Of a DNA stretch of 64,000 bases, positions 1 to 64,000 are shown piece after piece (positions within the stretch are counted from its first letter, which is position 1; every line of letters starts with the position of its first letter). The position numbers were made by a program, and so were the translations under genes. The notes beneath the pieces were generated by a model. That model was not told the DNA's origin, did no database searches, and worked only from the letters and a program-made list of their open reading frames with translations. The stretch is from a methanogenic archaeon ISO4-H5 (GTDB lineage Archaea; Thermoplasmatota; Thermoplasmata; Methanomassiliicoccales; Methanomethylophilaceae), in contig CP014214.1 of assembly GCA_001560915.1 (NCBI GenBank), positions 620,001-684,000 of the forward strand, in the 5' to 3' direction.

Positions 1-1
1 G

Positions 2-1210
2 GAGTGCGGCGCGGAGGTCACTGACCCTTACGCCAACCTCTGCCCCAAATGTAATGGACTTCTGACCGTAAAGATGGACCTCAGTGCCGTCTCGGAGATC
101 AACCCCGAGGACCTCAGGTCCAAGAAGCTCGGTGTCTGGAGGTACGCACCCTTCATGCCCGTCGACGAGGCCAACAAGGTCTCTATCCAGGAAGGAGGAA
201 CCCCCCTGTACAAAACCGAGGCCCTCGGAGAGGCCCTCGGCGTCAAGGATTCCTTCGTGAAGTTCGAGGGACTCAACCCCACCGGATCCTTCAAGGACCG
301 CGGAATGACCATGGGTGTCTCCCACGCCAAGGAGCTCGGTGCGAAGGTCGTCGGATGCGCATCCACCGGAAACACCTCCGCCTCTCTCGCAGCCTACGCC
401 TCCAAGGCAGGCATGCAGTGCGCCGTGTTCCTCCCCTCCGGCAAGGTCGCCATGGGTAAGCTGGCACAGGCGCTCTTCTTCGGCGCCAACGTCCTTTCCG
501 TCGACGGAAACTTCGACGATGCCCTCGCCCTCGCCAGGAAGATGCACGACGAGAGGAAGCTCTACCTCCTCAACTCCATCAACCCCTACAGGCCCGAGGG
601 ACAGAAATCCGTTCTTTTCGAGATCATCGACCAGCTTGACTACGAGGTCCCCGACAGGATCATCCTGCCCGTCGGAAACGCGGCCAACATCTGGGCCGTC
701 TACAAGGCATGCACCGAGCTCATGGAGGTCGGATGGATCAAGAAGATGCCCAAGCTGACCGGAATCCAGGCCGCTGGCTCCTGTCCTGTCGCAACCGCCT
801 TCCAGGACGGTTCCATGGACATCATCGCCGAGCCCAACCCCGAGACCATCGCTACCGCTATCCGTATCGGAAACCCCATCTCCGGAAAGAAGGCACTCAA
901 GGCCATGTACGACACCAAGGGAGTCTGCACCACCGTCACCGACGAGGAGATCATTCAGGCCCAGCTCCTGCTCGGAAGGACCGAGGGAGTCTGCGTGGAG
1001 CCCGCCTCCGCCGCATCCGTGGCCGGACTCAAGAAGCTCAGGGCCCAGGGAATCATCGAGCCCGACGAGAAGGTCGTCTGCATCTGCACCGGAAACGGTC
1101 TCAAGGATCCCGACACCATCCTCAACAACGTCCCCAAGCCCATCCCCTGCAGGAACGATGTGGCGGACGTTGAGCGTATCCTCAAGGAAGCGGCCGCACC
1201 CAAGGACTGA
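2..1210 (+). CDS. thrC: Threonine synthase (5' end cut by window)
   Basis: PLP enzyme converting O-phosphohomoserine to threonine and phosphate, last step of threonine synthesis in the cytosol. The frame is open from base 2, so the first ATG at 74 is not the true start. The upstream codons encode a CG...CPKC zinc-ribbon piece typical of the N-terminus of archaeal threonine synthases. The PLP lysine lies in GSFKDRG (codon at 293-295), and the TGNTSAS and CTGNGLKD segments are the fold-II PLP phosphate-binding loops. The C-terminus is complete and is followed by a terminator-like hairpin. Only the first few codons are missing from the window. Confidence 0.95.
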   Translation, partial: ECGAEVTDPYANLCPKCNGLLTVKMDLSAVSEINPEDLRSKKLGVWRYAPFMPVDEANKVSIQEGGTPLYKTEALGEALGVKDSFVKFEGLNPTGSFKDRGMTMGVSHAKELGAKVVGCASTGNTSASLAAYASKAGMQCAVFLPSGKVAMGKLAQALFFGANVLSVDGNFDDALALARKMHDERKLYLLNSINPYRPEGQKSVLFEIIDQLDYEVPDRIILPVGNAANIWAVYKACTELMEVGWIKKMPKLTGIQAAGSCPVATAFQDGSMDIIAEPNPETIATAIRIGNPISGKKALKAMYDTKGVCTTVTDEEIIQAQLLLGRTEGVCVEPASAASVAGLKKLRAQGIIEPDEKVVCICTGNGLKDPDTILNNVPKPIPCRNDVADVERILKEAAAPKD

Positions 1211-1220
1211 AAACCTTACA

Positions 1221-1253
1221 TGACCCAGAGGGAGAAATCTCCCTTCTGGGTCA
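1221..1253. terminator. Hairpin between convergent thrC and fic genes
   Basis: Arms TGACCCAG (1221-1228) and CTGGGTCA (1246-1253) enclose a second stem of GGGAGA against TCTCCC. A T-rich run (ACTTTTTG) follows on the plus strand. It sits just after the thrC stop and overlaps the fic stop codon, so it may terminate in both directions. Confidence 0.7.
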
Positions 1254-2246
1254 ATACTTTTTGAGCCTGTATCTCTGATATCTGCTGCGCGGACTGTCGG
1301 GATACTCCATCTCGATGAAATCCCTCGAAATCGCAGGAGCGAGATAGTTCGTTTGGAACATGGGGCGGGAGCTCATTTTCAGAAGTTCCATAAGTTCCCT
1401 AGATGTATACCATACATCTTCTTTCATGACCGCAGTAAGTTTGGATACTGACCAGGGGACGGACTCTTCCGCAGTTCTCAGCGCGTATTCAACATCCTCC
1501 AATGCGGAAAGGATGACTCTCAGCATGAAACCGATGAACGCATCCGAGTTGCCTACCTGATTGCATTTGCCGATGACGTCATAGTATTCCTGTTGAGCCA
1601 TCCATATCCTGGTCTCTATCGGGATCCAGCGGAATACCGGTCTCCATTTTGCGAGAAGAGCCTTTTGCCACAGTCTGGCAATCCTTCCGTTACCGTCAGC
1701 GAAAGGATGAATGAACACCAGCCCATAATGGAAAACGCATGATGCTATCAACAAGCCCACGGTATCATGGGAACTGTTCAGCCATCCGAACAGATCGGCC
1801 ATCATTCCGGGTACTTTTTCCGGCGGAGGTGCCACGTATATGCAGGTATTTCCGGAGAAGACTCCTTCTTCCCCGCTGCGGAACCGTCCGGATTCTTCGA
1901 TAAGTCCTTCGGTAAGGGTGCCGTGGATGCGGAGCATTTCGTTCAAATTGCAGGGGTCGAACGATTCGAGAAGAGAGTAGGCCGCATAAGCATTCTGCAC
2001 TTCGCGAATATCTCTCTCGGGCCCGAGGACTCTGTGTCCGTTTATGATATCAGTCACCTGTCCCAGCGTCAGAGAATTGCCCTCAATCGAACAGGATGAA
2101 TGAATGGCCCGTATCATGTTTTGTATCTTCAGATGCGGGTTGCTTTCAAGTGTCCCATATCTTTCGATACGGACAAGCTTCTCCATGATGCGAAATGCCA
2201 TGTGGTGCATTTCCGGACTGATTGTGAACGCCGGTTCATAGGACAT
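1251..2246 (-). CDS. Fic family protein (putative AMP-transferase)
   Basis: Fic-domain protein of 331 residues that probably transfers AMP or another nucleotide phosphate to a protein hydroxyl. The catalytic loop HPFADGNGR is at residues 180-188 and matches HPFx(D/E)GNGRxxR. An N-terminal SCSIEGN (51-57) fits the inhibitory (S/T)xxxE(G/N) motif, so the protein looks self-inhibited (class II). A C-terminal segment (about 265-331) resembles a winged helix, common in this family and possibly autoregulatory. The gene stands alone with its own AT-rich promoter (TATA-like ATATAC near 2265). The target is unknown, and no antitoxin-like partner is visible. Confidence 0.88.
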   Translation of the reverse strand: MSYEPAFTISPEMHHMAFRIMEKLVRIERYGTLESNPHLKIQNMIRAIHSSCSIEGNSLTLGQVTDIINGHRVLGPERDIREVQNAYAAYSLLESFDPCNLNEMLRIHGTLTEGLIEESGRFRSGEEGVFSGNTCIYVAPPPEKVPGMMADLFGWLNSSHDTVGLLIASCVFHYGLVFIHPFADGNGRIARLWQKALLAKWRPVFRWIPIETRIWMAQQEYYDVIGKCNQVGNSDAFIGFMLRVILSALEDVEYALRTAEESVPWSVSKLTAVMKEDVWYTSRELMELLKMSSRPMFQTNYLAPAISRDFIEMEYPDSPRSRYQRYRLKKY

Positions 2247-2310
2247 GTTCAGTACATGTATAGTATATGTAAGATAAGTAGATTTTACATCAGAAATACT
2301 CGGCTGGGTC

Positions 2311-4605
2311 TTAGAAGCTATCCAAACTGATCTGCTTCTTTTTCTTTACCTTCGATCCCGGAACCGACCTCTCAGGAGGATTCTTGCGTGCTTCCTCCTC
2401 CGCGGCCATCTTCTCGAGCATGTATTCCATCTCGTCGTCGCGGGGCTCTTTCTCCGGCGGTGCGGATGATTTGGGCATGAACTTCACCTGTTCCTTCAGG
2501 CTCTCCGCCAGGGATCTTCCGATCTTCGGCAGGGCTGCCAGTTCTCCGATGTCGATTTGTCCGATTTCCGCCTTCCCGTGCACACCGTTGGCGTACAGGG
2601 TCCTCGCCCTCATTCTTCCCACTCCCCTCAGGGATACCAGGGGAATGAGCTCTTCCTTGACACCGTATCTCACACGGGTCAGCATAGGTCTTACTTTTTC
2701 GGAGGCGTTGGGATTGAAGATCAATGCGATCTCGTTCATGGCATACAGTATCCAATCCGCCATATCCACTCTTGAACGGATGTCTCCGGGACCGATTTTG
2801 AGAGTATCGGTCATGACATCCTCGGGCATCTCGTTGATCCACCTGACCAGGAGCAGGGCGGTCTTTAGGTCGGCCATGTGGTTGTCCCATTCCAGGTCGA
2901 AGCTCCCGTCCCCTCCGCATTCGTCCACGATGGAGACCAGGAACCTACCGTCGTATTCGGCGTCAAGAGCCTCCAATTCGGCATAGTCGTCCTTCTTGGG
3001 GTACATACCCATTACGTCAGGAGTGCAGGCGACTGCCTGCATGATCTGCATCTCGTCGGTCTCGTCGTTCATCTTCAGGACGGCTTTCTTCAAGATGACC
3101 GCCGACCACGGGTCTATGTATAAGTCGGACACCCTCTTTCCGAAAGGCAATATGCGGACGGAATCACCGTTCCTCTCGACCATCTCCTGCTCTGCCAGGA
3201 AGTCCACCACGCTTGAGATGACCCTGTCTATTCCATATAGGTCGCAGGTGGCCCCGTAGAAGGTCATGGACATGAAATCCACTATGTCCTCCTCGCTCTC
3301 CGCATCGCCCGTGGCGATAAGACCCAGGATGTGGCTTCTGAGTATCTTCTCGTTGCCGAGTTTGGAGGTGAGCCTCTCGGTCTCCTGCATGATGTAATCG
3401 TCCATCAGGTGCTGTTTGTCGTCGAAGGATTTGGCCACCAGGACCGCTTCTCCCCAGGGGTCGTAACCGGGACGTCCGGCCCTTCCGCACATCTGTTTGA
3501 TCTCCATCACGGGGATGGGGACGTTGCCGCTGTTCGATTCGAAGCGGGAGGTATCCCTGACTATGACCCTGCGGGCGGGGAGGTTGATTCCCGCCGCGAG
3601 GGTGGGTGTGGCGATGATGCACTTGATGTTCCTGCTGCGGAAGCCCTCTTCTACGCAGCGTCTCTGCTTGTACTCGAGTCCAGCATGGTGGAATGCGATA
3701 CCGCAGCTCACGCAGTCGGCCAGTTTCTTTCCTATGGAGGTGCTCTCGGTACCTCCCTCGAGGAGGGCGTAGTCAGCATCGCTCAGTACGGTCCCGGAGA
3801 TCTCGGACATCTTCTTGGCGAACTTGGTGGCCACCGCTTCGGTGGAACGGCGGGAGTTCACGAATATGATGCACTGCCCTCCCTCGAGGACAGTCTGTTT
3901 GATCATCCCCCACAGGCCGTCGGTCTCTGGGGGTACTTCTACCGAAGAGCCGTCCTCGAAGTCTATCGTTCCGTCAAGGAATACTCCTTCCTTCAATACT
4001 GTAGGGCGCCAATCCATCTTGACGTGGTCGGCGTCTAACCACAGTGCCAGATCGAGTGAATTGGAGATGGTGGCCGACAGTGCGATGACCTGCAGGTTGC
4101 GGTTCCTGCGCATGAACTTGGTCATTGCCACTTCCAAGGTCGGTCCCCTTCCGGGGTCGTGGATCATGTGAACCTCGTCCGCGATGACCAGGCCCAGGTC
4201 GGTGATCCACTTGTTATCGTGGCGGATCATCGAATCGGCCTTCTCGGAGGTTGCTATGACAATATCAGCATCGGAGATGTCGTCGTCCCTGTCGGGGTCG
4301 CCGGTGGTCATCACTACCTTAATACCCAGATGCGAGAATTTGGCAAGGTCGTCACGTTTCTCGCTGGCCAACGCCTTCAGGGGAACGATGTAGATGACAT
4401 GCAGATGCTTCTTCAGAACGGTGTTCAGGGCCGGAATGAATCCTATCATGGATTTACCGCTGGCGGTCGGGACCGCAGCGACCAGGTTCTTCCCGGTGAG
4501 GGCCTTGGGGATGGCCTCCGCCTGGGGAGGATACATCTCTATGAATCCCTGGGCCTCCAAAGCATCCTTGAGGCTGTCGGGGATATCAAGGTCCCTGAAC
4601 TTCAT
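2311..4605 (-). CDS. Ski2-like superfamily 2 helicase, Hel308 type
   Basis: ATP-dependent DNA helicase thought to act on stalled forks. The order is standard: N-terminal Q-motif (YPPQAEAI), Walker A PTASGKS, Walker B DEVH, SATISN (motif III), then domain 2 with FVNSRRS, ATPTLAAGINLPAR and QMCGRAGRPG. A winged-helix/ratchet part follows, and near the C-terminus there is a helix-hairpin-helix segment (VSLRGVGRMRARTLY, LPKIGRSLAE). The tail is charged and lysine-rich (VKKKKQISLDSF), resembling the PCNA-interacting tail seen in some archaeal repair proteins; that reading is inference. Length (764) fits Hel308. It is transcribed divergently from the gene at 4769. Confidence 0.92.
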   Translation of the reverse strand: MKFRDLDIPDSLKDALEAQGFIEMYPPQAEAIPKALTGKNLVAAVPTASGKSMIGFIPALNTVLKKHLHVIYIVPLKALASEKRDDLAKFSHLGIKVVMTTGDPDRDDDISDADIVIATSEKADSMIRHDNKWITDLGLVIADEVHMIHDPGRGPTLEVAMTKFMRRNRNLQVIALSATISNSLDLALWLDADHVKMDWRPTVLKEGVFLDGTIDFEDGSSVEVPPETDGLWGMIKQTVLEGGQCIIFVNSRRSTEAVATKFAKKMSEISGTVLSDADYALLEGGTESTSIGKKLADCVSCGIAFHHAGLEYKQRRCVEEGFRSRNIKCIIATPTLAAGINLPARRVIVRDTSRFESNSGNVPIPVMEIKQMCGRAGRPGYDPWGEAVLVAKSFDDKQHLMDDYIMQETERLTSKLGNEKILRSHILGLIATGDAESEEDIVDFMSMTFYGATCDLYGIDRVISSVVDFLAEQEMVERNGDSVRILPFGKRVSDLYIDPWSAVILKKAVLKMNDETDEMQIMQAVACTPDVMGMYPKKDDYAELEALDAEYDGRFLVSIVDECGGDGSFDLEWDNHMADLKTALLLVRWINEMPEDVMTDTLKIGPGDIRSRVDMADWILYAMNEIALIFNPNASEKVRPMLTRVRYGVKEELIPLVSLRGVGRMRARTLYANGVHGKAEIGQIDIGELAALPKIGRSLAESLKEQVKFMPKSSAPPEKEPRDDEMEYMLEKMAAEEEARKNPPERSVPGSKVKKKKQISLDSF

Positions 4606-4737
4606 GAATCCCGTAAAGGGCTACGGCCTAATATCCTTATCGCGGAAGATTCCCATTTGAGCCGTTAACCTATGTGCCAGACATCCGAAAACAGTGATGA
4701 TTTTATCAATCGTCGCAAAACATGTGTAGAATCAACG

Positions 4738-4745
4738 TTATATAG
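4738..4745 (+). promoter_or_regulatory. TATA box of the transglutaminase-like gene
   Basis: TTATATAG lies 24 bp before the ATG at 4769, so the leader is very short. A purine-rich GGGAG at about 4759-4763 may serve as ribosome binding site. Confidence 0.6.
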
Positions 4746-4768
4746 AGAAAATAGTTAGGGAGCTGGCG

Positions 4769-5839
4769 ATGAAAATGAAATTCGCGGCCATCGCATCCCT
4801 GTGTGTGCTGGTCGTCTTGTGCTCTTCTGCTTCGGTCATCCTCGCTTCCGGATCGGATGCGGCCGCCGATACGTATGTCGGGTACTACAGGAATCAGCTC
4901 ACCGCAGGCCAGAAGGTCGTCTACGATGCACTGAAAGTTCTCCCCACCGATGTCGCCGTCGGCGGCGACGAGAGCGGATACTACATCTCGGTCAGTGCAA
5001 AGCTGAGTAATGATGAGGATACCGCCAAGAAGGATATCGAGACCGCCTGGATGGCGACCAAGCTCGATGCGTCCGAGGGACTCAACTGGTCCTTCTGGAC
5101 TTGGACCGTCAGCGGTGTGAAGCCCACCATAACCGAGATCACTACCGGAGGCAGCGGAAGCTTCCGTGTGGGTGTCGACGCTGTCTTCAAGGACGGATTC
5201 TCCACCAAGGTCAACGAGGTCACCACCGCCGTCAATGCCAAGGAGATCTCCGGTACCACCGAGTCCGAGAAGGTCAAGAGCATCAACTCCATCCTCACCG
5301 GGAAGGAGTACGCATACGTGGAGAACAACGAATCCCACGCGTATGCCAACACCATCTACGCTGTCGCGGCGGCGAACACCGTGGACGGCAAGAACCACAT
5401 GACCTCCTTCGGCTATGCGGCGATGTTCAAGGCACTCTGCGCTAAAGCCGGTGTCTCCAGCATCCAGGTCTACGGATTCTTCGGCAACGATTCCAAGCTG
5501 TTCGCATGGAATGAGGTGCTGATCGACGGAAAGGTCTACGGAACCGACTGTGCCACCAATGCCACCGCCAAGAACAAGGAGCAGTGGCTCTGCGCCGGAG
5601 TGTACACCGCCGCAGACGGAGATCCTTTCTCAAAGGTGCATAAAGCCTTCCCCATCAGCCTTTCCAACGGTCTTGTCTACGATTTCGACGTCGAGACCCT
5701 GAACAACAACGGTTACAGCTGGCCTGCCGATAACAGCATAGTCGCCAAGCTAACCCAGTACGCACCCTGGATCCTCGTGGGAATCATTTGCGCCGTGATG
5801 GCTATTGCCCTGGTCTACATGGCGAAGAGGGGTGACTGA
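4769..5839 (+). CDS. Membrane-anchored transglutaminase-like protein lacking catalytic residues
   Basis: Secreted, C-terminally anchored protein of 356 residues. It has an N-terminal signal peptide ending near ILASGSDAAAD and a C-terminal membrane span (WILVGIICAVMAIALVYM) with a basic tail. The centre has the transglutaminase-like layout: GYAAMFKALCAKAGV aligns with the GYA..l..L...aGi helix after the catalytic cysteine, and FAWNEVLIDGKVYGTD aligns with HAWNEV...W...D. The cysteine position, two residues before GYA, is serine, and the histidine before AWNEV is phenylalanine; only the aspartate remains. It therefore looks like a pseudo-enzyme with a binding or structural role. Its ORF ends just before the Lon gene. 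Confidence 0.75.
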   Translation: MKMKFAAIASLCVLVVLCSSASVILASGSDAAADTYVGYYRNQLTAGQKVVYDALKVLPTDVAVGGDESGYYISVSAKLSNDEDTAKKDIETAWMATKLDASEGLNWSFWTWTVSGVKPTITEITTGGSGSFRVGVDAVFKDGFSTKVNEVTTAVNAKEISGTTESEKVKSINSILTGKEYAYVENNESHAYANTIYAVAAANTVDGKNHMTSFGYAAMFKALCAKAGVSSIQVYGFFGNDSKLFAWNEVLIDGKVYGTDCATNATAKNKEQWLCAGVYTAADGDPFSKVHKAFPISLSNGLVYDFDVETLNNNGYSWPADNSIVAKLTQYAPWILVGIICAVMAIALVYMAKRGD

Positions 5840-5863
5840 GATGGGGGTCACAGATACCAATCA

Positions 5864-5871
5864 TTATATAG
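5864..5871 (+). promoter_or_regulatory. TATA box of lon; supports the start at 5910
   Basis: TTATATAG here predicts transcription starting around 5890-5896. The ATG at 5910 is preceded by AAGGGGAG (5899-5906), a good ribosome binding site. In-frame ATGs at 5805 and 5841 lie upstream of this promoter and are disfavoured. Confidence 0.65.
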
Positions 5872-5909
5872 AAGAGCAATCTAAGCTAACTGCTATAGAA
5901 GGGGAGAAC

Positions 5910-8039
5910 ATGGAGAACAAAGACGAGAACGAACCCATCCTTGCCGATGTCACGGCGGAGGAGTGGATCTCCAACCAGTCCTTCAGGTCCACCAGGGATG
6001 TCGAGATCCCTGACAAGATGTCCGACCGTGTCATCGGTCAGGACAGGGCCGTGGAGGTCATGAAGAAGGCCGCCTCGCAGAAGAGGCACATGATGCTCAT
6101 CGGAGAGCCCGGTACCGGAAAATCAATGCTGGCCAACTCGATGGTGGAGTATCTGCCCAAGGACGAGATGCAGGATATAGTTGCTTACAGCAATCCCGAG
6201 GACGAGAACGAGCCCCGCGTGAGGACGTTCCCCGCCGGAAGGGGTAAGCAGGTGGTCCAGCAGCAGAAGGCCCAGGCGGCTATGTCCAAGAACCAGAAGA
6301 ACACCAGCTACATGTACGCCTGTGCTGCAATCGTAATCCTCGGTTTCATCGGTTCATTCATCTTCAACAACTTCTACGTGCTGTTCATCGCACTGTTCGC
6401 GGTGATGATCATCCTGATCTTCGCCAGGAACCCCATAGGAGTAAGGAACGACACCTCCTACGTGCCCAAACTGCTGGTCGGTCACGACGCCACCGACATG
6501 CCTCCGTTCGTGGATGCCACCGGAACCCACTCCGGAGCCCTCCTCGGAGATGTCAGGCACGACCCCTACCAGTCCGGAGGTCTCGAGACCCCCTCCCACC
6601 AGAGGCTGGAGGCCGGAGATATCCACAGGGCCAACAAGGGAGTCCTCTACATCGATGAGATCAACACCCTCAGGCCCGAATCCCAGCAGGCTCTCCTCAC
6701 TGCCATGCAGGAGAAGAAGATGGCCATCACCGGTCAGTCCGACAGGTCCTCCGGTGCCCTAGTGAAATCGGAACCCGTTCCCTGCGACTTCGTTCTCGTC
6801 TGCGCAGGAAACCTCGACGCCATCCAGGGAATGCACCCCGCACTCAGGTCCAGGATCAGGGGATACGGTTACGAGATCTACATGCGCAGCACCATGCCCG
6901 ACACCGACGCCCACAGGATGGACGTCGTCAGGTTCGTAGCTCAGGAGGTCAGGAAGGACGGCAAGATCCCCCACTTCGACAAGTATGCCGTGGGAATCAT
7001 CCTGAAGGAGGCACAGCGCCGTGCCGGAAGGAAGGGCAAACTGACCCTCAGGTTCAGGGAGCTCGGAGGATTGATCCGTGTCGCCGGTGACCTTGCGGTC
7101 GCACGTATCGCAGGTGTCGTCACCCGTGAGGATGTCCTCGCAGCCATGAACAACGCCCGCTCCCTCGAGCAGCAGATCGCCGACCGTCAGGCCGAGGGCA
7201 CCATGAGCTACCAGCTTTTCGATGTCAAAGGTTCCAAGGTGGGACAGGTCAACGGACTCGCCGCACTCGATCCCGGAAACGGAATGGCGGAGTACTCCGG
7301 AATCATGCTACCCATCGTCGCAGCCTGTGTCCCTGCCATCCACAAGGACGGAGGACAGATCATCGCCACTGGAAAGCTCGGAGAGATTGCTAAGGAAGCA
7401 GTTCAGAACATCTCCGCCGTGCTCAAGAGCATCATCGGCGAGGAGATGGGCAAGTACGACATCCACCTCGAGTACATCGGTACCTATGAAGGTGTGGAGG
7501 GAGACTCCGCATCCGTCACCATGACCACCGTCATCCTCTCGGCATACTATAACATCCCCATCAGGCAGAACGTCGCCATGACCGGAAGCCTGAACGTCAG
7601 GGGAATGGTCCTGCCCATCGGTGCGGCCACTGCTAAACTCGAAGCAGCCGCAGGAGCAGGTGTCACTGTAGGACTGGTGCCCATCAGCAACCTGAAGGAC
7701 GTCATGATCAGGAAGAAGTTCTCCGACACCATGGAGGTCTACGGAATGACCACCTACAGGGACGTTGCTGAATACGCATTCGAGGACTGCCCCGCCAAGG
7801 ACGAGCTCCTGAAGAAGCTCGACCACCTCAACCCTGCCGGATCCACTGCAGTAAAGTGGGTGCCTCCCGTAGAGAAGGAGGTCTCCGAGGAGGACCGTAA
7901 GGCTCTCGAGGACGCCATTAAGAAGGAGGAAGAGGAGGAGGCGGCAGCCGCCGCTCCCGCTCCCGCGACGGGATCCGACGATTCCGACAACCTCGTCCCC
8001 TCCGGCGACGCTGTCGCCGTTGCCAACACGGAAGAGTGA
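5910..8039 (+). CDS. lon: Archaeal membrane-anchored Lon protease (LonB type)
   Basis: ATP-dependent protease facing the cytosol from the membrane; it degrades misfolded and membrane-associated proteins. From the start at 5910 it is 709 residues. Walker A GEPGTGKS is at 65-72. Two membrane spans follow (about 133-172) inserted in the AAA domain, the hallmark of archaeal Lon. Walker B VLYIDEIN is at about 245. The protease domain carries Ser533 in GDSAS and Lys576 in ATAKLEAA; the 43-residue spacing equals that of the Lon Ser-Lys dyad. The C-terminus is a low-complexity tail of glutamate, lysine and alanine. nadM begins 4 bp after the stop. Confidence 0.95.
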   Translation: MENKDENEPILADVTAEEWISNQSFRSTRDVEIPDKMSDRVIGQDRAVEVMKKAASQKRHMMLIGEPGTGKSMLANSMVEYLPKDEMQDIVAYSNPEDENEPRVRTFPAGRGKQVVQQQKAQAAMSKNQKNTSYMYACAAIVILGFIGSFIFNNFYVLFIALFAVMIILIFARNPIGVRNDTSYVPKLLVGHDATDMPPFVDATGTHSGALLGDVRHDPYQSGGLETPSHQRLEAGDIHRANKGVLYIDEINTLRPESQQALLTAMQEKKMAITGQSDRSSGALVKSEPVPCDFVLVCAGNLDAIQGMHPALRSRIRGYGYEIYMRSTMPDTDAHRMDVVRFVAQEVRKDGKIPHFDKYAVGIILKEAQRRAGRKGKLTLRFRELGGLIRVAGDLAVARIAGVVTREDVLAAMNNARSLEQQIADRQAEGTMSYQLFDVKGSKVGQVNGLAALDPGNGMAEYSGIMLPIVAACVPAIHKDGGQIIATGKLGEIAKEAVQNISAVLKSIIGEEMGKYDIHLEYIGTYEGVEGDSASVTMTTVILSAYYNIPIRQNVAMTGSLNVRGMVLPIGAATAKLEAAAGAGVTVGLVPISNLKDVMIRKKFSDTMEVYGMTTYRDVAEYAFEDCPAKDELLKKLDHLNPAGSTAVKWVPPVEKEVSEEDRKALEDAIKKEEEEEAAAAAPAPATGSDDSDNLVPSGDAVAVANTEE

Positions 8040-8043
8040 GGAC

Positions 8044-8577
8044 ATGGCGGACGACTTCAGCAGGTACTCGTTGGTCATAGGGAGGTTCCAGCCTCTCCAT
8101 CTGGGCCATATGGACGTGATCCGCAAATGCGCGGACGAGTCCGACCACCTGACCATCGGTATCGGAAGCGCCCAATACTCCCACACCGTGGACAATCCCT
8201 TCACCGCCGGAGAGAGGTACCTGATGATTGAGGAGACCCTCAAGGACGAGGGCATCGAGAATTATTCCATTGTTCCCGTGGAGGACCTGAACAGATACAG
8301 CGTCTGGGTCTCCCACGTGGTTTCGATGTGCCCCCCGTTCAACACGGTCTACAGCAACAACCCGTTCACCAAGCGTCTGTTCACTGAAGCGGGATTCGAA
8401 ATCAAGGCATCGCCGCTCTACAACCGTTCCGTCTACTCCGGTACCGAGGTACGCAGGAGGATGGAGTCCGACGGCGACTGGCGTTCGCTGGTACCGCCCG
8501 CGGTAGCCGATGTCATAGAGAAGATCGATGGTGTCGGCAGGGTCAAGAGCCTGAGCGGCAAGGACGCCGAGCTCTGA
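8044..8577 (+). CDS. nadM: Nicotinamide-nucleotide adenylyltransferase
   Basis: Makes NAD+ from NMN and ATP. The 177-residue protein opens with the nucleotidyltransferase motif GRFQPLHLGH, containing the HxGH signature. NRSVYSGTEVRRRM near the end corresponds to the second ATP-binding motif (SGTxVR). I take the ATG at 8044, preceded by GTGAGGAC, because the earlier ATG at 8020 lies inside lon. It is followed 9 bp later by cinA, another pyridine-nucleotide gene, suggesting an NAD salvage grouping downstream of lon. Confidence 0.93.
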   Translation: MADDFSRYSLVIGRFQPLHLGHMDVIRKCADESDHLTIGIGSAQYSHTVDNPFTAGERYLMIEETLKDEGIENYSIVPVEDLNRYSVWVSHVVSMCPPFNTVYSNNPFTKRLFTEAGFEIKASPLYNRSVYSGTEVRRRMESDGDWRSLVPPAVADVIEKIDGVGRVKSLSGKDAEL

Positions 8578-8586
8578 GGCGTTCCC

Positions 8587-9069
8587 ATGCAAACCTTCAC
8601 CGAGGTGCAGAAGTTCGCTGCAATTGCCACGGAGAAGCATCTCACGGTGTCTGCGGCGGAATCCTGTACCGGCGGACTCATCGGTTCCGCCCTTACCGCA
8701 TTACCAGGAGCTTCAGCATTCTTCCTGGGAAGCGCCGTGACCTATTCCAACGAATCGAAGGAGAAGATCCTGGGCGTCCCCAGGGGGATTTTATTCGCTT
8801 ACGGTGCCGTCAGCAAACAGACCGCGGCCTGCATGTCTAAGGCTGTATTGGAGCTGTACGGTTCCGACCTAGCTGTGGCGGTAACGGGTATCGCGGGACC
8901 CGCCGGCGGTTCATTTGAGAAACCCGTGGGTCTGGTCTATATCTCGGTCACCGATGGCACCAAGACCGTTACCAAAAAGTTCATTTTCAATGGTAACCGG
9001 AGTGAGGTACGTGTACAGACTGTATTCAGCGCAATGCGCATGCTGAACGAATTAGCGGAGAGCCTCTGA
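8587..9069 (+). CDS. CinA C-terminal domain protein, probable NMN amidohydrolase
   Basis: Standalone CinA-C/PncC domain of 160 residues. The family deamidates nicotinamide mononucleotide to nicotinic acid mononucleotide. The diagnostic AAESCTGGLIG is at about residues 18-29, followed by GSAVTYSNESKE and AVTGIAGPAGG. It follows nadM directly, which supports a role in pyridine-nucleotide recycling. Its TGA overlaps the ATG of the next gene by one base, so the two are probably translationally coupled. Confidence 0.9.
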   Translation: MQTFTEVQKFAAIATEKHLTVSAAESCTGGLIGSALTALPGASAFFLGSAVTYSNESKEKILGVPRGILFAYGAVSKQTAACMSKAVLELYGSDLAVAVTGIAGPAGGSFEKPVGLVYISVTDGTKTVTKKFIFNGNRSEVRVQTVFSAMRMLNELAESL

Positions 9070-9746
9070 TGCCCACCCGTTACGACAGGCAGATCCTGCT
9101 TTTCGGAGAAGAGGGACAGAAGAAACTTTCCGAGGCCAAGGTCGGAGTTGCAGGCTGCGGAGGTCTCGGGACCATCGTCATCACCAATCTCGCTTCGGCG
9201 GGAGTAGGCAGCATGATCATCGCCGATAAGGATGTGCCAGAGATCACGAATCTCAACCGTCAGTTCGTCTACCGCGAGGGCGATGAGGAGAGCAAAGCCG
9301 ACCTTCTCAGCCAATGGGCCTGCGACCTCAACCCCGAGGTTGCTGTCGATTACTATGAAGGGGAACTCAACGAGTTCACCCTGCCTGCGCTTTTCGAGGA
9401 TTGCGACATTCTTGTGGATTGCCTCGACAACATGGAGACCAGGATGCTCCTCAACGATTTCGCCATGGAATCAGGTAAGATCCTGGTGCATGCGGGAGTC
9501 ACGGGGTATGCGGGACAGGTCACGGTAATAGTCCCCGGAAAGACCCCGGGTCTGGAAGAGATCTACCGCTATGTCAAGCCCTCCGCAGGCACACCGCCCT
9601 CTGTGGGTTCCATGGTATCATTGATCGGTTCCCTGGAAGCAACTCAGGTAATACAGATGATAACCGGTACCGGTTCCCCGTTCGTAGGTAAACTGGCCAC
9701 GGTCGATCTCCAGAATGGTTCGATGGAAATAATCAGCTTATCATGA
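9069..9746 (+). CDS. ThiF/MoeB/HesA family adenylyltransferase
   Basis: E1-like enzyme of 225 residues that adenylates the C-terminus of a ubiquitin-like sulfur carrier. It has the nucleotide-binding GCGGLGTIVITNLASAGVG, the DKDVPEITNLNRQF segment with the conserved arginine, and DCLDNMETR. The paired CxxC zinc ligands of MoeB and ThiF are not seen, as in shorter HesA-like members. No sulfur carrier gene is nearby, so the partner (MoaD- or SAMP-type) cannot be named. It overlaps cinA by one base and ends the lon-nadM-cinA-thiF group; a hairpin (TCTCGCC/GGTGAGA, near 9827-9846) follows. Confidence 0.85.
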   Translation: MPTRYDRQILLFGEEGQKKLSEAKVGVAGCGGLGTIVITNLASAGVGSMIIADKDVPEITNLNRQFVYREGDEESKADLLSQWACDLNPEVAVDYYEGELNEFTLPALFEDCDILVDCLDNMETRMLLNDFAMESGKILVHAGVTGYAGQVTVIVPGKTPGLEEIYRYVKPSAGTPPSVGSMVSLIGSLEATQVIQMITGTGSPFVGKLATVDLQNGSMEIISLS

Positions 9747-9911
9747 ATCGTGGGCAATTATCAATTTGAGCTTGAACACGAGTTCATATTGAAAAATCAG
9801 GGTCCGTGTAGAATATATTCAGAATCATCTCGCCTTTTTCGGTGAGAGCCTTCGCGACTTAGAAAATATACAAAATTTTATGAATTGCATAGTTCGTACT
9901 GAATTCAGAAC

Positions 9912-10085
9912 ATGTCCAGAGCATTAAAGATTGCCATTAACACTGCGGTAGCAATCCTGCTTGTTTGTTTAGCAATACGGTATTATGGTCATGATAATGG
10001 GTGGACTTTCATCTACGGTGGTGCTTCTTTAGGGCCCTTTTTTGAGGTGGTATTCCTCCTGAGGGAGAAGCGTAGCACGGAGTAA
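9912..10085 (+). CDS. Small hypothetical membrane protein
   Basis: A 57-residue ORF beginning MSRALKIAINTAVAILLV. It has one clear membrane span (about 6-22) and a second hydrophobic stretch (about 32-50), ending in a charged tail (REKRSTE). AT-rich sequence upstream (AAAATATACAAAATTTTATG, about 9872) could be its promoter. I recognise no family. A hairpin followed by seven Ts (10146-10152) lies downstream. Confidence 0.5.
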   Translation: MSRALKIAINTAVAILLVCLAIRYYGHDNGWTFIYGGASLGPFFEVVFLLREKRSTE

Positions 10086-10128
10086 TCCGTGCATAATGGG
10101 TTCGGTCATTAATGTCAAAGCGACACAC

Positions 10129-10152
10129 CCAGGTTTTATCTGGTCTTTTTTT
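10129..10152 (+). terminator. Short hairpin with T tract
   Basis: CCAG/CTGG arms around GTTTTAT, followed by a run of seven Ts. It lies between the small ORF and the symporter promoter and fits an archaeal U-tract terminator. Confidence 0.5.
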
Positions 10153-10163
10153 CAAGTGAGGAA

Positions 10164-10173
10164 TTATATATAG
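10164..10173 (+). promoter_or_regulatory. TATA box of the symporter operon
   Basis: TTATATATAG, 54 bp before the ATG at 10228, leaving a leader of about 30 nt. Confidence 0.6.
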
Positions 10174-10227
10174 CGTGTTCATACAGTGTGATAAGTGCTA
10201 ACAATTAGCACGGGGGACAAACGCAAA

Positions 10228-10356
10228 ATGACGTTCTTCGGACTCACGAACCTGTGGATTATCGGATCCTACATCGGCTGTTTCCTCACGGTCATAGCCT
10301 GCTGCTACATAGGATTCAAAGCGAAAAACCTGAACGACGACGAGAGTGATGAATGA
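10228..10356 (+). CDS. Symporter small accessory protein
   Basis: A 42-residue protein with a single membrane span (about WIIGSYIGCFLTVIACCYIG) and an acidic C-terminus (NDDESDE). Its stop TGA overlaps the ATG of the sodium:solute symporter gene. Small one-span proteins encoded immediately upstream of SSS transporters are a recurrent arrangement in archaea and bacteria; the role here as a subunit or assembly factor is inferred from that context. Confidence 0.7.
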   Translation: MTFFGLTNLWIIGSYIGCFLTVIACCYIGFKAKNLNDDESDE

Positions 10357-11993
10357 TGGCAGACGGAGTTTCCATCCCCATCTTCACCGTAATGCTCGTA
10401 ATCTTTGCTGCAGTCACCATCTTCCTGGGTCTGTACGGTTATAGGAACACCAAGAACAACTCCGAGTTCCTCCTGGGACGCAATAAGACCAATCCCCTGA
10501 TCATAGGTCTCTCCTACGGAGCCACCTTCCTCTCGGCCTCCGCTGTCATCGGTTTCGGCGGACAGGCGGCCACCCACGGTCTCACCCTGATGTGGCTGTG
10601 CTTCCTCAATCTCTTCGTGGGATTGTTCGTGGCATTCCTGGTATTCGGCCCCCGTACCAGGAAGGTCGGCAACAGGCTGAAGGCCGCCACCTTCTCCGAT
10701 CTCCTCGGAAAGATGTACCATTCCAAGGGCATCCGCGGATTCACCGCCCTCCTCATCATTATCATGATGCCCATCTACTGCGCCGCAGTGCTCAAGGGAG
10801 GAGTCAACTCCGTCGCCGTCCTCACCGGACTCACCGATTACTACGACGCGATCCTGATCATCCTCGCCGTCATCGTCGGTCTATACGTCGTATACGGAGG
10901 AATCATCGCCGTCATGTACAACGACGCCCTCCAGGCAGGAATCATGTTCGCAGGAATGGTCGTCATCCTCGTCATCACCTTCACCACCCTCGGCGGAGTC
11001 ACTCCCGCCTTCGAGTCGCTGGCCGACCTGAGCACCTCCGAAGCCTCCGGCGTACTGCCCGGATTCAACGGCTGGACCGAGGTCGCGAGCTTCGGCAGCA
11101 ACGAATGGATGCTCGTCGTAACGACATTCCTGATGGGAGTAGGATTGGGAGTTCTCACCCAGCCCCAGCTCATCGTTAGGTTCATGTCCGCCAAGGACGA
11201 CAGGATGCTTAACCGCTCCCTTATCGTGGGAAGCATCTTCATGATGGTCATCGTCGGAGCCGCATACACTTCTGGTGCGCTCTCCAACGTGTTCTTCATG
11301 AACGAGCACAGTCAGGCAGCCGCAGCCTATGTCAGCGGTCTCGGACTCGGTACCGACTTCATCGTCCCCCAGTACATCCTCGAGGTCTTCGACAGCGTCT
11401 TCGGAGGAGACTTCTTCATCTGTCTCTTCCTGCTCTCGCTCGTATGTGCCAGCATCTCCACCATCAGCGCTCTGATGCACACCATCGGAGCCGCCGGAGG
11501 ATACGACCTCTACACCATCATGGAGAACCGCAAGGCCAAGAGGGAGAAGGACTCCCAGAGCGTCCGCATCAACAGGATAGTCACCGCCATCATGATGGTG
11601 CTGGTCGTCATCTACTGCTACCTGATGCCCAAGGAGATCATCGCCAAGGCGACTTCCCTCTTCATGGGAATGACCGCGGCCGCACTCCTTCCCGCCTTCT
11701 GCCACGGACTTTACGCCAAGGGCGTCCCCGACAAGATGGCCGCTCTCGCCAGCATTACCGTCGGAACCGTCGTCTACCTGTTCTGGGCCCTGTTCATCAA
11801 CAGCTCCATGTCGGTGTTCATGCCTATCTGCAGGTGGATCACCGGCAACGCGGTGCTCTTCCCCAACACCTGGCTGGCATTCTGCGACCCCATGGTCATC
11901 GCCCTGCCCCTGTCCATCGCGGTGTTCGTCATCGTGAGACTTATCAATAGGTCTGCGGGCAAGGACAGTCAGGAAGCAACCGCTTCCAACTGA
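10353..11993 (+). CDS. Sodium:solute symporter family transporter
   Basis: SSS-family inner membrane transporter of 546 residues with about 13 membrane spans. It couples sodium entry to uptake of an organic solute. The family core is visible: NNSEFLLGRNKTN after the first span, GLSYGATFLSASAVIGFGG (span 2), and ALLIIIMMPIYCAAVLKGG. Substrate is unclear: the short upstream accessory gene and overall form resemble the pantothenate/monocarboxylate branch, but nothing in the sequence decides it. Two ATGs are adjacent (10353 and 10356); the first overlaps the upstream stop. Confidence 0.88.
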   Translation: MMADGVSIPIFTVMLVIFAAVTIFLGLYGYRNTKNNSEFLLGRNKTNPLIIGLSYGATFLSASAVIGFGGQAATHGLTLMWLCFLNLFVGLFVAFLVFGPRTRKVGNRLKAATFSDLLGKMYHSKGIRGFTALLIIIMMPIYCAAVLKGGVNSVAVLTGLTDYYDAILIILAVIVGLYVVYGGIIAVMYNDALQAGIMFAGMVVILVITFTTLGGVTPAFESLADLSTSEASGVLPGFNGWTEVASFGSNEWMLVVTTFLMGVGLGVLTQPQLIVRFMSAKDDRMLNRSLIVGSIFMMVIVGAAYTSGALSNVFFMNEHSQAAAAYVSGLGLGTDFIVPQYILEVFDSVFGGDFFICLFLLSLVCASISTISALMHTIGAAGGYDLYTIMENRKAKREKDSQSVRINRIVTAIMMVLVVIYCYLMPKEIIAKATSLFMGMTAAALLPAFCHGLYAKGVPDKMAALASITVGTVVYLFWALFINSSMSVFMPICRWITGNAVLFPNTWLAFCDPMVIALPLSIAVFVIVRLINRSAGKDSQEATASN

Positions 11994-12001
11994 AACTTCA
12001 A

Positions 12002-12511
12002 TCAGGACTTCCGGTCCGTCGTGAGACGGCTGGAGTCCTCTTCATTTTCCCATTCCGTTTCTTCTTCGGTTTCTTCGGGTTCATACCCATGGGAACGGTT
12101 GTACTCTTCGGCCGAGACACCGTTTATCGTCACGTTCCTGGGAGTCTTCCCGGTCCTGGCATAATAGATCCCGGCGGCCATGATCGCCAGACCTATCGCC
12201 ATGAAGATACCGGGTCCGAGGAAGATGACTGGAGGGACTTCATCGGACATCGGAACGACCCATAAGAAAAGGGCTATGAACATCAGGCCGAACAGGAAGA
12301 ACACGGCACCGAACATGATAAAGAACAGGCTCACGGGCTGCATTTTCTTATTCGCCGGGGGCGTCTGGGTCATGTGGCTTGTTTCTTCTACCTCCGGTAC
12401 ATCGGGACGATAGGTGCTACCGCCGGATAACCCCTGTCCGCGGTTCTTCCTCTCCTGCTCGCGGAGGTAGTCGTCGTAACTCTTGCCGCCGATCATATCT
12501 GACGGGTACAA
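12002..12511 (-). CDS. Hypothetical membrane protein with two spans
   Basis: 169 residues. The polar N-terminal part (about 1-58) is rich in charged and proline residues. Two membrane spans follow (about 59-85 and 95-118), then a charged C-terminus with the acidic patch EPEETEEETEWENEEDSS. No family is recognised. It converges with the symporter gene (8 bp apart) and diverges from purC. An alternative start is Met6. Confidence 0.6.
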   Translation of the reverse strand: MYPSDMIGGKSYDDYLREQERKNRGQGLSGGSTYRPDVPEVEETSHMTQTPPANKKMQPVSLFFIMFGAVFFLFGLMFIALFLWVVPMSDEVPPVIFLGPGIFMAIGLAIMAAGIYYARTGKTPRNVTINGVSAEEYNRSHGYEPEETEEETEWENEEDSSRLTTDRKS

Positions 12512-12589
12512 GTCATCAGCCGTATATACCGACTACCCGCACGAACCTAACCAACAACGTGTTTATAGGTCTCCGTCCATCACCGCCTC

Positions 12590-13492
12590 ATGCAGCACAT
12601 CATGACCGGCAAGGTCAAAGAAGTCTACGCGATCGACGACGACACCCTCGAGTTCGCCTACACCGATCACATCTCCGTTTTCGACAAGATCATTCCCTCT
12701 ATGATTCCTCACAAGGGAGAGACCCTGTGCAGGACCGCCAAGTACTGGTTCAACATCCTCACCAAAGAGGGAATCAACAACCACTACATCTCCGAGCCCT
12801 CCAAGGACAGGATGGACGTCAAGAGGGTGCAGATCATCCGCGATTACTCCAAGATTGACGGGAACACCAAGAACTACCTCATTCCTCTCGAGGTCATCTG
12901 CAGGTATTACGCAGCAGGTTCCCTCCTCGACAGGCTGAAATCAGGAAAGGTCAAGCCCGAGGACCTCGGATTCGAGCCCGGACACGAAGTGAAGAAGGGA
13001 GAGAAGCTCCCCAAGCCCTTCGTTGAGTGCACCACCAAGCTGGAAGCCACTGATATGAACCTCACCACCGAGGAGGCCAAGAAGATGGCCGGACTCACCG
13101 ACGCGGAGTACGACAACATAGTCGCCACCACCCTCAAGATCGATGAGATCATCGCCCGCGAGGCAGGCAAGAGGAACCTCATTCACTGCGACGGAAAGAA
13201 GGAATACGCCTTCGACAAGGACAGGAAGCTCATGGTCATCGACACCTTCGGAACCCTCGACGAGGACCGCTGGTGGGATGCAGAGGAGTACGCCAAGGGC
13301 AACATCGTGGAGCTCTCCAAGGAGTTCGTCAGGCAGTACTACCGCGAGACCGGCTACCACAAGGCGCTTTACGACGCCCGCGAGAAGGGAGAGCCCGAGC
13401 CCGACATACCTGCTCTGCCCCAGGAGATCATCGACCGTGTCAGCAAACTGTATGTTGACATGTACGAGAGAATCACCGGCGAGAAGTTCTGA
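12590..13492 (+). CDS. purC: SAICAR synthase
   Basis: Phosphoribosylaminoimidazole-succinocarboxamide synthase, joining aspartate to CAIR in purine synthesis. Recognisable motifs are TGKVKEVYAIDD (glycine-rich ATP loop), DHISVFD, EVICRYYAAGSLL and DTFGTLDEDRWW. At 300 residues it is of the longer type, extended beyond the bacterial 240-residue form. TTTATA about 25 bp upstream suggests a nearly leaderless transcript. The second ATG (12602) also fits the alignment, so the exact start is open. Confidence 0.92.
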   Translation: MQHIMTGKVKEVYAIDDDTLEFAYTDHISVFDKIIPSMIPHKGETLCRTAKYWFNILTKEGINNHYISEPSKDRMDVKRVQIIRDYSKIDGNTKNYLIPLEVICRYYAAGSLLDRLKSGKVKPEDLGFEPGHEVKKGEKLPKPFVECTTKLEATDMNLTTEEAKKMAGLTDAEYDNIVATTLKIDEIIAREAGKRNLIHCDGKKEYAFDKDRKLMVIDTFGTLDEDRWWDAEEYAKGNIVELSKEFVRQYYRETGYHKALYDAREKGEPEPDIPALPQEIIDRVSKLYVDMYERITGEKF

Positions 13493-13497
13493 TCACC

Positions 13498-13517
13498 GCG
13501 GGGGTGCATACCCCCGC
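13498..13517. terminator. Strong GC hairpin between purC and the Rpn-family gene
   Basis: GCGGGGGT (13498-13505) pairs with ACCCCCGC (13510-13517) around a 4-nt loop, between two convergent genes. It has no long T tract. Confidence 0.55.
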
Positions 13518-13526
13518 AAAACTCCC

Positions 13527-14540
13527 TTACTGATTCAGTTTATCCTTTGATAGATAAGTTACAGAATGTCTGATATCTTCGGGGACGTCAAGGATTTCTA
13601 TCGCTTCTTCGACAGTAACACCATAGGTTTTCACAAGTTTGAGCACGTGGGAAACTGTCAGGTTTATCGATGTCTCTTCGATGGCGTTATCAATATATGA
13701 CTGCCTCAAATCCTCTATTATTGTGCTCATTTCTTTGACCCCCGACTCAATTATCTCATCCCAGCTTATTAAATACTTTTCCAGAAGCAGTGTTTTTCTC
13801 TCTTTCAATTTCAAGCCTGCAGAGAAAAGTGTATTCAGCATACCTATCATTCTGCTTACAGAATCTTCAGATTCGTATGTTTCATCTAATCCGGGTTGTT
13901 TTGGTTCTCCTAAGAAGATGAAATAGGTTGTTATTTGATCTTTTTTGGGAATGGGTTCCCCACTCTCAAACCTATCCACATAACGTCCAGTTGTCGAATA
14001 TTGGATAATGCTATTCTCTCTGTTTTTCGGTGGATTCAAGAAAATCCAAACAGAGACTACTTTGCGGAGAGTTTTGTACTTATCCTCCGTTGAACAAGAA
14101 TGTTTCTGATTTGTTTCTTGCTCAATCTGATGATTCACACTGCCCCTGTCTGGGTACAATTGTGAGAATATTAGTGCAGATTCATATCCAGTTGCCCGGT
14201 TAGTTATCGGATAGGATGTGTGATACTTTCCCTGAGCTTCTATATGGAATCTAAGGGAAACATCTTCTTCTTTGTTTGGTAACCTGATGTCGTAAAGGAG
14301 ATCTAGGCGCAGAGGTGAACCCGTGTCACCGGCTAACTCACCATTCACTCTCTGAGGGGTATTGGATTTAGGTCCGATAAAGTACTGCGGAACCATAGCG
14401 GGATCCATCGTTTTGAATTCCGGAACGCATCCGCAAATCATGTTGGAGAGGATTGGTGCATGCTCCATCAACTTCTTTATCGCTAAGTCGCCTCTAATTC
14501 CGAGCTTATCATTTCCCGATTCTGTATCTTGGTCAGTCAT
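13527..14540 (-). CDS. Rpn/PD-(D/E)XK nuclease family putative transposase-like protein
   Basis: 337-residue protein of the Rpn-type (recombination-promoting nuclease) PD-(D/E)XK group. The nuclease core is RLDLLYDIRLP followed by RFHIEAQGKYH, giving the D...ExQ metal-binding pattern. The C-terminal third is helical and ends in a short regulatory-looking segment. It is AT-richer than its neighbours, which suits a laterally acquired gene. A related but disrupted gene lies at 26.7 kb, and both proteins begin MTDQ. The biological role of these proteins in archaea is unknown. Confidence 0.8.
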   Translation of the reverse strand: MTDQDTESGNDKLGIRGDLAIKKLMEHAPILSNMICGCVPEFKTMDPAMVPQYFIGPKSNTPQRVNGELAGDTGSPLRLDLLYDIRLPNKEEDVSLRFHIEAQGKYHTSYPITNRATGYESALIFSQLYPDRGSVNHQIEQETNQKHSCSTEDKYKTLRKVVSVWIFLNPPKNRENSIIQYSTTGRYVDRFESGEPIPKKDQITTYFIFLGEPKQPGLDETYESEDSVSRMIGMLNTLFSAGLKLKERKTLLLEKYLISWDEIIESGVKEMSTIIEDLRQSYIDNAIEETSINLTVSHVLKLVKTYGVTVEEAIEILDVPEDIRHSVTYLSKDKLNQ

Positions 14541-14648
14541 GAAGATCCCAGATGTCGTTCCAAATTTGATAACTTAAACATCTGCAGTACAGTTAGCCCT
14601 GCAGTGGTTGGTAGCAGGATTAAATCGGTGGATTCTCATGTACAACGG

Positions 14649-15110
14649 ATGCATCGTATTCTCTTCGTATGCTATGGAAACATGTGCCGCAGCCCTACGG
14701 CCCATTTCGTTTTCCAGCATATGGTGGACGAACGCGGTCTCTCTGATTCGTTCCATATCGATTCCGCCGGAGAGGGATACAACATCGACGGGATGCCCAT
14801 GTCGCACGGAACCATCGATGAATTGGTCGCTCACAAGATCCCTTTCGACGATAACCGTCTTTCGAGGCAGTTCGAACCTTACGATTACGAACTGTTCGAT
14901 TACATCATCGCTATGGATAACGAGAACGTAGAGTCTCTGAGAGAGCAGACGCACGATGACCCAGACAGGAAGATTTCACTCCTGCTTTCTTTTACCGGTG
15001 AAGACCGCGAGATCGATGATCCGTACTATACCGGCAAGTATGCGAAAGCCTTCGATGAAATACACAGAGGGTGCGAAGCACTCCTGGAAAAGCTGCTGTC
15101 GGAAGACTGA
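14649..15110 (+). CDS. Low-molecular-weight protein tyrosine phosphatase
   Basis: 153 residues. The active-site P-loop CYGNMCRS at the N-terminus fits C(X)5R(S/T). DDPYYTG near residue 125 supplies the general-acid aspartate. I take the ATG at 14649 because it puts the P-loop about 7 residues in, as is usual; an in-frame GTG at 14628 is an alternative. It may equally be an arsenate reductase of this fold, but the Tyr-rich DPYY motif favours a phosphatase. It ends exactly at the stop of the convergent UPF0179 gene. Confidence 0.85.
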   Translation: MHRILFVCYGNMCRSPTAHFVFQHMVDERGLSDSFHIDSAGEGYNIDGMPMSHGTIDELVAHKIPFDDNRLSRQFEPYDYELFDYIIAMDNENVESLREQTHDDPDRKISLLLSFTGEDREIDDPYYTGKYAKAFDEIHRGCEALLEKLLSED

Positions 15111-15542
15111 TCATCCGATAGTAACGACGTTGCGGTTCTGTCCGATGAGACACTCCGCCTTGCCCTCGACCACATCGATCTTGACCTTCTGTTCGCTGTC
15201 GACTCCGTCGGGATTGCACTGGTGATAGTGCTTGCATCCGATCTGTCCGCAGCCAGAGGGGAAGAATGTGATGAAGGAGCCGTCGATGGCGTACTTCTTC
15301 TCGACGCAGACGGACCTGGAGGTCTTGGTGACCTCTACCACGCGGACTTTGCCTTCGGTGAGGTCGCAGTCGTGCACCGGGGGCCTGACGTTGATGACAG
15401 TGTACTTCTGACCTTTCTCGAGGTTGAGGCAAATCTTGTTGAACGAGCATGCTGTGCATTCGATCTGTCCTCCCATGAACACGAAGGACTTGCCCACTAC
15501 GGCATCGTCCTCTCCGACGAGTGTGAGGATCTTGTCAGCCAT
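15111..15542 (-). CDS. UPF0179 family protein
   Basis: 143-residue archaeal protein of the UPF0179 family, function unknown. About ten cysteines occur in pairs and clusters (CTACSFNKICL, HDCDL, GCGQIGCKHYHQC, AECLIG), suggesting bound zinc or an iron-sulfur cluster. Its ATG overlaps the stop of egsA by one base, so the two are translationally coupled. The link to lipid synthesis is only contextual. Confidence 0.85.
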   Translation of the reverse strand: MADKILTLVGEDDAVVGKSFVFMGGQIECTACSFNKICLNLEKGQKYTVINVRPPVHDCDLTEGKVRVVEVTKTSRSVCVEKKYAIDGSFITFFPSGCGQIGCKHYHQCNPDGVDSEQKVKIDVVEGKAECLIGQNRNVVTIG

Positions 15543-16609
15543 CAGATCACCCCCGTATTCTTGGCGAGGTTGTATGCCGCATTGCGAGTGAGTCCGTTGT
15601 CGCCGAGGATGGTGTACCTGTCCTTCCTGACCTTGTTGGCTGCCACCAGCGCATCGATGACGTCTTCTTCGCTGAGTCCGATCTCCGCGGCGGTTACAGG
15701 GGCACCGATCATCTTGAGCGCGTCGCGGACGGGCTTCCAGTTGTCGCCCTGGAGATACATCATCATAATGCACCCGATTCCGCACTGCTCCCCGTGCATG
15801 GCCTTGCCGGGGTGCAGGATGTCGAGAGCATGAGAGAACATGTGCTCCGAACCGCTGGTAGGTCTGGATGACCCAGCAACACACATCGAGGTACCGGAAG
15901 CGACCGCCGGTTTCAGGACGTACCATACGCTCTCCTCCAGTCCGGGCCTGATGTTGGGTGCGTAGTGCAGGATGGCCTCGGCGGAGTATTTCGAAAGAGC
16001 ATAAGCGGAGGTGCTGAACTCCTCGTCCTTGATCTTCCTGGCGAAGTCCCAGTCGTTGAGTGCTGAGAAATTGGAGATGACGTCTGCACATCCGGAAGCG
16101 AGATACCTGTAAGGTGCCTTGACGATTACTTCGGTATCGCCAAGGATTGCTATAGGGGGGACCGCCTGCACGGAGGTGTTGCTCCCGTTGACGTTCTTGA
16201 AGGAGGCCCTGTCGGAGCAGATTCCGTCGTGGGCCACCGAGGTGGGGATGCTGATGAAGGGGATGCCGGTGTCCTTGGAGACGATCTTGCAGATATCGAT
16301 CTTGCTTCCTCCGCCTACCGCAAGGATGAACTTGGCCTCGGATTTCTTCACGGCCTCCATGACCTTGTCCACACTGTCCTGGGTGGTGTTGCCCACGAAG
16401 ACGGCGGACATGTCGAAACCCGCGTCGGTGCACTGATCCGAAATGGCCTTGCCGGCAGCCTGATATGTATTGTCGCCGGTGACGATGAGTCCTTCGTGTC
16501 CGAAAAGGAGTGATCTGCAGACATCAGCGGTCTGGCTGATTACCCCGTGACCGAGGATGGTGGTACGGGGGAACACCATGGCCCTGACCTTGGTGAATTC
16601 TTCGCTCAT
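15542..16609 (-). CDS. egsA: sn-glycerol-1-phosphate dehydrogenase
   Basis: NAD(P)H-dependent reduction of dihydroxyacetone phosphate to sn-glycerol-1-phosphate, the step that sets the stereochemistry of archaeal lipids. The 355-residue product has the AVGGGSKIDICK nucleotide loop, SIPTSVAHDGICSDRAS, and the metal ligands in SGSEHMFSHALD and HPGKAMHGEQ. I start at 16609 (MSEEFTKVRAMVF); the longer ORF to 16657 adds residues not expected in the family. Presence of this gene is strong evidence for an archaeon. Confidence 0.95.
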   Translation of the reverse strand: MSEEFTKVRAMVFPRTTILGHGVISQTADVCRSLLFGHEGLIVTGDNTYQAAGKAISDQCTDAGFDMSAVFVGNTTQDSVDKVMEAVKKSEAKFILAVGGGSKIDICKIVSKDTGIPFISIPTSVAHDGICSDRASFKNVNGSNTSVQAVPPIAILGDTEVIVKAPYRYLASGCADVISNFSALNDWDFARKIKDEEFSTSAYALSKYSAEAILHYAPNIRPGLEESVWYVLKPAVASGTSMCVAGSSRPTSGSEHMFSHALDILHPGKAMHGEQCGIGCIMMMYLQGDNWKPVRDALKMIGAPVTAAEIGLSEEDVIDALVAANKVRKDRYTILGDNGLTRNAAYNLAKNTGVI

Positions 16610-16702
16610 ATCCCTATCAATCCCGTATCGGCAGGATTCTATAAAGTATATCGCCAAAAATCATCCAAAAATCCTAAAAACGTATATCGCCCTCAACAGT
16701 GC

Positions 16703-17206
16703 ATGAAGGTCACGATTCTCTGCGGCAGCGGGCACGCGGGAGGGAGTACCGAACGTATGTGCCAGGTGTTCTCGGAGGTCATGGAGTCTCACGGAGTTGC
16801 TTCGAACATCGTGAGGCTTTCCGATCTCAACATTCTTGATTACACCGGGGATCATGAGTACGATGACGACATGGAATCCCTCTGCCGGAACATGGAATCA
16901 ACAGACCTTCTCGTGTTCGCCACCCCTATCTATTTCAACGGCTGTTCATCCATCCTCAAGAGGTTTATCGACCGTCTGAACCCTTACTGGGGTTCGGACC
17001 GCTCCCATCCGAAGTATGCCTGCGCAATGATGTGCGGGGGAAGCCCCCGGTGCGAATTCTCCCATGCCAGATCGGAAATCAAATCCGCTGTCAACACCGT
17101 GGGCATGGAATGGTTGGGGGATGTGTGTCTCCCCGGAACCGACAAGGGGAAAATCGACGAGGCCAAAATCCGTGAATTCGCGGATTCAATCTTCAACAAA
17201 TTGTAA
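16703..17206 (+). CDS. NADPH-dependent FMN reductase / flavodoxin-fold protein
   Basis: 167-residue flavodoxin-like protein. The phosphate loop is CGSGHAGGSTERM at about 6-18, and ATPIYFNGCSSILKRFIDRL matches the second FMN loop of the NADPH-dependent FMN reductase and iron-sulfur flavoprotein families. The CX2CX2C cluster site of true iron-sulfur flavoproteins is not seen between them. Electron donor and acceptor are unknown. It is divergent from egsA and convergent with the next gene. Confidence 0.82.
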   Translation: MKVTILCGSGHAGGSTERMCQVFSEVMESHGVASNIVRLSDLNILDYTGDHEYDDDMESLCRNMESTDLLVFATPIYFNGCSSILKRFIDRLNPYWGSDRSHPKYACAMMCGGSPRCEFSHARSEIKSAVNTVGMEWLGDVCLPGTDKGKIDEAKIREFADSIFNKL

Positions 17207-17818
17207 TCAGAACGGGAATAGATCCTCTGCTAGGATGTGCACTTCCCTCTCGACCTTCCTGAACGGGCTGTAAGTGACCAGACCTCCGCATTGATCGGTC
17301 AGGTCCTCCCACCTCTCATCGGGGATGGAGCCGTCCATGTCGGCGACCATGATGTTATGGAATCCGTATCCCGAAAGCTTCTCAACCAGCCGTACTGGGT
17401 CTTTGCCGTTGTGCAGTCCTTTCCTGCATGAGAGGAGAGGGACGCACTGGTCCGAGATATCGATGATATCGGGGAGTACGGAATCGTTCTTTATCCTGTC
17501 ATAAGGGAAGACAAGCCTGTCCGCCGAACCGAGGAATGCATCGAGGACATCGATGTCGTCGTAGATCGGTTCCACCAGCCACAGGTCGTTGCCAGGAGTC
17601 TTGCAGGACTCTATGAACGAAGGGTAGAAGCGTCCTCTGTTGATACCTTCGGTATCGACTACCAGGACCTTGCCGCGCTCCGCCCTGGTCTTCAGACGGT
17701 CGATGGAAACGGCAGGCACAGTTTCCTCTACAGAGTACTTCCCGTCGCTTACGACGGGCTTTCCCGCGTACAGTTTCTGGTTCTGTATGGTTCCGTAGAT
17801 CAACGGTATTGTCTGCAT
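17207..17818 (-). CDS. Hypothetical protein, possibly HisA-like
   Basis: 203 residues with no membrane span. The segment VLVVDTEGINRGRFYPSFI and the alternating strand-helix layout faintly recall HisA/HisF-like TIM barrels of methanogens, but catalytic residues cannot be assigned and the protein is shorter than HisA. I do not assign a function. The stop directly abuts the end of the flavoprotein gene. Its promoter region (17820-17900) contains an AT-rich stretch, and the gene is monocistronic. Confidence 0.55.
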   Translation of the reverse strand: MQTIPLIYGTIQNQKLYAGKPVVSDGKYSVEETVPAVSIDRLKTRAERGKVLVVDTEGINRGRFYPSFIESCKTPGNDLWLVEPIYDDIDVLDAFLGSADRLVFPYDRIKNDSVLPDIIDISDQCVPLLSCRKGLHNGKDPVRLVEKLSGYGFHNIMVADMDGSIPDERWEDLTDQCGGLVTYSPFRKVEREVHILAEDLFPF

Positions 17819-17912
17819 CCAAATGCTCCCGAATCGAGTATATCCCGATATGCTGGGACAATATCATCCCGTAGGGGATTCTTGTATAAAAGTGTAGTAA
17901 AAGTTGAGTTCG

Positions 17913-17930
17913 GGCCGGGTTGCCCCGGCC
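17913..17930 (-). terminator. Hairpin downstream of the four-span membrane gene
   Basis: GGCCGGG (17913-17919) pairs with CCCGGCC (17924-17930). On the minus strand it is followed by a T-containing run (CTTTTAC), suiting termination of the gene ending at 17950. Confidence 0.55.
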
Positions 17931-17949
17931 GTCACTCGGTATTAGAGTT

Positions 17950-18435
17950 TCAGAGCACCTTGTTCTTGAGGATAGGCATGATTCCACCGATGAGGGTGAT
18001 GATGCCTCCGACGAGAACGAGCCAGAATCCGATTCCGATCTTTGCCCAGTCAGTGAGCTTGGTGGTAACGCCTCCGACGGTCCAGGACTGCATGTACCAG
18101 AGGAGACCGAGGACGACGACAACGATTGCGAGAATCAGTGCAACGAGTCCGAGGATGTTGTTGATGGTCTGGAATTTCTCGGTGTTCATGATGGTGGGGA
18201 TGATCATGAGGACGATGGAGATAATTCCGCAGATCAGAGCGAGGAGAGGTACGTAGGTGTATTTCATCTCGATAACATCGAGGTTGTTCTTCTTTCCGTA
18301 GATTTCCCATCCGGTCCAGGTAGTGTTGGTCAGCACTCCCTCGACGGTCATCCAGTTGAGGAAGACACCGACGACGAGAATGATGGCACCAATGATACCA
18401 ATGATTCCCAGGGGGTTCATTTCTTTAAAATCCAT
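17950..18435 (-). CDS. Four-span hypothetical membrane protein
   Basis: 161 residues with four membrane spans (about 9-27, 60-80, 88-110 and 130-150) and a first extracellular loop rich in Thr and Trp (NTTWTGWEIYGKKNN). The ATG at 18435 is chosen because AGGTGA lies 6-11 bases upstream; a GTG at 18444 is possible. A TATA stretch (TATATATA on either strand, about 18501-18509) lies about 70 bp upstream. No family named. The strong promoter, ribosome site and terminator suggest a well-expressed single gene. Confidence 0.65.
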   Translation of the reverse strand: MDFKEMNPLGIIGIIGAIILVVGVFLNWMTVEGVLTNTTWTGWEIYGKKNNLDVIEMKYTYVPLLALICGIISIVLMIIPTIMNTEKFQTINNILGLVALILAIVVVVLGLLWYMQSWTVGGVTTKLTDWAKIGIGFWLVLVGGIITLIGGIMPILKNKVL

Positions 18436-18625
18436 AGTTTTCACCTTTTGTGAAATATTCGTTGCATCCCATGCAACTGCATTTTAATTCGCATTCCACT
18501 ATATATACTGTTTTGAGCAGGACCAAAAATTTTGATGCTGGATATCTCTAATATAGGTATATAACGCCAAAAAACATCCAATTTCGAGGGCAACCCTTTT
18601 TACCTCGCAATTGGATATAAGAGTC

Positions 18626-18997
18626 ATGGCAATCTACCAGTGCCCCAAATGCGGAAACGTATACGAGAAGACCTACGCAGCCGGCGGATGCACCCCCAAG
18701 TGCTGCGGAGAGAGCTGTGTCGAGGTCGCTCCCAAGACCGGAAACCCCGATGAGAACAAGCACGTTCCCTACTTCGAGAGGGTCGACGGAGGTGTCCTCG
18801 TCAAGGTCGGCAAGAACGACGCCCACCCCATGGCCGATGACCACTACATTGTATGGATCGAGATTTGCGCTGACGGCGTCCGCATGAGGAAGTACCTCAA
18901 ACCCGGAGACAAGCCCGAGGCCTTCTTCAAGACCGACGCTTCCAAGATCATCGCCAGGGAGTTCTGCAACAAGCACGGTCTCTGGACCTACGAGTGA
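18626..18997 (+). CDS. Superoxide reductase (desulfoferrodoxin type)
   Basis: Reduces superoxide to peroxide without making oxygen; typical of strict anaerobes. The N-terminus carries a desulforedoxin-like iron site (CPKCG and CCGE), and the catalytic domain has the Fe(His)4Cys ligands in HVPYF, DAHPMADDHY and CNKHG. 123 residues is the normal length for the two-iron class. Cytosolic. TATA-like TATATAA at about 18557 precedes it, and a GC hairpin with T tract follows. Confidence 0.93.
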   Translation: MAIYQCPKCGNVYEKTYAAGGCTPKCCGESCVEVAPKTGNPDENKHVPYFERVDGGVLVKVGKNDAHPMADDHYIVWIEICADGVRMRKYLKPGDKPEAFFKTDASKIIAREFCNKHGLWTYE

Positions 18998-19010
18998 TTA
19001 AACCTTTCCA

Positions 19011-19032
19011 CGGGCCTCCAGGCCCGGCTTTT
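19011..19032 (+). terminator. Terminator of the superoxide reductase gene
   Basis: CGGGCCT (19011-19017) and AGGCCCG (19020-19026) form a tight stem-loop followed by CTTTT. Confidence 0.75.
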
Positions 19033-19094
19033 ATCATTTATTTCATTGTGCCAGACATCAGGATTCCGATTTCTTTTTTGTCTCGTTACACATG

Positions 19095-19120
19095 TGCGTG
19101 CGGGCGTTAGCGGGCACGCA
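19095..19120 (+). promoter_or_regulatory. Inverted repeat upstream of the leu promoter
   Basis: TGCGTGC (19095-19101) and GCACGCA (19114-19120) are separated by 12 bp and lie just ahead of the AT-rich TTGTTTTAATAC (19131-19142) that could serve as TATA box. Spacing of one and a half to two helical turns suits a dimeric regulator, but an RNA hairpin cannot be excluded. Confidence 0.4.
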
Positions 19121-19181
19121 TACGCGCATATTGTTTTAATACTGGGAGGGAATAGCGTTCCTTACCGTTCAAAGGTGAATC

Positions 19182-19226
19182 ATGATGGTTTACAATCTTC
19201 CCTCCGGCAATCTTCTTCTTGAGTAA
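19182..19226 (+). CDS. Possible leucine leader peptide of the leu operon
   Basis: A 14-codon ORF encoding MMVYNLPSGNLLLE, preceded by AAAGGTGA (19171-19178) at normal ribosome-site spacing and ending 33 bp before leuA. Four of 14 codons are leucine, three consecutive, and all are CTT, although neighbouring genes mostly use CTC and CTG. The flanking sequences ACCGTTC (19164-19170) and GAACGGT (19241-19247) are perfectly complementary and would enclose the ORF in one stem. A T-rich stretch (GGTTTGGTGGTTTTTA) precedes the leuA ATG. This has the form of a translation-sensing attenuator; that function is inference. Confidence 0.45.
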   Translation: MMVYNLPSGNLLLE

Positions 19227-19259
19227 GCCAGCGGAAGCGAGAACGGTTTGGTGGTTTTT

Positions 19260-20867
19260 ATGAAAACGCAGCAAACCAGTGAAGACGTTAAAGAGCTGAA
19301 GGATAAATTCGCGATCAGTCAGTACAACCAGCTCGCGCTCTCTGGTGTGGATTCCATCAAAGATGTTGAGATCTTCGATACCACGCTGAGGGACGGTGAG
19401 CAGACCCCCGGGATAGCGTTAAGCCCCGAGGACAAGGTACGCATCGCTGAGGCCCTCGACAAGCTCGGCGTAAGGTACATCGAGGCGGGATTCGCCGCCT
19501 CCAGCGAGATCGAAAGGAACACAATCAAGCAGATCAACGAACTGGGCCTGAACGCCCAGGTGCTGAGTCTGGCGAGGTCCGTGAAAGGGGACATCGACGC
19601 TGTGATAGATAGCGGATGCGATTACATCCACACCTTCATCGCGACCTCCGACCTGCACATGAAGTACAAGCTGAAGATGACCCCCGAGGAGGTCAGGGCG
19701 AAGGCCGTGGAATCCGTGGAATACGCACGCGAGCATGGTCTGAAGGTGCAGTTCTCCTGCGAGGACGCCACCCGTTCCGACCTGGAGTTCATGAAATCCG
19801 TCTACAAGGCGGTACAGGATGCGGGAGCCTGCGCCATCAACGTTCCCGACACCGTCGGAGTCATCATCCCCAAGGCCATGACCTATCTGATTTCGGAACT
19901 GAGGAAGGACATCAAGATTCCCATCGCGGTGCACTGCCACAACGATCTGGGTCTGGCCACCGCCAACACCCTGGCGGCCATCGAGGCGGGAGCGACCATC
20001 GTTCACTCCACCGTCAACGGAATCGGCGAGAGGGCGGGAAACGTTGCCATGGAGGAAGTGGCCATCAACCTGCTGGCCAACTACGGTATCGAGTGCGTTA
20101 ACATGGACAAGATCACCGAGACCTCCAACCTGATCCAGGGAATCACGGGAGTCCACATGGCTGTCAATAAGGCCCTGGTGGGAGCCAATGCATTCGCGCA
20201 CTCCTCCGGAGTGCACGTGCACGGGGTCATGGGCAACGCCCTGACCTACGAACCGTTCAAACCCGAGGTCATCGGGGCACAGAGGCACATCGTGGTCGGC
20301 AAGCTGTCCGGCGCCCATACCGTCGAGGGCAAGCTGGAGGAGCTGGGCATCAAGTTCCCCGCTGAGCACATGCCCGAGCTGATGGAGACTATCAAGAAAC
20401 TGGCCGTGGCCGGAAAGACCGTGACCGACGCAGAACTGGTGGCCGTGGCGGACGATATCATGTGGAAGAAGTCCGCCGACAAGAAGGAGTGCACCCTGGA
20501 CGAGCTGACCGTTATCACCGGCAGGTCCACCACACCCACCGCCACCGTCAAAATCACCCGCGCCGACGGAACCGTGGTCACCACTTCCGACATCGGAGTG
20601 GGACCCGTCAATGCGGCCATGAACGCTATCAAGAAGGCAGTGAATGAGAACATGACCCTGGAGGAGTACAAACTGTCTGCCATCACCGGCGGAAGCGACT
20701 CCATGTGTCAGGTCGCGGTCACCCTCAAGAACGTGCAGGGCGACGGCAACATGTCCTTCGGAAGGGCAGTGGGTCCCGATATAGTGGAGACTTCGGTCAA
20801 CGCCACCATGGCGGCCATCAACAAGGACTTCGCACGCATCAAGAATTACATTCATCCGGAAGAGTGA
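19260..20867 (+). CDS. leuA: 2-isopropylmalate synthase
   Basis: Condenses acetyl-CoA with 2-oxoisovalerate, the first step of leucine synthesis. 535 residues: a DRE-TIM lyase barrel with DTTLRDGEQTPG near residue 40 and the metal-binding HCHNDLG, then the linker GSSGVHVHG-like HSSGVHVHG, and a C-terminal regulatory (LeuA dimer) domain from about residue 400 that normally binds leucine. The position at the head of leuCDB separates it from citramalate or homocitrate synthase paralogues, though sequence alone leaves some doubt. ATG at 19260; TTG/GTG codons just upstream are less likely. Confidence 0.88.
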   Translation: MKTQQTSEDVKELKDKFAISQYNQLALSGVDSIKDVEIFDTTLRDGEQTPGIALSPEDKVRIAEALDKLGVRYIEAGFAASSEIERNTIKQINELGLNAQVLSLARSVKGDIDAVIDSGCDYIHTFIATSDLHMKYKLKMTPEEVRAKAVESVEYAREHGLKVQFSCEDATRSDLEFMKSVYKAVQDAGACAINVPDTVGVIIPKAMTYLISELRKDIKIPIAVHCHNDLGLATANTLAAIEAGATIVHSTVNGIGERAGNVAMEEVAINLLANYGIECVNMDKITETSNLIQGITGVHMAVNKALVGANAFAHSSGVHVHGVMGNALTYEPFKPEVIGAQRHIVVGKLSGAHTVEGKLEELGIKFPAEHMPELMETIKKLAVAGKTVTDAELVAVADDIMWKKSADKKECTLDELTVITGRSTTPTATVKITRADGTVVTTSDIGVGPVNAAMNAIKKAVNENMTLEEYKLSAITGGSDSMCQVAVTLKNVQGDGNMSFGRAVGPDIVETSVNATMAAINKDFARIKNYIHPEE

Positions 20868-20871
20868 ACAA

Positions 20872-22131
20872 ATGGGAAAGACAATCGCAGAGAAGATCCT
20901 GTCCGCGCATTCGCACACCGATGCCAAAGCGGGACAGATCGTGGTCGCCGATGTTGACTACGTGATGGTCAACGACGTCACCGGCCCCATCGCATTCAGG
21001 AAATACGACGAGATCGGCAACGGGAAGATGTTCAAGGAGAGGATGGTCCTCATCCCTGACCACTATGTTCCCAACAAGGACATCGCATCTGCCATCCAGG
21101 CCAAGGAGATGAGGGATTTCGTGAAGAAGCACGACCTCCCCAATTACTTCGAGGTCGGGAAGGGCGGAGTCTGCCACCAGCTCATGGTCGAGGAGGGTTT
21201 CGCCGCTCCCGGCAGGCTCATCGTCGGAGCTGACTCCCACACCTGCACTTACGGTGCTGTTAACGCTCTCTCCACCGGAATCGGATCCACCGAGGCCGGA
21301 GTGGTGTTCGCCACCGGCAAGCTGTGGTTCAAGGTTCCCGAGTCTATCAAGGTCATCCTCCACGGCAAATTCAGGAAATACGTGGGAGGAAAGGACCTCG
21401 TGCTGAAGATCATCAGCGACATCGGGGTAGATGGTGCTAACTACAAAGCGTTCGAGTTCTGCGGAGAGGGTGTGCACAACATGTCCGTCCCCGACAGGCT
21501 CGCCGTCTCCAACATGGCGATCGAGGCCGGCGGAAAGGCCGGAATCTTCCCCTGCGACGAGAAGACGAAAGAATACATCAAGGACTTCGTGAGGGGAGAG
21601 TACACTCCCGTCGAGGCAGACCCGGATGCGGAGTACTGCAGGACCCTGGAGTACAACCTCGACGAGCTGGAGAGTATGGTGGCATTCCCCCACCTCCCCT
21701 CCAACGGCCACAAGGTAAAGGACGTCGATGTGAAGATCGACCAGGCCTACCTCGGAAGCTGCACTAACGGGCGTATCGAGGATATGAGGGTCGCTGCCGA
21801 GATCATCAAAGGAAAGAAGGTGGCGGATGGCGTCCGCTTCATCGTCGTCCCGGCATCCCAGAGGGTCTACCGCGCCATGGTGGACGAGGGACTGATGGAC
21901 ATCTTCCTCGATGCAGGAGCATTCGTCTCCGGACCCACCTGCGGAGCATGTCTCGGAGGATACATGGGAATCCTCGCCGCCGGCGAGAGATCCGTCTCCT
22001 CCACTAACAGGAACTTCATCGGAAGGATGGGCGACAAGGCCTCTGAGGTCTATCTCGCCGGACCGGAGGTAGTAGCTGCATCCGCCATCGCGGGAAGGAT
22101 CGTCACACCCGCACAGCTGGAGGGAAACTGA
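20872..22131 (+). CDS. leuC: 3-isopropylmalate dehydratase large subunit
   Basis: Aconitase-family subunit of 419 residues that isomerises 2- to 3-isopropylmalate with LeuD. The cluster cysteines lie in GSCTNGR and in PTCGACLGG; ADSHTCTYG is the family substrate-cluster loop. The short archaeal-type length (about 420) also covers homoaconitase paralogues, but the neighbours argue for leucine synthesis. It begins 4 bp after leuA and is followed directly by leuD. Confidence 0.9.
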   Translation: MGKTIAEKILSAHSHTDAKAGQIVVADVDYVMVNDVTGPIAFRKYDEIGNGKMFKERMVLIPDHYVPNKDIASAIQAKEMRDFVKKHDLPNYFEVGKGGVCHQLMVEEGFAAPGRLIVGADSHTCTYGAVNALSTGIGSTEAGVVFATGKLWFKVPESIKVILHGKFRKYVGGKDLVLKIISDIGVDGANYKAFEFCGEGVHNMSVPDRLAVSNMAIEAGGKAGIFPCDEKTKEYIKDFVRGEYTPVEADPDAEYCRTLEYNLDELESMVAFPHLPSNGHKVKDVDVKIDQAYLGSCTNGRIEDMRVAAEIIKGKKVADGVRFIVVPASQRVYRAMVDEGLMDIFLDAGAFVSGPTCGACLGGYMGILAAGERSVSSTNRNFIGRMGDKASEVYLAGPEVVAASAIAGRIVTPAQLEGN

Positions 22132-22620
22132 ATGACCGATAAGATTGAAGGAAAGGCATGGAAGTTCGGCGACGATGTAGATACTGATCAGATCATCCCC
22201 GCCGAGAGGCTGGTGTCCTCCAACCTCGACCACCTGAACGACTTCATCTTCGAGAAGGTTAGGCCCGGCTTCGGACCCACCGTGAAGAAGGGGGACGTCC
22301 TGGTGGCAGGCAAGAACTTCGGATGCGGATCGTCCAGGGAGCATGCGCCCCTCTCGCTCATGGAAGCGGGATTCAGCGTCATCATCGCAGAATCGTTTGC
22401 CCGTATCTTCTACAGGAACTCCATGAACATCGGACTGCTCCTGGTCGAGTGCAAGACCGACATCCCCGAGGGGGATGTGGTGGCAGTCGACATCGATAAG
22501 GGAATAGTGAAGGATGTCACCTCCGGCAAGGAGTGGTCCTTCGAGAAGTACCCCGGATTCATCGGCGAACTGGTGAAGGCCGGAGGTCTCGTAAACCTCG
22601 TGAAGGAGGGTAAGTTCTGA
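22132..22620 (+). CDS. leuD: 3-isopropylmalate dehydratase small subunit
   Basis: Swivel-domain partner of LeuC, 162 residues. DDVDTDQIIPAERL at the N-terminus and GKNFGCGSSREHAPL are the family signatures; the latter holds the substrate-binding serine and arginine. It starts directly after the leuC stop, and its TGA overlaps the leuB ATG (TGATG), indicating coupled translation. Confidence 0.93.
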   Translation: MTDKIEGKAWKFGDDVDTDQIIPAERLVSSNLDHLNDFIFEKVRPGFGPTVKKGDVLVAGKNFGCGSSREHAPLSLMEAGFSVIIAESFARIFYRNSMNIGLLLVECKTDIPEGDVVAVDIDKGIVKDVTSGKEWSFEKYPGFIGELVKAGGLVNLVKEGKF

Positions 22621-23765
22621 TGAAGCATTTCGCAATTATTCCCGGAGACGGAATCGGAAAGGAGGTCATCGCGGCCGGTATGGACGTACTGGACGCAGTG
22701 TCCCAGATATCATCTTTCGAATACGACGGAGAGAACTTCGACATCGGTTCCGACAGGTACCTCAGGACCGGCGAGCTCCTCACCGATCAGGACGTCTCCG
22801 ACCTCAAGAAGAAGGACGCCATTTACTTCGGAGCAATCGGTGACCCCCGTGTCAAACCCGGAATCCTCGAGGGAGGAATCCTCCTCAAGATGAGGGCGGT
22901 CTTCGACCAGTACATCAACCTGAGGCCTGTGACCTCCTGGTTCCCCCTGGTCCCTCTGAAGAGGGAGGTGAACTTCGACATCCACTTCCTCAGGGAGAAT
23001 ACTGAGGATTTCTATATGGGTCTCGGAAAGAGGTTCGGACCCTCCTACTCAGACAAGAAGAACGCCGATGGTTCCTACGACGTCGAGCTCGGAGTCAAGA
23101 GGGAATCCTACAACATGGATTTCAAGGTCAACGCACACCCCACCGCCGATGACGATTACTCCATTGAAATCGGACTCGTCTCCAGGAAGGGCATCACCCG
23201 CTGGGCCGATTATGCCATGAAATATGCCCTCGCCAGGGGAGACGACAAGGTCACTCTGGTAGACAAGGCCAACGTCATCACCAACAACTACGGTATGCAG
23301 AGGGAGATCTTCCAGCAGAAGGCCGACGAATACGGCCTCAAACTGGAGTTCATGTTCGTTGATGCCATGTCCATGGCCATGATCGTCCGTCCCGAGACCT
23401 TCGGCACTGTTGCAGTACCTAACCTCTTCGGAGACATCCTGACCGACCTGGGAGCACAGCTCCAGGGAGGACTCGGCATGGGCGGCAGCGGTAACATCAA
23501 CCCCAACGGGGTCAGCATGTTCGAGCCCATCCATGGTTCTGCGCCAGATATCGCGGGACAAGGCAAGGCCAATCCCATCGCGGCTGTTCTCGCAGCACAG
23601 ATGCTGCTGGAGAACCAGGGCTTCCCCCAGGAGGGAAAGATGCTGCACGACGCAGTCAGGTACGTCCTTGACCACAACCAGACCACGCCCGACCTGGGCG
23701 GAAAGCTGAAGACCGCAGAGGTCGGAAAGGCCATCGCGGACTTCATCCTCAACCAGAAGAAGTGA
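22620..23765 (+). CDS. leuB: 3-isopropylmalate dehydrogenase
   Basis: NAD-dependent oxidative decarboxylation of 3-isopropylmalate, the third step of leucine synthesis. 381 residues. PGDGIGKEV at the N-terminus, the LRENTEDFY substrate loop, LFGDILTDLGAQLQGGLG, and EPIHGSAPDIAGQGKANP near the end mark the isocitrate/isopropylmalate dehydrogenase family. Fourth gene of the leu operon; its stop overlaps the GTG start of pcc1. Confidence 0.9.
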   Translation: MKHFAIIPGDGIGKEVIAAGMDVLDAVSQISSFEYDGENFDIGSDRYLRTGELLTDQDVSDLKKKDAIYFGAIGDPRVKPGILEGGILLKMRAVFDQYINLRPVTSWFPLVPLKREVNFDIHFLRENTEDFYMGLGKRFGPSYSDKKNADGSYDVELGVKRESYNMDFKVNAHPTADDDYSIEIGLVSRKGITRWADYAMKYALARGDDKVTLVDKANVITNNYGMQREIFQQKADEYGLKLEFMFVDAMSMAMIVRPETFGTVAVPNLFGDILTDLGAQLQGGLGMGGSGNINPNGVSMFEPIHGSAPDIAGQGKANPIAAVLAAQMLLENQGFPQEGKMLHDAVRYVLDHNQTTPDLGGKLKTAEVGKAIADFILNQKK

Positions 23766-24025
23766 AACCCTTGCTGCACCTCGAGCTGAGATTCCCGTAT
23801 GACGACGAGAGGACCGCCAGAGCGGTCCTGACGGCCGTTTCCCCGGAGAACGGGGAATACGTGAAGTCGAGTCTCGAGGGCAGCACCATTATCTACGAGA
23901 TGGAGGCCGACAACGCGGGTACCCTCAGGAATACCGCGGATGATCTTCTGGCCTGCATCAAAGCCGCCGAGGACTCGGCGGGACTGGTCTCGGAGCCCTT
24001 CATTGAGCCCGAGGAACATGAGTGA
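23762..24025 (+). CDS. pcc1: KEOPS complex subunit Pcc1
   Basis: 87-residue protein resembling the Pcc1/CTAG dimerisation subunit of KEOPS, which makes the t6A modification of tRNAs. The LHLELRFPYDDERTARAVLTAVSPE opening, read as LELRFPYDDERTARAVL then SPEN, and the C-terminal helix LRNTADDLLACIKAAEDS match the family layout. It starts with GTG overlapping the leuB TGA as GTGA, so it is cotranscribed with leucine genes though functionally unrelated. Confidence 0.8.
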   Translation: MKPLLHLELRFPYDDERTARAVLTAVSPENGEYVKSSLEGSTIIYEMEADNAGTLRNTADDLLACIKAAEDSAGLVSEPFIEPEEHE

Positions 24026-24565
24026 TCAGTCCTGATCTGGGTCTTTCACATAATACACATATTCGTCCATTCTTAGGATGGTGAATATCGCTACCAGCGC
24101 ACATACGATTCCTGTGATAGCTCCAGCCAATACATCGGTGGGATAGTGGGCATACATGTACATCCTGGTAAAGGCCACCAGGAATGCGAGGCAGAGAATC
24201 TCAGGGAAGTGTTTCTTGCAGAACACCGCGAACACCGTCGTCACGCAGAAGAGCTGGGCGGTATGTCCCGAAGGGAACGATGAAGTGTGGAACGAGTTCA
24301 CGAGCGCATGCACCGCATAGTCCTCGAACGGACGGTGGCGCATGAACCCGTATTTGAAAGAATAGACGAAGATGATCTCCAATGCTAGGGAGCAGAGGAG
24401 GACCACACCGAACATGCGGGTGTTGGGGCGGCGCAGCAGGATGATACCCAGGATGACCCAGATTATGCATGTCTTGAACGCATAATCGAACGCCAGGGAC
24501 ATCCAGTCGAGGAATGTGCACCTGAACGTGTCGTAGATCCAATTGAGGATATCGATTTCCTGCAT
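24026..24565 (-). CDS. PAP2 superfamily membrane phosphatase
   Basis: 179-residue membrane phosphatase of the phosphatidic acid phosphatase type 2 group, possibly acting on undecaprenyl- or polyprenyl-like lipid pyrophosphates. The three motifs are present: KYGFMRHRP (KX6RP), SFPSGHT (PSGH) and RMYMYAHYPTDV (RX5HX3D). Five to six membrane spans surround them. It lies directly after the archaeosine TGT gene (13 bp), in the same direction, and is probably cotranscribed. Confidence 0.9.
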   Translation of the reverse strand: MQEIDILNWIYDTFRCTFLDWMSLAFDYAFKTCIIWVILGIILLRRPNTRMFGVVLLCSLALEIIFVYSFKYGFMRHRPFEDYAVHALVNSFHTSSFPSGHTAQLFCVTTVFAVFCKKHFPEILCLAFLVAFTRMYMYAHYPTDVLAGAITGIVCALVAIFTILRMDEYVYYVKDPDQD

Positions 24566-24578
24566 GCGGCCTCCGCCA

Positions 24579-26573
24579 TCAGTCCTCTTCGCTTCCGGTA
24601 CGGATCTTTACCGCGATACCCTTCTTCATGCTGAAGATTTCGTCGGCAACCAGCATCATTCTGCCGGTGGCGACCGCCTTGTCATCCTTGTCGACAACGA
24701 TTACTTCATCCATGGGGACCAGGTCGGGGTCGCATGCAGTGGTGAACTGGCACATCGCATTCCTGCCCTGTGAGACGAAGGGGACGGAGTCATCTGTGAC
24801 GACCATCCTCATGTGAGGGGCAGGCACTGCTGCGAGGATCCTCTGCGCTCCCTCGAGCCTAAGGGTGTAGAGTCCGTCGCCCGCCCTCATGGAGAGGACG
24901 TGCTCCCCGTCGGAGATGACGTTCCTGATCTTGCCGGTCTTCTTGCTCTTCCTGAGCTCGATCTTTCCCCTGAATAGGGCTTCCGCTGCCTCCAGTCCGA
25001 ACTGGTACCTCGCGACGGCGAGTGCCCTCTGGATGTCGAGGGGGTCGTCGGTGAAGATCTCCCCTTTGCGAGCGACAACTCCGGTGGGAGGTTCGATGAC
25101 CTTCGTTTCCTCGGGAGTAGGTTCGGTCTCCGGGAGTTCGGATCCGCTGACGGTCTCGTCGAACTTCTCCTCCAGGAATCTGAGGGTGAGGTCCTCGCTC
25201 TCGGCGGTGGTGTCGTTGTCCTCAATCTCCGGGAAGAGCGACTGTGCCAGAGGGTACATTTCGTCGAGTTCCGCAGGCACTGGTCCGAAGGGGCTGATGA
25301 CCACCGGGGTGTATCCCTGGCGGCGGGCATTGGCGAATTCCGCAGGGAAGGCCCTGCTGTAGGGCTTCTGCGATTCGCCGTAGAAGATGGCCGCTTTCTT
25401 CGTCGGGGGGATGTAGCGGGACATGATCCTGTCGGCATACCTCTTGAACACAGGTCTGCCGCGGGTCTCGATTCCCGTGTAGAAGATCGCACCCTCTCTG
25501 GAGATAGGGTCGAACCTCTCCAGGTAGTCCTGGTACTCCCTGAGCCTCCTGAGTCCGTCGAGCATGGCAGGGTGTGCCCTGCACCTCATCTCGGCAAGTT
25601 CCCACAGGCGGCCCTCGCGGAGATACCTCTTCACCAGGAGCAGCTCGTTCTTGATGGCATACAGGTTGTGCATAGCCAGGATTCTCACTCTGGCGTTCTT
25701 CTCGGTCTTCTTCAGAGCTTCGAGGGTGAGTCCCCTGCAGGCGGGACAGTTGCAGTCGAGGGACTGCATCTCCGCCAATCTGAAGGAACCGTCGATGAAC
25801 ATCATCCTGTCGTCCTTGGCGAACTTGGCGTAGGATGCGGAGTCGAAGAGGTCGCAGCCCATGAGAGTCGCGAATGCAAGAATCATAGGATGTCCGGCAC
25901 CGAAGAGGTGGACGGGACGGTTGGGGTTGAGACCCATTTTGGAAGAGATGACAACATCCACTAGTTCCGCATAGCGGTACTGCTCCATCAGGGGGACCAC
26001 GCCGCCGATAGGGTGCACATCGATGTCCATCTTGGCCATCTTCTCGGCGCAGTCCTTCCTGAGGTTCGGATAGATCGATCCCTGGACGACGCCGTTGATC
26101 ATCATATCCCCTTTGAGGGAGACTGCCTCCTCGGTCCTCTTGAGGGTCTCCACGATGGATTCCGCGGTCTGTTCCTCCGACCAGAACGGCTCGGTGAAGA
26201 TATCGAGCACGGTACCGATGTCGGTACCTATGGCCTTCTGGAACTCCACGATCTCCCTGTTGGTCATCTCGACCTCGCCGTACATGTGGCTCTGGAAGGT
26301 ACCGGAGTCGGTCATGATGACACCGGGGAAATCCAGCATCTCATGCAGACCCTTGGCCCTGGCCTCCTCGTTGAGGGCGGGGGTGTTCTTGATGATGTAT
26401 GAGTTGGTGATCATCGCACCGAAGCCGAACTCGTCGTAGAGTTCCCTGGGCAGTACGGTCTTGATCTTGGGATTGATAACTGGTAGAAGGGTGGGGGTCT
26501 CCACGGTGCGGCCGGAGGTGGTGGTGAACTTCCCGATGCGGGCCATACCGTCCCTTCTGAGGATCTCGAACAT
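24579..26573 (-). CDS. tgtA: Archaeosine tRNA-guanine transglycosylase
   Basis: Exchanges G15 of tRNA for preQ0 in the pathway to archaeosine. The full-length archaeal form has 664 residues: TGT barrel with MTDSGTFQSH and GTDIGTVLDIF (catalytic aspartate), GGVVPLM, and the zinc site CNCPACRG followed downstream by AMHNLY. C1/C2 linker domains follow, and a C-terminal PUA domain (about 585-660, VVTDDSVPFVSQGRNAMC...) contacts the tRNA. Found only in archaea. Confidence 0.95.
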   Translation of the reverse strand: MFEILRRDGMARIGKFTTTSGRTVETPTLLPVINPKIKTVLPRELYDEFGFGAMITNSYIIKNTPALNEEARAKGLHEMLDFPGVIMTDSGTFQSHMYGEVEMTNREIVEFQKAIGTDIGTVLDIFTEPFWSEEQTAESIVETLKRTEEAVSLKGDMMINGVVQGSIYPNLRKDCAEKMAKMDIDVHPIGGVVPLMEQYRYAELVDVVISSKMGLNPNRPVHLFGAGHPMILAFATLMGCDLFDSASYAKFAKDDRMMFIDGSFRLAEMQSLDCNCPACRGLTLEALKKTEKNARVRILAMHNLYAIKNELLLVKRYLREGRLWELAEMRCRAHPAMLDGLRRLREYQDYLERFDPISREGAIFYTGIETRGRPVFKRYADRIMSRYIPPTKKAAIFYGESQKPYSRAFPAEFANARRQGYTPVVISPFGPVPAELDEMYPLAQSLFPEIEDNDTTAESEDLTLRFLEEKFDETVSGSELPETEPTPEETKVIEPPTGVVARKGEIFTDDPLDIQRALAVARYQFGLEAAEALFRGKIELRKSKKTGKIRNVISDGEHVLSMRAGDGLYTLRLEGAQRILAAVPAPHMRMVVTDDSVPFVSQGRNAMCQFTTACDPDLVPMDEVIVVDKDDKAVATGRMMLVADEIFSMKKGIAVKIRTGSEED

Positions 26574-26682
26574 AGTGGGACTATCCCTTCTTTATAATAA
26601 AGGATGTGGGGGAGGTTCAGTCAGTACTAACTGTAGTCCGTGGCGTTATATCCGCACAGCGGAAGTTTTTCCGCGGGATGTT

Positions 26683-27399
26683 ATGACTGACCAAACTGCC
26701 AAGATGGAAGTGATTCTGCGTTCAGCAGATGAAGCTTTTAAGGAATTGATCCACGAGAAGGATGTTCTAGCCTGGACTGCTAAAGCAGCCGTCGACGAAT
26801 TCAAGAATCTGGACGTCGAAGTCATCAAGGATATGATCTGCGAGGATGGATGCAAAGTCTTGGGATTGAGTGAGGAACCCAATCTCCTGGGGGCCGGGAG
26901 GATAAGGCTGGATAATCTGTTCGGCTTCAAATACCCAGACGGTAAGAAAATCGGACTTCTGCTCAATGTAGAATCTCAGAACCGCCGCAACCCGGGATAC
27001 CCTTTGGATCTACGTGCACTGTACTATGCCACACGTCTGTTCGCTTTTCAGGATCCTCGTGGCAATTATGAGGATCTGAAGTCCGTCTACTCTGTGTGGA
27101 TTATGCCCCGTTCTTGTGATGACGGGGTAGTTCACATCAATACCTATGCGATGCGTAATGTGGAAGGATTCTCGCAACCGCAATTGGAACACGGTGATTG
27201 CATGAAACTTGTGTTCGTCCATTTGCCCCGGAAATATAGGGCAAGGAAAGCTAACCCGCTTGCATTCTTGACCCTTATGTTTTCAGACACATCGATCAAG
27301 GAAGATAGATTGATCGATATTCTTAGCAATAAGCTTAAGATGACGCAACATTTAGCACTAGGTTTTCTTGAATCCTCGATATGTCTGTTTTTCGATTGA
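26683..27399 (+). pseudogene. Rpn/PD-(D/E)XK family gene, N-terminal part, split by TnpB element
   Basis: N-terminal portion starting MTDQTAKMEV, like the intact relative at 14540 (both begin MTDQ). The nuclease region RLDNLFGFKYP and LLLNVESQNRR correspond to the D...ExQ core. Native sequence runs to about 27350 (…SNKLKMTQ); the last codons (LALGFLESSICLFFD) read into the element. Precise removal of 27351-28895 rejoins the frame to the piece at 28896-29202 and gives 324 residues, close to the 337 of the intact copy. A TATA-like TTATAT lies at 26646. Confidence 0.7.
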
Positions 27400-27500
27400 A
27401 TTTCTGCCTGATTCAAAAGGATTTCAATGAATTTTCACGGTTTTAAGACGGTTTTTACGGCAAATACAGACCTTGCGGATCGTACCTGCGATACTTGGTC

Positions 27501-27518
27501 TAGTGCTAAATAGCACTA
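27501..27518. repeat. Palindrome in the left end of the TnpB element
   Basis: TAGTGCTA-AA-TAGCACTA, an 8-bp perfect stem with a 2-nt spacer. IS200/IS605 elements carry subterminal hairpins recognised by TnpA. This one repeats the sequence of the terminal inverted repeats. Confidence 0.6.
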
Positions 27519-27612
27519 TACCGACGGTGATAATTCGGGTAAGCGAGAGGGTGCTGCAGTGTTACATGTAAACCATAGCTTCAAATAAGCACATATCGAG
27601 AAACGTATCATT

Positions 27613-28848
27613 ATGTACAGGTCGCTGAAGATGAGGATCGAACCGGACTCGGAGCAGAGGAAGGTGATCGAGGCATCGTTCAGATACCACTGTTACGTAT
27701 ACAACGCCCTCATCACCGCCTGCAAATCATATTACCGGAGCACCGGCAGGCTGCCTTCCCAGTTCGATCTTAACAAGCTGTGTACGAGGATCTGGCACAA
27801 CTGTCCCTTCCTTCACAGGTACCTCTATCAGAATGCCATGAACGAGACCGCGAAACGCGTCCTTCAGGCATTCGCCAAATGCGAGGAGAACCGCAGGAGG
27901 AAGGAGAGGAGGAACAGGAGGAAGTCCAAAGGAAAGGAGGATGCCGAGGTCACTACACCTCCGGAAACGGGATTGGCCTGTCCCAGGTTCAGGAAGCCCT
28001 CCAGATTCCATTCGTACACCAATCCCCTGCACATGGAGGCCTTTACCGAAAGGAACGGCAGACGCACGCTGAAGGTGTCGAAGATAAAAGGGCCCGTCCG
28101 CTGCTATAACCAGAAGACCCCGGTCCCCGGGGTGCCCAAGACCTGTACCATAGAGAAGGTGGACAGGGGCACTCATACCGAATATTATGCATGTCTCTCC
28201 TGCTGGGACGATATCGAACGCCGCAGAGGGGAGGAGTATCTAAGCGAACATTCCCCCGATGCCGTGGGAATAGATATGGGTGTATCCAAGACCGCCACGC
28301 TGTCCAACGGCACAGTGTACGGTAACGATCACATGTACTCGAAACTGCTGGACCTTTTCAGGAAGAAGCACGAGGCATTCAGCGATATGCTTCCGGGCAC
28401 TCCCGGATATAGGAAGGCAAGGTCCCGTCTGATCCATCTCTACGGGAGGCTCAGGGGGATCCGCAGGAACAATGTGGAGACCATCTCCCGTCAGATTGTA
28501 GATGCTTTCGACATCATATGCATGGAGGATCTCAAAGTAGGAAAGATAAGAAGGAAATCCAGAGGAAAACGCATGACGAACGCATACGACGACGCATCCC
28601 TGGGGATGCTGAGGAGGAGGATCATCGACAAAGCGATAGAAGCTGGCCGTAAGATAATCCTCGTCAATCCCAAATGGACGTCCCAGGTATGCTGCAGATG
28701 CGGAGCATGCGTGAGGAAAAGCCTGGAGGTAAGGACACACGTGTGTCCCGAATGCGGCCTTGTTATAGACCGCGACCTCAACAGTGCGATAAACATCTTG
28801 ATATGGGGGTTGACCGGCAACCCTTTCCCTGAAAGATGGGATGAATAG
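27613..28848 (+). CDS. tnpB: RNA-guided endonuclease TnpB
   Basis: 411-residue IS200/IS605-family TnpB. It uses a guide RNA derived from the element's right end to cut DNA next to a short motif and so favours retention of the element. The RuvC residues appear intact: D in GIDMGVSKTA, E in CMEDLKVG, and D in DRDLNSAINIL. The zinc finger CCRCGAC...CPECG lies between the last two. Three N-terminal helices and the REC-like region are basic, with a stretch of Arg and Lys (RRRKERRNRRKSKGK). Codon use is GC-rich, unlike the AT-rich host gene around it. No disruption is seen, so it may be active. Confidence 0.92.
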   Translation: MYRSLKMRIEPDSEQRKVIEASFRYHCYVYNALITACKSYYRSTGRLPSQFDLNKLCTRIWHNCPFLHRYLYQNAMNETAKRVLQAFAKCEENRRRKERRNRRKSKGKEDAEVTTPPETGLACPRFRKPSRFHSYTNPLHMEAFTERNGRRTLKVSKIKGPVRCYNQKTPVPGVPKTCTIEKVDRGTHTEYYACLSCWDDIERRRGEEYLSEHSPDAVGIDMGVSKTATLSNGTVYGNDHMYSKLLDLFRKKHEAFSDMLPGTPGYRKARSRLIHLYGRLRGIRRNNVETISRQIVDAFDIICMEDLKVGKIRRKSRGKRMTNAYDDASLGMLRRRIIDKAIEAGRKIILVNPKWTSQVCCRCGACVRKSLEVRTHVCPECGLVIDRDLNSAINILIWGLTGNPFPERWDE

Positions 28849-28895
28849 CCTGACGTTCGCGTACAGGCACAAAACAGATGGGATCTAGTGCTAAA

Positions 28896-29202
28896 ATTGA
28901 TTTCATCTAAGGATAAGTATAAAATCTCTACACCAGATTTGTTTAAATGGAGGGGAAAGTTCATGAACAGTTTCGCTGAGGACATTTCTGAGTATTACAA
29001 GTATCAGGGATTCGAATTAGGTAAGGCTGAAGGTAAAGCGGAGTCGGAAGAATCCTTCGCTAAAATCCTATCTGAGCATATTCTCTCTCGCGGTCCCAGG
29101 GATATGGAAGAAGCTAGAACGATTCTGGCTGAGTTTAATATCTCCGCGGAGCTTTACAGTATGACTCTTGCTGAGCTCCGCAAGAGTTTAGATACCCACT
29201 AA
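28896..29202 (+). pseudogene. C-terminal part of the split Rpn-family gene
   Basis: Continuation of the gene starting at 26683: frame is preserved, and the product ends in the helical region FELGKAEGKAESEE typical of the C-terminal tail of these proteins, then ARTILAEFNISAELYSMTLAEL. A GTG (28888) or the ATG at 28963 could start an independent short protein. No ribosome site distinguishes a functional product, though GGAGGGGAAAG precedes the ATG at 28963. Confidence 0.6.
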
Positions 29203-29208
29203 AGCCGT

Positions 29209-29607
29209 TCAGAGCATCTCTTTGATGCGGAGGCTGTCGGCCTCGGCGAACGCCTTGGAGAGAGCGTTCTTCATGAGAAGATCGGGGATATCCTCGATGA
29301 TATCGGTGTTCCAATCATCGGGTGCCCTCTCGATGGAGATAACCTTGACGGGTCTGTCCTCCGAATCAACTTCGGGTTTCCTGATCTCCAGTCCGTCGAG
29401 AATCTGAGCGACGGTCTTGCCGTTGACGATGACATCGTTCTTGGCACCGTCCTCGTGTTTGGATACGAAGGAGGTTCCGACACCGGCCAGTTTCATCTCG
29501 AAGACCAGGTGGTCCATGTATTCCTCCATAGCTTTGATGGAAGTCCTCCTGATATCCTTGCCGGAAGGTTCTGCCGAGTGGATGTAAACGATGTCGACTA
29601 ATGCCAT
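29209..29607 (-). CDS. Hypothetical protein, possibly thioredoxin-like (DUF2703-like)
   Basis: 132 residues, cytosolic. The beta-alpha-beta pattern (VDIVYIHS..., GVGTSFVSKHE, NDVIVNGKTVAQIL) resembles thioredoxin-like DUF2703 proteins, but the cysteine pair is absent, so the assignment is tentative. It follows the Sel1 gene after 27 bp in the same direction, so they may be cotranscribed. The C-terminal helix is acidic (LLMKNALSKAFAEADSLR). Confidence 0.5.
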   Translation of the reverse strand: MALVDIVYIHSAEPSGKDIRRTSIKAMEEYMDHLVFEMKLAGVGTSFVSKHEDGAKNDVIVNGKTVAQILDGLEIRKPEVDSEDRPVKVISIERAPDDWNTDIIEDIPDLLMKNALSKAFAEADSLRIKEML

Positions 29608-29634
29608 GCGTGCGGAATCGCTGGGCGTGCATTT

Positions 29635-30984
29635 TTAATTTGCTATGTCCGAGAGGATCTCGACGGCACGGTCGTCTCCCTGGTCGGCAGCCATCCTCAG
29701 GTACTTGCTCGCCTTCTCTTCCGAGCGTTCGCAACCGTTGCCCTCCAGGAACATGATTCCCGCCATGTACTGTGCGGAGGCGTTGCCGAGGTCGGCGGAT
29801 TGGCAGAAACAGGCAAGTGCCTTCTCGTCGGACTGTTCGGTGCCCATGCCGTTGGAATGGAAAAGACCCAGACTGTACAAAGCATCCGATTTTATGTCCT
29901 CGTCGGGAGCGTTGTCGGCTGCCGTTTGATACATCGCTAAACAGACCTGAGGAGAGTCGACCAAACCCGCCTGCTCGTAAAGATAAGCGTAGCTGTAGGC
30001 GCAGGTTCCGTTCCCTTTCTCGGCACCCCATTTGTACCACTTCATGGCGGATTTGCTGGACCTCTCTACTCCGTAACCGTATTCGTAGATCTGTCCGAGG
30101 GCGAACATGGCCGCGGTGCTGCCCGCTTTGGCAGCGCTCTCCAGCCAGAATATGGCTGAAGGTACGGAGAGTCCTATGGTGGATCCGTCTAGATATCTGA
30201 GTCCCAGAGCGAGCATCTCCATAGGGGTGGTGGCCCTTGGTGGGATCGAGTCGTAGGAAGGACCTTCGAAATCCTCGTCTTTCAGGAATGCGACCGCTTC
30301 GGGATCTCCCCATCTGGCGGCTTCCAGATACAGATGTCTGGCGACGGTCTCCGACTGGGGGATCCCGAGACCCAGGGAGTACATTTCTGCAAGGGATCTC
30401 TTGGCGCTGAGATTGCCCTGTCTCGCCGATCTTTTGAATAAAATGACCGCTGTCTCGCAGTCGCGGCTGACGTCGAGGCCCTTCTCGTACATCGATGCGA
30501 GGTTGCACTGGCAGGGCTGGAATTCCTTCAGGTTCCCCTTCTGGAAGAAGACCACGGCTCCGTGGTCGTTGTGCTCCGGACTGTTCCTGTCCCGGTAGAT
30601 GAGTCCCAGATTGTTGTATGCACGCAGGTCCCCGCCCTCGGCGGCGGTGGAATAATGTTCGATGGCCAGCGAGCGGGACCTCTTTACTCCGAGCCCGGAT
30701 TCCCAGAGGAAGGCCATGGCGGAGGTAGCGCGGCGGTAACCCTGGTTGAAGGCCTTCTCGTACCATTTGGCCGCCTCCCGGTAGCTCTGGGGGACGCCGT
30801 GGCCGCATTCGTACATGACGCCCATCATGTATTGGGCTGGAGCGTAGTTGCGGCGGGCGGCCTTGTGGTAATACTCCACCGCCTTCCCGAAGGACTGCTC
30901 CTGCCTCTCGCCGATACGGTACTCGTTGCCGCGGCGCATGAGCTCCTCAGGGGTCTTGGGTTCGCTCTGGGGCTTGAACTTCAC
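29635..30984 (-). CDS. Sel1-repeat protein
   Basis: 449 residues made almost entirely of Sel1-like TPR repeats of 36-40 residues, each ending in a pattern like A..Wy..Aa..G...A...lg..y..G.G. Examples are AVEYYHKAARRNYAPAQYMM and SAMKWYKWGAEKGNGTCAYS. About ten repeats are visible. No signal peptide or catalytic domain. Sel1 proteins scaffold protein complexes; the partner here is unknown, with only the 132-residue gene downstream as a candidate. Confidence 0.88.
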   Translation of the reverse strand: MKFKPQSEPKTPEELMRRGNEYRIGERQEQSFGKAVEYYHKAARRNYAPAQYMMGVMYECGHGVPQSYREAAKWYEKAFNQGYRRATSAMAFLWESGLGVKRSRSLAIEHYSTAAEGGDLRAYNNLGLIYRDRNSPEHNDHGAVVFFQKGNLKEFQPCQCNLASMYEKGLDVSRDCETAVILFKRSARQGNLSAKRSLAEMYSLGLGIPQSETVARHLYLEAARWGDPEAVAFLKDEDFEGPSYDSIPPRATTPMEMLALGLRYLDGSTIGLSVPSAIFWLESAAKAGSTAAMFALGQIYEYGYGVERSSKSAMKWYKWGAEKGNGTCAYSYAYLYEQAGLVDSPQVCLAMYQTAADNAPDEDIKSDALYSLGLFHSNGMGTEQSDEKALACFCQSADLGNASAQYMAGIMFLEGNGCERSEEKASKYLRMAADQGDDRAVEILSDIAN

Positions 30985-31059
30985 GCTGGGTAATCCCTTA
31001 CGGGGTATAAAACCTGTACAGGAGATACAGGTTTATAGGGGTCCGACGATGGGTATGCC

Positions 31060-31434
31060 ATGTCCATCTTCGACCGCGATTCGGAATACAAGGTCGTCAT
31101 TCTCGTCAGGAACGACCTGAAGCTTTCCAAAGGGAAGGCGGCGGCCCAGGCGTGCCACGCGGCCGTGTCCTGTGCCCTGGCGGCCCAGAAGAAGCACGCT
31201 TCCGAGTTCTCGTCGTGGAATTCCGCCGGTCAGAAAATCTCCGTTTTGAAAGTGGACGGGGAGAGGGATCTCTTCGAGTTCAAAGCGATTGCGGAGCGTC
31301 AGGGGATAACCTGCTCTATAGTGTGTGATGCCGGCCGTACCGAGGTGGAGCCCGGAACGTACACCTGTCTCGGAATCGGTCCCGAGAAGCAATCGGTGCT
31401 CGACAAGATCACCGGCGACCTCAAGATGTTCTGA
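31060..31434 (+). CDS. pth2: Peptidyl-tRNA hydrolase, archaeal/eukaryal type
   Basis: Releases tRNA from prematurely ended peptidyl-tRNAs. 124 residues. The family signature VILVRNDLKLSKGKAAAQACHAA includes the catalytic Asp and Lys; it reads VRNDLKLSKGKAAAQACH here. TCSIVCDAGRTEVEPGT and LGIGPEKQSVLDKITGDLK complete the domain. Single gene, convergent with thiE. Confidence 0.95.
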   Translation: MSIFDRDSEYKVVILVRNDLKLSKGKAAAQACHAAVSCALAAQKKHASEFSSWNSAGQKISVLKVDGERDLFEFKAIAERQGITCSIVCDAGRTEVEPGTYTCLGIGPEKQSVLDKITGDLKMF

Positions 31435-31445
31435 ACGTCTGGGAC

Positions 31446-32081
31446 TTACCTATTCAAGTCCCTCTTTTCGTTAAGGACCATTACTTTGAGTTCATGGGCT
31501 GCGGCCTTTATGTCGGGCTTGGCCATGATGGCGGAGACCACCGCCGCACCGTCCGCTCCGGCACGGATCACGTCCCTGATGTTCCCCTTGTTGATGCCGC
31601 CGATGGCGACAACGGGGACATCCACCGCCTGACAGATATCCATAAGGGTGTCGAGGCCGATGCCCTGGTCCGCATCGGGTTTGGTGCTGGTGTTGAAGAT
31701 GGAACCTACTCCGATGTAGTCGGCTCCGTCGTCTACGGCTTTTACAGCTTCCTCCACGGTGGAGGCGCTGACCCCGATGATCATCTCGTCGCCGACCAGT
31801 CTCCTGGCCTCTTGGACGGGGATGTCCGTCTGGCCGAGGTGGACCCCGTCAGCTCCTGCTAAGATAGCTATGTCGAGACGGTCGTTGACGATGAAGAACT
31901 TGCAGTACTGCTGGGCAATCTCCTGGATGGCCTTGGCCTTCTCCAGCATCTCTCCTCCGTCGGTGTCTTTCATCCTGAGCTGGACGACGTCGGCGCCGCC
32001 TTCGAAGCAGAGACGAGCCGCCTCGACCTCGGAGACATCTCCGAGCATCTTCCTGTCGGTTATGGCATACAGTTCGAACAA
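31446..32081 (-). CDS. thiE: Thiamine-phosphate synthase
   Basis: Joins HMP-PP and HET-P into thiamine phosphate. 211 residues. Signatures are LYAITDR at the start, VQLRMKDTDGG, FIVNDRLDIA, GVHLGQTDIPV and YIGVGSIFNTSTK. A TTG start at 32081 is preferred: it is preceded by GGAGGGA at the right distance, lies one base beyond the thiM stop, and no ATG precedes LFELYAITDR in a sensible place. ThiN is also encoded at 36.4 kb, so two thiamine-phosphate synthases are present. Confidence 0.9.
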   Translation of the reverse strand: MFELYAITDRKMLGDVSEVEAARLCFEGGADVVQLRMKDTDGGEMLEKAKAIQEIAQQYCKFFIVNDRLDIAILAGADGVHLGQTDIPVQEARRLVGDEMIIGVSASTVEEAVKAVDDGADYIGVGSIFNTSTKPDADQGIGLDTLMDICQAVDVPVVAIGGINKGNIRDVIRAGADGAAVVSAIMAKPDIKAAAHELKVMVLNEKRDLNR

Positions 32082-32082
32082 A

Positions 32083-32892
32083 TCACTCCCTCCTGAGGAG
32101 TCTGTCTGCGTCTTCGCCTTTGAGGTTGTAGACGGCATCGAAGAGTTTAGTCCTGAAGGAACCGGGTCCAAAGACCTTGCCGTCGGATACGGCGATCTCC
32201 GATGCGATGTTGACAGCGGAGATCCCGGCTGCCACGGAATCCACTGAAACCCCATTGGCTCCCACGTAGGCCCCGACCACGCCGGACACCATGCATCCGG
32301 TGCCGGAGACGGTCGCCATGAATTCGGAGCCGTTTTTGAGTATGATTGTTGTTTTTCCGTCGGAGACGTAATCAACAGGACCGGTGGCCGCCACGATGGT
32401 ACCGGTCCGCTGTGCAAGGGATTTCACCGCGATGGCGATGTCTTCGGCCCCGGAGACGGAATCGACTCCGCGGACTTCTCCGCCCAGTCCCGCCAGAACG
32501 GATATCTCTCCGTGATTGCCTTTTATCACCGATACTTTGACTTCTTTCAGGATTCTCTCGGCGGTCTCGGTACGGTACGGGGTGGCCCCGACACCGACCG
32601 GATCCAGGATTACTGGCACATTCCTTCTGTTGGCTTCCTTCCCGGCGATGAGCATCGATTCGATGGTGCGGTCGTTGAGGGTGCCGATGTTCAGTACCAG
32701 GGCGGATGCGAGGCCTACCATAGGTTCCACATCCTTGGCTGCGTCGGTCATGACAGGGGATCCGCCGCAGCAGATGCACATGTTGGCACAGTCGTTGACG
32801 GTCACATAGTTAGTGATAAAATGGACCAGCGGGCATTTGCCGCGGACCTTTGACATCATCTCCGAAAGAGGAATCATTGAGTTTGGAATCAT
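32083..32892 (-). CDS. thiM: Hydroxyethylthiazole kinase
   Basis: Phosphorylates the thiazole alcohol in thiamine salvage. VHFITNYVTVNDCANMCICCGGSP, read here as HFITNYVTVNDCAN then GGSPVM, ILDPVGVGATPYR, IKGNHGEI and the C-terminal VSGTGCMVS (catalytic cysteine and anion hole) are diagnostic. The start is uncertain: ATG at 32892 (MIPNSM) or 32877 fits, while the longer ORF reaches into the divergent cstA start. It forms an operon with thiE. Confidence 0.88.
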   Translation of the reverse strand: MIPNSMIPLSEMMSKVRGKCPLVHFITNYVTVNDCANMCICCGGSPVMTDAAKDVEPMVGLASALVLNIGTLNDRTIESMLIAGKEANRRNVPVILDPVGVGATPYRTETAERILKEVKVSVIKGNHGEISVLAGLGGEVRGVDSVSGAEDIAIAVKSLAQRTGTIVAATGPVDYVSDGKTTIILKNGSEFMATVSGTGCMVSGVVGAYVGANGVSVDSVAAGISAVNIASEIAVSDGKVFGPGSFRTKLFDAVYNLKGEDADRLLRRE

Positions 32893-32960
32893 TTTTTGAC
32901 ATATAGCATTGATGCCTAACCTTCCGACAGCTTTTACTATCATTTTGTTATGTTCCATCT

Positions 32961-34370
32961 ATGTGGAGACTGACGATTGGGCTGCTGGTACTCCTTCTGG
33001 GATATCTGCTGTACAGCAGGCTCGTCGAGCGTGCAGTATCTCCGTTGCATGACCCCACTCCCGCCATCGTACGCCAGGATGGGGTCGATTTTGTACCCAT
33101 CTCCAAATGGCGGAACCAACTCATCCAACTGCTGAACATTGCCGGCACCGGACCGGTGTTCGGAGCACTTATGGGAGCCAAGTGGGGACCGATCGTGTTC
33201 CTATGGATCATCATCGGTACGATCCTCGGCGGAGCGGTACACGATTACATGGCGGGGATGATGTCTATCCGCAACGGCGGAAGCTCCACGTCTGCTGTCA
33301 TCCGCAAGTATCTGGGTAATTGGATCAGGTATCCTGCACTGATACTAATCCTGTTCCTTCTCGTCCTGTTTGCCGCGACCTTCGCCCGGAGTGCAGGGGA
33401 TCTGCTGGTGGAGCTGACAGGGATACCGATCATAGTGTGGATGATCGTGATCTTCAGCTACTTCATGGCTTCTGCATTGCTCCCCATCAACAAGCTCATC
33501 GGCAAGATCTATCCTGTATTCGGTGTTATTCTCATCCTCACCGCCGTGATTCTGGTGGCTGGGCTGATCGCCGGAGGCTACAGTTTCCCGACGATGACTC
33601 TGAAAAATCTGCATCCGACGGGGATGGAATACTTCCCCGACATGTTGATTGCGGTTGCATGTGGAGCTATATCGGGATTCCATGCCACCCAGTCCCCGCT
33701 GGTGGCAAGGTGTGTGATCGATGAGAAGGACGGACGCATGATCTTCTACGGCGCGATGATTATCGAGTCTGTTATCGCGTTGGTGTGGGCCACCGCGGGA
33801 CTGACGTTCTACGGCGACACGGCGGCTCTCACCGCCGACCTCAACAGCGGCGGAGCATCGGGAGTCGTTTACAATATGTCCCTCGCCCTGGCGGGACCCG
33901 TTGGCGGGGCGCTGGCTATTCTGGGTGTCGTGATTCTGCCCGTCACCTCCGGCGATACCGCACTAAGATCGGCGCGTATGATGATCCAGGATGATCGGGG
34001 ATTGGATCCCGCCAATCTCCGCGGGAGCCTGATTATCACCGTGGCAATCACCGCCATCATCGGTCTGCTGTTCACCCTGGACTTCACCGTTCTGTGGAAC
34101 TACACCGCCTGGATGAATCAGTCCCTGGCGACGGTGGTCCTGTGGACGGCTTCGTTATTCCTTCTGCGTACCGCCAGAAACAGGCTGTATTCCCTCATGA
34201 CCGCCCTGCCTGCGCTATTCATGACCATGGTCGTGATCTCATTCATCATGCATTCCTCCCAGGGACTGAGCCTGGATTACGGCATATCGATGATCATCGG
34301 TCTTCTGGCGACCATCGCGGCCGCCGTCGCTTTCATCAGGTGCATGTTCACCGTCCCGCGTGACGAGTGA
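32961..34370 (+). CDS. CstA-family transporter
   Basis: Carbon-starvation protein A family; members import peptides or pyruvate. 469 residues with about 12-13 membrane spans, shorter than the 700-residue E. coli CstA. Family hallmarks are DFVPISKWRN, QLLNIAGTGPVFGALMGAKWG, GGAVHDYMAGMMSIRNGG and FHATQSPLVARC. Diverges from thiM. The usual regulators of CstA are absent nearby. Confidence 0.9.
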   Translation: MWRLTIGLLVLLLGYLLYSRLVERAVSPLHDPTPAIVRQDGVDFVPISKWRNQLIQLLNIAGTGPVFGALMGAKWGPIVFLWIIIGTILGGAVHDYMAGMMSIRNGGSSTSAVIRKYLGNWIRYPALILILFLLVLFAATFARSAGDLLVELTGIPIIVWMIVIFSYFMASALLPINKLIGKIYPVFGVILILTAVILVAGLIAGGYSFPTMTLKNLHPTGMEYFPDMLIAVACGAISGFHATQSPLVARCVIDEKDGRMIFYGAMIIESVIALVWATAGLTFYGDTAALTADLNSGGASGVVYNMSLALAGPVGGALAILGVVILPVTSGDTALRSARMMIQDDRGLDPANLRGSLIITVAITAIIGLLFTLDFTVLWNYTAWMNQSLATVVLWTASLFLLRTARNRLYSLMTALPALFMTMVVISFIMHSSQGLSLDYGISMIIGLLATIAAAVAFIRCMFTVPRDE

Positions 34371-34464
34371 TTCCGTTTTCGGTGTGAGATATACTCCTCG
34401 GGAGGTTTATGATGGAGTAAACATCCATTATTACGAATTCTCCAGAGTTTTCTGTCCTTAACCT

Positions 34465-34473
34465 TTTATAATA
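34465..34473 (+). promoter_or_regulatory. TATA box of the FKBP-like gene
   Basis: TTTATAATA about 27-35 bp before the ATG at 34500, with GGGAGCGAT as a probable ribosome binding site. Confidence 0.6.
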
Positions 34474-34499
34474 ATACCAGAATCGCGGGAGCGATTATA

Positions 34500-35453
34500 A
34501 TGGCAGAGGCCGGAGAGAAACCAATAAGGAAGAAGGAGAGGGAGCCCATCGCAGCGGTGTGCTTCGTGGTTCTCCTCATCGCCTGTGTGGCAGTCCTTGG
34601 TGTGTTCATCAACGATAACTACATCAACCAGAACAAAGAGACCATCGAGTACGGGGATTCCATCGAACTCAACTACACCGGTTCGCTCTATGCGTACTAC
34701 AACGACAAATCCTCCTACACCCCTGTGATCTTCGATACCTCCGTCGAGAGCGTCGGCAAGGACACCAACAACACCTTCCTCGCCAGCTTCAGCAAGGACA
34801 AGTATGAGATTGCCACCATCAAGGTGGATTCCGCCACCTCCGGCAGCGGAGATTTCCTCAAGGCTTTCGAGGATGCATGCATCGGTCACAAGGTCGGAGA
34901 CACCTTCTCCTTCAAGATCGACAAGGCCGACGCCTACAAGACCGGCAAAGCATGCGATACCGACACTGTTACCAACAAGGAAGTTGCGAACAGCAAGGTC
35001 ATCAGCATCAGCCAGTACAACAAGCTCTTCGACAACACCGACACCTCTGTCGACGGAAGCAAGAACCTCACCGATGTCTCCGGACTTCCCGCCACCGTCA
35101 CCGGAGTGGCAGGCAACATGGTCAGCGTCAAATACACTCTGGCCGCCGGCACCGATTACACCGTCTACGAGAAGGCAGGAATCGGAAAGGTCACCCTCAA
35201 TGCAAGTGCAGTAACCGCTGACAAAATCACTTACACCCTGACCTTCGCCGAGAAGAAGGACATCGCTGACCAGAAGGCCTACGGAACCGAGATTCAGGCC
35301 ATCGAGATGATCAGTATGAACCTCTTCGGCCAGTACTACAACATCGTCGGATACGATGGTACCAACATCGCTTACAACAGTGCCAGCTCCACCAACGATG
35401 CCATCAACGACATGGACCTATACTTTGTCGTGACCATCGTCAAGAAGGTCTGA
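34500..35453 (+). CDS. Membrane-anchored FKBP-like peptidyl-prolyl isomerase
   Basis: 317 residues: a charged N-terminus, one membrane span (about 17-38), then an outward-facing domain. GDSIELNYTGSLYAYYN and VIFDTSVESV correspond to the opening strands of FKBP (V.v.Y.G....G..FDtS), and FEDACIGHKVGDTFSFKI matches the later alalGMkvGe strand. The insert and the extended C-terminus resemble long archaeal FKBPs. Likely assists folding of exported proteins, which this organism makes in quantity; that link is inference. Confidence 0.75.
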   Translation: MAEAGEKPIRKKEREPIAAVCFVVLLIACVAVLGVFINDNYINQNKETIEYGDSIELNYTGSLYAYYNDKSSYTPVIFDTSVESVGKDTNNTFLASFSKDKYEIATIKVDSATSGSGDFLKAFEDACIGHKVGDTFSFKIDKADAYKTGKACDTDTVTNKEVANSKVISISQYNKLFDNTDTSVDGSKNLTDVSGLPATVTGVAGNMVSVKYTLAAGTDYTVYEKAGIGKVTLNASAVTADKITYTLTFAEKKDIADQKAYGTEIQAIEMISMNLFGQYYNIVGYDGTNIAYNSASSTNDAINDMDLYFVVTIVKKV

Positions 35454-35469
35454 AACACTATCCGTCCCT

Positions 35470-35514
35470 GCCCGCAGGATTGGTTACCATCGGCGGCCAT
35501 TAATGCCTGCGGGC
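35470..35514 (+). terminator. Hairpin after the FKBP-like gene
   Basis: GCCCGCAGG (35470-35478) pairs with CCTGCGGGC (35506-35514); nine base pairs around a 27-nt loop, 16 bp after the stop codon. Confidence 0.5.
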
Positions 35515-35573
35515 GATGGACAATCTACAATAGATTTCTTGGTAGATGTCCCTCATATTTATGGGGTGCTCGA

Positions 35574-35672
35574 GAGGATTCGGCGACAAATCCTCCAATC
35601 GAATACACTTGTTACGATTGGAATTGGTTTGTCCGCATTCTTCAGAGGCAATCTCCAGCCTGCAACTGCAGG
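35574..35672. other. Three consecutive hairpins in an intergenic stretch
   Basis: GAGGATT/AATCCTC (35574-35595), CCAATCG/CGATTGG (35595-35621) and CCTGCA/TGCAGG (35659-35672) follow one another with little spacing. No coding frame fits. They may mark a structured RNA or a decayed element downstream of the MazF gene (read on either strand). Confidence 0.35.
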
Positions 35673-35687
35673 GCCACTAGGTCGCAC

Positions 35688-35999
35688 TCAGTGATAAGGC
35701 GGGTTAGATCTTAGATAAGTCAGGAAACCTTCGACATCTCTTTCGGTAAGGGTCCCGACATAGTCCTTAAAATCGGATTCTCTGAGAATGACAAGCCGGT
35801 CCGTACGTATGACAGAGGGTTTTCTTAGCCCTGCCTTTTCCCAGTCCTTTATCACGTATCCTTCCCTTTCGGTCTTTGAGGTGAGTTGCAGAATAGAATA
35901 TGAAACGGAATCGACAACAATCACCGGCCGGGGTTTGCTTTGGGTGCCCTCCTCGAACCATACGTCAGCGGACCAAATCTGAAGATTCTCAATAATCAT
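35688..35999 (-). CDS. MazF/PemK-family toxin
   Basis: 103-residue toxin of the MazF/PemK endoribonuclease fold. SADVWFEEGTQSKPRPVIVV is the conserved opening (W..d.....GhE....RPvlVl), and VIRTDRLVILRESDF corresponds to the later strand. It overlaps the small upstream gene by 11 bp, the usual antitoxin-toxin arrangement. Acts in the cytosol by cutting RNA if active. Confidence 0.75.
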   Translation of the reverse strand: MIIENLQIWSADVWFEEGTQSKPRPVIVVDSVSYSILQLTSKTEREGYVIKDWEKAGLRKPSVIRTDRLVILRESDFKDYVGTLTERDVEGFLTYLRSNPPYH

Positions 36000-36150
36000 C
36001 TTCGTCCTCGTCTGCCGGAAGAATCAGGTGACCCTGTTCGTCATGATAGCCTACTACCGGGACTCCTGCAAGGAGGGTCATAATCTCTGCTGCCGCTTCG
36101 TCACGTTGCTGTTTCGATGCGATTTTCTCTCCGCTTGCTAAAACTTCCAT
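35989..36150 (-). CDS. Putative antitoxin of the MazF-like toxin
   Basis: 53 residues, beginning MEVLASGEKIASKQQRDEAA and ending in an acidic tail (ADEDEDDY). The short helical, acidic protein encoded upstream of and overlapping a MazF toxin fits an antitoxin. It has no recognisable DNA-binding domain, so its repressor role is unclear. GGGAG lies before the ATG, and AT-rich TATATAAATC (36185-36194, minus strand) could be the promoter. Confidence 0.6.
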   Translation of the reverse strand: MEVLASGEKIASKQQRDEAAAEIMTLLAGVPVVGYHDEQGHLILPADEDEDDY

Positions 36151-36420
36151 ATTACTCCCTCCGTTGTGTTATATGCGAAACCGATTTATATACTATACCG
36201 AGAGGTCTGAGCGAACCATTCTACATAATCAAGAATGGGTACGGTTCCAGGGCACTCATAAAATCGAGACCTACAACCGCATGAAAGAGATTCTGCTGAC
36301 CATTAACAAGACGATGCGTTTCAGAGGTCTGAGACCGATGCACTGATGATTTTTCGGAAGATATATGTATCCAACTAAAATTGAACGGCGAACATAACGC
36401 CGCAAATCAACAAAAATCAG

Positions 36421-36442
36421 AGGATGGCCTGACGGCCATCCT
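36421..36442 (-). terminator. Terminator of thiDN
   Basis: AGGATGGCC and GGCCATCCT form a nine-pair stem around TGAC; on the minus strand it is followed by CTGATTTTTG. Confidence 0.75.
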
Positions 36443-36444
36443 CC

Positions 36445-37740
36445 TCAGAAGATCCTGTTGAACTTCGAAATAACATCTCTGGGATATTTGCCGAAGATGT
36501 TTACCTTGGGGTTCTTGCTCTCGAGGTCGTAGATCACGTCAGGGAACTTCTCGCAGCTGTCGAGGGTGTTCCTGAGGGATTTGGAGACCGATTCCCCGGT
36601 AACCCTCTTGATGGGGACGACTTCCAGACCTGCGTTCCTGAAGTCGCGGGGAAGGTCTTTATCGGCTCCGATCTCCAGGACGCACCTGATCTCGGGATTG
36701 GTCTTCATGATCTCCATCAGCACGTAGGAGAGGTGTTCGGCGGCTCCGTACTTCACGGGTCCGCCCTTCTTCACATTGCCGTTGTGGACGGTCATGCGTT
36801 TCTCTACAGCACCGATCTCCTCCGGGCCCCTGGCGTTCTTCTTGGCGAAGGCGAGGTTCATACCCGCTTTCGGAACAAGTTCCAGGGGGACGGTGGCTGC
36901 CAATTCATCAACAGCAGCGTCGAGCTCGCGTATGATGTCCACCTTGGCGGAATCCTCCTTCTTGGTGAGCCTGACGTTGGGGTTGACGGTGGGTACCCCC
37001 TGCCCGATCCTGTACTGGGTCTCGATGGACTTCTGGATCATCTTCCTCGATTCGTTCACCGAGGTGACGAGATCCAAGCCGTTGGCCATGTTCGCCGTTA
37101 TGAAGGCGGACAGGGTGCATCCGGAACCGTGGCCCGCCTCCACGGGCAGGCGGGGGTTCACTATGGGGGTTATGTCAGCCGAAAGGTAGAGATAGTCGGT
37201 GACCTGGTCGCCGGCTATGTGCCCTCCTTTCAGCAGCACGGAGCAGCCCTCCTTGCCGAGGATCTCGCAGGCATAGGCTGCGTCGTCCTCGTTCCTGATC
37301 TTCAGGCCGGTGAGCTTCTCCGCTTCGTGTTTGTTGGGAGTCACGAGCTCGCATACGGGAATGAGTTTCTCCTTCAGCGCACGTACGAACGTGTTGTCGT
37401 AGAGCCTGTCGCCGACGGTGGCGACCATGACAGGATCGACGATGAGGGGAACGTCGTGTTCCTCCAGGGCGTCGGCTACGACGCCGACGATCTCGGCGCT
37501 GTATAGCATACCGGTTTTGACTGCTTTTACATCACAGTCTTTGAGTACGGCATCCAATTGTGCCTGTACCGAATCCGCCGGCATAGGATAGATATCGCTG
37601 ACGCTGCAGGTGTTCTGCGCGGTGACAGCGGTGATGACGGTGGCCGCGTGGACTCCCAGTGCGTTCATGGCCTTGATATCCGCCTGGATACCTGCGCCTC
37701 CGCACGAGTCCGAACCGGCCACGGTAAGAGCGGTTCTCAT
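36445..37740 (-). CDS. thiDN: Bifunctional HMP-phosphate kinase / thiamine-phosphate synthase (ThiD-ThiN)
   Basis: 431 residues in two domains. Residues 1-255 are ThiD, phosphorylating hydroxymethylpyrimidine and its phosphate: [37 protein letters not shown] and [12 protein letters not shown]. Residues from about 265 are ThiN, the archaeal thiamine-phosphate synthase: [28 protein letters not shown] (read [12 protein letters not shown] then [11 protein letters not shown]) and [13 protein letters not shown]. With ThiE at 31.4 kb it duplicates the final condensation. TATA at about 37762 leaves almost no leader; no thiamine riboswitch is visible. Confidence 0.92.
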
Positions 37741-37829
37741 CGGAGGCGGTTATGTTGCCCACCTATATAATCGAAAGAGGAGGACCGACTAACAGTATCT
37801 ATTTAATCGATGTCGGATATCCAGAAACG

Positions 37830-38204
37830 ATGGCAAAATCCAGCGTTCATTTCATTCTCAAAGGCCGGAGCGACTACAAGGATCTGGCCCCCGTGTTCAA
37901 GGACATCATGCAGAACGTCCTGGAGAATGCAGACCAGGTCCCCGAGGAAGAGGAGTTCACCATGATCCTCCATCTGAATCTGGACGATCTGGAGCAGAAC
38001 CGTAAGCCCGAGGGATACATCCGCAAGGCGAGGGTCAGGATTGTGTTCCCCCTGGACAGGAAGGAGTTCTACGTCCAGAGCTACAGTCCCAAGGTGGTCA
38101 ATCTCTCGAAGATCAGGGAGGATGTCTCTGCCATTCTGAATAACGGCGGGATTTCTTTTGATGTCACCGAGGACGATGACATCAAGTTCGATCTGAAGAA
38201 CTGA
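37830..38204 (+). CDS. Hypothetical cytosolic protein
   Basis: 124 residues beginning MAKSSVHFILKGRSDYKDL. No signal, span or cysteine cluster. The layout alternates strands and helices with acidic stretches (VPEEEEFTMIL, FDVTEDDDIKFD). Possibly leaderless, since CTATTTAATC lies 25-35 bp upstream of the ATG. It diverges from thiDN, shares no recognisable family, and is followed by a GCGGC/GCCGC hairpin (38218-38231). I do not assign a function. Confidence 0.55.
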   Translation: MAKSSVHFILKGRSDYKDLAPVFKDIMQNVLENADQVPEEEEFTMILHLNLDDLEQNRKPEGYIRKARVRIVFPLDRKEFYVQSYSPKVVNLSKIREDVSAILNNGGISFDVTEDDDIKFDLKN

Positions 38205-38217
38205 TAAAACTACAATT

Positions 38218-38237
38218 GCGGCGGAAGCCGCATCTTT
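38218..38237 (+). terminator. Hairpin after the 124-residue hypothetical gene
   Basis: GCGGC (38218-38222) and GCCGC (38227-38231) followed by ATCTTTC. Confidence 0.5.
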
Positions 38238-38262
38238 CTCACATAAATTATTAAAAAACAAA

Positions 38263-38302
38263 GGTCCGTAGGTGAGGGTCCCATCCCCTCTGACCTACGG
38301 CC
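38263..38302. other. Strong isolated hairpin, candidate small RNA
   Basis: CCGTAGGT (38266-38273) pairs with ACCTACGG (38293-38300), and inside it GAGGG pairs with CCCTC. AT-rich sequence upstream (ATAAATTATTAAAA, 38243-38256) could be a promoter, and a short T run (38354-38357) could end a transcript of about 100 nt. It resembles no tRNA, SRP or RNase P motif that I can identify. Confidence 0.35.
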
Positions 38303-38384
38303 GATGCGAACAGAAAACTGGATTGGATGTGGAGGATGTGTTTCCTGCTTGCAATTTTAGATATGCGTTCATGGTTTATAAATG

Positions 38385-38407
38385 TTTGCTAATAGTATTT
38401 TAGCAAA
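38385..38407. repeat. Inverted repeat
   Basis: TTTGCTA (38385-38391) and TAGCAAA (38401-38407) flank a 9-nt AT-rich loop, just after a TATA-like TTTATAAA (38375-38382). It could be an operator or a weak hairpin. Confidence 0.35.
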
Positions 38408-38604
38408 TAAATTCGGAGGTATTTCGAGACAGACCCAGCATTGGATTTTGATTGGGTATGAGAGCTACAAAAACCAATGAGATCTCGAAGAAAAATCGAG
38501 GCTGTCCGGCGGTAATGGGCGCGTGCTAGATTCGGGAAACCGATGTGATGCGGAACTTCGTTCGCATCACCTGCATTCGGTTCGGAGAACGGGTTAGAGA
38601 AGAT

Positions 38605-38636
38605 TGTCTACATGTAGTCGAGACATTGCTTAAATA
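38605..38636 (+). promoter_or_regulatory. Promoter element shared with the surface-protein operon (copy 1)
   Basis: TGTCTACAT, three variable bases, GTCGAGACAT, one variable base, GCTTAAATA. It matches 41280-41311 at 29 of 32 positions. TGTCT...AGACA is a short inverted repeat, and TTAAATA lies where a TATA box would. Transcription would enter the structured stretch 38657-38739 and could continue toward the AAA gene at 38922. Confidence 0.6.
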
Positions 38637-38649
38637 CGGAGAAAACAAG

Positions 38650-38832
38650 GTGCGCGTAAGAAGAATCCGTTCTTATGGGTTCGACTTAGGGACATACATC
38701 GGGCACGGGAGACCCTCCTCCGGGAGGTGGCTGCCCGATGATGATCCTGTATTTTCGGCAATGAGTTCAATCACTTCGAATCTGTTTGGGAATCTATCGT
38801 TCAACATCGGGGTGTCCGAGGTTAACTTCTAA
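38650..38832 (+). other. Structured transcribed region with a doubtful small ORF
   Basis: Downstream of the shared promoter element lie a TAAGAA/TTCTTA hairpin (38657-38675) and a larger one with ATCGGGCA (38698-38705) pairing with TGCCCGAT (38732-38739) and an inner CCTCC/GGAGG stem. A GTG-start frame of 60 codons (38650-38832) also spans it, but codon use is poor and no ribosome site precedes it. I favour a structured leader or small RNA. Confidence 0.35.
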
Positions 38833-38879
38833 ACCGTTTGTAGATGGCTAATCTCAATTATTATGATATTAACAGTTAA

Positions 38880-38902
38880 ATATGATACAAATTATATCAT
38901 AT
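38880..38902 (+). promoter_or_regulatory. Palindrome over the promoter of the AAA/TOPRIM pair
   Basis: ATATGATA (38880-38887) and TATCATAT (38895-38902), 7 bp apart, overlap the AT-rich TATA region 20-40 bp before the ATG at 38922. Binding of a repressor here would block the preinitiation complex. Confidence 0.45.
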
Positions 38903-38921
38903 CTAAGAGTTAAGTGAGAAT

Positions 38922-40295
38922 ATGGCCACCATTAAGAAAATCACACTCGACAACTTCAAATCCTTCGGCCATCTGGAATTCGATCTTACCGAGGGAAAGA
39001 AGACGTTGCCTTATGCATTCATTTATGGAGAGAACGGTTCTGGGAAGACCAATCTCTTGGAATCATTCAGTTTCCTGAAGAAATCCCAGCTCACTCTTGC
39101 ACGCGAACCTAAGTCATATAACAAGGAGAAGGAGCTGGTTGATACTTTTGGAAAGCTCCTTGATATGATGAAACATGACAGCGAGAACGATAATCTCAAA
39201 CAATCCGTCATGGATTTGCTTGTCCCCAAGGATTTGCCCTACCTTACCTCTCAGTACAGGATGATTGGAAGCGAGGATGGCATGGGAATAGGTATAACGC
39301 TGGACATCGATGGTCATGATGCCACATATTCCATGGCATTCGACAGTAACAATAATCTGGAGCAGGAGGTACTGAGATACCTCGCGAACGAACGGACTAC
39401 TGACCTTTTTAATTTACACTTCACAGACGGAGAGATAATGGCAGTATTCAGCTCCACTTTCTTCAAAGATGACGAATATGAGAAGTACATAAAAGAATCA
39501 GTAAAGAAATACTGGGGGAAGCACTCGTTTCTCTCTATAATGAATTATGAACGGATTAAGAACAATTATGATTTCATGATGAATTCCGTAATGAGCAATC
39601 TATTCGCATTCATGGATTCACTTAACGAAATTAGGACTGAATCCGGACCCATCGGAGAAATTCTCTGCAGAGTCGATAGCATAAAGTATAATCCTCTGTC
39701 AGGAACCGTTCAGAAGGATCATCTGAACGAACTCAGAAACTACGAAACCGCGCTCAATAAAGCATTCACAAGGATATATTCGGATGTACGCAAGGTACAC
39801 TTTAAGACCAAGGAGGTTGGAGAGGATACATTTGAGTACACCCTGTATTTCGTCAGACATATTCACGAGAAGGACCGGGAAGTTCCTGCATCCCAGGAAT
39901 CCAGCGGAACCCGTAAACTACTCAGCATATTCCCCTTCCTTCTGGATTGTGCGGCTGGAAGGACAGTGATGATAGACGAGATGGATTCGGGAATCCACGA
40001 TAAACTGGTGTTCGACCTCATAACGGAGATTCTGAGCGAGATTAAAGGGCAGCTCATCATCACTACTCATAATACTTCCCTACTGAAGATTCTGGAACCC
40101 AAATGCGCGTTCATAATCAATGTTGACCTGAATGGAGAGAGGGGAATCCGCAGTATCAGTAAAATCCTCAGGACGCAGAAGAACCACAACAACCAGGACA
40201 GGTATCTAAAGGGGCTGCTCGACGGAGTCCCCTACATGGGCTCCCTGGATCTGGACGAAATCGCCGATTCGTATTACAATACGGAGGCACAATGA
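38922..40295 (+). CDS. AAA-family ATPase of an overcoming-lysogenisation/AbiL-like type
   Basis: 457-residue ABC/SMC-like ATPase. It opens with ITLDNFKSFGHLEFDL, Walker A GENGSGKTNLLE (about 37-48), a helical middle part, then QESSGTRKLLSIFPFLLDCAAG (signature-like: SSGTRKLLSIF), Walker B TVMIDEMDSGIH and the H-loop IITTHNTSLL. This is the arrangement of RloA, AbiLi and AriA-type ATPases, which pair with a nuclease. The downstream gene overlaps it by 4 bp (ATGA). A likely role is phage sensing; that is inference from family and partner. Confidence 0.8.
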   Translation: MATIKKITLDNFKSFGHLEFDLTEGKKTLPYAFIYGENGSGKTNLLESFSFLKKSQLTLAREPKSYNKEKELVDTFGKLLDMMKHDSENDNLKQSVMDLLVPKDLPYLTSQYRMIGSEDGMGIGITLDIDGHDATYSMAFDSNNNLEQEVLRYLANERTTDLFNLHFTDGEIMAVFSSTFFKDDEYEKYIKESVKKYWGKHSFLSIMNYERIKNNYDFMMNSVMSNLFAFMDSLNEIRTESGPIGEILCRVDSIKYNPLSGTVQKDHLNELRNYETALNKAFTRIYSDVRKVHFKTKEVGEDTFEYTLYFVRHIHEKDREVPASQESSGTRKLLSIFPFLLDCAAGRTVMIDEMDSGIHDKLVFDLITEILSEIKGQLIITTHNTSLLKILEPKCAFIINVDLNGERGIRSISKILRTQKNHNNQDRYLKGLLDGVPYMGSLDLDEIADSYYNTEAQ

Positions 40296-40882
40296 GCCGT
40301 AAGGATATCGTCGTGATACCCCACGGTGCTTCTGAGAGGATAATCGTCAACGCAATGAAGAACGCGCTCAGGATGCCAATTTACCTGTTCGATCCGTTCA
40401 AAGGGAAGCGTGACATCGCTATAGGCAATATCGCCGAGGTCATGGAAGCCTACGGTTTCAGTGACGAGAAGGCCCTGCACAAGGTGCTTCCCGATCTCAA
40501 ATACGCTTCCAAGGGCAGTGTCAGGATGAATGATCTCGTGATTTTTCCGATATTGGATGTGGATTCTTATAAGAAAGAGAAAAAGTCATACGTTACAGGA
40601 AATCTATTCAGGGACAGTCCGTTCAGAGACCGTATTCACCCGATAGTCAACGATACCGACTTGGATACCGTGCTGATAAGTCTGGGGTACCCTATCAGTA
40701 CCGCTGGAGCCAACAAGACTGCCACTTACCACTCGGTTTTTGATCCGATGATGGCTCAGGAGTATATCCAATTGAGTAAGGATATCAAAACCATTCCGGA
40801 ACAATCCAACCTTGACGTGTTCATCGATTATTGTCTCAGCCAAAAGCCCGAGTATCAGGGGAAGATATTACCTCCGTTTTGA
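40292..40882 (+). CDS. TOPRIM/RloB-like partner protein
   Basis: 196 residues. VVIPHGASERIIVNAM near the start places a conserved glutamate after the first strand, and VIFPILDVDSYKKE supplies the DxD pair, the pattern of TOPRIM nucleases (E...DxD) including RloB and AriB-like proteins. It is translationally coupled to the ATPase. Expected to be the effector that cleaves RNA or DNA once released or activated; the target is unknown. Sequence is too diverged to name a specific known system. Confidence 0.6.
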   Translation: MSRKDIVVIPHGASERIIVNAMKNALRMPIYLFDPFKGKRDIAIGNIAEVMEAYGFSDEKALHKVLPDLKYASKGSVRMNDLVIFPILDVDSYKKEKKSYVTGNLFRDSPFRDRIHPIVNDTDLDTVLISLGYPISTAGANKTATYHSVFDPMMAQEYIQLSKDIKTIPEQSNLDVFIDYCLSQKPEYQGKILPPF

Positions 40883-41279
40883 TTCTTGTTCTTGCATCAC
40901 TCTCAGTTTTCCTCAGATCGTTTGTTCCTTCGAGAGATTATCAGCGGAGGGAGTCGCTATATCTATCGGGAATCAGAATGAAACGAATTGGGATTCCTTG
41001 TGCATCTCTTGAAGAGACTGTGATTGGAATAGTTCCCCGATTTGCAACCGCCATCTAGAGATGAACACAATCGAGAAAACGGAGTTTTTCGGGCCCGTTT
41101 TTGATAGTTTTAGTGTAGAGATTCGGATCATACGATGAGGTCGGTTCTCCACTCACTCTTGGCCGATTCCATGCCCGATTTCATGGCGGAAAACACTGAT
41201 TTTCGTGGATGGATTGCAAGTCGCCTGTAAAAGGCTCAAAAATAACGGTATTTTCGGATTGTTAAATGGATAGGATACC
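40883..41279. other. Intergenic stretch without a supported gene
   Basis: About 400 bp, AT-richer than the surrounding genes, with short open frames of no coding quality. Some sequence (40883-41055) could be the remnant of a small gene. The only clear structure is a T-rich part (GGAGTTTTTCGGGCCCGTTTTTG, in two pieces GGAGTTTTTCGG and GCCCGTTTTTG, 41079-41105) that may end the defence operon. Confidence 0.4.
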
Positions 41280-41311
41280 TGTCTACATTTTGTCGAGACA
41301 TAGCTTAAATA
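41280..41311 (+). promoter_or_regulatory. Promoter element shared with the defence region (copy 2)
   Basis: TGTCTACAT, TTT, GTCGAGACAT, A, GCTTAAATA; 29 of 32 bases match 38605-38636. A start about 25 bp past TTAAATA gives a leader of about 90 nt before 41425. The leader contains a palindromic GGAACCTAGGTTCC (41370-41383) and ends in AAAAGGAGGTAAAAGAA, a strong ribosome binding site. Confidence 0.6.
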
Positions 41312-41424
41312 TCCTCAAATCGAGACGTCAATTAGGTCGCAGACGTTCCTAAACCGCAGAAATGCAAGGAACCTAGGTTCCGGCGGAGCGCCGTTGCGAG
41401 CTCTTCCAAAAGGAGGTAAAAGAA

Positions 41425-42105
41425 ATGCAAAACAAGAAAGTCACGATGCTCGCAGCTGTGCTCGCAGTCACGATCATCGCAATGGCTGGTGTTGGTTACG
41501 CACTTACTTACACTGCAACCACTACCAACACTGGGAACACCATGGGTAATACCTACATCAAGTTGACTCAGGATGAAGCTGCAGCATACGATGGAGAATT
41601 CCTGACCAAGCTCTATTTCGACACAGAGAATACTGCTGAAGATGCAACAACCTACAAACCTGTCTACACTCACATAGCTACGACGACTGAGGGACAACAG
41701 TTCACTATCGGTGCTGAGAAGACAGATAATAATGTTGCATTGGTTTCTAACAAACTCGGACTCAATATCATCCCTACGAACACCGGAGAACAGTCTGTGA
41801 CCCTGGATGTTACTGTTACTAACTTCCATCCCGAGAATAAGGGCTTGAAGTACACTATGGTCCTCTCTTCGAATTATACTGATGATAAAACGGCCTTTAA
41901 GGCGGACAAGATTGCATACTTCACTGATGGCAAGTGGTCGTTCACTGGAATTGATCTCAACGATGCAACGGTTAGTTACACCGTATTGCTGTTTGTGTCT
42001 GCTAACGGTGTGCCTAATGGCGAGACCGGTTTCGCAGCATTGGACGCTGTTGGGGACGCTCAGAACAAATTCACCTTCACAGTTACAGCAAACACTGGTG
42101 CATAA
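41425..42105 (+). CDS. Secreted protein with TasA/camelysin-like N-terminus, surface operon gene 1
   Basis: 226 residues. A signal or pilin-like hydrophobic segment (residues 6-26) leads into GVGYALTYTATTTNTGNT, a pattern shared with the proteins at 43037 and 49033. The rest is beta-rich and poor in Cys (no cysteine), with many Thr, Asn and Asp, as expected for an extracellular subunit. No C-terminal anchor. The exceptionally good ribosome site and the hairpin that follows the gene suggest higher expression than later genes. TasA-like fibre formation is a hypothesis. Confidence 0.6.
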   Translation: MQNKKVTMLAAVLAVTIIAMAGVGYALTYTATTTNTGNTMGNTYIKLTQDEAAAYDGEFLTKLYFDTENTAEDATTYKPVYTHIATTTEGQQFTIGAEKTDNNVALVSNKLGLNIIPTNTGEQSVTLDVTVTNFHPENKGLKYTMVLSSNYTDDKTAFKADKIAYFTDGKWSFTGIDLNDATVSYTVLLFVSANGVPNGETGFAALDAVGDAQNKFTFTVTANTGA

Positions 42106-42140
42106 TCCTAGTACGTTGTTAACCGATTTATGAAACATCT

Positions 42141-42165
42141 TCCCCCCGTTTAAACAACGGGGGGA
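42141..42165 (+). terminator. Hairpin between surface operon genes 1 and 2
   Basis: TCCCCCCGTT (42141-42150) pairs with AACGGGGGGA (42156-42165) around TAAAC. No T tract follows, so it may be a partial terminator or RNA-stabilising structure. Confidence 0.6.
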
Positions 42166-42183
42166 TTCCTATGTGGTGATAAT

Positions 42184-43050
42184 ATGAAGGGGATAGCGAA
42201 GCTTACGTTTGTGGTATTCTTCCTCATATTCGCCATTACTCTGCCGAGCGAGTCGGATGCAGAAACAATCTCTGATTCGTTCTCGATCAAACTTACCGAT
42301 TCTGAGGGAAACGATCTCAGCGATCCTATGTTCGGAGATGTCACAATATTCTTCGATACATACAACACAGAATACGGTACAATCTACAAGTTGAAGGCCA
42401 TGCTCTCGATTAAGACGGTTCCCGCCAACATCCTGATAACCTCGACCGGAGGTCTGTTCAAACTAGCGGTCGCCGCAACCGGCGTGGAGGGTTCGTTAGT
42501 CGAAGAAACCGGTCTGCGGTTCACCCTCACGAACGGAGAGGACACCTTCAACGCCGATCTCAAGAAATCCAATAACTATTCCACGGACTTCAGGAACGGT
42601 GCAAATATCGCCACCCTGAATCCTAACACGAATTACTGTGTATCCGCTTCCCTGATCGATGCTTATGATAAGGACGTCGCACCCGGGGATATGAAGGATG
42701 CGAAGATCACCTTCCAAGCCATCGTCGCCGATGGAATTCACCAGGTGATGTTCGTCTCCGAGGATAACACTGTTGAATCCTACATGGCGTTCGACAACTA
42801 CGTCATCGAGAAGGTACCGACCGTCTCCCGCGGAGGATACACATTCAAGGGATGGTTCACCCCTGACGGAAAGGAAATCACCGACGGATATGTGATTTCT
42901 AAGAACGAGGGCGACATCATCGCGTTCGCCCAATGGGAAAAGAACGACGACAGCATGATACTCTATCTCGGTATCGGAGGCAGCAGCCTAGCTGCACTGC
43001 TGCTGCTCCTGCTGTTCCTGAAGAGGAGGAAGGACGATGCAGAGTCATGA
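42184..43050 (+). CDS. Membrane-anchored surface protein with one InlB-type repeat
   Basis: 288 residues. Signal peptide ends near LPSESDAET. A beta-rich middle is followed by an InlB B-repeat (about 215-260: SRGGYTFKGWFTPDGKEI, then GDIIAFAQWEKND), a C-terminal span (LYLGIGGSSLAALLLLLLF) and a basic tail (LKRRKDDAES). The InlB repeat is a small beta domain used in adhesins. It overlaps the next gene by 14 bp. Confidence 0.78.
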   Translation: MKGIAKLTFVVFFLIFAITLPSESDAETISDSFSIKLTDSEGNDLSDPMFGDVTIFFDTYNTEYGTIYKLKAMLSIKTVPANILITSTGGLFKLAVAATGVEGSLVEETGLRFTLTNGEDTFNADLKKSNNYSTDFRNGANIATLNPNTNYCVSASLIDAYDKDVAPGDMKDAKITFQAIVADGIHQVMFVSEDNTVESYMAFDNYVIEKVPTVSRGGYTFKGWFTPDGKEITDGYVISKNEGDIIAFAQWEKNDDSMILYLGIGGSSLAALLLLLLFLKRRKDDAES

Positions 43051-43627
43051 GACACTCACTATACTCTCCGTAGCCATCGTTGTGTCGATGGCTTTCGTCG
43101 GTGTGGGTTACGGTCTCGAATACTCCGGATCCTCCCTCAACTCGGATAACTCCCTGAACGTCACGTACATGAAGTTCAAACTGAACGACGAGGACACCTG
43201 TACGTTCGTGTTTGATGACATAACCTACTACCGTGACCGTGCGGTCGATGGTACCGTGACATACAAGTACACAAGCACTGAATCCGCACCAATGAAACTC
43301 TGGATCGAAGGCACGGGGGCTATGGGTGTGGACACCACTGCCCAAGTAAAGCTGGCGGAGGCACAGAGCGTCGCCGATATTTCATTAAAGATTTACAGTG
43401 ACGAAACATGCACAGTCATGATGGGGGAAATCCCCCTTAACAATACCTATGCTACCATTCCTGTCGATCTGAAGACCTCTGTGGGTGATGATTCGGTATA
43501 TTGGTGCAAGATTAACGTGCAGTTAAAGGATGTAATCTTGGAGGGTGCCGAGGACGTAGTTGCACAGCCGTCCGGGACACTGACATTCGACGTGGTATTC
43601 AACGCAACGGCGGAGGCCACTGCGTAA
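43037..43627 (+). CDS. Secreted protein related to surface operon gene 1
   Basis: 196 residues. Hydrophobic N-terminal segment (about 8-25), then GVGYGLEYSGSSLNSDNSLN, matching the ALTYTATTTNTGNT pattern of the 41425 product. Three cysteines (DTCTFVF, ETCTVMM, YWCKINV) could form disulfides. No C-terminal anchor. Function unknown; likely a minor subunit of the same surface structure. Confidence 0.6.
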   Translation: MQSHETLTILSVAIVVSMAFVGVGYGLEYSGSSLNSDNSLNVTYMKFKLNDEDTCTFVFDDITYYRDRAVDGTVTYKYTSTESAPMKLWIEGTGAMGVDTTAQVKLAEAQSVADISLKIYSDETCTVMMGEIPLNNTYATIPVDLKTSVGDDSVYWCKINVQLKDVILEGAEDVVAQPSGTLTFDVVFNATAEATA

Positions 43628-43726
43628 ACACCGTTTAATAGCAGAATACGATAAAAAGAGATATTCAGGAATATAAAAACGAACATTCCTGAGGAAAGGA
43701 AACAGGAACAAGAGGAGGTAAGCAGA

Positions 43727-46700
43727 ATGGAAGCGTACAGAAGTCACAAGAACAGATATTTGGCTTTGGTAGCTCTGGCTCTCCTCTTTGCTGCGACTTT
43801 CGTTACTGTCATCACTGCGTCGGAGTCGGATGCAGCTGGTAGACTCACATTTGATCCTAGTGGCGGTACTATCACCTCCGATGGGCATACAGTGCAAAAT
43901 TGTCGTTTTTATGTAACTGATAACACATATGTTTTACCTGAAGTAAATACTCCATTCGAGGGTAGTGATGGCGAGGAATATGTTATTTCAAGACTCGGAT
44001 ACTCATTAACTGGGTGGAGATCAAATGGAGGGAATGCACAAACCTATCCGCCGGGAACGTCAGTCAGTGTTTGGGGCAATACCACTTATACTGCCCAGTG
44101 GGTTGAAAACACCGTGACATTGAATCCAAATGGGGGTACGATTACTGGGGGTAGGAATCCAGCATCCCTTGATATAACTGTCCGTAATACTACAACTGTT
44201 CCGGGAACTCAAGTTAGGGTTAATAATACCAATTATACATTCTCAAACGGCGACTTTGTCCTTGCAGGGTGGTCCACCAAAGCAAGTTCGGACTCTCCTG
44301 AGCTAGAGGCAGGTATGGCCCTACCCTTGGATCACTCGTATACTCTGTTTGCAATATGGAAGAAGGAAATTCGGATTACCTACAATGAGAACGGTGGCTC
44401 TGCAGACCCGAATACTTGCACTTTCCAAACATATAAGAATCAGATTATCCCAGGTAACACTTTTACCATTAACAATATAGAGTATACCTACTCCAGGAGC
44501 GGATACACCTTCTTAGGATGGTCTACTCACAGTGATGCGACTTCTGCAGAGTACCTGCCAGGAGCGACCTTAGTTACTGGTGAAGATCCCATTATTCTTT
44601 ATGCGATATGGGCAGAAGGGTGCGAGATTACATTTGACCCCAATGGTGGTAGTGCAAACCAGATTTACCACCCTAGGGTGAATGCGCCCCTGTATGTTCC
44701 TGGAAATGAATTCAATGTCGATGGAAACGAATATGTCTATCAGAATACTGGGTATTCTTTCCTAGGCTGGAGCAGAGATAGTAAATCTAGTGTGCCAGAT
44801 TATGTAAATGGCAATATTCTTCCAACCACCACTACAGGATATACGCTATATGCGATATGGTCCCCCGAGTCAAGTAAGGTTACATTCGATTATGGTGATG
44901 GAGTCACCGCAGAGGTGTATGTAGATTATGGATATACCTTCGATTCTTCCTCTTATATGACTTACACTCCCGCAGATAAGTCAGGATATAAGATTGTAGG
45001 TTGGTCCACCATCAAGATGTCCGAAACCAAAGACGGGGGTGATGCATACAGTATTCCGGATGGGGCAGACACCTATAGCAGGAAGATAACATTCGATTCC
45101 GTTACTAACGTCACGCTGTATCCAATCTGGGCAAAGAAAGTAACGGCACCATCCAGTGGGGCATTATCGTTTACCTCTGTCAATACGGGTTGTTATTATG
45201 TAGATAGTTTGGCAGGAGCCAAGGGAATAGTTGTCGATGGCGGAAGCCCAGATCTATTCCTAGATGGGGTCAGCGTCAATTTTAGTTCTGGCGGAGAATC
45301 CCCGTTCAAATTGATGAACGGGGCAAATGTTACTATTACCGTCCTGAGTGACTGCTACTTCAAGGGTCAGGATAACGTACGTTCGGGATCTTATACCATC
45401 GGTTATGCTGGAATAAATGTACAGCCTGGAACTACGTTTATTGTTAGCAAAGACTCTTTAGGAAAGTTAACCGCCGAGGGCGGTGACGCTCGCTCATACT
45501 ATAATCGTAGTGGAAGGGCTGGAGCAGGTATCGGAGCCAATGGCTATCCCTCTGACACCCAATATGACACCGGGTGTGGGCACATCATAATCAATGGAGG
45601 CAAAATAAGTGCCTATGGAGGAGATGGTTTCGTTGATTATAGCTACGGCGTATATTATGCCAATCATGACATAGTAGCTGCACAGGGAATCGGAGGGAGA
45701 ACGCAGTCCGGTACCGGCCACATAGAAATAAACGCTGGAACGATAGTCGCAGCAACGGGACACATAAACGGATTTGAAGGCAATCAAGATAACTATGTGA
45801 TAAACGAGTATTATGCGGATGAGGTAACCTTCACAGATCCGATATATGATGGGGCAGATAGCAGTCGCATAACCATTTCAAATAATGCATATGTGACTCA
45901 GGTTTCCGACAAGGATACAACCGTCACAGGTGAATACGAGATAGTATATTTCGAGAGTGTTAAAGAGAACGCCACTACCCAATGTACCATCGGCAACGCC
46001 CTTAGCTTTACCATAGATAGCATCGAGACAATTGATCTCGGTGGTACTTCAATCAAGAAGGACGTCCAAATCAAGATACCAGTAGGAAAAATTGGACAAA
46101 ACAGTACGGTAAGTTTGGTCACCGCAGGTGAAAACTATTTCACTGGAAGTGTCACTTATACTTCTACAAGCGGTAACATAACTGTATATCATGTCGAATT
46201 GTTAATGTCTAACAACCAAGCACACGGAACCGTAAGTGTATACGCTAACGAAGCTACCATCACCGGTGTGGAAGAATTCGGATCCGTTTCTCCAAATCAA
46301 TCTTTTACGATCCAGAGTGAGACATCAGGTGCTCGGAGTATGACCTACCCCTTCAGTCTCAACCTCAATGAGGGTTATGAGCTGGTTGGGATAAGGTATG
46401 GTACGATGAATGGCACAACCATCACCTGGGCAGACCACCCCATTTCCGCTACAGACGGTGAATCACAATCTGGAACGACCGGTGCTATTACCTGTATTTT
46501 GAAGCTAGGTCTAAGTTCGCAGAACGCCGGAACTGCAAACTATGTGTCATTCACCATCAAGAAGACTACTGTGGAAGTGACCATCAAGAATACCTACTCG
46601 GAAGGAGAGATGAAGTTCCTTGAGAAAACTTTCAAGACCGGTACTACTGATCCATCCAGATTGACTTGGGCAGATCCGAGTAGTTGTACTCTCGGAACCC

Positions 46701-49036
46701 AGTATGTGTACTATAAGGACAGTCTGACCTGCACCATTGATGTGACAAGGGGAACGAATGAGAATCCATTCATAGTCAAGTGGATCACCGTGAATGATGT
46801 TCCGCTCACACCAACCTATGATCAGGAACACAACCTGGGTCAATATACATTCACCATCACAGATATCAGTGAAGATACTGTAATCGAGGTAAGGTACGGA
46901 CCTACCGTCAAATTATCAGGGTACGTCACTTATCCCGCCGGTGCCGATGAAAACAGCCATAGCCTTTATCGCATAAACGTCCTGGGTATCAACGCTGATG
47001 GTACCGACGGATTCCTGAAGAAGGACGGTACGGTAATAGATAAGACCGATGAGTCGAAGACTTACGAAAGTTGGGACATTTATGTCGGTAAGGGATCGGT
47101 TGCTTACTTCAAGATATTCTCCTCCGGAACCAAGATCGTAGATGGCAAGACTGTGGAAGATTGGGATTCCAAGAACGGTCTCGTACTGGGTATATCAAGA
47201 ATCACCGTTTCCGCGGATGGAGTCAGGGATAGGAGCGTATATCCCAATGTGGAGAATGTATACACACTGGGTGCATTGTACTCCGATACCGAGATTAACG
47301 TGCTCCTTACCGAAATTAGGTGGAATCTGACCTTTATCAGCAATGTGGGTGAAAACAGTACTCAGTACAAGATTTCGGTTGTCGATGGTACGTTCTATGT
47401 GATTCCAACTCTCGATATATTCCCCACACTCGATTTGGGAATCAAGGCAGGATACGATCTCGCTCAGTGGAATATCGTGAAGTCGAACCATTATGTCACT
47501 CCTCCTGCAGATCTCGGTACAGATACCTGCAAACCTGGAGTCAACATGCAGATAACCTGTGACATGGAGTTCACCGCGGTATGGTCAGAGACTCCTCACG
47601 AGTATGCTATCAAGTATTCCAACCTCGATGGAGACGTATTTGTACCCTCAAGCGGGGTCATAGAGGTCTATACTGTGGAGAGTGAAACATTCAACTTAGT
47701 CAACCCGACCCGCGGTGGATACACCTTTAAGGGCTGGCTTACTGATGAGCAGGTTGAGAAGGTCCTCAATGGCGAACTCGATGCATATACTGCAGCATCC
47801 ATGTCAATTTCAATCACCAAGGGTACCACCGGCGATTTGCATTATACTGCGGTATGGAAGGGTAACGATGTGGTGTTTACCCTTAGGGACATGGAAGGTC
47901 TCCATGGTGATGCCACAAAGACGTTTACTGTAGGTTCACCATTCACTAACCTGCCGATTTACTCTAATGTTACTAAAACCGTGGACGATAAGGCGAAGCA
48001 CTATTCCTTCGCCGGATGGTCTTTCAGTCAGGATGGGTCAGACAGGATTAGCGACACGGACAGGGTGCCTTACAATGAGAACACAGCTCTGAACATCATC
48101 TATGTGATCTGGGTGGAGGACAGCCTCTACATCATCAATATCCAGAACGATGGATCCTACGGTGGAACCGTAACTGCGGCTGTCTACGGTACCCCCGGTC
48201 ATCCCATAGTGCTGACAATCAACGCGTATTCCGGTTTCAAGGCCACAGGAGTCATCATCAATGGATCGACTATCACCAATCCTCCGTTCGAGTACGATAG
48301 GAGTCCGTATACCTACACATATCCTACCAACGTATCCTCTGGTATCTATTACTACAGCATCAAGGTCGTGTTCGAGAAACTTCAGGGTGAACTGATAGAT
48401 TATCCTGAGTGGCAAGAATTCTTCACATATGACGGAACCGAGCACACCTCCGTAGTGAGCGGAATAGGGTATTCCATCGGAGAAAACAATACAGAAACCG
48501 ATGCGGGTACATACGAAGTGGAAGTCACTCTCGAAACCGGATACCTCTGGAAGGAGAACCATTCCAACGAGCCGTACACTATTCGCTGGACCATCAAGAC
48601 ACGTACAGCATTCATCGTCGCCAACTCAGAGGTCATGAAGTATTCAAATATGCCCGAAGGTGGTTGGACTGTAAGTGATAACGGTTACGTAACTATGTTC
48701 GTCCTCGATGATGATCTGGCTGGACTGAATATTCGTACCTATGTCGGAGCTACCCCAGAAACGAGTCAGAGTACTATCGCGGCTAGCGGATCATATGAGA
48801 ACAAGATCTCCTATAATGATTCTGATAACTACGAATTAATCATCATCCACGGTACTTACGTCGTGTATGATAATGATAAGTCATCAACTGTTGTATACGG
48901 CGTCACCGACACATCCAGTGCCGCAAGTGCCAGCAGTAGCAATACCATCAGCAATACTACGACCAATAGCAATGCTCTCAACGCGATACGTGTCGCATCG
49001 AACGTGCAGTATGCGGTCTGGAGGGGAAGGGAATGA
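43727..49036 (+). CDS. Giant secreted adhesin with InlB-type repeats
   Basis: 1769 residues. Signal peptide ends near ITASESDAAGR. InlB B-repeats occupy about residues 30-470, each of the form GGYtflGWs...Y..g......ttLYAiW (for example SGYTFLGWSTHSDATSAEYL), and recur at 1330-1470. The middle (about 480-700) is a right-handed beta-like region rich in Gly and Asn (GGRTQSGTGHIEINAGTIV). An MBG-like domain (FTYDGTEHTSVVSGIGYSI) lies near 1590. No membrane anchor or sorting signal is seen, and the end is QYAVWRGRE. Role: adhesion or cell surface coating. Confidence 0.82.
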   Translation: MEAYRSHKNRYLALVALALLFAATFVTVITASESDAAGRLTFDPSGGTITSDGHTVQNCRFYVTDNTYVLPEVNTPFEGSDGEEYVISRLGYSLTGWRSNGGNAQTYPPGTSVSVWGNTTYTAQWVENTVTLNPNGGTITGGRNPASLDITVRNTTTVPGTQVRVNNTNYTFSNGDFVLAGWSTKASSDSPELEAGMALPLDHSYTLFAIWKKEIRITYNENGGSADPNTCTFQTYKNQIIPGNTFTINNIEYTYSRSGYTFLGWSTHSDATSAEYLPGATLVTGEDPIILYAIWAEGCEITFDPNGGSANQIYHPRVNAPLYVPGNEFNVDGNEYVYQNTGYSFLGWSRDSKSSVPDYVNGNILPTTTTGYTLYAIWSPESSKVTFDYGDGVTAEVYVDYGYTFDSSSYMTYTPADKSGYKIVGWSTIKMSETKDGGDAYSIPDGADTYSRKITFDSVTNVTLYPIWAKKVTAPSSGALSFTSVNTGCYYVDSLAGAKGIVVDGGSPDLFLDGVSVNFSSGGESPFKLMNGANVTITVLSDCYFKGQDNVRSGSYTIGYAGINVQPGTTFIVSKDSLGKLTAEGGDARSYYNRSGRAGAGIGANGYPSDTQYDTGCGHIIINGGKISAYGGDGFVDYSYGVYYANHDIVAAQGIGGRTQSGTGHIEINAGTIVAATGHINGFEGNQDNYVINEYYADEVTFTDPIYDGADSSRITISNNAYVTQVSDKDTTVTGEYEIVYFESVKENATTQCTIGNALSFTIDSIETIDLGGTSIKKDVQIKIPVGKIGQNSTVSLVTAGENYFTGSVTYTSTSGNITVYHVELLMSNNQAHGTVSVYANEATITGVEEFGSVSPNQSFTIQSETSGARSMTYPFSLNLNEGYELVGIRYGTMNGTTITWADHPISATDGESQSGTTGAITCILKLGLSSQNAGTANYVSFTIKKTTVEVTIKNTYSEGEMKFLEKTFKTGTTDPSRLTWADPSSCTLGTQYVYYKDSLTCTIDVTRGTNENPFIVKWITVNDVPLTPTYDQEHNLGQYTFTITDISEDTVIEVRYGPTVKLSGYVTYPAGADENSHSLYRINVLGINADGTDGFLKKDGTVIDKTDESKTYESWDIYVGKGSVAYFKIFSSGTKIVDGKTVEDWDSKNGLVLGISRITVSADGVRDRSVYPNVENVYTLGALYSDTEINVLLTEIRWNLTFISNVGENSTQYKISVVDGTFYVIPTLDIFPTLDLGIKAGYDLAQWNIVKSNHYVTPPADLGTDTCKPGVNMQITCDMEFTAVWSETPHEYAIKYSNLDGDVFVPSSGVIEVYTVESETFNLVNPTRGGYTFKGWLTDEQVEKVLNGELDAYTAASMSISITKGTTGDLHYTAVWKGNDVVFTLRDMEGLHGDATKTFTVGSPFTNLPIYSNVTKTVDDKAKHYSFAGWSFSQDGSDRISDTDRVPYNENTALNIIYVIWVEDSLYIINIQNDGSYGGTVTAAVYGTPGHPIVLTINAYSGFKATGVIINGSTITNPPFEYDRSPYTYTYPTNVSSGIYYYSIKVVFEKLQGELIDYPEWQEFFTYDGTEHTSVVSGIGYSIGENNTETDAGTYEVEVTLETGYLWKENHSNEPYTIRWTIKTRTAFIVANSEVMKYSNMPEGGWTVSDNGYVTMFVLDDDLAGLNIRTYVGATPETSQSTIAASGSYENKISYNDSDNYELIIIHGTYVVYDNDKSSTVVYGVTDTSSAASASSSNTISNTTTNSNALNAIRVASNVQYAVWRGRE

Positions 49037-49653
49037 ATAAGAACAGCATGATTCTAGCAGTTGTGGCTGTGCTGGTGGTGGCTTCGGTCAGTACTGGTTT
49101 CGCACTTTCATACATAACCACCACGACCTCTCGTGATAATACCATCGAATATGATGGAATAACTTTGGATGTCCTGGGTAATGATCATCTCTCCCTCAAG
49201 ACCCCGATTCCTGTTGTGGGGCCTACCACGGAACTTACCGAGGAACAGCTTACCCGCATTTCCGGCGGATGCGACTTCACATATGATTTGAAGGTAAACT
49301 GCCCCGATAAGATCTGGCTGCAGTGCTGGTGGAACGCAGGTAATGTGAAGAATTGGGCAATCATAGACAGCATTACTCTGAAAATCACCGTAAACGGTGT
49401 TGAGCATGCTACTGATTTCATGAGCCATGCACCTGCTACTTCCACCTCCTCAATCCCCTCGGAAGCGTTGGAGCTCTCTTCAGGAACTTATTTATTCAAG
49501 GTTTCCATCCTATACAGGAACATTGACTTGGATCTCGCGGGAGAGAATCAGGACTTCCTGAATCTCAGCGGATCCAGCGTAACCTTCAGTGCATCTAAAG
49601 AGGTGCCTGTTCCAGGTGTTGTCAATCCCTGGGTTACGCCTGTGGGTCCCTGA
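49033..49653 (+). CDS. Secreted protein, third member of the small surface family
   Basis: 206 residues. Hydrophobic segment (about 6-24) leads to STGFALSYITTTTSRDNTIEY, split as STGFALSYITTTT then RDNTIEY, the same pattern as in the proteins at 41425 and 43037. Two cysteine-containing stretches (GGCDFTYDLKVNC, LQCWWNAG). Proline-rich end (VPVPGVVNPWVTPVGP). Its ATG overlaps the stop of the giant adhesin. Last gene of this operon. Confidence 0.6.
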   Translation: MNKNSMILAVVAVLVVASVSTGFALSYITTTTSRDNTIEYDGITLDVLGNDHLSLKTPIPVVGPTTELTEEQLTRISGGCDFTYDLKVNCPDKIWLQCWWNAGNVKNWAIIDSITLKITVNGVEHATDFMSHAPATSTSSIPSEALELSSGTYLFKVSILYRNIDLDLAGENQDFLNLSGSSVTFSASKEVPVPGVVNPWVTPVGP

Positions 49654-49954
49654 TGGCGCTGGGGAACTGTCCATTCCACCTTGGTAATAGGAGTACCTTG
49701 TCGTGATACACTCCTGGGGGTTTCTTATTGAGCAGGGTATCAGAGGGCGATTCAAGCGTTGTAATTGTTTAGTGCCCTCCAGGCACCGAGTAGATAAGAA
49801 CAGTAACCTCTGCTGGATTAGGTTCTTGAGTAAACCTTTTTCTTGACTCAAAAAATGTGTATTTTCAATGGTTATCACTTCTTAAATCGACTTTGTCTGT
49901 ATTGGTGCGACATAAAATAATTATATAGATAAGATGTAGCCAACACGATTACGT
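49654..49954 (+). other. Intergenic region with promoter of the second surface operon
   Basis: No gene. A TATA box (TTATATAG, 49921-49928) lies 27 bp before the ATG at 49955, so the transcript is nearly leaderless. TGTCT and CGACAT at 49894-49913 loosely recall the shared promoter element but match too poorly to be counted as a third copy. Confidence 0.55.
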
Positions 49955-50485
49955 ATGGCGAAAATCGGTAAATTCTCTAGGAAATACGGACTGTTCTTGT
50001 CCAACGCTTCCAATGAGGAGATTGTTTCCGTATCGAAGGAACTGATGAACGGCCTGTCCGCAGAGATGAAGGTGACCCACAATACCTCCGTAGCTCTGCT
50101 TGCGACCTCGATGGTAACGCTCATCATGATGATCTCCCTGATCTCCGGGATGTCCTCTACCCTCATCGGTACCGCGAAGTCCATCATTCTCCTGACCAAG
50201 ATTACCGCCATCGCCATGGTCTGCATCTCCGCGGTGCTCTCGGCGAAGGTGATCATGAGCATGTCGGATGCATCCTTCGTCGCAACCATCCTCTGGAGGA
50301 ACGTCAGGGAGACCGCGGATGACGAGTCCGCATACGAACAGACTCAGGCGATCAGGGTCATCGGTTCCATCATGACCGTTGCCAAGCAGTATGTCAAGCT
50401 TGCCGCACTGGCAATCGCAGTAGCTGTCATTCTGCTTGGTGCGGGATACATATACGAAACACTGGCTGTCGCCGGGTACCTCTGA
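49955..50485 (+). CDS. Hypothetical membrane protein, first gene of the McrBC-like surface operon
   Basis: 176 residues: a polar N-terminus (about 40 residues), then three or four membrane spans (about 45-65, 70-98 and 145-168) with a cytosolic stretch of charged residues (TADDESAYEQTQAI) between. No family recognised. It is 8 bp from the next gene, so the products may assemble together in the membrane. Confidence 0.6.
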   Translation: MAKIGKFSRKYGLFLSNASNEEIVSVSKELMNGLSAEMKVTHNTSVALLATSMVTLIMMISLISGMSSTLIGTAKSIILLTKITAIAMVCISAVLSAKVIMSMSDASFVATILWRNVRETADDESAYEQTQAIRVIGSIMTVAKQYVKLAALAIAVAVILLGAGYIYETLAVAGYL

Positions 50486-50493
50486 GGGATAGA

Positions 50494-53412
50494 ATGGCCG
50501 TTATCAACAGAAAGTTGTCCATAGCTTTCGTAGTCCTTGCCGCTGTGTTAGTATCGTTCTCCGTCTACTCGTCAGATAACTCCGATTCCGCAGACACGAC
50601 CTATGTGCGCAACATCTCCATCGAGATCTATGACCAGACCTCTGCTGATTACAGCCGTCTCGCATATCTCTCGGACAAACTGCCCTCCAGCCTCAACGCC
50701 ACCGAGTGGAACAGGGATGCCGCCAGCGGCCTGTGGTACAATGTCAACACCAACAGTTCCGATGTGGGCAAGATCCTGAGGTACGGCATGGTCACCGGAA
50801 TCACCGTTGATGAGATCCGCACCGACATCCTTGCGGCATACAGCAGCGTCTTCACCGGAACCGATTTCATCATCACCCAGGTCGGTTACGACATCTACGG
50901 AGAGTGCGGAGTCAACATCGAGATCAAGAAGGACGGAACCTCCGTGCTCAGCAAGGATGTGACCGCTTCGAAGGACGTGGCGGGCCGTTATATCGCCAAC
51001 TCCGTCGAGGCTGCTTATCAGTATACTCTGAACGCCTCCGGCGACATCCCCGTGGCTGCACCGGCAGGATTCTATACACTCACCATCAAATGCAATGGTA
51101 TTACCGCGGGATCCGCGACCACCGGATATCTCGGAACCGTCTACAACCTGTACGGAAACGTCGAGGACAAGGGCGGAAAGCCGATCCCCAACGCCACCAT
51201 CGCCTACGAGATTACCGACAGCGATGGTAACGTCATGTCTTCCGGAAGTCTTCTGACCGACCAGTACGGAGAATATATCCTCCGTTCCGTCGGAGGCACC
51301 ATCGTCAACATCAACTCCGTCTCCGCAGCGGGATTCACTTTCAAAACCACAACCTACAGTTACGGAACGATCACCGGCGATGCCTATCCCGGTATGACTT
51401 TCGTTTCCAATGAGAACTACATCCGTGTGCTCGTCAAGGATCAGAGCGCAAGGCCCGCCGAGAATGTCGAGATCAGGGCCGAGTGGTACAGGTCCGTAGA
51501 CAACGGTGACGGAACTTACACCTACGAGAGGAAGACCGACGGTGTCAGCATCCCCTCTGCTACGGATGCGAACGGTGTCGCACTCGTCACCCTTTCCCAG
51601 GTATTCAGCGAATACAACCTGTATATCAAGGGAATGTCCGGACAGTACTCCTTCACCGATGTGGACAACCGTATCAACCCTTCGACCACCAGGACCGAAC
51701 CTCTCCCCGAATACCTCAACGGAGCCGGAAACGCATACGCCAACGTGGTCTCCTTCCCAGATGTGGGAATCAAAGCAGACGATTTCTCCATCACCGTGAC
51801 TGTCAAGGGAAGTGTCGATACCTCCTTCCAGGGCGGTGCAGCACTCGAGGGAGTCCATGTGGTGGCTGATTGGTACTATCAGGTTTATGATGGATCTACT
51901 TACACAATCCGCGACAAGGACCACCGCACCTATGCGGACGACCTCTATCCCGGACGTGTATGGTTCTCCAACGCCTACACCGGATCCGACGGTATCGTCC
52001 TTCTGCATTACACCAAACCCGAGAGCATGGCGACCGGAGAGGAGGCATTCCTCTATGTGTACGCCAAGGATGCACCCGCTTCCTCGCCTTCGGGAGATTA
52101 TACCTTCAATTACGGTCTACCTGCGGACGGAGAAAAATCCATAACCGAGATTGCCAACGGATATGTCACCTGTGTGGCTATGGCGATGGCATCCATCGTC
52201 AATACGGAGGTCAATTCGGACGATGTCTCCTACACCTTGGGCGGAACCATCACCGGCGATGTTCCCGACGAGGTAACAGTCTACTGCATCAATCCCCAGG
52301 GAATCGAGATGAACAAGACCGTTGCCAAGTCCGGCAGCACCATCACTTTCAGTTTCACCGTCAAGGCCGGAGCTTCCGTGAAGATCGGAATCAACGACCT
52401 GCCCGGATACTCGTTCACTCCTCAGAGCCAGCAGATGCCTTCTGCATACTCTGACTCTACTGCATTCAGTGCAGTCGCCGCCCAGTCGGCTTGGACCATC
52501 GAGAGGAACGCACCCGTCGTCCTGAAGACTTATGATCTCACCGGAGCGACCGCGGGAAGCATCCTCAACCTCAGGTATTCCGTCGCAGGCACCACCACTG
52601 TGATGCAGGTGAGGGCTGCCAGTTCTGCTGTCAGCATCCCCATCTACGGTCTGACCGGCAATGTGGTGGAGAACTTCACTCTCACGGGGGAGAACCTCTA
52701 CGTGAAGTGGGCGGACGACACCCACGCAACCATCGCCAGTATGATCAGTATCTCCGTCGTAACCTACTATGACAAAACCGCCGATCAGCCCACCATCGAT
52801 AACGTGGCCGGCGGACAGAACATACAGGTGTTCATCGAGGGACAGCAGTACGCGGTAATCGTCACCGATGCCTCCGGCAAGGCGACGACCTCCGTGCCCA
52901 ACTTCCCTACTCTGGCTTTCAAGCTGGGCGGACTGGCTGTCGATTATGCTACGATATCGTCCGGTGCATACGAGGGATGTCTCGGCCTTAACCTCAAAGA
53001 GGTCATTGACTACCCGGGACCCACCTACGTGACCGTGACCATCCGTTACATAGCGACTTCCAGTTTGCAGAACCAGGCCGTCCCGACCAATGTGGACATC
53101 CTTTCCGGACCGACCACGGTCACCCTCACCGTTGGTGAGACACAGACCTGTCAGGCTCCGGAAGTGGAGGGATTCACCTTCAGCGGATGGTATATCAACG
53201 GAGTTTCGAAATCAGATTCAAGGGACCTGCACATCTGTTCCTTCCCGGTGACCAAGGACATGGACGGGGCGACGCTGTTAGCGTCGTATGCCCCTATCAC
53301 GCCCGAGCCCCCGAAGGAGGATATCGGTCCCACGATAGCCATGGTCGCAATGGCGGTAATCATCGCGCTTGTGGCCTTGGTCTACGTCCTCGTGCAGACG
53401 AGGAGGTATTAA
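50494..53412 (+). CDS. Large membrane-anchored surface protein with Ig-like and InlB-type domains
   Basis: 972 residues. Signal peptide (about 1-27) is followed by SSDNSDSADT. Carboxypeptidase-regulatory-like Ig modules are suggested by YNLYGNVEDKGGKPIPNATI and by VKGSVDTSFQGGAALEGVHV. Near the C-terminus an InlB-type repeat (PEVEGFTFSGWYINGVSK) precedes a membrane span (TIAMVAMAVIIALVALVYVL) and the short basic tail VQTRRY. The modular make-up suits an extracellular stalk or receptor. Next gene follows after 39 bp. Confidence 0.78.
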   Translation: MAVINRKLSIAFVVLAAVLVSFSVYSSDNSDSADTTYVRNISIEIYDQTSADYSRLAYLSDKLPSSLNATEWNRDAASGLWYNVNTNSSDVGKILRYGMVTGITVDEIRTDILAAYSSVFTGTDFIITQVGYDIYGECGVNIEIKKDGTSVLSKDVTASKDVAGRYIANSVEAAYQYTLNASGDIPVAAPAGFYTLTIKCNGITAGSATTGYLGTVYNLYGNVEDKGGKPIPNATIAYEITDSDGNVMSSGSLLTDQYGEYILRSVGGTIVNINSVSAAGFTFKTTTYSYGTITGDAYPGMTFVSNENYIRVLVKDQSARPAENVEIRAEWYRSVDNGDGTYTYERKTDGVSIPSATDANGVALVTLSQVFSEYNLYIKGMSGQYSFTDVDNRINPSTTRTEPLPEYLNGAGNAYANVVSFPDVGIKADDFSITVTVKGSVDTSFQGGAALEGVHVVADWYYQVYDGSTYTIRDKDHRTYADDLYPGRVWFSNAYTGSDGIVLLHYTKPESMATGEEAFLYVYAKDAPASSPSGDYTFNYGLPADGEKSITEIANGYVTCVAMAMASIVNTEVNSDDVSYTLGGTITGDVPDEVTVYCINPQGIEMNKTVAKSGSTITFSFTVKAGASVKIGINDLPGYSFTPQSQQMPSAYSDSTAFSAVAAQSAWTIERNAPVVLKTYDLTGATAGSILNLRYSVAGTTTVMQVRAASSAVSIPIYGLTGNVVENFTLTGENLYVKWADDTHATIASMISISVVTYYDKTADQPTIDNVAGGQNIQVFIEGQQYAVIVTDASGKATTSVPNFPTLAFKLGGLAVDYATISSGAYEGCLGLNLKEVIDYPGPTYVTVTIRYIATSSLQNQAVPTNVDILSGPTTVTLTVGETQTCQAPEVEGFTFSGWYINGVSKSDSRDLHICSFPVTKDMDGATLLASYAPITPEPPKEDIGPTIAMVAMAVIIALVALVYVLVQTRRY

Positions 53413-53451
53413 ACGCTTTAAGAAAAGGTTTGAATTGATAGAGGTAAGATA

Positions 53452-54303
53452 ATGAGAATCATCGGTTCAGGAAGAATTGACGACTACAAGAAAGTCGCTC
53501 TGGAGGATACGGTCCTTAAGGCGATCGACGCCAAACCCGGGGACAGTGTCCTGTTCTACGAAAGGCACAACGACGATGCTGTGTGCATCTACAAGGCCGA
53601 GGGTGCCAGGCTGACCAACGAGGCAGATGCTCCGAGGAGGAGGCATATGAGGGAGGCATTCGTCAGGATGCGCTACATCCTCGTGCTCACTGTCGTTGTC
53701 ATCGTCCTCAGGCTGGCCATGACCGTCCTAAACTATGACGCGCTGGGTGCGGGTAGGTTCGCAATCACCTTCGCTCTGGGAATCCTGACCCTTATTTTCG
53801 TCTTAGCGTGTATCAATTTCTCCAGGATTGTGGATAATCCCTACGATTCCCAGTCACTGGTCACCGTGGGTAATACCTATGCCAAGGACAGGATCACCGG
53901 TATCACCAAGGTCAACAGTGACGGATTCGTCGCCACCACCAACCTGTACATCAACTCCCTGTTCGGTGCCAGGGTCGACAATGTCGAGGTCTTGATCCAC
54001 CCCGAGGGAGGAGAGGATTTCGATGCAGTTGTCAATCTTGTCAAATCCGTTCCCGGATATTCCGTCTACAGGGTCCACATGAAGGACAACATCCCTCAGG
54101 CAGGTACTATGGAGGTCATCGGAAAGTACAGGTATCTCGGAAAGTTCATCGAGGTCCACTGCCAGTACTACATAGAGTACGACCCAGAATCCAAGGACAC
54201 CAAGGTCCGCGAGGGCGACACCACCGCAACCATCGAGTTCGATAACCTCAACAAGACCAAGTTCGACGAGACCTGGCTGAAAGAATCCGAAGATATGTAC
54301 TGA
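53452..54303 (+). CDS. Membrane protein with AbrB/SpoVT-like N-terminal domain
   Basis: 283 residues. The first 45 residues (GSGRIDDYKKVALEDTVLKA, then GDSVLFYERHNDDAVCIYK) follow the swapped-hairpin AbrB pattern (gRi.lP......l.a..GD.v.f......i.i.k), normally a DNA- or protein-binding dimer. Two membrane spans (about 77-95 and 103-123) follow, then a C-terminal soluble domain (about 150-283). The combination is unusual. It lies 11 bp before the McrB-like gene and could link the AAA machine to the membrane. Confidence 0.6.
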   Translation: MRIIGSGRIDDYKKVALEDTVLKAIDAKPGDSVLFYERHNDDAVCIYKAEGARLTNEADAPRRRHMREAFVRMRYILVLTVVVIVLRLAMTVLNYDALGAGRFAITFALGILTLIFVLACINFSRIVDNPYDSQSLVTVGNTYAKDRITGITKVNSDGFVATTNLYINSLFGARVDNVEVLIHPEGGEDFDAVVNLVKSVPGYSVYRVHMKDNIPQAGTMEVIGKYRYLGKFIEVHCQYYIEYDPESKDTKVREGDTTATIEFDNLNKTKFDETWLKESEDMY

Positions 54304-54314
54304 GGTGATTCCCG

Positions 54315-55649
54315 GTGGAACTATCTAACAACCTACTGCTCTACGGACCTCCCGGAACGGGTAAGACCTACAACACGGTCAATTATGCCGTCTCTATCAT
54401 CGAAAACCGTCCGTTCGAGGAGATAGTCAAGGAGGGTTACGCGCTGGCTCTGGAGAAATACAGCAAGTATACCCTTATGGGCAGGATTGCCTTCATGACG
54501 TTCCACCAGTCCCTCAGCTACGATGATTTCATCGAGGGTATCAGGCCCGATATTACCGAGGACGGGTCCCTGGTGTACGTCCCCATGCCCGGAGCCTTCT
54601 ACAGGTTCTGCAGGGATGCAGACCACCCCCGTCTCATCGACGGTGCGGTGCCCGACATATTCGTCACCGTATCCGACGACAGCCACATCTACACCGTTTC
54701 CATCCCGGAAGCCGAGAACCAACAGGACTTCGAGATGTCGGTCATCGACCCACAGCTCCTGCCCGAAGGCACCAGTGCAGGTGATGTGCTCGTATCGATG
54801 GTGTCTCCCACGGAATCCGACATGATCGGCGTCGTGATGAGCACCAACCCCGACAGGTGTGTAGTCCGCTGGCACAAGTTCTCTGCTGCGCAGAAAGTCA
54901 AAGGTGCTCAGAAGGGACGCGAGATGCCCTACCGCATCTATATGCCCACCAAGAAGTTCGTGTACACTCTGGTGCACGAAGGCGGTTCCGGCGATATGGG
55001 TAACTGTGTGTTCATCATCGACGAGATCAACAGGGGTAACATCTCCAGGATTTTCGGAGAATTGATTACCCTGCTGGAATCATCCAGGAGGAAGGGCAAT
55101 CCCGAGTGTCTCGAGGTATATCTGGCACAGATGAAGACCATGTTCTCGGTACCGGATAACGTGTACGTTCTGGGAACCATGAACACCGCAGACAAGTCGC
55201 TTACCGCTCTGGATGCCGCTCTCAGGAGGAGGTTCGAGTTCATCGAGATGATGCCCGATCCAATGGTCCTCAATAACAGAGAGGTATCGGGAGTCAACCT
55301 CAGCAAGCTGCTTGCGATTATTAACAACCGTATCGAGATCCTCTACGACAGGGAGCACATGATCGGTCATGCGTACTTCATCAGCGTCAAATCCATCGAC
55401 GATCTTGCACAGTGTTTCATCAATAAGGTCATCCCCCTGCTCCAGGAGTACTTCTTCGATGATTACGAGAAGATCTGCTGGGTTCTCGGAAGGCATGATG
55501 ATCCCAGGAAGTGCGACTTCATCGTCATGAGACCCAGGACCAGCTTCCAGATGAAGTTCAACCTCCCCAACATATTCGACATCGTCAAGGATTACCGCGT
55601 GTTCCTGAACCCGGAATCCTACATACTCATGTACAAGGGAGAATTGTGA
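54315..55649 (+). CDS. McrB-like AAA GTPase without DNA-reading domain
   Basis: 444 residues. It starts at the Walker A (GPPGTGKT, 11-18), so the N-terminal modified-base-reading domain of McrB is absent. Further family motifs are FHQSLSYDDFIEGIRP, Walker B VFIIDEINRGNISRIFGELI (Asp236) and GTMNTADKSLTALDAALRRRF with the McrB MNTAD motif. About 110-120 residues are inserted between SYDDF and Walker B, compared with a tighter spacing in classical McrB; the insert (residues 100-210) is beta-rich. Coupled to the next gene by a one-base overlap. Confidence 0.85.
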   Translation: MELSNNLLLYGPPGTGKTYNTVNYAVSIIENRPFEEIVKEGYALALEKYSKYTLMGRIAFMTFHQSLSYDDFIEGIRPDITEDGSLVYVPMPGAFYRFCRDADHPRLIDGAVPDIFVTVSDDSHIYTVSIPEAENQQDFEMSVIDPQLLPEGTSAGDVLVSMVSPTESDMIGVVMSTNPDRCVVRWHKFSAAQKVKGAQKGREMPYRIYMPTKKFVYTLVHEGGSGDMGNCVFIIDEINRGNISRIFGELITLLESSRRKGNPECLEVYLAQMKTMFSVPDNVYVLGTMNTADKSLTALDAALRRRFEFIEMMPDPMVLNNREVSGVNLSKLLAIINNRIEILYDREHMIGHAYFISVKSIDDLAQCFINKVIPLLQEYFFDDYEKICWVLGRHDDPRKCDFIVMRPRTSFQMKFNLPNIFDIVKDYRVFLNPESYILMYKGEL

Positions 55650-56707
55650 TGACACTGATCCAGCTCAAGGAATCTGACCGCCTCTACATGAACGAGGCCT
55701 GCGGAAAGGAGTACACCAAGATGGTGGAGCTCTTGGAGGATAAGGATTACCTTGTGTTGGAAAAATCCGCAAGAGGGGTATGCATGCAAGCCAGGGGCTG
55801 TGTGGGATTCCTCTCATTCTATGACGGTACCAGGGTCAATCTGCTTCCAAATGTCTCCGAAGTCCGCAGTGACGATGGCAGTGCCAACATGCTGATGGAG
55901 ATGCTGTATTCCATTTTCGGAATCGGGACCAGGAACGGAATGACCGAGAACCTTTTCGAGTTCTTCATAAAGGTGTTCGCGGACTCCGTTTCCAGGCTCA
56001 TCAGGTGCGGACTGAGGTCCAAATACCATCTGGTCTCGGGCAACGAGAAGGCATTCAAGGGAAGAATCGTGTTCAACGAGCACATACGTCAGAATTTCAT
56101 TCACAAGGAGAGGATCTATGTCGAGTACGAGACCTACTCCCAGAACAGGCCTGAGAATAGGCTTATCAAAACCACTTTGGAGACTCTCTCCAGGATATCA
56201 ACGGACAGCAGCAATCTCAAGAGACTCAAGACACTCGTCATGGAGATGGAGGAGATTCCCATGTCTGTCGATGTGGACAGGGATCTCAGCATGGTGATAG
56301 TGGACCGTAACATGGTCGACTACATACCGTCACTCTTCTGGTGCAATCTGTTCCTGAAGGGAATGGGGCTGGCGGGAGCCAGCCGGGACAATCTGAGCTA
56401 TGCGATGATCATCGATACGCAATCGGTGTACAGCGCATATGTGGCGAAGATGTCCACGAACGAACGCATTGATGGCATGTACCAGGTAAAGTACAATGCC
56501 GAGGTGATAAACAAAGGAGATTCGAAGGATACTTCAGTAATATTGGTCGATTTGAGTTGGAACTTCTACGACAGAGAGAAGGACAGGAACATCAATGATG
56601 CGGAACTGCTCTATGTGAGCGCACCGGGTTATCGTGCCATTCCTGCAGCGAACAACAACAGACTCAGATCGATGGCTGGAAGCTATCTTTCGGACGTCCT
56701 TGCATGA
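55649..56707 (+). CDS. McrC-like protein lacking a recognisable nuclease motif
   Basis: 352 residues. The N-terminal and middle parts fit McrC: FKGRIVFNEHIRQNF, VEYETYSQNRPENRLIKTTL (the conserved NR.LK) and IIDTQSVYSAYVAK at the point where the nuclease domain would begin. The expected PD...D/E-x-K motif is not found: the best matching strand is ILVDLSWNFYD, without the lysine. It probably stimulates the McrB-like GTPase without cutting DNA. I start at 55649 because the longer ORF includes sequence inside the McrB gene. The surface-protein gene follows after 13 bp. Confidence 0.75.
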   Translation: MTLIQLKESDRLYMNEACGKEYTKMVELLEDKDYLVLEKSARGVCMQARGCVGFLSFYDGTRVNLLPNVSEVRSDDGSANMLMEMLYSIFGIGTRNGMTENLFEFFIKVFADSVSRLIRCGLRSKYHLVSGNEKAFKGRIVFNEHIRQNFIHKERIYVEYETYSQNRPENRLIKTTLETLSRISTDSSNLKRLKTLVMEMEEIPMSVDVDRDLSMVIVDRNMVDYIPSLFWCNLFLKGMGLAGASRDNLSYAMIIDTQSVYSAYVAKMSTNERIDGMYQVKYNAEVINKGDSKDTSVILVDLSWNFYDREKDRNINDAELLYVSAPGYRAIPAANNNRLRSMAGSYLSDVLA

Positions 56708-56720
56708 GGGGGTTTATCTG

Positions 56721-59700
56721 ATGAATGGAATCGATAAGAAAATCTTAATCACGGCCGTTATGGCGATCGCCCTGGCAACGGTTCTGGTCTTCGATTATTC
56801 AGACGAATCCGCCGCAGATCCGAGCGGAAACATCCTGGATTCGGGCAGCAATGTCATCGGAACCTATACTCTCAACGGTTATACGCTGACCCTTACCGCG
56901 ACATCCGTGTCTGACGAGACCTCAATCACCCTCAGCGGCATCACCGCCGGCGAGAAGGCCACGGTGCAGAAGCTCGTCATCACCGGTTTCACCAGCGATA
57001 TAACGCATTCGTTCGATGATTATACAGCAATCAACAGCATCGAATACAGTGGATCGGTCTCTACTGGTGGAAAGTGGACCTTCAACTATCTCGATGGAGA
57101 GATTGCACTGGTGCCTTCAGGAGACAACGAAGCGACTGCTATTGAGTTGAACGATTTCAAGATGCAATCCCTTGTCACAAGTGTCCTGATTAGGGGATAC
57201 TATTACGACCTCTCTGGTTCGTTCAGCACTTATCCCGCATTACAGAATAATATTACTTACAAAGGTTCCTTCACTGGTACATACGGAGGTATCTGGGAAT
57301 ACCAAGTGAAAACCAAGACCTTAATTGTCGACAGGAGTAGTGGTTCTTCTGCGAGCTTCCCGGGTACATACAGTCAGGAGAATGCTCCGTTCTTGGGAAT
57401 GTTCTTCAAGAATGATGTGCAGAATGTGGAATACAGGACTTTTACGAGTAACAGTCAGAACCTATTCTACGGATTAACTTCGGTAAAGACGTTCCGCGGA
57501 ACCCACTTCAATGAATCTAACAACTATTCTATTCTGTATGGTATGGAGAACACTCTGGAAGAGTTGAGGTATGATCGTATATCGAGTGTTCAGAGTAATA
57601 CAATTTCTGTCGTGAAAGCCAATCTCAAGGTATTTATCGCAGATAGTGCCAAGGATGTTTCTGCTAGGACATTCTCCAACGCAACCAAGCTTGCCACAAT
57701 TAACCTTCCCAGCGCCGAGACTGTTGGCGAATTTGCTTTCACTGGTTGTACTTCGCTGCAGATAATAAATCTTGATTCTGTTTTGTCTCTAGGAAGATAT
57801 GCATTTAACGGCTGTACCGCACTCAGGGACATTTCTCTGCCCAGTGCCACCTCACTGGGAACCTTTGCATTTACCGGCTGTTCGTCTTTAAGATCGGTGA
57901 CCCTGTCTTCCGAGGCAGCCATCGGAGACAGCTGTTTCATCAACGCCACCAGCCTGACTACTGTAGTGTTTAACAAGCAGGTGACCCTCGGTGAGGCTGC
58001 ATTCTCCGGATGCAGCAACCTGGTAAACATCACCAGCAGCAAGATTGCATCCATCGGACTCGATGCCTTCAACGGATGTGCTAAGATGACCGGCGAGGGA
58101 GGCGTGTTCGACCTGACCGCCCTCAAGACGATCAACAGCAGTTCTGCCAAATATCCGTTCCGCGGATGTGTCGCCATCACCACCATCATGATGCCCGCTG
58201 TAACCACGATGGGCCCTTATGCCTTCAACGGATGTACCAACCTCGCTACGGTCACCATTGGAAACAATCTCGGAGAGATTTCCAATTACGCATTCTATAG
58301 CTGTGCCAAGCTCAGCAGTGTGACCATCGGAAACGATCTGGTCATCGTCGGAGACCATGCATTCGACGGATGTTCCGCTCTTGACAGTTTGGAGATACCC
58401 GACAGCACCGAGACCATCGGTGATTCGGCATTCGCCAACTCCGGTATCCTGGCATTCGACACGAAGAACGTCCTCAGCATCGGTGCCGATGCATTCAGGA
58501 ACAGTGCCATCAGCACTCTGGATCTGGGCGACATGATCCAGACCATCGGAGACAATGCCTTCAGGGCCTCTTCCATCTCCGGAGATCTGGTCTTCCCTGC
58601 AAGCATCACTTCTATCGGAACATACGCTTTCGCACAGATTTCGGTAAGCACGATAACCTTCACCGACGGCGGAAGTACCCCCGTCGAGATCGGAAACAGC
58701 GCATTCCGCGACTGTTCGGCACTCACTACCGTCAACTTGGGTAACTGTGTGAAGTCCCTCGGTACCGAAGCATTCTGCAACTGTACTGCCATGAGCGCCA
58801 TGTCCTTCGGAACCGGTATGGAATCCATCGGGGACAGGGCATTCAGCGGATGCAACACGATGTCCGCCGAGGTTACAATCCCCAAGAACACGACTTACAT
58901 CGGTGTGGATTCGTTCAAGGGAACCAACATCCGTTCACTCACATTCGCTGAGGATTCCGTCCTCGAGACTATCTCCGCAGGAGCATTCCAGGATTGCAGG
59001 TCGCTGAGGAGGATCATCGAGATTCCCGATTCAGTTACTGAGATCGGACAGAACGCATTCAACAACTCCGCAATCAGGGGACTCACCTTCGACGTCACTG
59101 AATCCAAGCTCACCACAATCGGCGCCAGTGCATTCGTCAACTGTTCCTCTCTGACCGGACGTGTCGACCTGCCCCTCAACTTGCAGACCATCGGAAACGA
59201 GGCATTCAACGGATGTAACATCACCGGGCTCGGTCTCGGACCCAAGCTCGCCACCCTCGGACAGAGAGCATTCCAGAACAACAGTAACCTAACCGAGGTA
59301 GTGATTCCCAACACCGTCACACCTCTCACAATCCCTGCATACGCCTTCAACGGATGCGGACTGACCGACATCTATCTATCTTCCTCGGTCGCATCCATAG
59401 CTGCCAACGCATTCTACTGCACCACTGTCACTGCATCGCAGGTCAACATCTGGTTCAACGGACCTCTGTCTGGAATTACTATCGCCGATGGAGCATTCAG
59501 GTTCAACAATATTGTGACTGCCGTGGTCTACACCGACCCCTCGAGCGAGTCCGTGGACCTGAAAAACAAGATCTCCAGTGTTTCCAAGATCACCTACGAG
59601 AGGAGGATGTCCGGAAACATCAGCTTCAGCACCACCGAAGGTACCCTGCTCTACAACCAGATCACCGCCATTTACGGAAGCAAGATCATCCTTCCGTACT

Positions 59701-61321
59701 ACGCACTCGGTTCCGGCGGATATGGTTCTCTGTACTATGCCGTCAGGGACAACAGCGAGACCAACCAGTACCTCTCGGTCTTCGCTTCCGAAGCCGATTT
59801 CAACGCACACAGCGAGTCCAACAACCGCGTGGCCCGCTCCGGATATGTAGTACCCGTGTACCCGCTTTCCGACAAGGACAGCATCAGGATGTACGGATTC
59901 ACCGTAACCGATAGTTTCGTCGACACGATGACCATCACCACCGAGAGCAGCGGTCTCCCCGTCGATATCGTCTCGCAGACTTCCCACTACGGAGGTATCA
60001 TCCGCATACCCTCCTTCGTGCAGTCCGATCTGATTATCAAGAATGCGGTCACCATCAAGTCCGCCGACGGACTCAAGGCATACACCCTGGCGGTGGATAC
60101 CGTTTCCGTGTATGCGGGAATCAACTATTCCCAGATCACCCTCGGATACGAGGATGTCTACATCGATGTGACCTTCATCGGATGGGATCAGGTCGAACAC
60201 GTGGCCTCTGTAAAGCTCAGGTCCTCGTTCGCGATCCCTGTCGAGCTCCAGTATCTCGAGGAGAACCCCGACGGATACAGGTTCAACGGCTGGTGGGACG
60301 CACCAGGAACCTCCGGTGTCAGGGCTGACGAGTATACCAAGTTCGACTTCAACGACAAGTGGTACGTCAACTTCCAGCCTCTGACCTACACTCTGGAGCT
60401 CAAGACCAAGTCCGCCGACCCCAGCGAGCCCACCCACGAGAGTACGTGGACCCTGTACGGACCCTACTCCCTGCATGTGGTCGGCAACTCCCTCTACTAC
60501 ACCGACGCGGTGAACACCAACAAGGTCATGATGTTCGAGGGCAACTCCATCCTCGGATGGACCGTGTCCAACTACCAGGACAACAGAGGTAGGAACTACA
60601 CCGGTGACACCGAACCGATGATCGGCGACCGTATCGGAGATAACGCAGTCTTCATCAGGCTGACCATGAACCTCTACGACCTGACCCTGGAGTTCTACAA
60701 CGCGGGTGTCGCTATCGATGCCGCCCAGGTCTTCAAGATCAGGGGCTGGGAGGTCGGCGACGGAGAGGAATTCCACTTCGGATCGATCGTGGAGGACGTC
60801 CCCTACAGCAAGATCCAGAACGGACTCAACCTGCCGGTCCCCGTCAACCAGACCTATGCGTTCAACAACATGGTAGCAGGCAGCACACCCGTCCCCAAGG
60901 CGGATGACGGTCATTACTATCTGAGGATCACCTACTTCGAGAGTTCCGACTCTATCACCATCCGTTACAACATGGATATCGGAGTCTACACCGTGGAATT
61001 CACCATGAACGACGACACCTCCTCCGTCTTCGTCGACGGACCCTTCAACGTGGGCGACGAGGTGTGGCTCAACTCCACCGATTACTACACCAAGATCGGT
61101 TACCAGTTCCACCACTACAGCATCGCCGGCGATGCCACCGAGTACCGTGACGGAAGGAATGTCGTCATCACGGATGCGATGGTCGGCAGTTCCTCCTACT
61201 GTGTTATCTCGGTCACCGCAGTGTGGGCCCCGCTGGACTACAGCGTCACCTTCGACCTCGGCGACTACACCGCCGAGATCCCCGCACAGACCGTCAACAA
61301 CGGCGGTACCGTCACTCTCCC
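56721..61321 (+). pseudogene. Giant BspA/InlB surface protein, 5' part (interrupted by IS)
   Basis: Signal peptide (MNGIDKKILITAVMAIALA, then DYSDESAADPSG) and a ribosome site (GAGGGGG) 10 bp upstream. About residues 320-945 are BspA-type leucine-rich repeats of 20-25 residues, of the form t.tIG..AF.nc..l..i.lp (for example TIGDSAFANSGILAF). InlB-type segments begin near residue 1170. Native sequence reaches 61321, where an insertion sequence interrupts it; reading on, the frame stops at 61955. Removing the element and one target copy restores an uninterrupted frame into 62720-64000. Confidence 0.85.
61307..61321. repeat. Target site duplication, left copy
   Basis: TACCGTCACTCTCCC, identical to 62705-62719. 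Confidence 0.9.
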
Positions 61322-61384
61322 TGTTTTAGAAAGAGGATTTGTTTCCAGAAGAAGTGATTTAGTTGGAAATATAAAACAGAATCA

Positions 61385-61446
61385 TAGAAAGACCGTGTTT
61401 ACGAACGAGCTGACGGAGTCGCGAGTGAGTAAACACGGTCTTTCTA
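61385..61446. repeat. Subterminal hairpin, left end of IS
   Basis: An 18-bp perfect stem: AGAAAGACCGTGTTTAC (61386-61402) pairs with GTAAACACGGTCTTTCT (61429-61445), plus one further pair. The loop contains GAGCTGACGGAGTCG (61407-61421). It lies downstream of the transposase and may also terminate its transcript. Confidence 0.75.
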
Positions 61447-61553
61447 CGCGCGCGCCTACTCTTTCGAACTGTATCCGGCGAAAAATCTCCATAGCTCACG
61501 CTGACAGAAACCGATGCAGGGCTTCACTGTGCAATCAAAATCGCACACTGCAG

Positions 61554-62555
61554 CTATCTGTCTTCACAGAATACGGAAGAAGGAGTCTTCAGATCCAATG
61601 CCCAATGCGGGCGTGTTTCGTTGTAGAATTCGATATACTGGCTCATGAGTGCGTCATATTCCTCCAGGGTTGCTTCTCCGGGAAGATTCGCCTCGCGGCG
61701 AATCGACCCGTGCCAGCGTTCCACCTTGCCTTGGGTCGTCGGTTTGCGTACGCCACCCATAACATGACGGATACCTTTGGATTCGCACCACTCGTCGAAT
61801 CTCGTATCCCCTCCGTTATTGGCAGCCCATTGGGTACCATGATCCGAAAGTATGGCTCTGGGTGTACCGTATTCCTCTATGCATTCTTCCAGTATCCTGA
61901 GAACGTTATCCGTCGTCGCATACACGTCGACGGTATGAGACAGCATCCTGCGTGACTTGTCGTCTATGACCGACAGGAACTCTACCTTTCTGCCTGTAGT
62001 TCTGTCTGTTCCCAGCTCCACGTAGTCGATCTGCCACATGTCGTTGGCATGTGGCATCTCGAAGGATTTGTAGACCTTCCCGATGCGCATCGTGACATTC
62101 TCGAATCCCGCTTCCCGGAGCACCGCATGTACTGTGGGATGGGATGCATTGACACCCGAGATCTTGCCGATCTTGGCGGCACCCAGTTTCATGTAGGCTT
62201 GCTTCGTTTCGATCACAGCGTCCCTGATTTCATCGCGTTTCGGAGTGTACTGTCCTTTTGCCGGCCCCGGGCGTTTCGGGGCCAGCATTTTCGTGTAGCC
62301 CTCGATCTTGGTGTATTTGGTGTAGGGCACTCCGAATCTGTGGTAATGCTTTGCCTTCAGGAAACGGTTGCGAAGGGAACGGATGTGCGTGTGGGAATAT
62401 CCGAATTTCTTTCCGATATCCCTCAGCGAGGAGCGTTCCTTATCGGAACGCCCATTTTCAAAGCAGAACCTCTCCAAAACGAGGGCTCTTTTCCGCTCGG
62501 TCAAGGCTATCTTTTTTAACCTTTGTTTCTCATGATGACTTAGGGTTTTTTGCAT
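61554..62555 (-). CDS. IS481-family DDE transposase
   Basis: 333 residues. An N-terminal helix-turn-helix region (about 40-70, SLRDIGKKFGYSHTHIRSLR) is followed by a second (KIGKISGVNASHPTVHAVLR) and an rve integrase core. The catalytic triad reads D in MWQIDYVEL, D in AILSDHGTQW and E in GKVERWHGSI. The ORF is complete with no frameshift. It stands alone in the element. Family assignment to IS481 rests on the single ORF, the core spacing and the long target duplication; a close IS3-type relative is possible. Confidence 0.88.
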   Translation of the reverse strand: MQKTLSHHEKQRLKKIALTERKRALVLERFCFENGRSDKERSSLRDIGKKFGYSHTHIRSLRNRFLKAKHYHRFGVPYTKYTKIEGYTKMLAPKRPGPAKGQYTPKRDEIRDAVIETKQAYMKLGAAKIGKISGVNASHPTVHAVLREAGFENVTMRIGKVYKSFEMPHANDMWQIDYVELGTDRTTGRKVEFLSVIDDKSRRMLSHTVDVYATTDNVLRILEECIEEYGTPRAILSDHGTQWAANNGGDTRFDEWCESKGIRHVMGGVRKPTTQGKVERWHGSIRREANLPGEATLEEYDALMSQYIEFYNETRPHWALDLKTPSSVFCEDR

Positions 62556-62602
62556 GTTTCGACAACCTGGAAAAAACCCTAACTTTTGATAAGTCTTTGC
62601 AG

Positions 62603-62665
62603 GAGCGAACAGACACTCGTTCGTTCGCCGACTTCGTCAGCTCACTCACTCGTGTCTGTTCGCTC
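62603..62665. repeat. Subterminal hairpin, right end of IS
   Basis: GAGCGAACAGACAC (62603-62616) pairs with GTGTCTGTTCGCTC (62652-62665). The loop holds CGACTTCGTCAGCTC (62629-62643), whose reverse complement differs from the left-end loop core at one of 15 positions. Confidence 0.7.
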
Positions 62666-62704
62666 AGATTCATTCTGCTGTAAACTTATCTTGTTTCTAA
62701 AACA

Positions 62705-62719
62705 TACCGTCACTCTCCC
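62705..62719. repeat. Target site duplication, right copy
   Basis: TACCGTCACTCTCCC, identical to 61307-61321. Confidence 0.9.
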
Positions 62720-64000
62720 CGACGTGTCCAAGTACTACGGACACATGCCGGAGTCCTGGTTCTGGGTCAAGGGCGAAGCTAAGTCTGACACCTTCACCGA
62801 GAACCCCACGCTCACCAGTGATATCATCTCCGCTTACGCCGACGGTCTCAACATCGTCATCGGCGTCAACTGGGCTCTCAAGACCTACACCCTCAACGTC
62901 CGCGGAGACACATCCTATGCAGAGATTACGGACGCCAAGCTCGGCGACACCGTGACCCTGTGGACCCACACTTATGTGCCTCAGTACAAGGCATTCTCCG
63001 GATGGGGAATCGGCGAGTCCACCTACAAGGAGGGTGATGTGACGTTCGACAGCGTCATGGCCGAAGCCGGCGACGCCAACTCCGGTGTTGTGTCATTTAC
63101 CATGGTCTACATCGACATCCAGTACCACATCAGGTACGATCCGCAGGGAGGTGTCGGAAGCATCGAGGACCTCAACCTGTATGTCATCGGTGACGAGTTC
63201 CATGTCGCAGTTCCCGACAGCTCCGTCTTCTACAAGTACGGATACTCCTTCGTGGGATGGAAGTTCAACAAGGACGACGACGTCATCTACGAGGACACCG
63301 GAACCTTCAAGGAGGAACTGGCTAGGAACGCTGACACCAGCACCAGCACCGTGACCTTCTATGCCGTATGGGCACAGAAGTCCTACAGGATCAGCTACGA
63401 ACTCGAGGGAGGAAGGTACGGACCCTCCGCACCCTCCTACGTCCGCTACGGAGACGATGTCCCGATCGATAACCCCACCCGTGTCGGATACACCTTCGAG
63501 GGATGGACCGCAACCGGACTGGGAACCGGTGCTCTGTACAAGTCCAAGTCCGACAACATGATGCACTGGAACGGAACCCTCGTCGAGGCCACCGTGTTCA
63601 GGGACCTTACCGAGAGTTCCTCTCCCGTCATCCTGACCGCACACTGGGCTGTGGCTTCCTATAACACCCAGTATCTCCCCAACGGAGGTACCTGGACCAG
63701 CATCAGCAGCAGCCAGTACCAGATCAGGATCGGAGACACCATCGAGCTTCCCACCGTAAGGGATGCCACTAAGACCGGTTACTCCTTCGCAGGATGGGGA
63801 ATCGATACCGCCAATGTCATCCCTGCGGGAACGAAGCTGACCGAGGCAATGGTCGGTGACTCGTCCACCTTCACCCTGTACGCCATCTGGACCCCTGTGA
63901 TCTACCAGCTGCAGTACAGGTACATCACCGATTCGCAGTACAGTACCATCAACGTCGACTATGGTACGAGCGCATACGTTCCGATCCTCGAGAGGGCCGG
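62720..64000 (+). pseudogene. Giant BspA/InlB surface protein, continuation after the IS (runs off window)
   Basis: Open in the same frame as the 5' part, starting PDVSKYYGHMPESWFWVKGE after the duplicated target. It contains at least four InlB-type repeats (for example RVGYTFEGWTATGLGTGALY and KTGYSFAGWGIDTANVIPAG, with YAVWAQKS and YAIWTPV ends). No stop is reached by 64000, so the C-terminus and any anchor lie outside. It lacks its own start and ribosome site, so after insertion it is probably not translated. Confidence 0.8.

What the first reader, a model, noticed from the sequence alone, without database searches (positions are those of the whole stretch)
26683..29202. TnpB element inserted into an Rpn-family nuclease gene
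The flanking pieces read in the same frame and, joined after removing 27351-28895, give 324 residues against 337 in the intact relative at 13527-14540. The element lacks TnpA. An RNA-guided nuclease gene sitting in another nuclease-like gene gives a dated insertion and defines the flanking sequence that TnpB should recognise (bases just before 27351, ending GCAACA).
Basis: partly seen in the sequence, partly recalled or inferred. Interest (0 to 1): 0.58.

Follow-up and report, generated by a model that had tools for sequence, protein, structure and literature searches.

The report
TnpB riding a cut-and-paste transposon
In a methane-producing archaeon, a gene for an RNA-guided DNA cutter (TnpB) has jumped into a nuclease-like gene inside a classical cut-and-paste transposon, a carrier type reported for the eukaryotic relatives (Fanzors) of this cutter but, as far as the papers I could search show, not for prokaryotic TnpB.

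Summary
Comparing four full copies in the same genome places the element at 27334-28912 (1579 bp), 17 bp further out on each side. It has imperfect 28-bp terminal inverted repeats (TIRs) and a 5-bp target duplication, ATAAG. GCAACA lies inside the left repeat and is not target sequence. Repeats plus duplication are the hallmark of a DDE transposon. The genome lacks Y1 TnpA but holds three identical 2034-bp IS1634-like insertion sequences whose left repeat matches 25 of 28 positions and which share a subterminal palindrome at the same offset. All TnpBs with such ends (16 labelled) fall in one clade of this archaeal family; 0 of 69 distant TnpB controls show them. The predicted guide-RNA 3' hairpin is built partly from the right repeat. 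I read it as TnpB captured by a cut-and-paste element and mobilised in trans, parallel to Fanzor1. Retention by cutting the empty site is inferred; no TAM was found.

The parts
26683..27333 (+). 5' part (217 codons) of interrupted PD-(D/E)XK/PDDEXK_2-like nuclease gene
   Evidence: PF12784 E 8.5e-6, below gathering cut-off; 56% paralog L183
27329..27333 (.). left target-site duplication ATAAG
   Evidence: identical to 28913-28917; element boundary from copy comparison
27334..27361 (+). left terminal inverted repeat (28 bp)
   Evidence: 20/28 to right TIR, 25/28 to left TIR of the 2034-bp IS
27498..27519 (.). subterminal palindrome CTAGTGCTAAATAGCACTA, same offset (~165) as in the IS1634-like IS
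27613..28848 (+). tnpB, 411 aa, RuvC D221/E305/D388 and zinc ribbon invariant in the family; stop TAG
   Evidence: NF040570 E 2.9e-59; alignment A2; ISDra2 TnpB 8bf8 E 9.8e-46 for the family profile
28848..28868 (+). predicted omegaRNA hairpin 1 (GCCTGACG-TTCG-CGT.A.CAGGC)
   Evidence: fold z -4.17 for 28843-28912; U-A to C-G change on both sides in two rows
28876..28908 (+). predicted omegaRNA hairpin 2; its 3' arm is the right TIR
28885..28912 (-). right terminal inverted repeat (28 bp)
28913..28917 (.). right target-site duplication ATAAG
28913..28932 (+). predicted guide region (flank read through the right end); inferred, length assumed
   Evidence: inference from TnpB/omegaRNA architecture; not tested
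28918..29202 (+). 3' part of interrupted nuclease-like gene
   Evidence: in frame after removal of 27334-28917; gapless alignment across the junction to paralog

Best explanation
The insert is a non-autonomous cut-and-paste (DDE-type, IS1634-like) transposon whose only gene is tnpB. SHOWN: 28-bp imperfect TIRs, a 5-bp duplication, four full copies and remnants in the genome, shared left TIR and subterminal palindrome with a resident multicopy IS1634-like IS, absence of Y1 TnpA, and a clade of related TnpBs with the same end architecture. INFERRED: an IS1634-family DDE transposase acting in trans excises and inserts the element and makes the duplication. The omegaRNA is read from the 3' end of tnpB through the right TIR, which forms its last hairpin, into the flank, so each copy carries a guide against its own insertion site (here ATAAGTATAAAATC...). 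TnpB then cuts the empty site left by excision or present on a sister chromosome, and homologous repair copies the element back, which aids retention as in the IS200/IS605 model. The host nuclease-like gene is disrupted.
For: Copy comparison fixes ends 27334/28912. TSDs: c1 ATAAG, c2 TTTTAC, c4 TTGAT. Three identical 2034-bp IS copies with TSDs CTAGAA, ATATAG, CTAAA; transposase hits NF033559 IS1634 E 2.6e-25 (89 bits, under the 100-bit cut-off) and PF01609. Left TIR 25/28 and palindrome at offset 165-167 shared with the IS. Y1 TnpA PF01797: 0 in own genome, present in 2 of 102 family genomes, control genomes ring. Strict TIR+TSD rule: 10 of 44 testable family TnpB loci (10 of 25 at >=40% identity, 0 of 19 below), shuffled null 1 of 1100; 0 of 69 distant TnpB loci (listing). 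All 16 labelled rows lie in one 26-row clade, support 100/99. Right-end RNA: z -4.17; 93.2% of cells paired, slides at most 34.7%, covariation score reached by 2 of 500 shuffles; the same two-hairpin layout in other subfamilies, z -5.5, -4.56, -3.75. Candidate element with both DDE and TnpB: G018:C85.
Against: No exact TSD for c3 (TTTTAT/TTGTAT, 5 of 6) and none for the 41-bp piece. TIRs of the window copy are imperfect (20/28) and fall below my own strict rule, so the window copy itself is not among the 10. TSDs of the resident IS (CTAGAA, ATATAG, CTAAA) look unlike those of the TnpB elements, so this IS may not be the actual mobiliser. The right TIRs match less well (19/28). 34 of 44 testable loci fail the strict rule. 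Two of five other right ends fold no better than shuffles (L035 z -1.1, L095 z -0.49). No TAM-like consensus upstream of the duplication (at most 0.75 bits over 12 sites), which weakens the retention mechanism. No orthologous empty site was found: the syntenic contig G022:C49 ends at window ~26849. No expression or cleavage data.
Confidence: 0.82

Rival explanations
1. An ordinary IS200/IS605-type TnpB-only element (IS1341-like) with ends at 27351/28895, moved by Y1 TnpA in trans; the outer similarity is shared insertion-site sequence.
For: TnpB matches the IS200/IS605 TnpB profile (NF038281 E 4.2e-45, below its cut-off); TnpB-only elements are common in archaea (PMC3119063, passages).
Against: 17 bp on each side are shared by all four full copies at unrelated loci and extend the inverted repeat; target duplications lie outside them. 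No Y1 TnpA in the genome. IS200/IS605 elements make no TSD or TIR (PMC3627910 passages).
Confidence: 0.04
2. A TnpB element of IS605/IS607 type inserted into a pre-existing IS1634-derived MITE, and the MITE now carries it as dead cargo; the RNA-TIR overlap is incidental.
For: Imperfect TIRs, non-autonomy, and a 41-bp TIR-only piece at G000:C1:770552 show that MITE-like derivatives exist.
Against: The TnpB open frame and active-site residues are kept in diverged subfamilies; right-end hairpins covary; the arrangement is kept across one clade with two TIR types.
Confidence: 0.12
3. IS607-type element moved by a serine recombinase.
For: Three PF00239 recombinases in the genome.
Against: Catalytic domains score best with large recombinases (XisF, CcrB) and stay far under the IS607 cut-off of 110 bits (41, 39 and 22 bits). 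IS607 elements have no TIR or TSD (PMC6188088, abstract in search listing).
Confidence: 0.02

Closest known systems
Fanzor1 and Fanzor2* elements of eukaryotes and their viruses (TnpB homologs in IS4-like, Mariner, Sola, MuDR and other cut-and-paste transposons)
   Same: TnpB-type nuclease inside a TIR/TSD transposon, with and without its own transposase; TIR (and TSD) predicted to be part of the guide-RNA scaffold (PMC3627910 and PMC10711439, passages and section 28)
   Different: Here the host is an archaeon and the carrier is IS1634-like. The protein has a D-M-G motif rather than the DPG signature reported for Fanzors (signature from the Fig. 1 legend).
IS200/IS605 family and TnpB-only IS1341-type elements (ISDra2)
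   Same: TnpB with RuvC triad and zinc ribbon; structured right-end RNA
   Different: Carrier has TIRs and target duplications; no Y1 TnpA in the genome
IS1634 family insertion sequences (DDE)
   Same: TIRs starting with C, short duplications, shared left TIR and subterminal palindrome with the resident IS
   Different: The transposase gene is replaced by tnpB
ISHwa23 of Haloquadratum walsbyi (IS605-type; 52-bp core-deleted version)
   Same: A short terminal-only derivative exists, as the 41-bp piece does here (PMC3119063, passages)
   Different: It is filed there among IS605-type transposons, which lack TIRs and target duplications

Membership tests
TnpB RNA-guided nuclease | RuvC D-E-D triad, zinc ribbon, full-length profile match | tested here: met
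   NF040570 201 bits over cut-off 100; D221, E305, D388 and four cysteines invariant in A2; ISDra2 TnpB 8bf8 E 9.8e-46 with the A2 profile
TnpB RNA-guided nuclease | guide RNA and DNA cleavage | not testable with these tools
   only predicted hairpins with limited covariation
IS200/IS605 (incl. IS1341-type) | no terminal inverted repeats, no target duplication | tested here: not met
   28-bp TIRs and TSD ATAAG
IS200/IS605 (incl. IS1341-type) | Y1 (HUH) TnpA available | tested here: not met
   PF01797: 0 matches in own genome, 2 of 102 family genomes
IS607 | serine TnpA; no TIR/TSD | tested here: not met
   no recombinase reaches the IS607 cut-off (only the catalytic-domain stretches were scanned); TIR and TSD present
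IS1634 (DDE) | TIRs with terminal C and short duplications | tested here: met
   duplications of 6-8 bp found for 16 of 20 fetched IS1634-type loci and of 5-6 bp for the 2034-bp IS; same layout here with 5 bp
IS1634 (DDE) | encodes the DDE transposase | tested here: not met
   only tnpB is in the element; the transposase is encoded elsewhere
Fanzor1/Fanzor2* | DPG signature | tested here: not met
   D-M-G at 221-223 in the window protein; D-x-G without proline in the 10 aligned proteins
Fanzor1/Fanzor2* | TnpB homolog inside a DDE TIR/TSD transposon | tested here: met
Rpn / PDDEXK_2 nuclease (host gene) | profile match over cut-off | tested here: inconclusive
   PF12784 26.1 vs 27.4 bits; paralogs 22.5 and 19.5 bits; no NCBIfam Rpn hit

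The most novel reading that the evidence does not exclude
A whole clade of archaeal TnpBs was captured once by IS1634-type DDE transposons, evolved an omegaRNA whose terminal hairpin is the transposon's own inverted repeat (so one sequence serves the DDE transposase and the RNA-guided nuclease), and includes autonomous chimeras that carry both DDE transposase and TnpB (candidate G018:C85). This would be a prokaryotic counterpart of the Fanzor1 transition and a working RNA-guided retention system on a DDE element.
Probability: 0.4. Interest if true: 0.82.

Novelty: new variant of a known kind. Interest (0 to 1): 0.66.

Why it matters
Prokaryotic TnpB is described as belonging to IS200/IS605 and IS607 elements, and TnpB-only elements as lacking TIRs and target duplications (PMC3627910 passages; PMC12477157 passages). 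A prokaryotic TnpB in a TIR/TSD element breaks that rule and gives a tractable archaeal parallel to how eukaryotic Fanzors moved to cut-and-paste transposons. It makes testable whether RNA-guided retention works when the partner is a DDE transposase, whether a TIR can double as guide-RNA scaffold, and how a TAM requirement copes with loosely specific insertion. It also warns that TnpB ends annotated from inner repeats may be wrong, and with them the inferred TAM and guide.

Tried and rejected

TAM or scaffold reading of the duplication. 23 of 27 right flanks of TnpB elements begin with TT against 7 of 22 for IS1634-type IS (Fisher p 2.8e-4). A first look at 6 IS gave 0 of 6, which looked TnpB-specific, but widening the control showed that one IS subgroup (L340-L345) has TT in 5 of 6, so the bias may belong to the transposase; no TAM is claimed. 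The sequence upstream of the duplication has no consensus (at most 0.75 bits).

Orthologous empty allele: not found. G022:C49 is 88% identical and syntenic, but the contig ends inside the gene; the genus searches give no orthologous junction.

Autonomous element: G018:C85 (L333) has IS1634 ORF 203-1645 and TnpB 1811-3082 with a TIR-type right end at 3155 and no TIR recognised between them, but the contig starts before any left end, so IS insertion next to tnpB is not excluded. L335 has TnpB and IS1634 convergent; not interpreted further.

Loose TIR+TSD rule (12 of 44, one of them spurious at the c3 copy; null 7 of 300) was replaced by a strict rule, because 8 of 69 distant controls passed the loose one. 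Of 61 TnpB loci gathered, 17 had too little flank and were dropped. One negative locus (L090 = L206) is counted twice. Of the 80 distant loci fetched, 71 were put into and 2 of these were too short.

Tree labels: L035, L037, L038, L039, L334, L087 and L032 were labelled TIR_TSD by reading their ends, not by the strict rule.

Other searches: Rfam, no hit. Viral contigs: none for the single protein, 6 distant relatives with the alignment. Phage records: best-ranked 29% identity; plasmid records: best-ranked 28%. Structure prediction was not run.

Full report
WHERE IT IS. The window is G000:C1:620001-684000 of a single-contig genome of 1,937,883 bp. The published genome of the rumen methanogen ISO4-H5 (Methanomassiliicoccales) is 1,937,882 bp (PMC5011839, passages), so the organism is probably ISO4-H5; this is inference from size.

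THE OBSERVATION. tnpB (27613-28848, 411 aa) lies between two in-frame pieces of a nuclease-like gene. It matches the guided_TnpB model NF040570 with 201 bits against a cut-off of 100. The host gene matches PF12784 PDDEXK_2 just under its cut-off (26.1 vs 27.4 bits), so 'Rpn family' is a loose label.

THE ENDS. The genome holds three more full copies (96, 94 and 93% identical), an 81-bp right-end match and a 41-bp piece made only of end sequence at 770552-770592. A search with the whole locus gives the same limits in the two copies that align cleanly (c2 and c4: window 27334-28912); c3 runs ten bases further on the right. The full copies are 1575-1587 bp and 92.5-96.8% identical pairwise. The outer sequences form 28-bp imperfect inverted repeats (20 of 28). 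Duplications follow outside them: ATAAG here, TTTTAC in c2 and TTGAT in c4; c3 has TTTTAT/TTGTAT, 5 of 6.

THE EMPTY SITE. Removing the element and one ATAAG gives 936 bases and a 311-aa protein. The intact paralog at G000:C1:1351262 (56% identity) aligns without a gap across the junction (SNKYKIS / AQKYNIA), and its DNA similarity resumes at window 28915. An orthologous empty allele was not found.

WHAT MOVES IT. Three identical copies of a 2034-bp insertion sequence in the same genome have duplications CTAGAA, ATATAG and CTAAA. Their transposase resembles IS1634 (NF033559 E 2.6e-25, 89 bits under a cut-off of 100; PF01609). The left repeat matches that of the TnpB element at 25 of 28 positions; the right ends match at 19 of 28. 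Both elements carry the palindrome CTAGTGCTA-NN-TAGCACTA at offset 165-187. Elsewhere in the window no site matches this repeat better than 17 of 28. Y1 TnpA is absent from the genome and present in 2 of 102 family genomes; three serine recombinases exist but none reaches the IS607 cut-off. That this very IS acts in trans is inferred; its target duplications look different from those of the TnpB elements.

HOW WIDESPREAD. In the archaeal family, 24 of 102 genomes have a TnpB match at E <= 1e-30 and 72 of 102 have an IS1634-type transposase at E <= 1e-10. I gathered 61 TnpB loci, of which 44 had enough flank. Under a strict rule (at least 12 of 18 end bases with a duplication of 6 or more, or at least 14 of 18 with 5 or more) 10 of 44 are positive: 10 of 25 with >=40% identity to the window protein and 0 of 19 below; shuffled flanks give 1 of 1100. 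None of 69 distant TnpB loci listed meets the strict rule (8 of 69 met the loose one). The window copy fails the strict rule because its repeats are too diverged; its ends rest on copy comparison. A second repeat type, CYYGASTTTGACA, marks other TnpB subfamilies and also IS1634-type elements in the family (L322, L324, L328). In a tree of 51 TnpBs all 16 labelled rows fall in one clade of 26 rows (support 100/99); 13 other TnpBs of the archaeal family lie outside it.

A POSSIBLE COMPLETE ELEMENT. G018:C85 has an IS1634-type ORF (203-1645) followed on the same strand by TnpB (1811-3082) and a repeat-type right end at 3155, with no repeat recognised between them. The contig begins before a left end, so this stays a candidate.

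THE RNA. The last 70 bases fold into two hairpins (z -4.17, 0 of 200 shuffles as good). The 3' arm of the second is the right inverted repeat. Over 9 right ends (7 distinct rows) 93.2% of cells pair; sliding the partners drops this to at most 34.7%; three pairs change on both sides and the covariation score is reached by 2 of 500 shuffles. The same two-hairpin layout is predicted in other subfamilies (L039 z -5.5, L113 z -4.56, L333 z -3.75), but L035 (-1.1) and L095 (-0.49) are not better than shuffles. Rfam has no match.

MECHANISM. Shown: the anatomy above. Inferred: a DDE transposase in trans excises and inserts the element; the omegaRNA runs through the right repeat into the flank; TnpB cuts the empty site and repair restores the element. 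For the guide to spare the occupied site it should start at the duplication, with the TAM upstream of it, but that position has no consensus (12 sites, at most 0.75 bits). Alternatively the duplication is part of the scaffold, as proposed for Fanzors in cut-and-paste transposons (PMC10711439, section 28 and passages). Right flanks of TnpB elements begin with TT in 23 of 27 cases against 7 of 22 for IS1634-type elements, but one IS subgroup shows the same bias, so this is a lead only.

LITERATURE. Bao and Jurka (PMC3627910, passages) place prokaryotic TnpB in IS200/IS605 or IS607 and report Fanzor1 in IS4-like, Mariner, Sola and MuDR elements. A 2025 review (PMC12477157, passages) says TnpB-only transposons lack TIR and TSD. 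Searches listed no paper that I recognised as describing a prokaryotic TnpB in a DDE element; the library is partial. I therefore call it a new variant of a known kind.

Noticed in passing
G000:C1:1454216-1454313 (L034 2717-2814): A 98-bp right-end remnant with the end of tnpB, both predicted RNA hairpins and the right TIR, 100% identical to copy c2 over 100 bp but without the rest of the element; a possible stand-alone guide RNA or a very recent deletion.
   Followed up: partly
G000:C1:770552-770592 (L031): A 41-bp palindromic piece consisting only of TIR-type ends, without a clear target duplication.
   Followed up: partly
window 28846-29202: tnpB ends in TAG in all four copies. In the window copy the same frame stays open past the stop, through the right TIR into the nuclease tail (to 29202); the ISO4-H5 paper reports pyrrolysine and amber codons in 10 insertion sequence elements (PMC5011839, passages).
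   Followed up: no
L038 1372-2868 (G000:C1 about 219871-221367): A TnpB element of another subfamily is split by about 1.5 kb holding an ORF that looks like an IS110-type transposase (label recalled, no search).
   Followed up: no
L031 2117-3896: Adjacent ORFs that look like a sirtuin and a macrodomain protein (from recall, no search) next to the 41-bp piece.
   Followed up: no
G000:C1:646683, 1351262, 1408163, 509561, 1370692, 1187713: The interrupted gene belongs to a family with six matches in this genome at E <= 1e-6.
   Followed up: partly
L335 (G091:C10:1-3203): TnpB and an IS1634-type transposase in convergent orientation about 60 bp apart, with a short direct repeat GGTAGGTAAAC on both sides of the IS gene (read by eye).
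   Followed up: no
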